DNA from: Candidatus Zixiibacteriota bacterium
Lineage (GTDB): Bacteria; Zixibacteria; MSB-5A5; UM-FILTER-46-8
Reading direction: 5' to 3'
DNA length: 32,538 nt
Assembly (NCBI GenBank): GCA_014730345.1
Contig: WJIJ01000200.1
Span: 1-32,538, forward strand
The notes below the pieces were generated by a model. That model was not told the DNA's origin. It saw nothing but the letters and a program-made list of their open reading frames with translations, and made no database searches. The translations under genes were made by a program, and so were the position numbers. Shown one piece after another: positions 1 to 32,538 of this stretch (position 1 is the first letter of the stretch; the number at the start of each line of letters is the position of its first letter).

Positions 1-4
1 GAAG

Positions 5-13
5 AAAGGAGGA
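5..13 (+). promoter_or_regulatory. Shine-Dalgarno of dnaK, decides the start
   Basis: A strong AAAGGAGGA stands just before dnaK. The ATG at 15 is only one base away, while the ATG at 21 lies seven bases downstream, the usual spacing. The second ATG is therefore taken as the start. Confidence 0.8.
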
Positions 14-20
14 CATGATT

Positions 21-1997
21 ATGTCTGATAAAATAATAGGAATCGACTTAGGTACAACTAATAGCTGTGTCGCCGTTATGGAAGGCGGCGATCCGGTTGT
101 TATTACCAACGCGGAAGGAAACCGCACCACCCCGTCGGTTGTCGGCTTTGCCAAAGACGGCGAACGGCTTGTGGGCCAGGTGGCTAAACGCCAGGCGGTA
201 ACCAATCCGATGAAAACCGTGTTTTCGGTCAAACGTTTCATGGGCCGCAAATACGACGAAGTTATCGATGAAACGCAGAACTTTCCATATAAGGTAGTCA
301 AAGGCCCTAACGGCGATGCCCGTATCGAGATTGACGGCAAGCAGTATTCGCCCCCGGAAGTCTCGGCGATGGTTCTGCAGAAGATGAAGCAGACCGCCGA
401 AGAGCATCTCGGGCAGAAAGTAACCAGGGCGGTAATCACCGTCCCGGCGTACTTTAACGACGCCCAGCGCCAGGCTACCAAGGATGCCGGCAAAATCGCC
501 GGACTGGAAGTAATGCGCATTATTAACGAGCCTACGGCGGCATCGCTGGCGTACGGTCTCGACAAGAAGAGCGACCAGAAGATAGCTGTCTACGACCTTG
601 GCGGCGGTACTTTCGATATTTCCATACTGGAAATCGGCGACGGCGTGTTCGAAGTCAAATCCACCAATGGTGATACTCACCTCGGCGGTGATGATTTCGA
701 TAAACGTGTCATCGACTGGCTGGTTTCCGAATTCAAGAAGGATGAGGGAATCGACCTTTCGAAGGACCCGATGGCATTGCAGAGGTTGAAGGAAGCCGCG
801 GAGAAAGCCAAGATAGAGCTTTCCTCCACCGCGGAGACCGATATCAACCTGCCGTTTATCTCTGCGGACAGCTCCGGACCGAAGCACCTGAATCTCAAGC
901 TGACCCGCTCGAAATTCGAGCAGTTGGTAGAGGACCTGGTTGAACGCACCATCGAGCCGGTCAAGAAGGCCCTGGCAGACGCCAACCTTTCGGCTTCGGA
1001 TGTCGACCAGGTAGTGCTGGTCGGCGGTATGACCCGTATGCCCAGGGTTCAGCAGGTAGTGAAGGAAATCTTTGGCAAGGATCCCCATAAGGGCGTGAAC
1101 CCGGACGAGGTCGTCTCTATCGGCGCGGCTATACAGGGCGGCGTTCTTGCCGGCGATGTTAAAGATGTACTCCTGCTGGATGTTACCCCGCTTTCGCTGG
1201 GTATCGAAACGCTTGGCGGCGTGTTCACCAAATTGATAGAGCGCAACACCACTATCCCGACCAAGAAGTCGGAGATATTCTCGACCGCCGCGGACAGCCA
1301 GACTTCGGTGGAAGTGCATGTACTCCAGGGCGAACGCGAGATGGCCGTGGATAACAAGACCATCGGCAGATTTCATCTCGATGGAATTCCGCCGGCGCCT
1401 CGGGGAATGCCCCAGATCGAGGTAACCTTTGATATCGACGCCAACGGCATATTAAACGTTTCGGCGAAGGATAAGGCTACCGGCAAGGAGCAGTCCATCA
1501 GGATCGAGGCTTCCAGCGGATTGACCGAGCAGGAAGTCGAGAAGATGGTCAATGACGCCAAGGCTAATGAAGGCGAGGATAAGCGCAGACGCGAACTTAT
1601 CGATGCCCGTAACACAGCCGACCAGCTTGTCTACCAGACCGAAAAGCAGTTGAAGGAGTTCGAGGATAAGATAGATTCCGATACTCGCTCGAAGGTACAG
1701 GCCGCAGCCGGCCGGGTAAAAGAAGCGATAAAGAGCGATAATCTCGATGAGATTAAATCATCTACCGAAGCGCTTCAGCAGGTCTGGCACCAGGCATCTT
1801 CGCAGATGTACCAGCAGGCCCAGACTCAGCAACAGCAGTATACCGGCGCTGATTCCGGCGGTAATGGCAACGGCCAGCGTCAGGGATACCAGCAGGGCGC
1901 CCAGGGACAGCCGCGTCAAAGCGCTGCCGGCAATGAAGGTTCATCCGATGAAAGAAAGCGGGCGGTAGACGCTGATTACGAAGTAGTTGATGATTAG
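21..1997 (+). CDS. dnaK: Molecular chaperone DnaK (Hsp70)
   Basis: ATP-driven cytoplasmic Hsp70 that binds exposed hydrophobic stretches of client proteins, working with J proteins and GrpE. The 658-residue product has the whole family layout. An N-terminal actin-like ATPase carries the phosphate-1 motif GIDLGTTNS near residue 7, the phosphate-2 motif DLGGGTFD near residue 192 and the adenosine motif [11 protein letters not shown] near residue 332. A substrate-binding beta domain, a helical lid and a Gln/Gly-rich tail ending in DYEVVDD follow; that ending is typical of bacterial DnaK. The ATG at 21 is preferred over the one at 15 because of SD spacing. Only 14 bases of upstream DNA are visible, so grpE, dnaJ or a CIRCE operator could lie just outside. 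A long open frame on the opposite strand is a known artefact of dnaK codon use. Confidence 0.98.
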
Positions 1998-2015
1998 TAT
2001 AGATAACATGAAGCA

Positions 2016-2043
2016 TGGCGTCGGGTTCATATACCCGGCGCCA
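2016..2043. other. Stem-loop after dnaK
   Basis: An 11-bp inverted repeat (2016-2026 with 2033-2043, one G-U pair) closes a 6-base loop 18 bases after the dnaK stop. No U-run follows, so it is not a canonical intrinsic terminator. It could stabilise the 3' end of the dnaK message or act as a Rho-linked end. The rest of the 206-base gap holds only the promoter candidate listed next and one short frame without an RBS. Confidence 0.5.
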
Positions 2044-2127
2044 GCCAATTGCCCGGATAGCCGATGGCTTGTTCTTCGCCGAAATTGAGCGGAGGATTAC
2101 CGCGACTTAAAACAGAGAACTTTAATC

Positions 2128-2158
2128 TTGCTATTGCGGTTTAAAAATGCTATATAAA
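2128..2158 (+). promoter_or_regulatory. Candidate sigma70 promoter for the FmdB-type gene
   Basis: TTGCTA (2128-2133) stands 17 bases before TATATA (2151-2156) in an AT-rich stretch; the overlapping TATAAA at 2153 is a closer -10 but gives 19-base spacing. Predicted transcription starts about 40 bases before the ATG at 2204. Pattern match only. Confidence 0.4.
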
Positions 2159-2203
2159 AAGTTTGCTTTTAAGACGATATGATAAGTAGTAGCGAGGTTT
2201 GAT

Positions 2204-2512
2204 ATGCCGACTTATGAATACCATTGCGATAAATGCGGAACCGATTTCGAGGAGTTCCAGAAGATGACCGATCCTCCGTTGAGCGATTGTCCGATATGTA
2301 AAAACGAGCAATGCGTGCACCGTTTGATTTCCGGGGGAGCCGGATTGATTTTCAAGGGTTCCGGGTTTTATATAACAGACTACCGGTCGTCCGATTACAA
2401 GAAGGCGGCGGAAGCGGAGAAGAATTCGGTTTCGAGCAGTACAACATCGAAGAAAAAAGAGAGCAAAACGGAGAAGAAAGAATCGAAAACGAAAACTCCC
2501 GCTAAGGCGTGA
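2204..2512 (+). CDS. FmdB-type zinc ribbon protein
   Basis: Small protein of 102 residues beginning MPTYEYHCDKCG, the signature of the FmdB-type putative regulatory zinc ribbon family. Cys8/Cys11 and Cys29/Cys32 form the expected pair of CxxC knuckles for one zinc. A Gly-rich segment and the motif GSGFYITDYR follow, both usual in the family. The last 40 or so residues are a low-complexity Lys/Glu/Ser tail, probably disordered and basic. Family members were named from an amidase/formamidase regulator but their biochemical role is unsettled. The gene has its own promoter candidate and ends in a clear terminator, so it looks monocistronic between dnaK and the J-protein cluster. Confidence 0.88.
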   Translation: MPTYEYHCDKCGTDFEEFQKMTDPPLSDCPICKNEQCVHRLISGGAGLIFKGSGFYITDYRSSDYKKAAEAEKNSVSSSTTSKKKESKTEKKESKTKTPAKA

Positions 2513-2540
2513 GGTCTAAGTAGCAGATATTGGAAACTCG

Positions 2541-2568
2541 GGCGAGGGTAGCAACTCTCGCCTTTTTT
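2541..2568 (+). terminator. Rho-independent terminator after the FmdB-type gene
   Basis: A 9-bp GC-rich stem (2541-2549 with 2554-2562, one G-U pair), a 4-base loop and six T residues (2563-2568) make a textbook intrinsic terminator 28 bases after the stop codon. It ends only 11 bases before the next start codon at 2580. Confidence 0.85.
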
Positions 2569-2579
2569 ATGGCGGACAG

Positions 2580-3158
2580 ATGGAAGATTACTACAGGATA
2601 CTTGGATGCGACTACGATTGTGATGAAGCGCGGATACGTTCGGCGTATCGGGCAATGGCTAAAAACAGCCACCCGGATCATGGAGGCGAGCAGGTGAGTT
2701 TCGTGAGGGTAAAAGAGGCGTTCGACACTTTGAGCGATTCAGAGAAGAGGGAGCGTTATGACCGGGAAATCGGTATCCGAGTTTTCGAGGGCCGGAGATA
2801 CCGTACGACCAAACCTTCGCGGACGATTCGTTCAGAGAGGGATATTTATGATGACATAAAAGAAGCGGTTAAGACTAAAACAGGCTCCGAACTCGAAGGC
2901 GGTTTGTATGTAGAAATAGATGAGGATGAAATTGTGGTTAATTCCGATGGGGTGGTTCTTTTGGCGCCGGAGCTGGAAATAGTATGTCCGGCATGTATGG
3001 GATTCGGCGGCTGGTTGGGTAATTGTGAGAGATGCGGGGGAAGCGGAAGGGCGAAAACCGTAGAGTTGATACCCTTTCACCTTGAAGGCGTGCTGACTGC
3101 CGATGACCGGTTTTCATTTCAATATAAAAAATTTAAGGTGCAGGTGAAAGTTGTTTAA
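2580..3158 (+). CDS. Small J-domain protein with a half DnaJ zinc finger
   Basis: A 192-residue Hsp70 co-chaperone. Residues 1-65 are a J domain (YYRILGC start, HPD at 31-33, helix IV with RERYDRE) that should stimulate DnaK ATPase. There is no Gly/Phe-rich linker. Residues 136-156 carry two CxxCxGxG motifs (CPACMGFG and CERCGGSG) instead of the four of DnaJ, enough for a single zinc site. The last 35 residues are beta-like and may be a vestige of the first client-binding domain. It is therefore neither full DnaJ nor a bare J protein. Its stop is two bases before the RNase HIII start, so the two are co-transcribed. The RBS (GGCGGA at 2571) is weak and close, and a terminator lies immediately upstream, so the source of its transcript is unclear. 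Confidence 0.85.
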   Translation: MEDYYRILGCDYDCDEARIRSAYRAMAKNSHPDHGGEQVSFVRVKEAFDTLSDSEKRERYDREIGIRVFEGRRYRTTKPSRTIRSERDIYDDIKEAVKTKTGSELEGGLYVEIDEDEIVVNSDGVVLLAPELEIVCPACMGFGGWLGNCERCGGSGRAKTVELIPFHLEGVLTADDRFSFQYKKFKVQVKVV

Positions 3159-3160
3159 CG

Positions 3161-4051
3161 ATGAAGATAGAGTTCAAATATCCGCCCGGTGAGGGAAGCA
3201 AAATGATCGAATCCTTTGCCGATGCCCGTTGCTACCCGTACCAAAAGCGGGTGCTCAATGACGGTATGCTGGCCAAGTACAACCTGACCACCGGCTCGGA
3301 TAAGGAAACTGTATTGAACCTGTATATGAAAAAGGATGGCAGTTCATCATCGGTAATGCTGGAAAAAGGTAATGATGGAATCCTTGAGGAATTGATAAAC
3401 TTTACTAATTCGGGAATTGATATTCAACCGAGGATAGGTATCGATGAGGCGGGGAAGGGAGACTATTTCGGTCCGCTGGTAATCGCGGCGGTCGGGGTGG
3501 ATAAGGAATGTGAAATCAGGCTCAGGTCGATTGGAGTAGCCGACAGCAAGAATATTACCGATAAAGGTATTAAGGAACTTGAGCAAAAAATAAAGAAGAT
3601 TTGCCCGTACAGCGTAGTGCCTATAGGGCCCAAAAAATACAATGAGCTGTATGAATCAATCAGGAACTTGAACAAACTGCTTGCCTGGGGGCATGCCCGG
3701 GCGTTAGAGAATATTCTCGATAAATATGATTACCCGAGCGCGATATCGGATAAGTTCTCATCGAAGGATACTTTGAAAAGGGCGTTATTGGAAAAGGGTA
3801 AAAAGATAAAGTTGATAGAAAAGGTTCGCGCGGAAGCCGATACCGCCGTGGCGGCGGCATCGATTTTGGCGCGGGCGGAATTTTTAGATAGGTTACGAAA
3901 ACTTTCGAAGTTATCGGGAGTAACCCTGCCGAAGGGGTGCTCCGGGGAGGTTGTTGCGGCGGGCAAGAGCCTTCTTGAAAAATTCGGCGAGGGGAGTATC
4001 CCCAATTATGTGAAACTCCATTTTAAAACCACGCAAAAGGTTTTGGAGTAG
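3161..4051 (+). CDS. rnhC: Ribonuclease HIII
   Basis: Cleaves the RNA strand of RNA-DNA hybrids in the cytoplasm, with roles in primer removal and R-loop resolution. At 296 residues it has the usual HIII length. An N-terminal segment of about 85 residues corresponds to the substrate-binding domain that separates HIII from HII. The catalytic block IGIDEAGKGDYFGPLV follows (Asp95, Glu96), then DSK at 128-130, Asp197 in AISDKF, and AEADTAVAAASILARAEF, where Asp227 may complete the acidic quartet. GKG rather than the GRG of RNase HII supports the HIII assignment. It begins two bases after the J-protein stop and ends 16 bases before clpB, so the three genes look like one transcript. Confidence 0.93.
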   Translation: MKIEFKYPPGEGSKMIESFADARCYPYQKRVLNDGMLAKYNLTTGSDKETVLNLYMKKDGSSSSVMLEKGNDGILEELINFTNSGIDIQPRIGIDEAGKGDYFGPLVIAAVGVDKECEIRLRSIGVADSKNITDKGIKELEQKIKKICPYSVVPIGPKKYNELYESIRNLNKLLAWGHARALENILDKYDYPSAISDKFSSKDTLKRALLEKGKKIKLIEKVRAEADTAVAAASILARAEFLDRLRKLSKLSGVTLPKGCSGEVVAAGKSLLEKFGEGSIPNYVKLHFKTTQKVLE

Positions 4052-4067
4052 AAGGGAGTGATATAAT

Positions 4068-6710
4068 ATGCGTTTAGATAAATTGACACAGAAATCGCAG
4101 GATGCAATTCAATATGCCGCCGAGATGGCGCAATCGAAAGGGCATCAACAGGTAGAACCGGTTCATATCCTCAAGGCGATGCTTGAGCAGGAGGACTCGC
4201 TGGCGTCGGATCTGGTAATCAGGTGCGCAGCGTCGAGCGCCTCTATAAAAGCGGACCTTGACCAGGAAATCGAACTGATACCCAAAGTTTCCGGCGGTGG
4301 GTTCGGGCAGACATATCTGTCCAATGAATCCCGTATGGTTTTACAGAAAGCGGCTGAGGAAGCCGAGAATTTCAAGGATGAGTATGTTTCCATCGAGCAT
4401 ATACTTATCGCCATGCTGGAAACGGAAGGCGCGAAAACATCTAAAGTATTATCAAAAGCGGGGCTTACCCGAGATAAACTGATGAAAGCCCTCACCGAGG
4501 TCCGCGGCAACCAGCGTGTTACCGACCAGGATCCGGAGAGTAAATACAAAGTTCTGGAAAAATACAGCCGGGACCTGACCGGGTTGGCTACTAAAGGCAA
4601 ACTCGACCCGGTTATTGGCAGGGATGAGGAGATTCGTCGTATAATCAAGATTCTCTCACGGCGCACCAAGAACAACCCGGTGCTTATTGGTGAGCCGGGC
4701 GTGGGTAAAACCGCCATCGCCGAGGGTTTGGCAACCAAGATTGTGGAAGGCGATGTTCCCGAATCACTGAAGGACCGGAAGGTGATCGCCCTTGATTTAG
4801 GCGCTTTGCTGGCCGGGTCCAAATTCCGCGGGGAATTCGAGGAACGCTTGAAGGCGATAATCAAGGAAGTGGAGAAATCGCGGGGACAGATAGTGTTGTT
4901 CATAGATGAGTTGCATACTATAGTCGGCGCCGGCGCGGTTGGCGGGGCGATGGACGCTTCCAACATGCTTAAACCGGCATTAGCGCGCGGGGAACTGAGA
5001 TGTATTGGCGCGACCACTCTCGATGAATACCGTAAGAATATCGAGAAAGACGCCGCCCTTGAGCGCAGGTTCGCCCCGGTGGTTATCAATCCGCCGTCGG
5101 TGGAAGATACAATTTCAATCCTTCGCGGATTGAAAGAGCGATACGAGGTTCATCATGGCGTTAAAATCCGTGATGAAGCGTTAATCGCGGCGGCGAAGCT
5201 TTCCGACAGGTATATCGCCGACCGGTTCCTCCCTGACAAGGCTATTGATTTGATGGATGAATCCGCGGCGGAACTTAGAATTAACATCGACAGCATGCCC
5301 GCTGAAATCGATGAGATAGTCAAACGTATCCGCAGGCTGGAAATCGAGCGTGAGGGATTAAAACGGGATAAGAATGCCGGCAGGGAGCTTGAAGATATCG
5401 AGGATGAACTCGCTCAATTGCGCAAGGAAGAGGAAATCCTGAAACAACAATGGGAGACCGAAAAACTCATTGTAACCCGCATCCGCAACAACAAGGAAAA
5501 GATAGAACAGCTTCGCACTGAAGCCGACCGTGCGGAACGTGAGGCTAATTACGAACGCGCCGCGCAGATTAAATACGGCGAGATTCGTGAACTTGAGCAA
5601 AAGCTTGAGGCTGACTCGAAAACCCTTGCGGAAGTGCAAAAGGAGAAGAAGCTTCTTAAAGAAGAGGTTGATGCCGAGGATATCGCGTCGGTGATCAGCA
5701 AATGGACCGGAATTCCGGTTACCCGGTTGACCGAGGCGGAATCGGAGAAGCTCCTGAAACTCGAGGATGAATTGAGTATGCGCGTTGTCGGCCAGCCCGA
5801 GGCGGTCGAAGCTGTGTCCGAGGTGGTTCGCGCGTCGCGGGCCGGTATGTCCGACCCCGACAAACCGGCGGGGGTGTTTCTCTTTTTGGGACCGACAGGC
5901 GTGGGCAAAACCGAGTTAGCCAAAACGCTGGCATTGTCCCTGTTCGATGATGTCAACGCCATCACCCGTATTGACATGTCAGAGTACATGGAAAAATTCT
6001 CGGTTTCCCGATTAATCGGAGCTCCTCCGGGATATGTCGGCTACGAAGAAGGCGGGCAGTTGACCGAGGCGGTACGCAGGCGTCCATATTCGGTGATACT
6101 CCTCGATGAGGTGGAAAAGGCGCACCAGGAGGTTTTTAACATACTCCTGCAGGCGTTTGATGAAGGCCGCCTTACCGACAGCCAGGGGCGGACGGTTAAT
6201 TTCCGTAATTCAATATTTATTATGACCTCCAACATAGCCGCGGAATATATTATGGAAAAAGCGAAAGCGATTTCCACGGGACAGGAAGAAGAAGTCTACA
6301 GTCAACTGAAAGCTGAATTAATACCCATGTTGACCAAACATTTCCGCCCGGAATTCTTTAACCGTATCGATGAAACCATAGTCTTCAGGCCGCTCGCGCA
6401 TGAGCACCTGGAGAAAATTGTTGATATCCAGCTTGGATACCTTAACAAACGCCTGAGGGATAAGGAAATCGGGCTTAAGGTTAGCGACGAGATTAAAGCG
6501 TTAATTGCCGAACGCGGTTATGATCCTTCGCTGGGCGCGCGTCCATTGAAAAGGGTTCTCGATAAACTCTTGACTCAACCGGTTTCGAAAGGCATATTAT
6601 CCGGGAAGATAGTCCCCGGCAGTTCCTACGAAGCGGTATTGTCCGGAGACGGGATTGAGTTCCGAGAACTGGAGTCCGGCGAAAAGATAGATGAAACCGT
6701 GGAGGTATAG
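4068..6710 (+). CDS. clpB: ATP-dependent disaggregase ClpB
   Basis: Hexameric AAA+ machine that pulls polypeptides out of aggregates together with DnaK. The 880-residue product has the full order: Clp N-domain (1-150, starting [14 protein letters not shown]), first nucleotide-binding domain with Walker A GEPGVGKT near 208-215 and Walker B LFIDELHT near 280, the long charged coiled-coil middle domain (about 410-530) that distinguishes ClpB from ClpA/ClpC, and a second domain with Walker A GPTGVGKT near 608-615 and Walker [12 protein letters not shown] near 676. The SD GAAGGGAG before the ATG at 4068 is good. The stop codon shares one base with the next start, so translation is likely coupled to the lipoprotein. 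No heat-shock operator is visible nearby. Confidence 0.98.
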
Positions 6711-7099
6711 TGCTTAAGAAATATATCGCATTATTGATATTGCTCTCGGTGGCCGCCGCCCTGCTTACGGGGTGCGGCCAGCGGAGCGAAGAAGAACTTT
6801 TCACTTATGCACAGCAGGCGCAGGAGAATAACGAGCCGATTGAAGCCGTACGCGCTTACCGGGAGTTGATAGAGACTTATCCAGAAGGGGAGCATACGCC
6901 TAAGGCGCTGTTTATGATCGGCTTTGTATATTCCGAACAGGTAGCGGACAGCGGTAAAGCGATAGAAGCTTTTGAGGAATTTCTTTCGCGTTACCCGGAA
7001 CATGAACTCGCCGAGAGCGCGGGATTCATGGTCAAGGCTTTGAAAGGAGAAACTGCTGACCCGGTGCTTTCCGAGGAGGAGGAAGGGAAGGCCGGTTAG
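6710..7099 (+). CDS. TPR-like lipoprotein coupled to clpB
   Basis: A 129-residue secreted lipoprotein. A hydrophobic signal (residues 4-20) ends in the lipobox LLTGC with Cys22 as the lipidation site. The mature part is helical with tetratricopeptide features (AVRAYRELIETYPEGEHTPKAL and a second unit AIEAFEEFLSRYPEHELAESA), resembling the BamD/CpoB type of periplasmic TPR protein. The C-terminus is acidic. The start is a GTG overlapping the clpB stop by one base, with GGAGG at 6701-6705 inside clpB as its SD. Its partner is unknown. The pairing of an envelope lipoprotein with cytoplasmic ClpB is odd and may reflect shared stress expression rather than contact. Confidence 0.8.
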   Translation: MLKKYIALLILLSVAAALLTGCGQRSEEELFTYAQQAQENNEPIEAVRAYRELIETYPEGEHTPKALFMIGFVYSEQVADSGKAIEAFEEFLSRYPEHELAESAGFMVKALKGETADPVLSEEEEGKAG

Positions 7100-7207
7100 T
7101 TTAGTGATTGAGCGCGTCGCCGGGGAACCGAACCAAACCATTTTTTATTGCATCCTCTTAAATGGCGGGTAGCGGCATGGAAATAACATTTAATTGCATG
7201 GGACGGC

Positions 7208-8005
7208 TTATTCGGGTTTTACCGCTTTAACCGAGAACGACAGCGGAATTTTCTTTTCCTTGCCGGGTAACCACCACTTGCCGTCGCGTTCTACCGTGTT
7301 ATCCACACATTTATCCAGCGCGTATGGAAACTCATGGACGAATTCAATACGCAGGCCCGAATCGCACAGCGCGGTAATAACATCGCCAACGGTCCATGCC
7401 CATTCATGCGGGCGGTTTTCAATACGATAACTGGTGTCGCAATAGTCCTTTGCGTCATCATAAATCATGGGTTCATCTTCATGGAAGTATGGTTCATCCT
7501 CGGAATCATCGGAAAACATTATTATTATTGGATGGAACTCAAACAGGTAGAAAAACCCTCCACCTTTAAGATGGCTGGCTATCTGCTGTGCCCAGCCATC
7601 GAGGTCGTTTAACCATACCAGAACTCCCAATGAAGAGAAAACGATATCGAACTCTTCTTCCAACTGCAAATGCATGTCGTAAATATCGCTTTCGATAAAA
7701 GTAGCCGCAAGCTGGGTTTTTTCTGCCAGGCTTCTCGCAAGCCGGATTGATTTTTCCGAAAAATCAACGCCGGTTACTTCTGCTCCAAGGCGCGCGAAGG
7801 TCAGGGTATCGAGCCCGAAGTGGCACATCATGTGCAACAACTTCTTATTACGTACCTCGCCTACTTCATCGAGGATGGCTTTGTTGATAATTAGATCTCC
7901 GTCGAGAAACTCAGCGACTCTGTAGCCCGGATTTTCATAATGAACCGGCGTTATCTCATCCCAAACCCTGCGGTTTTCTTCCCGGTATCCGCGATATTTA
8001 TCCAT
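7208..8005 (-). CDS. Class I SAM-dependent methyltransferase
   Basis: A 265-residue protein with a Rossmann-type methyltransferase core. Motif I is the unusual LLHMMCHFGLDTLTFARLGA, followed by motif II VTGVDFSEKSI and the post-II segment FDIVFSSLGVLVWL. The segment after the SAM fold is acidic and aromatic-rich (SDDSEDEPYFHEDEPMIYDD). This subtype, with CHFGLDTL in place of GCGxG, is common in bacteria; the substrate is not predictable. It is the only minus-strand gene here and converges on the clpB operon, with no clear terminator between them. The SD GGAG lies about eight bases before the ATG. It shares the 104-base upstream gap with rpiB, transcribed divergently. Confidence 0.85.
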   Translation of the reverse strand: MDKYRGYREENRRVWDEITPVHYENPGYRVAEFLDGDLIINKAILDEVGEVRNKKLLHMMCHFGLDTLTFARLGAEVTGVDFSEKSIRLARSLAEKTQLAATFIESDIYDMHLQLEEEFDIVFSSLGVLVWLNDLDGWAQQIASHLKGGGFFYLFEFHPIIIMFSDDSEDEPYFHEDEPMIYDDAKDYCDTSYRIENRPHEWAWTVGDVITALCDSGLRIEFVHEFPYALDKCVDNTVERDGKWWLPGKEKKIPLSFSVKAVKPE

Positions 8006-8045
8006 GGGGAAATCTCCATATCCTTTTAGCTTTAAGCTTTTGAAA

Positions 8046-8074
8046 TTAATAATTGATTATCGTTGAAAATTCAA
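8046..8074 (-). promoter_or_regulatory. Candidate promoter for the methyltransferase
   Basis: Read on the minus strand, TTGAAT (8074-8069) is 17 bases from TATTAA (8051-8046). Predicted transcription starts about 35 bases before the methyltransferase ATG. The same AT-rich gap (8006-8109) must also hold the rpiB promoter on the + strand, for which I found only a weak match (TTGATT at 8053, TAATTT at 8076). Confidence 0.38.
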
Positions 8075-8109
8075 TTAATTTGTTGGTTTAAAGCGAAAGG
8101 AAGGATTTC

Positions 8110-8568
8110 ATGAAAGTTGCAATCGGCTCTGACCACGCTGGTTACGAATTAAAGGAAAAAATTAAAGCGCATCTTGAGGGCAAATTCGAGTTGACGGATT
8201 TCGGTACCCATTCAACCGATTCAACCGATTATCCCGACTATGCTAATAAAGTAGCCTGCGGGGTAGCTTCCGAGAATTTCGAAAAGGGAATACTCGTATG
8301 CTGGACTGGTAACGGAATGGCTATGGCCGCTAACAAAATCAAGGGTGTGCGCGCGGGTTTGTGTCTGAACGAGCGTATGGCGGAGTTGACCCGTCAGCAT
8401 AACGATGCCAATGTCCTGTGCCTGCCATCGTTGTTTGTTAAGCCTGAAGATGCCATAGTTATCGTGGATAAATTTTTTGACGCTGAATTCGAGGGCGGGC
8501 GCCACAGCAGGCGGGTTACCAAGATTGAACAAATGGAGTGCGGGGGCGGTTTTACGAATATAAGGTAA
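8110..8568 (+). CDS. rpiB: Sugar-phosphate isomerase, RpiB/LacAB family
   Basis: Likely interconverts ribose 5-phosphate and ribulose 5-phosphate in the pentose phosphate pathway. The 152-residue length and the motifs GSDHAG (6-11), the catalytic-cysteine loop at Cys64, [13 protein letters not shown] and RQHNDANVL (His97) are those of the family. The loop reads CWTGNGM rather than the common CGTGIGM, so the usual Gly after the catalytic Cys is Trp, as in some other RpiB/LacAB-like proteins; a different pentose or hexose phosphate substrate is possible. The SD AAGGAAGG precedes the ATG. It heads the run of genes to tatC and sits just before glyA, a common bacterial pairing. Confidence 0.88.
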
Positions 8569-8579
8569 ACAGAAACTTT

Positions 8580-8583
8580 GGAG
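8580..8583 (+). promoter_or_regulatory. Shine-Dalgarno of glyA, decides the start
   Basis: GGAG here is one base before the ATG at 8585 but seven bases before the ATG at 8591, so the latter is the likely start ([12 protein letters not shown]). Confidence 0.65.
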
Positions 8584-8590
8584 TATGGAT

Positions 8591-9835
8591 ATGTCTGAAT
8601 TACAGAATGTAGATCCCGATATTTTTGAAGCAATAAAGAAAGAAGCCCGCCGTCAGGCGGAAACATTGGAATTGATCGCGTCCGAAAATTTCGTATCCAC
8701 ACCAGTGCTGGAAGCGATGGGTTCGGTAATGACCAACAAGTACGCTGAGGGATACCCCGGCAAGCGTTATTACGGAGGGTGCGAGTTCGTTGATCTCGGA
8801 GAGGACCTGGCCCGCGACCGGGCAAAAGAACTTTTCGGTTGTGAACATGTCAATGTCCAGCCCCATTCCGGTTCACAAGCCAATATGGGAGTCTATTTCT
8901 GCTGTCTGCAACCCGGCGATACTGTACTGGGACTGAATCTCTCCCACGGCGGGCACCTGACCCACGGTCACCCGATTAATTTCTCCGGCAAATATTTTAA
9001 TATCGTAGCCTACGGTGTTGATAAAGAATCTGAGGTTATCGACTATGATGAATTAGCCAAAATCGCTAAGGAAGCGAAGCCGAAACTGATAATCGCCGGA
9101 GCGTCGGCATACCCAAGAACTCTTGATTTCAACAGATTCCGGGAGATATGCGATGATGTAGGAGCCATGCTTATGGTCGATATCGCCCATATCGCGGGCC
9201 TGGTTGCCGCCGGACTGCATCCGTCGCCGGTACCGGTGGCTGATTTCGTTACAAGCACAACCCATAAAACCCTGCGGGGTCCCCGGGGCGGGATGATTAT
9301 GTGCAAAGAGAAATATGCTTCTGATCTTGACCGTGAAGTTATGCCCGGAATACAGGGCGGCCCGTTGATGCATGTAATCGCCGCGAAAGCGGTGGCATTC
9401 AAAGAAGCATTACAACCGGAATTCAAGGAATACCAGAAGCAGATAGTTGCCAATGCCTCCGCTCTCGCAGATAAACTTATGGCTCGCGGGTTGAAACTGG
9501 TCTCGGGCGGCACCGATACCCACCTTATGCTGGTAAGTTTTATCGACAGGGGAATCTCCGGCAAAAAAGTGGAAAAAGCATTGGAAAAGGCTGGTATCAC
9601 TGTTAATAAAAACACAGTTCCGTTTGATCCCAAAAAGCCGTTTGTCACCTCGGGCATCCGCATCGGGACTCCGGCGATTACTACCCGCGGCATGAAAGAG
9701 CCGGAAATGGAGATAATCGGGGATTTCATTGCTGATGTTATCGATAATATCGGCGATGAAGACAAATACGCCGAAGTAAAAGACAGGGTTAAAGAGCTTT
9801 GCGCGAAGTTCCCGCTCTATGAAAACCGCTATTAG
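8591..9835 (+). CDS. glyA: Serine hydroxymethyltransferase
   Basis: PLP enzyme that turns serine and tetrahydrofolate into glycine and 5,10-methylene-tetrahydrofolate, the one-carbon donor for thymidylate and purines. At 414 residues it has family length. Visible signatures are [11 protein letters not shown] near the N-terminus, [44 protein letters not shown] and the PLP-lysine motif [12 protein letters not shown] with Lys226. The C-terminal [15 protein letters not shown] is also standard. It lies 22 bases after rpiB and 8 before the next gene, so it is part of the same transcript. A dCMP deaminase further down the operon would supply dUMP for the thymidylate synthase step that uses its product. 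Confidence 0.98.
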
Positions 9836-9843
9836 GGAGAATT

Positions 9844-10149
9844 ATGGTAGTTGAATTTTCGCTTATACCGATGGATGTCGGTCAATCGCTGTCGAAATAT
9901 GTCGCCCAGGCCCTTGAGGTCGTAGAGGAATCCGGTCTGAACTACCGGATTACGCCCATGGGCACGATCATCGAGGGCGAATGGGACGAGGTGATGGACG
10001 TTATTAAACAGGCGCACAACGGGCTTCTTGAATCCGCTCCCCGGGTCTATACCCGGATTGTCATTGATGACCGCAAGGGTGAAGGAGGGAGGCTGGACAA
10101 AAAGGTCGCGTCCGTCGAACAGAAGCTGAACCGGGAATTAAGGAAATGA
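9844..10149 (+). CDS. MTH1187/YqgV-type thiamine-binding protein (DUF77)
   Basis: A 101-residue ferredoxin-like fold protein of the MTH1187/YqgV family. The diagnostic stretch is YRITPMGTIIEGEWDEVMDVI, together with the N-terminal FSLIPMD and the C-terminal acidic/basic helix ASVEQKLNREL. Members have been found to bind thiamine or related pyrimidines and form tetramers, but the cell role is not settled. The SD AGGGAGA lies just before the ATG. The stop overlaps the cutA start by four bases (ATGA), showing translational coupling. Confidence 0.88.
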   Translation: MVVEFSLIPMDVGQSLSKYVAQALEVVEESGLNYRITPMGTIIEGEWDEVMDVIKQAHNGLLESAPRVYTRIVIDDRKGEGGRLDKKVASVEQKLNRELRK

Positions 10150-10475
10150 TGAATTCGGATGAACCCGGCATTAAAGTCGTGTTATGCACTACCTCCGGTA
10201 TTGCCGAGGCGGAAAAGCTCGCCGGGTCATTGGTAGAAGCAAAACTCGCCGCCTGCTGCAATATCATTCCAGCGATAAGGTCGGTTTACTTCTGGGATGG
10301 GAAGGTGCGGAATGATGAGGAAGCCCTGTTGATAATTAAGACCGCGGATGAGAATCTCCAGGAGTTGACTCAAAAGATTAAAGGGATTCACAGCTATGAC
10401 CTGCCTGAGATAATCTCGATTTCCGTTGACGGCGGCAGTGCCGAGTTTATAAAATGGGTTAAGGATAATTCTTAG
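10146..10475 (+). CDS. cutA: CutA1-type divalent ion tolerance protein
   Basis: A 109-residue protein with the CutA1 marks: an N-terminal beta strand IKVVLCTTSG, EAKLAACCNIIP, the YFWDGKV strand, EEALLIIKTA, and the C-terminal block HSYDLPEIISISVDGG and FIKWV. CutA forms very stable trimers. It was named for copper tolerance, yet its true function in bacteria is uncertain. The start overlaps the upstream gene by four bases; a second ATG three bases on is equally possible. Confidence 0.95.
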   Translation: MMNSDEPGIKVVLCTTSGIAEAEKLAGSLVEAKLAACCNIIPAIRSVYFWDGKVRNDEEALLIIKTADENLQELTQKIKGIHSYDLPEIISISVDGGSAEFIKWVKDNS

Positions 10476-10487
10476 AGGATACTATAG

Positions 10488-10919
10488 ATGAAATCATTCA
10501 AGATAAATAACGGTTACCTTCTCCGGCTCGATAAGGGAGAGGAAGTTGTCAGTTCGGTGTTGAATTTCGTGGAGGATGAAGGAATCGGTTCAGCCATGGT
10601 TACCGCTATCGGGGCGGTTACCGACTGTGTGCTGGGATACTTCGACCGGGAGCGGAAGACATATCTCAACAAAAACTTCAATGATATTTACGAACTCGTG
10701 TCCTTGAACGGGAATATCACCTTCTTCGACGGCAAGCCCGTACTCCATGCCCATGTTTGCCTGGGAAATCCTCATTTCGAGATATTCGGCGGCCATTTTT
10801 TCTCTGGCATGGTCGCGGTTACCGCGGAGATTTTTATCATAGAAACCGGGTCCCGGATTACAAGGGCGCACAATGCAGAACTGGATTTGAATCTTATCGA
10901 CTCGGAAGAAAATGGTTAG
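10488..10919 (+). CDS. PPC-domain protein (DUF296)
   Basis: A 143-residue single-domain protein of the 'plants and prokaryotes conserved' family. Core motifs are TAIGAVTDCVLGYFD, YELVSLNGNIT, HAHVCLG and FGGHFFSGMV. His88, His90 and the His of GGHF match the metal ligands of the bacterial trimers. Plant homologues are AT-hook DNA-binding proteins; bacterial members lack the AT hook, as here, and their function is not established. It starts 12 bases after cutA and overlaps the next gene by eight bases. Confidence 0.87.
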   Translation: MKSFKINNGYLLRLDKGEEVVSSVLNFVEDEGIGSAMVTAIGAVTDCVLGYFDRERKTYLNKNFNDIYELVSLNGNITFFDGKPVLHAHVCLGNPHFEIFGGHFFSGMVAVTAEIFIIETGSRITRAHNAELDLNLIDSEENG

Positions 10920-11697
10920 ACCGTCGGGAATAATTACAATCATAACCGATTTCGGCCATGATGATTATTTTGTCGGAGCGTTAAAAGGGGCTATGCTGAC
11001 CCAGAATCCCGGCGCGCGATTGGTCGATGTTTCGCACGATGTCCTGCCCGGGGATATCAGGCACGGCGCGTATATACTTGCCAATAGTTATCCTGAATTC
11101 CCCCCGGGTACTGTTCACTATTGCGTGGTCGACCCCGGCGTTGGTTCTTCGAGAAAGCCGCTTGCCATTTATAGCAATGAACACTATTTCGTGGTTCCGG
11201 ACAATGGCATTGTCTACCCCGGAATAGCCGAGTTTCCCTATAAAGCCTATGAAATTAACCCGGGTTATCTCAGCGGCGCCGACATTTCAAGAACATTTCA
11301 CGGCAGAGACATATTCGCTCCAACTTCCGGATTGCTCTCCTCCGGCTTGGATATATCTGAATTGGGAGAACAGGTAGAGCTAATTACCCATTATGCTTTT
11401 CCGGAACCGGAAAAAATCGAAACCGGGTTGAAGGGCGAGGTTCTGCATATAGACCGGTTTGGAAATATCGTAACCAATTTCGAAAATGGAATTCTCAAAT
11501 ATTTTGATAGTCCCGTGCTTATGGCCAATGATTTCAAAGTTGAGCTTGTTTTCGATTATTATCACGAAACCCCCGGCAATAAGCCATTTATCATCAGGGG
11601 TTCCGCGGGATTTCTGGAAATCTCGGTCAGGGATTCTTCGGCGAAGATGAAACTCGGAGTCGGCGTGGGGGCGGAGTTGTTGTTGACTGGAGAATGA
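10912..11697 (+). CDS. SAM hydroxide adenosyltransferase (SAM hydrolase, DUF62)
   Basis: A 261-residue member of the family that splits S-adenosylmethionine with water or hydroxide into adenosine and methionine; it is related to the SAM-dependent fluorinase and chlorinase. Diagnostic parts are [18 protein letters not shown] at the start, [52 protein letters not shown] and the C-terminal-domain motif [11 protein letters not shown]. The Asp, Arg and His that orient the nucleophilic hydroxide in the family appear to be in place (GDIRHG, FHGRD). The physiological purpose is unclear; adjusting SAM in a one-carbon gene cluster is a reasonable guess. It overlaps the PPC gene by eight bases. Confidence 0.93.
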
Positions 11698-11698
11698 T

Positions 11699-12217
11699 TT
11701 GAAAAATAATAATCGCCCTTCCTGGGATTCATATTTCATGTCCATGGCCGAACTGGTCAGCAGGCGTTCTACTTGCCTCAGGCGGCAGGTGGGAGCGGTA
11801 ATCGTAAAAGAAAAACGATTGCTGGCAACCGGTTACAATGGCGCGCCTTCCGGATTGCCCCATTGTTTGGATATAGGGTGTATGCGGGAGAAACTGAAAG
11901 TCCCATCGGGTGAGCGGCATGAATTGTGCCGTGCTATTCACGCCGAGCAAAACGCGCTGGTACAGGCGGCGTCATTCGGAGTGTCGGTCAGGGGAGCGGT
12001 TATCTATTCAACCACTTATCCCTGCAGTTTATGCGCTAAGATGCTGATAAACGCCGGTATAACCGGAATAATCGTCAAGGATGGTTATCCCGATAAGATG
12101 GCTTCGGAGATGCTGGAACAAGCCGGAATAGAAGTACGTACCTTCAAAGATGACGAGAAAGGTATTTCTGAGAACTATGACGATTTGCTCTTGCCTGATG
12201 AGGGATTGAAAAAATGA
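11699..12217 (+). CDS. dCMP/CMP deaminase (ComEB type)
   Basis: Zinc deaminase converting dCMP to dUMP, the precursor of dTMP. The 172-residue product has the zinc motif HAEQNAL (His81, catalytic Glu83) and PCSLC (Cys109, Cys112), and the family N-terminus [28 protein letters not shown]. The extra CxxxxC-type segment [11 protein letters not shown], found in many dCMP deaminases, is also present. The only start that keeps the conserved N-terminus is a TTG at 11699, with TGGAGA about six bases upstream; the next ATG (11738) would remove it. Its end overlaps nrdR by four bases. Deaminase, glyA and nrdR together suggest a deoxynucleotide and thymidylate supply unit. Confidence 0.92.
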
Positions 12218-12972
12218 GATGTCCATATTGCAGCGGTCAATCCGATAGAGTTGTTGATTCCAGATCAGTAGCCGGCGGTGAAGCAGTTCGCCGGCGGAGG
12301 GAATGCACGTCGTGCGGCAAACGATATACAACTTATGAGTACGTGGAGCATTCCGGATTGCAGGTCGTTAAAAATGATGGCAAGCGCGAGGAATTTAATC
12401 GCGGTAAGTTGGTAAATGGAATAATGCTGGCCTGCAAAAAGCGCCCGGTTTCCAAGGCATCCATCGATAAAATCGGCGAAGATATTGAAAACATGGTTTT
12501 CCAGGAATCCAAGGGCGAGGTTACATCCCGCAGGATTGGCGAATTGGTTATGGACAAACTCCGGGAGCTCGATGATATCGCCTATGTAAGGTTCGCTTCT
12601 GTATACCGCAATTTCAGGGATAAAGATGAATTCCTCGAAGAATTGAAAGAACTTCCCCAGACAATGACCGTAATTAAATCCAATGGCGGCAGGCAGGGCT
12701 TCGACCGCGGTAAGATGATTAAGGGAATCAGGATGGCCTGTAATAAGCGCCCGGTCAGCGAAGAAGCTATCGAGAAAATCGCCGATAAAGTTATATCTGG
12801 CCTTAACCCCAATGATAAAGGGGAGGTGGGCAGTAAAGATATAGGGCGATTGATATCCGAAGAACTGCGCCATATTGACGAAGTGGCTTATGTCCGGTTC
12901 GCCTCGGTTTACCGTAATTTTCAGGATAAGAGCGAATTTTTAAACCAGTTGAAAGATTTGCTTGGCGATTGA
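12214..12972 (+). CDS. nrdR: NrdR-type repressor with duplicated ATP-cone
   Basis: NrdR represses ribonucleotide reductase genes when its ATP-cone senses dATP. Residues 1-48 are the normal zinc ribbon, with Cys3/Cys6 and Cys31/Cys34, [16 protein letters not shown] and RYTTYE. An ordinary NrdR then has one ATP-cone and ends near 150. This one has 252 residues, with cone 1 at 49-147 and a second complete cone at 151-249. Both keep the features VxK, FxRGK, GI, AC, KRPVS, KGEV and [19 protein letters not shown]. My ungapped hand alignment gives about 51 identical residues of 99. The start codon overlaps the deaminase stop (ATGA) and tatC begins three bases after the stop. No recognisable NrdR box was found in the window; its targets lie elsewhere. 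Confidence 0.95.
12358..12960 (+). repeat. Tandem duplication of the ATP-cone coding segment
   Basis: Bases 12358-12654 and 12664-12960 encode homologous 99-residue ATP-cones separated by three codons, with an offset of 306 bases. Protein similarity is strong, but synonymous positions differ throughout (compare the codons for [11 protein letters not shown] in each copy). This points to an old duplication kept by selection rather than a recent copy or an assembly error. Confidence 0.92.
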
Positions 12973-12975
12973 TAG

Positions 12976-13728
12976 ATGACAGAGGATCGTGATTCCAAAG
13001 AGATGCCTTTTCTCGAACATTTGGAAGAGTTGAGAAGGCGCATATTGAAGAGCCTGGCGGCGATATTGATTTTTGGAATTGCCGCTTTTTTCTTCTCTGA
13101 TTTCATCTTTGATTTCCTGCAGTATCCCCTGCAGAAAGCGGTACCGGATATACAACTTCATTTTTTCGGCGTGACCGAGGCGTTCCTAACAAGGATAAAA
13201 CTTGCCCTGCTTGGCGGCGTTTTTTTTGCTATGCCGATTATTCTCTATCAGCTCTGGCAGTTCGTGGTCCCCGGCTTGCTCGAGAGTGAAATAAAAGTAA
13301 TTATCCCGCTGATGATCGTATCTACTATCTTCTTCGTTATAGGTTCCGGGTTTTGCTTTTATGTAGTCGCCCGTTATGGATTGAAATATCTCATAATCGC
13401 CAACCAACCCCCGGATACCCTGCCAATCCTTGGACTGGGCTCGTATTACTCCTTTATAATGTGGCTGATGATAGCCTTCGGTCTTGTTTTCGAACTTCCC
13501 GTAATCGCCTACTTTTTGGGCAAAATCGGAATTATTAATTCGAAGATGATGGCCAGCGGGCGGCGTTACGCGATAATCGGAATCCTGCTTGTTTCCTCGT
13601 TCATTACACCACCGGATCTGTTCACCCAGGTTACTCTGGGTGTACCGCTATACCTTCTTTACGAAGCGAGTATAATAGTGGTTAGGCTTACCGGCAGGAG
13701 GGAAAAACCACAGGAGGATATTGATTAA
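12976..13728 (+). CDS. tatC: Sec-independent translocase subunit TatC
   Basis: Multi-spanning inner-membrane receptor for twin-arginine signal peptides. The 250-residue protein begins with the cytoplasmic signature MPFLEHLEELRRRI, carries the conserved periplasmic FxxTEAF-like FGVTEAFLTRIKLAL segment, QLWQFVVPGLLESE, and later FGLVFELPVIAYFLGK and SFITPPDLFTQ. About six hydrophobic spans can be counted. A short charged C-terminus follows. It lies three bases after nrdR; tatA/B are not in the window. It probably ends the long rpiB-to-tatC transcript, although no hairpin terminator is visible after it. Confidence 0.96.
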   Translation: MTEDRDSKEMPFLEHLEELRRRILKSLAAILIFGIAAFFFSDFIFDFLQYPLQKAVPDIQLHFFGVTEAFLTRIKLALLGGVFFAMPIILYQLWQFVVPGLLESEIKVIIPLMIVSTIFFVIGSGFCFYVVARYGLKYLIIANQPPDTLPILGLGSYYSFIMWLMIAFGLVFELPVIAYFLGKIGIINSKMMASGRRYAIIGILLVSSFITPPDLFTQVTLGVPLYLLYEASIIVVRLTGRREKPQEDID

Positions 13729-13741
13729 CGCTTATTTATTC

Positions 13742-13770
13742 TTGCGTCTTCAGTGAGGAACCATTAAAAT
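13742..13770 (+). promoter_or_regulatory. Candidate promoter for the prenyltransferase
   Basis: TTGCGT (13742-13747) is 17 bases before TAAAAT (13765-13770), putting transcription start about 60 bases before the ATG at 13840. The same TTGCGT -35 with a 17-base spacer recurs before the aminopeptidase at 32021. Confidence 0.5.
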
Positions 13771-13839
13771 CCAATCGAACTAATAACTGGTGCTATTTGC
13801 GACCTGAAGTTTACTAATTAAATATGAAATGGTGTGATT

Positions 13840-14757
13840 ATGAATAAATGGTTAGCCGCAATTAGACTTCCTTTTCTAACGGCGTCAGTAATCCCGGTGT
13901 TGGTCGGGGTAGCCCTGGCATACTATGAAACCGGGCAATTCAACTGGATTACAGCATTATTGACAGCGATAGCCGCCGCTTGTCTACATACGGGCGCGAA
14001 CATGTCCAATGATTATTACGATCATAAGACAACAGACGATGATATAAACGAGACCCCGACCCCATTTTCGGGGGGGAGCAGGGTTATCCAGAACGGCCTT
14101 TTAACGCCGGGAACCGTTATCAGCGCCGCTCTCGCCTTTTATGGGGCGGGCATAATTATCGGTCTTTATCTCTGGTCTGCTACTCCCGGAAATCTCGTAC
14201 TTTACCTTGGATTAATAGGGTTCCTTTCCGGGTTCCTTTACACGGCAACTCCCATCAAAATTGGTTATCATGGATGGGGCGAACTTACCGTGGGGCTAAA
14301 TTTCGGCATCCTCGAAGTTCTGGGCGCTTACTATGTCCAGACCGGCAATTTTGCGTGGTCTCCGGTTATCGCCGGGATACCGGTTTCCTTTTTAATCGCC
14401 GCCGTCCTTTACATTAACCAGTTTCCCGACTATGAAGCCGATAAAGCTGTCGGCAAAAACCATTGGGTGGTTAAACTGGGCAAGAAAAAGGCCAGGTTAT
14501 GGTATAATATCCTGATGTTTGGAACATATCCCGTGGTTGTTCTCGGAGTAATATTCGGGGCGCTCAGTCCCTTTGCCCTTATAATACTGGCAACTCTGCC
14601 GCTGGCTATAAAAGCGGCAAGAATTCTCAAGGTTCATTATGATAAAATAGAAGAGCTTCTTCCGGCAAATGCCCTTACTATTCAGGTCCACCTGATGTTC
14701 GGGTTGTTACTGGCGGTCGGATTCGTGGCCGCGAAATTCCTGGATCATCTGATTTAA
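13840..14757 (+). CDS. UbiA-family prenyltransferase (MenA-like)
   Basis: Integral membrane enzyme that attaches an isoprenoid chain to an aromatic acceptor. The 305-residue protein is highly hydrophobic with about eight or nine spans. The first Asp-rich motif is NMSNDYYDHKTTDD (NDxxD) with PFSGGSRVIQNGLL after it, and the second is NQFPDYEADKAVGKNHWVVKLG, together binding Mg-diphosphate. NDYYD and the GGSRV stretch are most like 1,4-dihydroxy-2-naphthoate octaprenyltransferase (menaquinone synthesis), but other quinone or lipid acceptors cannot be excluded and no other men gene is nearby. The ATG at 13840 is preferred to the GTG at 13834; neither has a strong SD. It stands alone between two gaps and seems to be its own transcription unit. 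Confidence 0.85.
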   Translation: MNKWLAAIRLPFLTASVIPVLVGVALAYYETGQFNWITALLTAIAAACLHTGANMSNDYYDHKTTDDDINETPTPFSGGSRVIQNGLLTPGTVISAALAFYGAGIIIGLYLWSATPGNLVLYLGLIGFLSGFLYTATPIKIGYHGWGELTVGLNFGILEVLGAYYVQTGNFAWSPVIAGIPVSFLIAAVLYINQFPDYEADKAVGKNHWVVKLGKKKARLWYNILMFGTYPVVVLGVIFGALSPFALIILATLPLAIKAARILKVHYDKIEELLPANALTIQVHLMFGLLLAVGFVAAKFLDHLI

Positions 14758-14763
14758 TATATC

Positions 14764-14791
14764 AACCTCGATTAATAAAATGGAGGTTTTT
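14764..14791 (+). terminator. Weak candidate terminator after the prenyltransferase
   Basis: A 6-bp inverted repeat (AACCTC 14764-14769, GAGGTT 14783-14788) is followed by three more T residues. The 13-base loop and short stem make it a poor but possible intrinsic terminator. Confidence 0.3.
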
Positions 14792-14804
14792 CGGTTGCTG
14801 ACGA

Positions 14805-14837
14805 TATAGTTAATATAGATTTGGAACTATAATCTAT
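14805..14837. promoter_or_regulatory. Overlapping inverted repeats and a perfect -10 upstream of the zincin-barrel gene
   Basis: TATAGTT (14805-14811) pairs with AACTATA (14825-14831), and ATAGATT (14815-14821) pairs with AATCTAT (14831-14837). The two 7-bp stems are mutually exclusive. A perfect TATAAT lies at 14828-14833, but no good -35 sits at the right distance. It may be a regulated promoter; in such AT-rich DNA, chance is also possible. Confidence 0.3.
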
Positions 14838-14876
14838 CCCTAACTTGTTATGATTACAGTAGAATAGGTCAGCGTC

Positions 14877-17690
14877 ATGTCATTTAGAATCAGCCTCTCA
14901 ATATTAAAATACCTGTTTTTATCTGTTTTTATAATTTTAATATACTCCCCGGGCGCTTCCGGCCAGTATTATTTCGGGCAGAACAAAGTTCAATACACCG
15001 ATTTCGATTGGCAGGTTTTATCATCAGAACATTTCGATGTTTACTTTTATCCGGAGGAGCGGAATGTTGCCGAGACCGGCGCGCGTTATGCCGAGGATGC
15101 CTACAAACAATTAAGCGCTGATTTCGCGATGGTCATAGATAAAAAAATACCGCTTATAATCTACAGCTCTCCGGCATATTTCACCCAGACCAATGTTATT
15201 CCCGGGCTGTTACCAGAAAATGTGGGCGGATTCACCGAGTTTTATAAAGAACGGGTAGTGGTTCCCTTCAACGGCTCCTATAACAATTTCAGGCGGGTTA
15301 TCAAGCATGAGTTAGTCCATGTATTTACTTTCAATAAACTTTTCTACAACGCCCATAAGCGGAAAAAATTAAGGATAGCATCTCCTCCGCTCTGGTTTAC
15401 CGAGGGAATTGCGGAGTTTTTATCCGAAAAGCGGGACGCGCCGGAAATAGATATGATTGTCGGCGATTATTACCTCAACGGCCGTCCGATTTCTCTTTAT
15501 GATATGTATTACATGGGGGGAGCATACCCTATTTATAAACTGGGGCAGGCGTTCTGCCAGTTCGTTGACAGCACTTATGGTTCCGGAAAGGTAATGCTTC
15601 TCTTTGAAAACTGGCATAAAGGTGAGGATTTCGAGGAAATACTTACCCTGACCCTTGGAGAATCCTTCGACGAGATTAACAAAAAATGGATGTATTCCCA
15701 GAAGAAGAAATATTATCCGATGTTGTCCGAAGGGGACCTCCCTGATTTCGTTGCCGATAAACTTACCCGCAAGGGGTTTAATGTTAAACCACAATTCTAT
15801 CGCGATGCCGACAGCGTCAATTGGATTATTTTCAAAGCCAACCGAATGGGTTATTCGGGAATCTATGGTTTACGGCTGGATAACCGGCGGCTGGTGTCTT
15901 TTGTAAAGGGGGAAAGATCTGCCAATTACGAATCCCTGCACCTTTTAGAAAGCTCGCTGGCGGTTTCCGATAATGGATTGATGGCCTTTATTTCGAAGAA
16001 AAATGAATCTGACCAGGTAAATATTTATAATCTCGAAACGCGGCGTATCGTCGATCGTTTCGAGTTCGATGATTTGGTCAGGATATCGTCACCCGATTGG
16101 AGTCCCGATGGCAAAAAGCTTGTCTTTTCGGGAATCACGAAGAGGGGGCATTCGGATATTTATATTTGTGAACATACCGGGGAGGATCTGCAAAGATTAA
16201 CAGATGATGTTTACAGGGATTCATCGCCGAAATTTTCTCCCGACGGTACCCGCATTGTCTTTTCTTCCGACCGTGGAATATGGGGTCATGATGGCCGGCC
16301 GGGATTGTATCTCTTTGATTTGAAACATGGTAGCATTAGAACGCTCATAGATAATGACAATGGATATTACTCTCCCGATTGGTCATCCGGCGGGGATTCG
16401 GTTATCTTTACCAGCGCCGCTGGAGGGGCGACAAATATCTATATTTTATCCGGGATAAAAAACGGCCACATGAAGTTCGCCAGGATAACTGACCTGCCGA
16501 CCGGCGCTTTTGACCCGGCATTCGCTTTCGGGGATAGCTCCATAGTATTCTCTTCATTTTCATCAGGGACATTCGATCTATATAATCTTGGCGCGTCTGC
16601 CGCGGAAGATTCAACCGCCGGCGATTCCCTGGAAATTGAACCGTATTTTTCCTCGTGGGAACCGCCCAAATTGAATGGTGAATTGAAGAAGGGAGTGCTT
16701 TCATACAAAACCAAGTATTCATTGGATATCGCCCAATCGGTGGTTGCCTACGACGCCCTTGTAGGCCCGGTGGGAGGGCTTCAACTTGCCTTTACCGATA
16801 TGCTCGGTAATCACCAGTATTATTGCGTGGTCTCCAACTCAGCCAATAGTTCGCGTGATTTCGCCAAGCGGTTTAACATCGCGGTTACATATTTCAACCG
16901 CGAGAAACGGATCAATTGGGGCATTGGCGGCTACCGTTTCAAGTATGACCTGTACAACGAATTCGATGGTGATTACACTGAACAACAATTCGGCGTAGTT
17001 GGCTTGATGTCATACCCATTCGGCAGGTTCAGGAGAATGGAGCTGACCACTTACCTGCGTCAATACGAAAAGGAGTACATACTCTTCGATGAACGGATCA
17101 AGGGCTTGCTGTTCACCCCGTATCTTTCATATATCAAGGATACCAGCATCTGGGAGCAAACCGGACCGATTGAAGGAATGCGGCTTAACCTCACAGTCGG
17201 GGTATCCTATAACGTAAAAACAGGCGAGCAATTCAGCAGGCTATTCCTCGGCGATATCAGGAAATACTTTCGCATTTCCAATTACAGTTGTTTCGCTACG
17301 CGGCTTTTCTACATTACTTCGGGCGGCAAGGATCCCCAGCGGTATTTCCTCGGTGGAAGCTGGTCGCTTAGGGGATATGGTTTCCGTTCATTCTATGGCA
17401 GGAACATCTTTTTGTCTTCTTCAGAAATACGCTTCCCCTTAATCGATGCTATTTTCATCGGCCTGCCGGTAGGTAATTTCGATTTCCGTGCTATCAGGGG
17501 CGCCCTGTTTTTCGATGCCGGGGATGCCTGGGATGATGATTTTGACCGGCTTAAGGGCAGTTTTGGATTGGGCGCGAGGGTTAACCTGGGCGCCTTTGTA
17601 GTCCTCCGGTTTGATTTCGCCCATCGCACCGATTTTAAAACTGTATCCAAGAAAACCTACTTCGACTTCTTCTTCGGGTGGAATTTCTAA
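14877..17690 (+). CDS. Outer-membrane fusion: zincin domain, TolB-like propeller, Omp85-type barrel
   Basis: A 937-residue envelope protein with three recognisable parts after a signal peptide (hydrophobic 10-23, cleavage near SGQYYFG). Residues 40-270 form a gluzincin-like peptidase domain of the peptidase-MA type, with HELVH at 144-148 and WFTEGIAEFLSE (Glu176) as the likely third zinc ligand. Residues about 280-610 are WD40/TolB-like blades, seen as SPDWSPDGKKLVF near 404, SPKFSPDGTRIVFSSDR near 450, SPDWSSGGDSVIF near 497 and a fourth near 545. Residues about 620-937 are an outer-membrane barrel with the Omp85 loop-6 signature LGGSWSLRGYGF near 825-836 and a C-terminal aromatic end (GWNF). 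No POTRA domains are seen; the zincin and propeller take their place. The role is unknown; envelope protein processing or assembly is an inference. The stop shares one base with the next start. Confidence 0.82.
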   Translation: MSFRISLSILKYLFLSVFIILIYSPGASGQYYFGQNKVQYTDFDWQVLSSEHFDVYFYPEERNVAETGARYAEDAYKQLSADFAMVIDKKIPLIIYSSPAYFTQTNVIPGLLPENVGGFTEFYKERVVVPFNGSYNNFRRVIKHELVHVFTFNKLFYNAHKRKKLRIASPPLWFTEGIAEFLSEKRDAPEIDMIVGDYYLNGRPISLYDMYYMGGAYPIYKLGQAFCQFVDSTYGSGKVMLLFENWHKGEDFEEILTLTLGESFDEINKKWMYSQKKKYYPMLSEGDLPDFVADKLTRKGFNVKPQFYRDADSVNWIIFKANRMGYSGIYGLRLDNRRLVSFVKGERSANYESLHLLESSLAVSDNGLMAFISKKNESDQVNIYNLETRRIVDRFEFDDLVRISSPDWSPDGKKLVFSGITKRGHSDIYICEHTGEDLQRLTDDVYRDSSPKFSPDGTRIVFSSDRGIWGHDGRPGLYLFDLKHGSIRTLIDNDNGYYSPDWSSGGDSVIFTSAAGGATNIYILSGIKNGHMKFARITDLPTGAFDPAFAFGDSSIVFSSFSSGTFDLYNLGASAAEDSTAGDSLEIEPYFSSWEPPKLNGELKKGVLSYKTKYSLDIAQSVVAYDALVGPVGGLQLAFTDMLGNHQYYCVVSNSANSSRDFAKRFNIAVTYFNREKRINWGIGGYRFKYDLYNEFDGDYTEQQFGVVGLMSYPFGRFRRMELTTYLRQYEKEYILFDERIKGLLFTPYLSYIKDTSIWEQTGPIEGMRLNLTVGVSYNVKTGEQFSRLFLGDIRKYFRISNYSCFATRLFYITSGGKDPQRYFLGGSWSLRGYGFRSFYGRNIFLSSSEIRFPLIDAIFIGLPVGNFDFRAIRGALFFDAGDAWDDDFDRLKGSFGLGARVNLGAFVVLRFDFAHRTDFKTVSKKTYFDFFFGWNF

Positions 17691-18829
17691 TGCGCGGATT
17701 AAGGTTTTTTATCTATTTTTTATTGTCCGCCGTAATTTTGTTTGCTGGTTGCTCAAAGACGATTAAATACCGGGTTCAAGGGGAAGCCGATCTAACATCT
17801 GATGAAGGCTGGCGTTATCTTCGTTACGATGAAAATAATACCGGATTCGTTGACCGCCATGTGCGTATACCGCTCGAAAAAGAGTGGGAATATAAAACCA
17901 GCGCGGAGGTTAATGCGCAGATACTCGGGCACAGGGATTTTATCCTGGCGGGGGACTTAAGTGGAAAACTCTACATGATAGGCGCTCAATCAGGTAAAAA
18001 ACTCGGCAAGATGAAATTTAAGGGGGGATTCGCCGCCGCCCCTTACCTGGGAGATCCCATTTTATACTTCGCGACCGATATCAAGGGCAGTAAAACAGGC
18101 GCTTTGAATTATCGCAGGGGAAAACTTATGTGGGAAGCTCCCGGCAGGGATTTCATCGGCCAGGTATCTCTGGGCTGGGGGATCCTTTATACAGGCGAAA
18201 TAGATGGCCGGCTTACCGCATGGCGCGCGGTTGACGGCGCCGAAGTCTGGAAGAAAGATTTAGAAGGCGCGGTTGCCAGTGGTTGTTTTCTGCAGGATAC
18301 CATTATTTACGCGGCTACCGAAGGCGGTTTTCTATATGCTTTTGATTATCGCACAGGAAAGGAACTTTTCCGCGGGGACTATGGAGCCACATTCCAGGGC
18401 CATATAACCAGCGATGGCAGATCACTTTATTTATGCTCCTATGACAGCACTGTATTTAAAATCGATTCCCAAAATGGCGAAGTCCAGCGGAAATTTATTG
18501 CCGAAGGTTCCATCCGTTGCGGCGTTGCTCTCGCCGGAGATACGCTGTATGTTTGCTCAACGAGCGGCAACCTTTACGCTTTGGACCGCAATACATTACG
18601 GCAATATTTCCGGCTCGATACCGGTTCGCCTGTCATGGTCCCGCCCCTGATAACCAGCGACAAAGTATTCGTCGCTTCCCTGAATGGAATTTTGTATGTT
18701 ATTGACAGGTTTTCCGGTGAGAATATTTATGAATATGATGCCGAGAGCCCTATTGTCTCAGCGCCCTTGCTATTCAACGGTTTAGTAATTTTCAGTTGTG
18801 AAAACCGCCGCGTTTACGCTATCAGATAA
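17690..18829 (+). CDS. PQQ-type beta-propeller lipoprotein (BamB-like)
   Basis: A 379-residue lipoprotein: signal span (residues 4-20), lipobox LFAGC with Cys21. The mature protein is a run of seven or eight blades of the PQQ/BamB type, recognised by repeats such as GKLYMIGAQSGKKLGKMKF, GRLTAWRAVDGAEVWKKDL, GFLYAFDYRTGKELFRGDY, STVFKIDSQNGEVQRKF, GNLYALDRNTL and GILYVIDRFSGENIYEY. The N-terminal WRYLRYDENNTGFV resembles the lead-in seen in such proteins. True PQQ-binding catalytic residues are not evident, so a binding or scaffold role is likely. The start is the ATG at 17690, one base into the previous stop, with GGGTGGA as SD; a GTG at 17678 is in frame but less likely. Tight coupling to an Omp85-type barrel recalls BamA-BamB. 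Confidence 0.83.
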   Translation: MRGLRFFIYFLLSAVILFAGCSKTIKYRVQGEADLTSDEGWRYLRYDENNTGFVDRHVRIPLEKEWEYKTSAEVNAQILGHRDFILAGDLSGKLYMIGAQSGKKLGKMKFKGGFAAAPYLGDPILYFATDIKGSKTGALNYRRGKLMWEAPGRDFIGQVSLGWGILYTGEIDGRLTAWRAVDGAEVWKKDLEGAVASGCFLQDTIIYAATEGGFLYAFDYRTGKELFRGDYGATFQGHITSDGRSLYLCSYDSTVFKIDSQNGEVQRKFIAEGSIRCGVALAGDTLYVCSTSGNLYALDRNTLRQYFRLDTGSPVMVPPLITSDKVFVASLNGILYVIDRFSGENIYEYDAESPIVSAPLLFNGLVIFSCENRRVYAIR

Positions 18830-18858
18830 TTGATACACCATCTAAAGTTTGGCATAAG
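18830..18858 (+). promoter_or_regulatory. Candidate promoter for the HEAT-repeat gene
   Basis: TTGATA (18830-18835) is 17 bases before CATAAG (18853-18858). A second option, TTGGCA (18849-18854) with TAAACA (18872-18877), also has 17-base spacing. Either gives a leader of about 55-75 bases. Pattern match only; nothing else notable was seen in this 110-base gap. Confidence 0.35.
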
Positions 18859-18930
18859 TGTGCCGTTATTGTAAACAGGGTATTAAAGAAGTACGTATTC
18901 TATACGCAGTTCAATGCATAAATAATATTC

Positions 18931-18934
18931 GGAG
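18931..18934 (+). promoter_or_regulatory. Shine-Dalgarno of the HEAT-repeat gene
   Basis: GGAG lies two bases before the ATG at 18937 and five before the ATG at 18940. The spacing favours the second ATG (MNRDITRTD). Confidence 0.55.
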
Positions 18935-18939
18935 AAATG

Positions 18940-21069
18940 ATGAACCGCGATATTACTCGTACCGATCTGAATTTTAATTTCCTGACGCATATCAGCGGAT
19001 TGGTTAGAGATATACATGCGTCAATTATGAAGACGCAGATATACCCGCCAGGCCATCGGATGGTTGGTAAGTTCATGGAAAAGCCTCTTGCCGAGTTGGA
19101 AAAAATCTTCAAAATTAAACAAAAGTTAACTATTGAATTGCAGAGCAACAGTATATCTTCGGAAGGTCTGCTACTGCCTGCTAATAAGTACACCAATGAA
19201 TTCGGGCAGGCAATGATTCGCAACCGTATCAATAATATCGTATTCGATTCCGATGTTTGGAAAGAAGATTTCCATCTTACTTTTGTTTACTTCTATGGAA
19301 ATAAAGCGATTGCGGGGGATTTCAAAGCCATGCTCGAACAAGCGGATATTGAATCAATTAAAATAAACGTGGCGAACCCCCTGAGACTTTTTCCATTTGA
19401 GCAAAGCGGGTATTTTGAGAATGACCCTCGACTTATAGCGCGCAATCAAATTGCTGAAATCCTGAGGAAGGAACCATGTATTGCCGTTGCCGCTAAAATA
19501 GGCTGGCCTCTTGAAGACGACGAGGTGATAACCCATTATGGCTTTGACCTCCGTAGAAAAGCATTGGCTATCGTTGGAGAGGATTTACTTAAAGAAATGC
19601 AACTCGATAAGATTCTGGAAAGCTTCCGGAAATTCGCTTCGGAGAGAAAAGATATTCTTGCCCAACCCCCCGAAGAAATTATCATAGGCATGAAGAAATT
19701 TTTTGATTTTATCGGGACTGTTCATGGCAGGTCATCATCCGCCCTGGAGTTTCGCAATGCTTTCAGAGATTGCGGATTCAGCGATGAAAACATCGGTAAC
19801 TTTTTCGATAACCTTTCCGCTGTGCGCTTACAGGCCAGCGATAATGCTGGAACGATGAGCAAAATGCTTGAAACCGGCAATATTGATACAAACTACGAAG
19901 AGGAGTTTAACGAGACTATTGACAAACTTGTGGGCGGAAACCTGTGGGATGGTGTTGAGGAGTTAGCGAATTCATTGTTCAACAACCTGAACTCCCATGA
20001 TAATGATATTGTCGAAAAATCGCTTTTATTATCAAAGGAGCTTATCAACCGGGTTTTAAAGAATTCCTTTAACGAGATTTATGTTAAATTCTTAAAAACC
20101 TTCGAAGAGTGGGGTAAAAGGTTATCGCATTCGGAGCCTATGGCCAGGTTAAACGCATTTACGGTTAAACAACTTTTAGAAAATAAGAAATACCAGGATG
20201 CCCTGCCGCTGGCTTCTCTTTTCGGTGAGATGGGCTTCGAACGGAAAATTTCCGATGCCATTAAGAGCACAATAATCGATAGCCGGCTATCTCAACAGGT
20301 GGCGGAGGATTTCATAAAACCCAATAAAAGCAACAGGAAATTTCTGTTTGAACTTGGGCTGGATTTGGGAAGTCCTGCTCTGGTTGAAAAGCTATTGCCA
20401 TATATTGCTGATAATGACAAAGATCTGCGGTCAAGCATATTGAGGATTATTACCGCATCCGGAGAGAACGCGTTTCCGGTCATTGAGAAGTTTATACAGG
20501 ATACAATAGGTTTTGTGCGTGAAAATGACGGAAAAACCCTGCAAAACCAGGAATGGTTTACTCTAAGAAATATTATAACCGTTATCAAGAACATCGGTTC
20601 GGAGCAGGGAATACCATTGTTAGAGAAAATGAAGGATGATCCGGATAACCGGATTCGCATGGAGATTATCAGGTCTCTCGAAAACATTAAAGCCGAAAAA
20701 TCCCTGGATCTATTAACAGAATTTGCAAATGATAAAGACGAACATATCCGCGATACGGCAATAATTACTATCGGCCTTATGGGCCTTAAAGAATCATTCG
20801 AAATCCTTCGTGGAATATTAGAGAAAAATCCTCATCTTCACCAGCAAGCATTGACCGCTATGGGCTATCTGAAAAGGCCCGAAAGCGAAGAGTACCTGAT
20901 ACTTCTCTATAAGGAACCTGAGTTATTGAAAAACTTCGGATATTCTAAAGAGGAAATCGAAAGCGTCGGATCCGCGGCGGAGACGGTACTGAAGAAGACT
21001 GCCAATAAGGAATTCAAGAAGCTTAATAAGAATACCCGCAAAAGGTCCCTGCCTTTCTTTAAAAAATAG
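18940..21069 (+). CDS. HEAT-repeat protein with a conserved uncharacterised N-terminal domain
   Basis: A soluble protein of 709 residues with no signal peptide or membrane span. Residues 1-145 carry a pattern I recall from the N-terminus of HD-GYP and HEAT proteins of diderm bacteria: a helix ending in TQIYPPGHRMV, then LTIELQSNSISSEGLLL, then NRINNIVFDSDVWKEDFHLTFVYF. The middle (150-470) is helical with no recognised catalytic motif. The C-terminal third (about 475-665) holds HEAT-type helical pairs, clearest at DDPDNRIRMEIIRSLENIKAEKSLDLL and DKDEHIRDTAIITIGLMGLKESFEIL. The tail is strongly basic (NKNTRKRSLPFFKK). A protein-binding scaffold is the most that can be inferred. The gene appears to have its own promoter and no operon partner upstream. 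Confidence 0.75.
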   Translation: MNRDITRTDLNFNFLTHISGLVRDIHASIMKTQIYPPGHRMVGKFMEKPLAELEKIFKIKQKLTIELQSNSISSEGLLLPANKYTNEFGQAMIRNRINNIVFDSDVWKEDFHLTFVYFYGNKAIAGDFKAMLEQADIESIKINVANPLRLFPFEQSGYFENDPRLIARNQIAEILRKEPCIAVAAKIGWPLEDDEVITHYGFDLRRKALAIVGEDLLKEMQLDKILESFRKFASERKDILAQPPEEIIIGMKKFFDFIGTVHGRSSSALEFRNAFRDCGFSDENIGNFFDNLSAVRLQASDNAGTMSKMLETGNIDTNYEEEFNETIDKLVGGNLWDGVEELANSLFNNLNSHDNDIVEKSLLLSKELINRVLKNSFNEIYVKFLKTFEEWGKRLSHSEPMARLNAFTVKQLLENKKYQDALPLASLFGEMGFERKISDAIKSTIIDSRLSQQVAEDFIKPNKSNRKFLFELGLDLGSPALVEKLLPYIADNDKDLRSSILRIITASGENAFPVIEKFIQDTIGFVRENDGKTLQNQEWFTLRNIITVIKNIGSEQGIPLLEKMKDDPDNRIRMEIIRSLENIKAEKSLDLLTEFANDKDEHIRDTAIITIGLMGLKESFEILRGILEKNPHLHQQALTAMGYLKRPESEEYLILLYKEPELLKNFGYSKEEIESVGSAAETVLKKTANKEFKKLNKNTRKRSLPFFKK

Positions 21070-21117
21070 TCAATCCAATTCCTTATCAACCACCCCCTGC
21101 CTTTGCGGTTATTTTGA

Positions 21118-21146
21118 TTGACATCCATTTTAATCGATGTTAAAAT
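21118..21146 (+). promoter_or_regulatory. Near-consensus sigma70 promoter for the endonuclease III gene
   Basis: A perfect TTGACA (21118-21123), a 17-base spacer and TAAAAT (21141-21146, five of six) make the best promoter in the window. Transcription should begin near 21153, which is past the in-frame TTG at 21118 and the ATG at 21145. It therefore argues for translation from the ATG at 21172 on transcripts made from this promoter. Confidence 0.75.
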
Positions 21147-21171
21147 GAAAACTTATATCATTAGCAAAACC

Positions 21172-21825
21172 ATGACCCACTTAATCAATAAAATCGATAA
21201 GTTACTCGCCGAAAACTATGGCGATAAACAACTTATAAAACACCGCGACCCGGTCGGGGAATTGGTGAACACAATTCTCTCCCAAAACACCTCGGATGTC
21301 AATCGCGATAAAGCCTTTAACCGGCTTAAGGAACGTTTTCCGGAATGGGAGCAGGTAGCCGAAGCGCATACCAACTCGATCAAAGCGATGATTAAGCCCG
21401 GAGGGCTTTCGGCGGTGAAAGCCCCGAGGATAAAGAAGATATTAAATGAAATCAGGAACGGCAATGGAAGGATAGACCTTTCAAACCTGTATGAAATGAA
21501 ACCCGATGAAGGATTAAAATATTTAACCTCGTTTAACGGCGTTGGATTTAAAACGGCCGCCTGTGTTTTGCTATTCGCCTGTGGAAAAGAGGTATTCCCG
21601 GTCGATACTCATATATATAGAACATCTAAGAGAATTGGCTTAGTAGATGATAAGGCGGACCGGGAGAAAGCATTTGAAACGATGAACTCGCTCGTACCCG
21701 GTGGGATAGCCTATAGATTACACTTGAATATGATTCAGCTTGGAAGGAAGATATGCCGCCCTAAACGCCCGTTGTGCGGGGAATGTCCGTTGAATAAAAT
21801 GTGTAAATCGGCTTTTAAGATATAG
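21172..21825 (+). CDS. nth: Endonuclease III-family DNA glycosylase
   Basis: Base-excision repair glycosylase/AP lyase acting on oxidised pyrimidines. The 218-residue product shows DPVGELVNTILSQNTSDVNRDKA, the helix-hairpin-helix FNGVGFKTAACVLLFACG with the catalytic-type Lys, the following VDTHIYRTSKRIGLV with the catalytic Asp, and a C-terminal iron-sulphur motif of exact Nth spacing, C-x6-C-x2-C-x5-C (CRPKRPLCGECPLNKMC). The usual LPGVG hairpin reads FNGVG and SxQTTD reads SQNTSD, so it belongs to a side branch of the family and substrate preference may differ. The start is uncertain: ATG 21172 fits the promoter, ATG 21145 would add nine residues, and neither has a clear SD. corA follows after 12 bases. 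Confidence 0.87.
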   Translation: MTHLINKIDKLLAENYGDKQLIKHRDPVGELVNTILSQNTSDVNRDKAFNRLKERFPEWEQVAEAHTNSIKAMIKPGGLSAVKAPRIKKILNEIRNGNGRIDLSNLYEMKPDEGLKYLTSFNGVGFKTAACVLLFACGKEVFPVDTHIYRTSKRIGLVDDKADREKAFETMNSLVPGGIAYRLHLNMIQLGRKICRPKRPLCGECPLNKMCKSAFKI

Positions 21826-21837
21826 TAGATAATTAAT

Positions 21838-22806
21838 ATGGTCAGGTCAGTATATTATCATCCCGAAAAAGGGACCAAAATACTTGAAGGGGTCGCGGAT
21901 TTCACTCCGCTTATAGAAGAAACCGGTTCTCTGCTGTGGGTTGATATGCTTAATCCCACAGATGAAGAGGCATACTGCCTGACTCATGATTTCCAGTTTC
22001 ACCCGCTGGCTGTTGAAGACGTGGTTACCCGCCAGCATTCTCCCAAGGTTGATGAGTTCTCCGACCATTTGTTTATCGTCTTTCATACGGCGTTTTACAA
22101 TCCCGGGGAAGAAGGGCTTGGTTCGGATGAGATCTATGTGTTCTTCAGCGATAAATACGTGGTTACGGCCCGTTATAAGGATTTTAAATCGTTGGAAAAC
22201 CTTTTTACCCGCGCCACCAAGGATGAGCGTATTTTAAAAAGAGGGGCCGATTTTCTTTTGCATAATATTCTCGATTATCTCGTGGATGACTATAATAACG
22301 CGTTAAAGCTTTTCGACCATAATATTCAGGAACTGGAGGAAGAGGTTTTTCATGACCCCGGCAAAGAGATGCTCCGCAGGATTTACGAGTTAAAAGAAGA
22401 TATAATCCATCTGAAACAAATCGTTTCGCCGCAGAGGGATATATTACGCAGTTTTACCGGCGCCCGTTACTCACTGATAGGTCCTGATACTTATATATAT
22501 TTCAGGGATGTCTATGACCATTTAACCGAGGTTGATTACCGGGCCAATAGTTACCGGGACCTGCTGGCGTCGGTACTTGAGGCCTATTTTTCTTCCGTTT
22601 CCCAAAAAACCAATGAAATCATGCGTATCCTCACCGTTTTTGCCAGCATATTTATTCCCCTGACTTTTATAACCAGTCTTTATGGAATGAACTTCGCGTT
22701 TATGCCGGAGCTCCAGTGGAAATGGGGTTATTTCGCGGTTATAGGTTTATGCGTAGCGGTGACGGCTCTTTTATTTATTTATTTTAAAAGAAAGAAATGG
22801 TTATAA
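21838..22806 (+). CDS. corA: CorA-family Mg2+/Co2+ transporter
   Basis: Pentameric inner-membrane divalent-cation channel. The 322-residue protein has a large cytoplasmic N-terminal funnel domain with long charged helices (HNIQELEEEVFHDPGKEMLRRIYELKEDIIHLK) and two C-terminal transmembrane spans. The selectivity signature YGMNF is near 282-286, following FIPLTFITSL, and the C-terminus ends in a Lys/Arg cluster (YFKRKKWL) that faces the cytoplasm. Length and layout match CorA. It lies 12 bases after the endonuclease gene with no strong SD, so it is likely read from the same strong promoter. A functional link between DNA repair and magnesium uptake is not obvious. Confidence 0.95.
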   Translation: MVRSVYYHPEKGTKILEGVADFTPLIEETGSLLWVDMLNPTDEEAYCLTHDFQFHPLAVEDVVTRQHSPKVDEFSDHLFIVFHTAFYNPGEEGLGSDEIYVFFSDKYVVTARYKDFKSLENLFTRATKDERILKRGADFLLHNILDYLVDDYNNALKLFDHNIQELEEEVFHDPGKEMLRRIYELKEDIIHLKQIVSPQRDILRSFTGARYSLIGPDTYIYFRDVYDHLTEVDYRANSYRDLLASVLEAYFSSVSQKTNEIMRILTVFASIFIPLTFITSLYGMNFAFMPELQWKWGYFAVIGLCVAVTALLFIYFKRKKWL

Positions 22807-22813
22807 AATATTT

Positions 22814-22839
22814 TCGAAACTTCTTGCTATTAGTTTCGA
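22814..22839. other. 8-bp inverted repeat between corA and the efflux operon
   Basis: TCGAAACT (22814-22821) and AGTTTCGA (22832-22839) form a perfect dyad with a 10-base centre, starting eight bases after the corA stop. There is no following U-run, so it suits an operator for the efflux operon better than a terminator. A possible -35 TTGCTA (22824) lies inside it. No regulator gene is adjacent. Confidence 0.4.
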
Positions 22840-22897
22840 TATATATTAATAATGTCGGATTTTGGTAAACGCGGTTTGAAGAGTAGAGTTTGACATA

Positions 22898-24247
22898 TTG
22901 AGAAATCTAATATCACTTCTGTCAATATTATTTATAATCCTGGGCGCGGTTTTACCTGTTGAAAATGCTGTGTCGGTAACTTTGACCATTGACGAAGCGC
23001 TCAAGAGGGCGTACAGCCATAACAGAACCTATCTGCAGGCATTGCAGGAGGTTAAGAAAGCGTCCGCCCGGATTGTCGAAGCCCGCGCGGGAGCGTTTCC
23101 GGTAATTTCTTTTGCCGGAGATTATACCCGCAACTGGGAACCGAATGTTTTTTACATCGCTATGGGCGACGAAGTCCAGAAATTAAAAATCGGTCAGGAT
23201 AACTCCTGGTCGGCCGGGATTTCACTCACCCAACCTATCTGGCTCGGCGGTAAAGTCGGTACCGCGCTTAGTATAGCCAAAACATACAAAAAGTACTCCC
23301 GGCAATCACTGGTAACCGCTTATAACGAAGTCCGGCTGGAGGTTTATCGGAAGTACTATGGATTTATCCTCGCCCGGGAAATGGTGCGTGTCGCCGAAAA
23401 GGCCTACGACTTGGCGAAATCCAACCGGGAAAATGTGGATAAGATGTTTTCAAAGGGTACCGTATCCGAGTTCGACTTGCTGAGGGCCAAGGTGGATGAA
23501 GCCAATGCCATGCCTCCATTGATAGAAGCCAGGAGCGCGGCCAAAACGGCGGAAGACGCTCTTAAATCGACATTGGGAATGGAGCTTTCCGAAGATATTA
23601 ACGCGGTTGAGGAATTCAAGATCGCCGAAGCGGATACTATTCTCAAACAGCCGGTTGAATATTACCGGTCAATGGCGCTCAAGCGCAGGAGCGAATTAAA
23701 GGAATTGGAGTATACCATCGAAATGCTCGATAAAAATATCCGCCTGGAAAAGTCGGCGTACTTGCCATCTCTGATATTTAACACCAACCTCGCCTGGGTA
23801 GCCCAGAGGGATGACTGGAAACTGACATCCGATGATTGGAGCAGGAGCATCACCAGTTCCATCCAGCTTCAAATTCCAATCTTTGAGGGATTCGGCCGTT
23901 CGGCGAAGGTTAAACAGGCTCATGTAGATAAAACCCAATCGGAACTTGGCTACCAGCAGTTGAAGGATGGCGTTGAACTTGAAGTTAACAATGCCTATGG
24001 CGAGTTAAAAAAGGCGATTGAAAACTACAATGCCCAGCAGAAAACCGTGGAGATGGCCCGTGAGGGTTTGCGTATTTCCGAGCTCCGATATAAAAATGGC
24101 ATCGGGACCCAGCTTGAGGTCAAAGATGCCCGTACAGCTCTTATAAGGGCGGAGACTAATCTTGTTAATGCCCGTCACGGTCTGGCTGTTTCCAGGGCGG
24201 CATTCGAAAAAGCAATTGGAATTATAGAACCGGATATAGAGAAATAG
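22898..24247 (+). CDS. TolC-family outer-membrane efflux protein
   Basis: Outer-membrane exit duct of a tripartite pump. The 449-residue product has a signal peptide (MRNLISLLSILFIILGA) and the duplicated TolC helical plan: LTIDEALKRAYSHNRTYLQALQEVKKA, then GISLTQPIWLGGK in the first half, QLQIPIFEGFGRSAKVKQAHVDKTQSEL in the second, and ISELRYKNGIGTQLEVKDARTAL, a family hallmark near the C-terminus. The signal peptide is reached only from a TTG start at 22898; an in-frame stop lies 21 bases upstream and there is no ATG between. The SD is weak (AGAG). It is the first gene of a three-gene pump set, with the adaptor seven bases downstream. Confidence 0.93.
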   Translation: MRNLISLLSILFIILGAVLPVENAVSVTLTIDEALKRAYSHNRTYLQALQEVKKASARIVEARAGAFPVISFAGDYTRNWEPNVFYIAMGDEVQKLKIGQDNSWSAGISLTQPIWLGGKVGTALSIAKTYKKYSRQSLVTAYNEVRLEVYRKYYGFILAREMVRVAEKAYDLAKSNRENVDKMFSKGTVSEFDLLRAKVDEANAMPPLIEARSAAKTAEDALKSTLGMELSEDINAVEEFKIAEADTILKQPVEYYRSMALKRRSELKELEYTIEMLDKNIRLEKSAYLPSLIFNTNLAWVAQRDDWKLTSDDWSRSITSSIQLQIPIFEGFGRSAKVKQAHVDKTQSELGYQQLKDGVELEVNNAYGELKKAIENYNAQQKTVEMAREGLRISELRYKNGIGTQLEVKDARTALIRAETNLVNARHGLAVSRAAFEKAIGIIEPDIEK

Positions 24248-24254
24248 GTTTATC

Positions 24255-25298
24255 ATGCGCTACTTAAAATACATAGGATTCTTGCTGTTTGTTGTTGCCA
24301 TACTGGTTTTAAATGGCTGTGGCGGGGGCGGTGAACAGGAAAACCAGCAGACCCTGACTATGCCGATTGCCGTGGAGGTCGCCCCAATCGAAAGCGGCGA
24401 TATTGAGCTCCGAAAGACCTACGGCGGCAATGTTGAAGGTATAGAGCAATCAGATGTCTACGCCAGGATTCCTGAAACAGTTGAAGAAGTCAAAGTGAAA
24501 TTAGGGCAAAAGGTCAACGCGGGAGAAGTGCTGGTGATACTGGATAAAACCGGGCCGAATTCCCGCTATGTTCAGTCGAAGGCGGCGTATGAAAACGCGC
24601 GCAAGGATTATGAAAGGATGAAATACTTATATGAGGAAAAGGCCGTTGCCGAGCAGGCTTACGACCAGGCTTTTACCGCTTATAAAGTCGCCGAAGCCGA
24701 TTATAACTCGGCGGCCGCGCTGGTCAATCTCAAGAGTCCTATAGATGGGGTTATTACTGCGATTTCGGTTACTATTGGTCAACAGGCGGTTGTTGGCAAA
24801 CCGCTTGTAACAGTCGCCCGCACTGACAGCCTGCTTATACGTTTCATGGTCGGCGAAAACGATGCCCGTAAAATAAAGATTGGTTCGAGCGCTAAAATTA
24901 TTATCGGTGATGAAGGCGGGCGCGTCATTATGGGCAAAGTCGTCCGCGTGGCTGATTCCGCGGATCCGGGTACGAGGGGTTTTGAAGTTGAAGTGGAAAC
25001 AGCTAATCAGAACAACTGGCTGAAACCGGGTACCTATGTGAAAGTTGGATTGGTGCTCGAAGAATATGATGATGTTCTCCTCGCGCCCACAAAAGCGATT
25101 CTTCTAAAAGAGGGTACTTCCTATGTGTTCAAGTACGACCAGGGTCACGCCGCCCGCGTTACTATCGAAACCGGGGGTTCTTCCGAAGGCAAAACGATAG
25201 TACTTTCGGGACTTGAGCAGGGCGATAGGATTGTTACCGAAGGAAACAACCTGGTTGTTGAAGGCGATTCCCTGAAAGTGATAGAAAGCTCCAGATAG
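24255..25298 (+). CDS. RND periplasmic adaptor (membrane fusion) lipoprotein
   Basis: A 347-residue adaptor joining the RND pump to TolC. It is a predicted lipoprotein: hydrophobic span, lipobox VLNGC, Cys22. The order is the family one: a first lipoyl half (VYARIPETVEEVKVKLGQKVNAGEVLVILD), an alpha-hairpin (about 105-155), a second lipoyl half (LVNLKSPIDGVITAISVTIGQQAVVGKPLVTVARTD), a beta-barrel and a membrane-proximal domain (APTKAILLKEGTSYVFKY). The short hairpin and lipid anchor resemble the AcrA/MexA class. It is five bases from the pump gene and clearly co-transcribed. Confidence 0.94.
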   Translation: MRYLKYIGFLLFVVAILVLNGCGGGGEQENQQTLTMPIAVEVAPIESGDIELRKTYGGNVEGIEQSDVYARIPETVEEVKVKLGQKVNAGEVLVILDKTGPNSRYVQSKAAYENARKDYERMKYLYEEKAVAEQAYDQAFTAYKVAEADYNSAAALVNLKSPIDGVITAISVTIGQQAVVGKPLVTVARTDSLLIRFMVGENDARKIKIGSSAKIIIGDEGGRVIMGKVVRVADSADPGTRGFEVEVETANQNNWLKPGTYVKVGLVLEEYDDVLLAPTKAILLKEGTSYVFKYDQGHAARVTIETGGSSEGKTIVLSGLEQGDRIVTEGNNLVVEGDSLKVIESSR

Positions 25299-25302
25299 AG
25301 AT

Positions 25303-28300
25303 ATGTATTTAGCTGATTCTTCCATAAAAAGGCCCGTTACCGCCACAATGCTTATATTGGGGCTGGTAGTGCTGGGTTTGACATCGTTTTCGCAAATGGA
25401 TGTCGACCTGTGGCCTGACATCGATATTCCGTATGTACTCGTGCAAACCGTTTATCCGGGAGCAAACCCGGACGCCGTGGAGACCGAAGTTACGATTAAA
25501 ATAGAGGAAGCGGTTAACCAGGTTTCGGGGCTTGACCATATCCAGTCTATTTCCGGTGAAGGGTATAGTATTGTAGTAGCCGGTTTTGTGCTCGAAAAAG
25601 ACGGTCCCACCGCCGCCCAGGAAGTTCGCGAAAAGGTGGCCGGAATACGCGCTGAACTGCCCGATGACGTGGAGGAGCCGGTTATTCAGAGATTTGATTT
25701 TGATGCCGAACCGATTATGTCGGTGGTCATTTCAGGTGAACGTCCTATCAGGGAAATTACTGAATATACGCGGATTAATATCAAGCGTCGTTTTGAATCC
25801 ATTCAGGGCGTGGGCGCTGTTCGACTTGTCGGCGGTTCTCTCCGGGAAATTCTCGTGGAGGTAGATCCTGCAAAACTCGAGGAATTTGGATTTTCCATAA
25901 ACCAGATAAATTACGCTATCCAGATGGCCAATCTCGATGTTCCCGGCGGGAAAATTGAGAAGGGGGATTCCCAGTTAATCCTGCGGACATCCGGAAGACT
26001 GCAAAGGGTTTCGGAGTTTAATGACATAATAGTCAACAATGAAGATGGCCGGCAGACCTACCTATCGGAAGTGGCGGCTGTTTACGATACTACTGAAGAA
26101 GCCACATCATTTACGCGCTATAACGGCAGGGAAGCTGTTGGCCTGGAAATTATACGTCAATCGGGAGCCAACACCGTTAATGTTGCCAATGATATCAGGG
26201 AGGAATTGGATCGCCTGAGGGAGGGACTGCCGAAGGGAATGGATATTGAAATAGTCCGGGATAATTCCGTGTTCATCGAAGAATCGATAGACGATGTTAT
26301 CGTGAACATGGTTTATGGCGGAACGCTCGCCGTCCTGGTTATTTTCCTTTTCCTGGCGAATATCCCCTCAACGTTAATATCGGCGGCGGCCATTCCGACA
26401 TCGATCATCGCCACCTTTACTTTTATGCGCATGCTCGGATTTACCATCAATTTCATGTCCCTGCTGGCGCTGTCATTGGCAGTGGGATTGTTGATTGATG
26501 ATGCTATCGTGGTTATCGAGAATATTTACAGGCATCTTTCCATGGGTAAAAGCGGGAAAAAAGCCGCTTCGGATGCCGCTTCGGAAATCGGGTTGGCGGT
26601 TACCGCCACTACGCTTTCCATTATAGTCGTGTTCCTGCCGGTTGCGTTTATGAGCGGTATCATCGGGAGGTTTTTCTTCCAGTTCGGTCTTAGTATTGCC
26701 TTTGCGGTCGCTGTTTCCTACCTGATAGCGTTTACGCTTACTCCCATGTTGTCATCAAGGTTGCTGAAACAGGAAAAGGAAGATGAAAAGACCTTTTTCC
26801 AGAGGCTGTTCAGCCCCTTTAACAATATGGTGAAACGCTTTTCCAGGCTTTATTACCATATACTTAATTGGTCGCTAAGGCGCCGTTTCGCTATAATTGT
26901 TATTTCAACTCTTCTATTTATAGGCAGTCTCGGAATAGGAAGCTTGATTGGGCAGGAATTTATGGCTCCCAGCGACAGGGCCCAGATGGTAATATCATTT
27001 GAAGCCCCATCGGAATATACCCTTCAATCCACCAAAGAAATGACCAGTAAAATAGAGCATATCCTCGGGGATTATACCGAGGTTAAAGATGTTCTGACCA
27101 GCATAGGCTCGGGAGATAATCCGGTTAATGAAGGTTATCTTTTCATAAAATTGGTGGATAAATCCGACAGGGATAGATCTGATGTTGAACTCGTAGATGA
27201 AATACGCCAAAAATTAAAAGTTATTCCTGGTGTGGAATTTTCACTTATAACCGAACAAGGTGAGGGCGGCGGCGAGAAACCGGTAGAGTATTCGGTAAGA
27301 GGTCCAGCGGGGCCCAGATTGGAAAGGCTCGGAGAATACGCGCTCAAGGCTATGCGCAGTGTACCTTTCAGCGCCGATGTCTCATCTTCGGAGAAGAAGG
27401 GCAAGGTTGAGTACCAGGTTGAAGTTGACCGCAGAGCGGCTTCTGATTTAGGTCTTGACGTGGGCACCATCGCCATGAACCTGCGTTCGATGATAGAAGG
27501 TGATGAAGTCAGTAAATTCCGCGAAGGTGATGAAGAATACGATATACGGGTTAAAATATCCGAGGAAAATATAACCGATGTTCGAGATGTATCAACTTTG
27601 ATGATTCCATCTACAAAGAAGATCGATGGCAACAATATACAGGTGCCGTTGGGCAGGGTAGCCGAGATACAAAAAGATGTGGGGCCTACCGAACTTCGCA
27701 GGTTTGACCGTTTGAGAGAGATACGCATTGGCTCCAATATCGGATTGGGCGGCTACCAGGGCAATATTGCCCAGGATTTTGAGAAGAATATGGCATCCAT
27801 CAATGTACCACCCGGGTATGAGGTTGGCGCTACCGGTTCAACGGAGGTAATGCGTGAATCATTCCAGAATATTTTCCTGGCATTGATTCTGGCTGTTGTA
27901 TTCATTTACCTGGTTCTCGCCTCCCAGTTCGAAAATTTTATAGATCCATTTTCTATCATGTTCTCCTTGCCGCTATCGATTGTCGGGGCTTTACTTGGTT
28001 TGTGGATATTTGGATCCTCAATTTCAATTATGTCATTAATCGGTGTGGTGCTATTGATGGGTTTGGTGACCAAGAACGCCATTCTTTTGATTGACTTTGC
28101 CAAGCAGAAACGAGCGGCGGGAATCGAACGCAACCAGGCGTTGCTGGAAGCGGGACAGGTACGACTCCGTCCCATTTTAATGACCTCGCTTTCGTTGATT
28201 TTCGGCGTACTCCCCCTGGCCCTGGCCATCGGCCCGGGCGCTGAGATGCGCGCTCCCATGGCACGGGCGGTTATCGGCGGTATGATCAGCTCCACATTCC

Positions 28301-28440
28301 TTACATTAATAGTTGTACCGGTTGTTTACTCAATCCTCGATGATGTCGTAAATTCCAGGATTATCCGGGCAATCTTCGGTATCTCAAAAAAAGAGGGAAC
28401 AGATAAGGGCGATAAGGACGTTATTGATAAAAACAATTAA
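25303..28440 (+). CDS. RND-family efflux pump, HAE-1-like
   Basis: A 1045-residue inner-membrane proton-driven exporter of the AcrB/MexB type. Twelve transmembrane spans and two large periplasmic loops can be followed. The N-terminus (SIKRPVTATMLILGLVVLGL) and VYPGANPDAVETEV are family marks. The TM4 proton-relay pair is present in LAVGLLIDDAIVVIENI (adjacent Asp residues) and its partner Lys in TM10 in LLMGLVTKNAILLIDFAKQ. The usual IxMxG-type motifs in TM11 (MRAPMARAVIGGMISSTFLTLIVVPVVYS) are also seen. Substrates (drugs, bile acids, lipids, metabolites) cannot be read from the sequence. bshC follows 15 bases after its stop, so the pump and bacillithiol genes may share a transcript. Confidence 0.96.
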   Translation: MYLADSSIKRPVTATMLILGLVVLGLTSFSQMDVDLWPDIDIPYVLVQTVYPGANPDAVETEVTIKIEEAVNQVSGLDHIQSISGEGYSIVVAGFVLEKDGPTAAQEVREKVAGIRAELPDDVEEPVIQRFDFDAEPIMSVVISGERPIREITEYTRINIKRRFESIQGVGAVRLVGGSLREILVEVDPAKLEEFGFSINQINYAIQMANLDVPGGKIEKGDSQLILRTSGRLQRVSEFNDIIVNNEDGRQTYLSEVAAVYDTTEEATSFTRYNGREAVGLEIIRQSGANTVNVANDIREELDRLREGLPKGMDIEIVRDNSVFIEESIDDVIVNMVYGGTLAVLVIFLFLANIPSTLISAAAIPTSIIATFTFMRMLGFTINFMSLLALSLAVGLLIDDAIVVIENIYRHLSMGKSGKKAASDAASEIGLAVTATTLSIIVVFLPVAFMSGIIGRFFFQFGLSIAFAVAVSYLIAFTLTPMLSSRLLKQEKEDEKTFFQRLFSPFNNMVKRFSRLYYHILNWSLRRRFAIIVISTLLFIGSLGIGSLIGQEFMAPSDRAQMVISFEAPSEYTLQSTKEMTSKIEHILGDYTEVKDVLTSIGSGDNPVNEGYLFIKLVDKSDRDRSDVELVDEIRQKLKVIPGVEFSLITEQGEGGGEKPVEYSVRGPAGPRLERLGEYALKAMRSVPFSADVSSSEKKGKVEYQVEVDRRAASDLGLDVGTIAMNLRSMIEGDEVSKFREGDEEYDIRVKISEENITDVRDVSTLMIPSTKKIDGNNIQVPLGRVAEIQKDVGPTELRRFDRLREIRIGSNIGLGGYQGNIAQDFEKNMASINVPPGYEVGATGSTEVMRESFQNIFLALILAVVFIYLVLASQFENFIDPFSIMFSLPLSIVGALLGLWIFGSSISIMSLIGVVLLMGLVTKNAILLIDFAKQKRAAGIERNQALLEAGQVRLRPILMTSLSLIFGVLPLALAIGPGAEMRAPMARAVIGGMISSTFLTLIVVPVVYSILDDVVNSRIIRAIFGISKKEGTDKGDKDVIDKNN

Positions 28441-28455
28441 AGTTAGTGGAGTTTC

Positions 28456-30138
28456 ATGATAGAAGCCCTTTCGCTCAGTACAAATATCGGATTCAAATCG
28501 AATTATATCGAAAACAATTATCTGCCGGGTATGAAAAAGCTCTTCCTTGATTATCTGGACGGCAAGGGCCCGGCAATGGATTATTACCGTTATAATTTTA
28601 ATAAAACCAGCGACTACCAGAAATTGGCGGAAAAACTTCAAATCCGCGATTTTCCCCGTCAAAAGGTTGCTGATATCCTCTGGAAACAGAATTCCGAATT
28701 GGGATGCACTGATAAGATCAAAAACAATATAGATAAATTCGCCGACTCCCGGAGCGTTGCGGTAATAGCCGGTCAACAGGTGGGCATTTTCGGAGGGCCT
28801 TTATATACATATTACAAAGCCGCCGGGGTTATAAAGCTGGCGGAAAAACTGTCCAAAGATCTCGCCTGCCCGGTGGTTCCCATGTTCTGGATGGCTACCG
28901 AGGACCATGATTACAAGGAAGCCAACACCGCCAATGTGGTAAATCGCCAGATGGAACCAGCGGAAATATACAACGAACCCCATGACGGCCAACTCGGCAG
29001 GTCTATGTCCCAGATCACTTTCGGGGATTCCATCGAGGACGCCGTCGATGAACTCCGCGAATGTCTTATCGAGACCGAGTTTTCCGAACCGCTGTTTAAT
29101 CTTTTAAGGGATTTTTACAAACCCGGTGAGAAAATATCTACCGCTTTCGGCCGGTGGATGACATCCATGTTTTGCGGTTATGGCATGGTGCTTGTTGACC
29201 CTTCGGATCGGCAATTTAAAGAACTGGCAATGCCGGTCTATGAGAAGGAAATTAAAAGGCTTTCCGATGACAATGCCCCCGATGAATCTTCTAACGACGA
29301 CCGCCTGCTACGCGATGGATACCACCTGCAGGTACAGAAATTCAAAAAGGGATTAAACCTGTTTTATTCGGATCCATTTCGGAAGCGTATACTTTTCGAT
29401 GATGATAAAAACAAGTTCGCTTTCGAGGATTCGGAATGCGAATTGACCAGCGCTGATTTACTGAAACTACTGCGGGATGATCCTGTAAAGTTCTCTTCGG
29501 GAGCGTTGCTGAGACCCCTGGTGCAGTCCAAATTGATTCCCACTGTTACATTTTTAGCGGGCCCGGCGGAGATTTCATATCATGCCCAGCTGGAACCATT
29601 TTTCGACTATTTCGATGTGGAACCGCCGGTGATTAGGCCAAGGCCTTCGGCAAGCCTTGTTGGTAAAAGAGTCAATAAGGTTCTCGATAGATATGATATA
29701 GATCTGCGGGAGTTGTTCCAGAACCACCACGATGTCATAAGCAATGTTATGCTGAAACATTTCCCCGCTGATTTAAACGGAAGGCTCGACCATCTTCAGG
29801 CCGTGGTTCTTGACCTGTTGAACTCGGTGGAACCCGCGCTGGAGAATTTCGATGAGGGCTTGAAACGCACTTTTGAAACTTCCACGAACCGTATCGACGC
29901 GGAGTTAAACAAACTCAAGGGAAAGATATTCCAGGCGCATAAGAAGAAAAATTCGGAAATTACCGACCAGATAATACGCGCTTATGATTCGTTTTTCCCG
30001 GGTGGAGTTATGCAGGAACGGGTATTGCCCATGATTTATTTTTTGAATAAATACTCTCCGGCATTCGCCAACAGTTTATACGAAGAATTGGATATCGATA
30101 ACTTTAAACATCAGATAATTCATATAATACCGAAGTAG
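28456..30138 (+). CDS. bshC: Bacillithiol cysteine-adding enzyme BshC
   Basis: Last step of bacillithiol synthesis: adds cysteine to glucosaminyl-malate. The 560-residue protein has the BshC hallmarks VAVIAGQQVGIFGGPLYTYYKAAGVIKLAEKL (Rossmann core near 100-130) and PVVPMFWMATEDHDYKEANTA, then FLAGPAEISYHAQLEPFFDYFDV and RPSASLV. A coiled-coil segment near 475-500 (DAELNKLKGKIFQAHKKKN) matches the helical appendage of BshC. The SD TGGAG stands five bases before the ATG. bshA follows after one base and bshB1 overlaps bshA, so all three pathway enzymes are made from one message. Length is slightly above the Bacillus protein. Confidence 0.95.
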   Translation: MIEALSLSTNIGFKSNYIENNYLPGMKKLFLDYLDGKGPAMDYYRYNFNKTSDYQKLAEKLQIRDFPRQKVADILWKQNSELGCTDKIKNNIDKFADSRSVAVIAGQQVGIFGGPLYTYYKAAGVIKLAEKLSKDLACPVVPMFWMATEDHDYKEANTANVVNRQMEPAEIYNEPHDGQLGRSMSQITFGDSIEDAVDELRECLIETEFSEPLFNLLRDFYKPGEKISTAFGRWMTSMFCGYGMVLVDPSDRQFKELAMPVYEKEIKRLSDDNAPDESSNDDRLLRDGYHLQVQKFKKGLNLFYSDPFRKRILFDDDKNKFAFEDSECELTSADLLKLLRDDPVKFSSGALLRPLVQSKLIPTVTFLAGPAEISYHAQLEPFFDYFDVEPPVIRPRPSASLVGKRVNKVLDRYDIDLRELFQNHHDVISNVMLKHFPADLNGRLDHLQAVVLDLLNSVEPALENFDEGLKRTFETSTNRIDAELNKLKGKIFQAHKKKNSEITDQIIRAYDSFFPGGVMQERVLPMIYFLNKYSPAFANSLYEELDIDNFKHQIIHIIPK

Positions 30139-30139
30139 T

Positions 30140-31276
30140 ATGAGCATTAATAAATTAAAGGTGGGTATAACGTGTTATCCGGTCAGGGGAGGTTCCGGTG
30201 TTGTCGCTACCGAACTCGGATTGCAGTTGGCGCAACGGGGAATGGAGGTGCATTTTATTAGTTATAATACGCCTTTCCGTTTACAGGAATATGTTCCCAA
30301 CCTTTTCTTCCACCAGGTGGAAGTAATGAACTACCCCCTGTTTAAATATCCGCCGTATACGTTGACCCTCGCGGCTAAGATGGCCGAAGTTTCCCGTGGC
30401 TGGGGACTGGACATACTTCATGTTCACTATGCTATCCCGCACGCGGCATGCGCCTATCTCGCTAAGGGTATCATTGGAGAGGGCGCTCCCAGGGTTATTA
30501 CCACTCTGCATGGCACCGATATCACCCTCGTCGGAATCGATGAGTCATTTAAAAGCATAACTGAATTTTCAATAAACAGCTCTGATGGCATAACGGCTGT
30601 TTCCGACTACCTCAAAACCCAGACGGAGCGGGCTTTCAACGTCACTGATGATATCGAGGTTATCTATAATTTCATCGATACCGCCAAATTCAGCCCACAG
30701 ATGCAGACTTGCGGAGCACAGAACTTCGCCCCCAATGGGGAAAAAATCATAATGCACATTTCCAATTTCCGGCCGGTTAAGCGTTCGGAAGACATAATCA
30801 AGATTTTCGATCTAATCGCCGACGAAATTCCCGCGAAACTCGTACTTGTTGGCGACGGTCCCGACCTGGCAAAAGCCTTAACTCTCGCTGACCGGTTGGG
30901 AGTAAGGGATAAGATAATTTCGCTCGGTACCCAGAACGCGGTTGAAAATATCCTGCCCTGTGCTGATATTTTCCTGCTTCCATCCCAGGAAGAAAGTTTC
31001 GGGTTAGGCGCGCTGGAGGCATTATCCTGCGGCGTCCCTGTAATCGGCTACAAGGCGGGTGGTTTGGTAGAAGTTGTCGAAGACGGCGTAAGCGGATTTT
31101 TGGTTAAAATAGGCGACGCTGTTGCGGCAAAAGAAAGAGCTTTGGAACTATTGACAGATTCTGAAAAACTAAGGTATCACCGCGAACAAGCCCGAAAACG
31201 CGCGATTGATAATTTCGATTCGGGTAAATTGGTTGAGCATTATATTTCTTATTATCAAAAGGTGCTGGGTAATTGA
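30140..31276 (+). CDS. bshA: N-acetyl-glucosaminyl-malate synthase BshA
   Basis: GT4 glycosyltransferase that transfers GlcNAc from UDP-GlcNAc to L-malate, the first step to bacillithiol. The 378-residue product begins KVGITCYPVRGGSGVVATELG, the distinctive BshA N-terminus, followed by HVHYAIPHAACAYLAK, TTLHGTDITLVG and a GT4 C-terminal donor site QEESFGLGALEALSCGVPVIG near 282-302. HISNFRPVKR is also typical of BshA. It starts one base after bshC ends, with weak SD, suggesting coupling, and overlaps bshB1 by four bases. Confidence 0.95.
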   Translation: MSINKLKVGITCYPVRGGSGVVATELGLQLAQRGMEVHFISYNTPFRLQEYVPNLFFHQVEVMNYPLFKYPPYTLTLAAKMAEVSRGWGLDILHVHYAIPHAACAYLAKGIIGEGAPRVITTLHGTDITLVGIDESFKSITEFSINSSDGITAVSDYLKTQTERAFNVTDDIEVIYNFIDTAKFSPQMQTCGAQNFAPNGEKIIMHISNFRPVKRSEDIIKIFDLIADEIPAKLVLVGDGPDLAKALTLADRLGVRDKIISLGTQNAVENILPCADIFLLPSQEESFGLGALEALSCGVPVIGYKAGGLVEVVEDGVSGFLVKIGDAVAAKERALELLTDSEKLRYHREQARKRAIDNFDSGKLVEHYISYYQKVLGN

Positions 31277-31998
31277 GTGAAGCTGGCAAAATAGATGCGT
31301 TATTCGTAGGCGCGCATCGAGATGATGTTGAGATTACCTGCGGCGGAACTCTGCGCAAACTCGTGGAATTTGGTTATAAAGTGGCGATTCTCGATCTTAC
31401 CCGCGGGGAAATGGGCAGTCGCGGTTCTGCGGAGCTTCGTGAGCAGGAAGCCGATTGCGCCGCCGGAGTTCTTGGCGCCTATAAAAGAATTAACCTCGGG
31501 TTACCCGATGCTTTCATTGAGAATACCGCCGAGAACAGACTTAAAGCGGTTAAGATTATCAGGGAATTACAACCGTACCTGCTTGTCTTACCATATCCCG
31601 AACAACGGCATCCCGATCACCGTAAAACCCCTGAACTTATTTACGACGCCTGCCACCTCGCCGGTTTGAAAAAAGTGGATAACGATGGACTCGAACCGCA
31701 CAGGCCCGGGAAAATTTTGTATTCCACAAGTTTTCTGGATATAAAACCATCCATTGTAATTGATATAACCGAACAGATTGAAAAGAAACTGGAAGCGGTA
31801 GCGTGTTATCAATCCCAGTTCAAACCCGATCCCAATGAGGTTGTGGTTTATCCCCCTGCATTTGATATATTTGAATTCATCAAGAACGACGCCCTTAAAT
31901 ACGGTTACAAAATACGTACCAAATACGCGGAGCCGTTTGTGATTAAAGAGGCAGTTAAAGTAGATGACCCCATGAAGCTGGATGTCCCTTCCATTTAA
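31273..31998 (+). CDS. bshB1: Bacillithiol deacetylase BshB1
   Basis: Zinc-dependent LmbE/PIG-L family enzyme that removes acetate from GlcNAc-malate, the middle bacillithiol step. Of 241 residues, the N-terminal metal motif reads AHRDDVE (His15, Asp18), where nearly all homologues have AHPDDxE. The second metal segment HPDH (113-116) is intact, as are LTRGEMGSRGSAELREQEA and the C-terminal KYAEPFVIKEAV usual in BshB1. The start is a TTG at 31273 that overlaps the bshA stop (TTGA); no ATG in the frame is near. A GTG at 31277 is in another frame. The Pro-to-Arg change lies between two metal ligands; activity is still expected because the ligands are kept. Confidence 0.93.
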   Translation: MSEAGKIDALFVGAHRDDVEITCGGTLRKLVEFGYKVAILDLTRGEMGSRGSAELREQEADCAAGVLGAYKRINLGLPDAFIENTAENRLKAVKIIRELQPYLLVLPYPEQRHPDHRKTPELIYDACHLAGLKKVDNDGLEPHRPGKILYSTSFLDIKPSIVIDITEQIEKKLEAVACYQSQFKPDPNEVVVYPPAFDIFEFIKNDALKYGYKIRTKYAEPFVIKEAVKVDDPMKLDVPSI

Positions 31999-32020
31999 TC
32001 CGCCGTTTTTCAAAATAACT

Positions 32021-32049
32021 TTGCGTTTTATTATATTCGGTTCTATAAT
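32021..32049 (+). promoter_or_regulatory. Promoter candidate for the aminopeptidase-like gene
   Basis: TTGCGT (32021-32026), a 17-base spacer and a perfect TATAAT (32044-32049) precede the ATG at 32091 by about 40 bases. It separates the next gene from the bacillithiol operon; no hairpin terminator is visible between them. Confidence 0.6.
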
Positions 32050-32090
32050 AATATGATTGTGCAAGGACGAGAAAATGGAAAGGATGTTCA

Positions 32091-32538
32091 ATGACCAAGC
32101 TTGAAAGAGCCGCGAAAGTAGCAGTAAATAGTTGTATGTTTATAAAAGAGGGCGAAACCGTTCTGATTATTGTGGACGAGCCCAAACGGAAAATTGGCGA
32201 AGTTCTTTTTACAGCTTCTAAAAAGGCGGGCGCCGAAGTATTGATGGTTGAGATTATTCCCCGCGATGCCGACGGAGAGGAGCCGCCTAAACCGGTGGCC
32301 GATTTAATGAAAAAAGTAGATGTGGTCATGGCGCCGACATCGAGGTCGCTTTCACATACGAACGCCCGCCGCGCCGCCACCAGGGCGGGTGTGCGCGTAG
32401 CGACATTGCCGGGAATCACCGAGGAAACCATGACCCGGGCATTGAACGCCGACTACGAAAAAGTTGCTAAACGTTCCAACACGCTTGCGAAACTCCTTTC
32501 CAAAGGAAATTCAGCCAGGATTACAACGCCATCGGGCA
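32091..32538 (+). CDS. Aminopeptidase-like protein, N-terminal part (cut by window end)
   Basis: The first 149 residues are visible; the gene runs off the window. The N-terminal fold (LERAAKVAVNSCMFIKEGETVLIIVDEPKRKIGEVLFTASKKAGAEV, then KKVDVVMAPTSRSLSHTNARRAATRAGVRVATLPGITEETM) is the pattern of proteins annotated as M29-like or leucyl aminopeptidases and the related 2,5-dihydroxypyridine dioxygenase group. The metal-binding residues of that group lie in the missing C-terminal half, so the function cannot be confirmed. The ATG at 32091 has GGAAAGGA about eight bases upstream. An ATG at 32075 opens a different frame that closes quickly. Confidence 0.65.
   Translation, partial: MTKLERAAKVAVNSCMFIKEGETVLIIVDEPKRKIGEVLFTASKKAGAEVLMVEIIPRDADGEEPPKPVADLMKKVDVVMAPTSRSLSHTNARRAATRAGVRVATLPGITEETMTRALNADYEKVAKRSNTLAKLLSKGNSARITTPSG

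Follow-up and report, generated by a model that had tools for sequence, protein, structure and literature searches.

The gene at positions 12214..12972 on the forward strand of the window (the whole stretch of 32,538 nucleotides of Candidatus Zixiibacteriota DNA that was analysed) encodes what is, judged by its sequence, a real and conserved variant of the known repressor NrdR, in which one zinc ribbon is followed by two ATP-cones, a layout that has apparently been undescribed so far. No description of a two-cone NrdR was found in the open-access literature searched, and the same literature yielded no paper on NrdR in Zixibacteria and no experiment on any double-cone NrdR. The open frame starts with ATG, runs for 252 residues plus a stop codon, and comprises a zinc ribbon (residues 1-42, 12214..12339; PF22811, 70.5 bits), a first ATP-cone (residues 49-149, 12358..12660) and a second ATP-cone (residues 152-251, 12667..12966), both cones being matched by Pfam and their limits set by a cone profile built for this analysis. 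Against Pfam, the protein returned Zn_ribbon_NrdR and two ATP-cone stretches for a total of 155.4 bits (cut-off 25.8), and the NCBIfam NrdR model TIGR00244 matched it in two stretches at 281.6 bits (cut-off 124.65), in agreement with the initial annotation, which had read, from the letters alone, an NrdR whose single zinc ribbon is followed by two complete ATP-cones. The ribbon carries the two CxxC pairs, D15/R17 and R26-R29 of an NrdR ribbon, all of which were invariant in 15/15 aligned double-cone proteins. The whole protein matched solved NrdR structures through the ribbon plus cone 1, cone 2 alone matched PDB NrdR cones (E 2.7e-19), and no match to the catalytic barrel of ribonucleotide reductase (PF02867) was obtained up to E 0.01. 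Since the NrdR outlined in PMC9110341 has a single cone and 140-220 residues, the two cones and 252 residues found here make the protein a variant rather than a plain member of the family.

Aligned without gaps, the two cones are identical at 51/98 residues, as against a mean of 7 and a maximum of 18 in 2000 shuffles, which bears out an earlier hand count of about 51%, and the FxRGK, KRPVS and third, 11-letter elements noted at the same time are present in both. At the nucleotide level 174/294 positions are identical, and of the 51 identical residues only 23 are encoded by the same codon, so the duplication is old and not a recent copy, in line with the divergence at synonymous sites reported in the initial annotation. 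The last helix of cone 1 is connected to the first strand of cone 2, in the predicted secondary structure, by a six-residue joint (residues 146-151, 12649..12666), and no gap occurs between residues 126 and 167 in 50/50 aligned relatives of the window type. Upstream, a dCMP-deaminase-like gene on the same strand (11699..12217; PF00383, with a ComEB-like match below cut-off) overlaps the nrdR start by 4 bases and is a probable co-transcribed neighbour, and downstream the next gene is tatC (12976..13728, forward strand), which serves as a locus marker in single-cone relatives. A gene resembling SAM hydroxide adenosyltransferase / hydrolase (10912-11697 of the window) lies two genes before nrdR and apparently belongs to the same gene run.

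Within the phylum Zixibacteria, 101/132 genomes had an NrdR match, and by match length together with open frame the double-cone form was present in eight of the 132, distributed over three families: f17 (5/5 genomes), f3 (2/2) and f1 (1/4, the window's own genome, an assembly of 204 contigs, of which the window is contig 153, with 3.58 Mb and 92.7% completeness). The other three f1 genomes comprise two with a single-cone NrdR of 150 and 149 residues (G120 and G121, respectively) and one in which NrdR was not found. By motif search, a deaminase-like gene precedes nrdR in G120, G006 and G007, and tatC follows it in G120, G006, G007, G115, G116 and G117, as it does by eye in G121; neither gene was detected beside nrdR in G118 and G119 by the same motif search. 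Protein searches, the first of which scored 8000 proteins and was dominated by single-cone proteins and was followed by a shifted length window and a second query, gave across all three at least 66 two-cone proteins among the 306 matches listed, none listed with three cones. Two CxxC pairs within the first 50 residues were present in at least 57 of these 66, made up, among the matches listed, of 56 of the window kind and P0166 from Oscillospiraceae, so that the homologue search proposed at the outset for a ribbon plus two cones recovered at least 56 such proteins among the 306 matches listed, including relatives from Zixibacteria or Zixiibacteriota (P0004, P0008 and P0151). Of the 66 listed, eight (P0176, P0177 and P0231-P0236) form a group in which the ribbon is degenerate or, for P0234, the frame starts within it, and P0167 lacks a ribbon altogether before its two cones. 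In the group of eight, the second CxxC has given way to a C with one or more H after it and the DSR motif is missing, changes from which a different zinc ligand set and a different DNA target probably follow.

Other domain arrangements were encountered in the same searches. P0182 (261 aa) mirrors the layout of the window protein, with two tandem zinc ribbons ahead of a single cone, and in P0192, P0213, P0216, P0225, P0262 and P0269 NrdR is joined to other enzymes according to Pfam accessions, representing either real fusions or merged gene calls. The partners in those six are presumably aminotransferase, cytidylate kinase, deaminase, SHMT, a RibD-like protein and others. In addition, in six phylum genomes (G023, G044, G063, G083, G087 and G091) short open frames of 85-149 residues, distinct from those matched as NrdR or reductase, matched the ATP-cone weakly though above the cut-off and are possibly stand-alone cones.

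In the cone trees restricted to the phylum, all second cones fell on one side of a branch (60/83), and under LG+F+G4 (57 rows, one search each) the free optimum had the same likelihood as the one-duplication tree, with two duplications costing 13.9 log units (p-AU 0.26) and three separate duplications 28.7 log units (p-AU 0.072). One old duplication with subsequent losses in the phylum is the preferred reading. The cone tree proposed in the initial annotation gave a divided answer, since the in-phylum tree favours one old duplication but in trees with distant outgroups the window-type second cones were placed among single cones, apart from other second cones; constraining the first and second cones of each group together was rejected for no group singly (p-AU 0.19-0.30), all of these trees resting on only about 100 columns. 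Aspartate occupies position 55 in 50/50 first cones and 29/29 single cones, and its counterpart in the second cone, position 157, is S, N or T in 49/50, which fits a shared origin of the second cones, but the single cones of S. coelicolor and E. coli likewise have S and N at the equivalent of position 55. In an RpoB tree (27 rows from 30 genomes, G111 and G008 lacking a match and the split G119 being excluded, which leaves 7/8 double-cone genomes), the seven double-cone genomes all lay within one supported half (100/99) without forming a single clade, and three changes were needed. Horizontal transfer between families was considered and is not favoured, given the shared neighbours and similar ribbon within f1.

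Outside the phylum type, the two cones of the same protein grouped together for P0166 (100/98), P0167 (99/81) and the five P0176-group proteins, of eight, that the tree took (96/90). Because each groups its own two cones, these duplications are separate from that of the window protein, and by these groupings the cone is taken to have doubled independently in smaller groups.

The residues of the two cones were compared with those of characterised single cones. In S. coelicolor NrdR, the inner nucleotide site is formed by K50, R51 and E56 and the outer site by K62, and Y128 flips between the ATP and dATP forms (PMC9110341); in E. coli NrdR, K76 is supplied in trans to the partner cone (PMC12176259). 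Even a lone NrdR cone takes up ATP along with a second nucleotide, ATP or dATP (PMC9110341), so the binding of two different nucleotides, which the initial annotation suggested for the fused pair, would be no novelty. Cone 1 of the window protein has equivalents of K50, E56, K62, V127 and Y128, the last being Tyr131 (12604..12606), and cone 2 has the same set, including Tyr233 (12910..12912) at the Y128 position, except for Q161 in place of E56. This glutamine, which among the three nearest relatives is shared with P0004 and not with P0002 and P0003, may weaken cone 2 by replacing the adenine-contacting glutamate. On this residue evidence, both cones of the window protein look able to bind nucleotides and to sense.

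Across 50 aligned proteins of the 56 of the window kind, K50 and K62 are present in 100/100 cones and E56 in 98/100, and the equivalent of Tyr233 is invariant in the 53/53 double-cone proteins of the residue table, as is the switch tyrosine in the 29/29 single cones compared; the table omits P0135, P0148, P0157 and P0161 (odd lengths or ends), P0167 (no ribbon) and the later finds P0238, P0239 and the P0231-P0236 group. In all 8/8 f1/f3-like proteins the Y128 equivalent is kept in both cones, along with V127 and K76. The f17-like proteins show a different pattern, in which cone 1 retains K50, E56 and K62 in 42/42 but the switch tyrosine in only 9/42, the other 33 having H (23), C (3), R (3), S (3) or N (1) in its place, compared to 42/42 for cone 2; V127 (15/42 in cone 1 versus 42/42 in cone 2) and the partner lysine corresponding to E. 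coli K76 (22/42 versus 42/42) follow the same trend. First cones of this branch are also more diverged than second cones (mean identity 0.67 versus 0.775) and less like single cones (40% versus 47%), whereas in the window type the corresponding values are 56% for the first and 54% for the second. Where it could be measured, dN/dS was below 1 for both cones (0.21 and 0.054 in G006/G007), being saturated for cone 1 in G115/G116 and for both cones in G118/G119. Since f17-like cone 1 mostly loses the switch tyrosine and keeps its phosphate contacts and cone 2 keeps both, a division of work between the cones is probable in these descendants, and sensing seems to have shifted to the distal cone of f17-like proteins, though not clearly so in the branch of the window. 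The earlier claim that both copies look functional is accordingly upheld for the residues of the window protein itself and does not extend to f17-like cone 1, which mostly lacks the switch tyrosine.

The sole reductase match in the source genome is a 748-residue B12-dependent class II NrdJ (PRK08665, 1164 bits), encoded behind thyX and without an ATP-cone. There was no match to a class III reductase, nor were ATP-cones found beyond the two in nrdR, in this genome, whose 92.7% completeness means that another reductase or cone could be missed. As the reductase cone was not found, the double-cone NrdR is probably the principal means by which dATP restrains synthesis in the source organism, as far as its gene content indicates. 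The absence of a cone from the reductase was also considered as a reason for the second cone and rejected: frames longer than 400 residues contain an above-cut-off ATP-cone in only 3/132 phylum genomes (G010, G067 and G083), as compared to 127 with a reductase match, whether NrdR is doubled or not.

For the target sites, the NrdR box consensus was taken to be acaCwAtATaTwGtgt. The box weights were the authors' own, and the conserved C and G positions of this consensus agree with those given in PMC9110341. The search for NrdR boxes before nrd genes suggested in the initial annotation yielded a candidate pair, ACCCAACATATTGTTT / CCACAATATAATGTAG, 31 bp apart and upstream of thyX-nrdJ, approximately 37 bases from the thyX start, with a score of 1.66 versus a maximum of 1.48 in 20 shuffles. 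Nothing convincing was present just before nrdJ itself; the operon begins at thyX and the boxes precede thyX. Across the 3.58 Mb, the box-pair pattern, when up to 2 mismatches were allowed, occurred at no place besides thyX-nrdJ, a match that is not independent since the pattern was derived from the thyX boxes, and reversed controls gave 0 and 2 matches, the latter with the mismatches allowed. Within the window, no box pair scored above shuffles, so there is no sign of nrdR autoregulation.

The arrangement was conserved across the double-cone genomes. Scoring as a pair required a spacing of 31-32 bp and a score above every shuffle, a criterion that was fixed after the first matches and used shuffles that kept base composition only. 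Such a pair was present in 7/7 double-cone genomes with a reductase, with a spacing of 31 bp in G007, G117 and G118, as in the source genome, and 32 bp in G115, G116 and G119; no reductase was seen in the half-complete G006. The single-cone G120 and G121 have a pair at 31 bp before the reductase operon, and since they combine one cone with the same locus and the same spacing, the second cone is dispensable for the target. Across 29 genomes, the pair was found in 17/22 with an nrdR match and 1/7 without (Fisher p 0.0055, the criterion being post hoc); this set derives from 30 scanned loci by dropping G008 and G009 (no start motif) and G080 (188 bases upstream) and adding G117 and G118, with G081 counted as having nrdR on a fragment match alone. 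Genomes with nrdR and no pair before this reductase were G025, G037, G054, G060 (f6, further reductase matches) and G107, and the reverse was seen in G082, where a box pair was present and nrdR was not detected. In G111-G114 (f16) and G122, NrdR was not found and no outstanding box pair preceded the reductase, and repressor and sites seem to have been lost together.

The mechanism considered moderately probable is that the protein, as an NrdR-type repressor, still represses thyX-nrdJ as four chains on two boxes, with the second cone adding a second reading of ATP and dATP. NrdR needs two boxes in helical phase (PMC12051234, PMC9110341), since the ribbons form a pair on each box and the paired cones bridge from one box to the other. 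Under the preferred mechanism, chains would still pair cone-to-cone with a neighbouring chain, as in solved NrdRs; each cone would hold ATP in its inner site and ATP or dATP in its outer site, giving four nucleotides per chain; and the DNA-binding shape would be reached once dATP fills the outer sites, with four chains bridging the two boxes, now through eight cones. With two cones in series, repression could start at a different dATP level or set in more steeply, since the extra cones add nucleotide sites. In the f17-like branch, the distal cone would be the likely sensor and the near cone a nucleotide-filled connector, and in the window protein both cones would still act as sensors, as they look. 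Counting against this mechanism are the single-cone relatives G120 and G121 with their 31 bp boxes, the glutamine in cone 2, and the five genomes with nrdR and no pair together with the converse case of G082. AlphaFold models had all three domains well folded (pLDDT 86.1 and 85.5) in an arrangement that was not confident (pTM 0.46 and 0.48), and as they do not fix the domain arrangement, the cone pairing pattern is one that we infer. A further reading, held tentatively and at rather less than an even chance, is that of a two-sensor switch in which each chain would read the ATP/dATP ratio twice through four sites on two cones that evolve separately, with lineages having re-tuned the pair differently (a locked near cone and a sensing distal one in the f17-like branch, two sensing cones in that of the window) and the layout having been reached several times independently.

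The initial annotation had instead raised a pre-formed cone pair within each chain. In that arrangement the two cones of one chain would pair together, replacing the inter-chain pair, and a closed two-chain unit could bind one box, for which it can be said that single NrdR cones dimerise without the ribbon (PMC9110341), that the short joint could hold two cones together, and that the imbalance in the f17-like partner lysine (42/42 in cone 2 versus 22/42 in cone 1) is such as a fixed unequal pair could show. However, the known spacing rule stems from the tetramer bridged by cones, and this tetramer is said in PMC12051234 not to bind a single box, the 31-32 bp spacing is retained in all seven double-cone genomes with a reductase, and AlphaFold produced no confident cone-cone packing. 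Boxes and spacing that have changed little in three families argue for four chains on two boxes, and a self-contained cone pair in each chain is regarded as unlikely.

Quite unlikely, too, is that the second cone is a tolerated passenger, having little effect on sensing, kept for folding or by chance and easily lost. The single-cone NrdR that G120 and G121 carry at this locus would be consistent with this, as would the drift of inner copies in multi-cone reductases, which are thought to be unneeded (PMC9669993), but K50 and K62 are kept in 100/100 cones, the distal tyrosine is kept in 50/50 aligned proteins and dN/dS is well below 1 in both G006/G007 cones, and these results and the several independent origins count against a passenger. 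An assembly artefact or misread second gene is next to impossible, since the layout is repeated in seven other genomes and dozens of proteins and 50 aligned relatives share the joint, in addition to which the gene is a single open frame without a stop, lies 12 kb from the nearer contig end and has copies differing at 47/98 residues, so that the assembly duplication or separate gene named in the initial annotation as grounds against its view can in practice be regarded as refuted.

Known systems offer several points of comparison. NrdR has been called a universal repressor, in bacteria, of the genes for ribonucleotide reductase (PMC12051234), and its switch is explained for one cone per chain. 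With the NrdR of S. coelicolor and E. coli (TIGR00244; PDB 7p37, 9fvr, 9fxk and 9gex), the window protein shares the ribbon residues D15, R17 and R26-R29, the cone fold, K50, E56, K62, F124, V127 and Y128 (with Q for E56 in cone 2), and two boxes about three helix turns apart before the reductase operon; it differs in its second cone and in a target operon that starts with thyX. Closer to hand, the single-cone NrdR of G120 and G121 in family f1 shares the locus before tatC, a similar ribbon and the same 31 bp boxes, with the preceding deaminase gene seen only in G120 of the two, and differs in having one cone. This natural series of single-, double- and half-degenerate double-cone repressors on the same kind of box pair, 31-32 bp apart, makes the contribution of one cone testable, be it to sensing, oligomer size or DNA binding.

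Reductases with several ATP-cones, reportedly treated in Torrents 2006, are a further point of comparison. Pseudomonas aeruginosa NrdA has 2 ATP-cones and a Chlamydia trachomatis reductase 3 (PMC9669993), and these enzymes have no zinc ribbon, whereas the window protein has one. According to the same source the outermost cone stays intact and the inner copy drifts, as in the f17-like branch, although the inner reductase cones vary in ligand residues and f17-like cone 1 keeps K50, E56 and K62 in 42/42. For multi-cone reductases it has been proposed as a rule that the outermost cone remains functional (PMC9669993), a rule that the residue pattern of the double-cone repressors parallels, and an extra cone would, on the residues it retains, give the repressor a second reading of the cellular dATP level.
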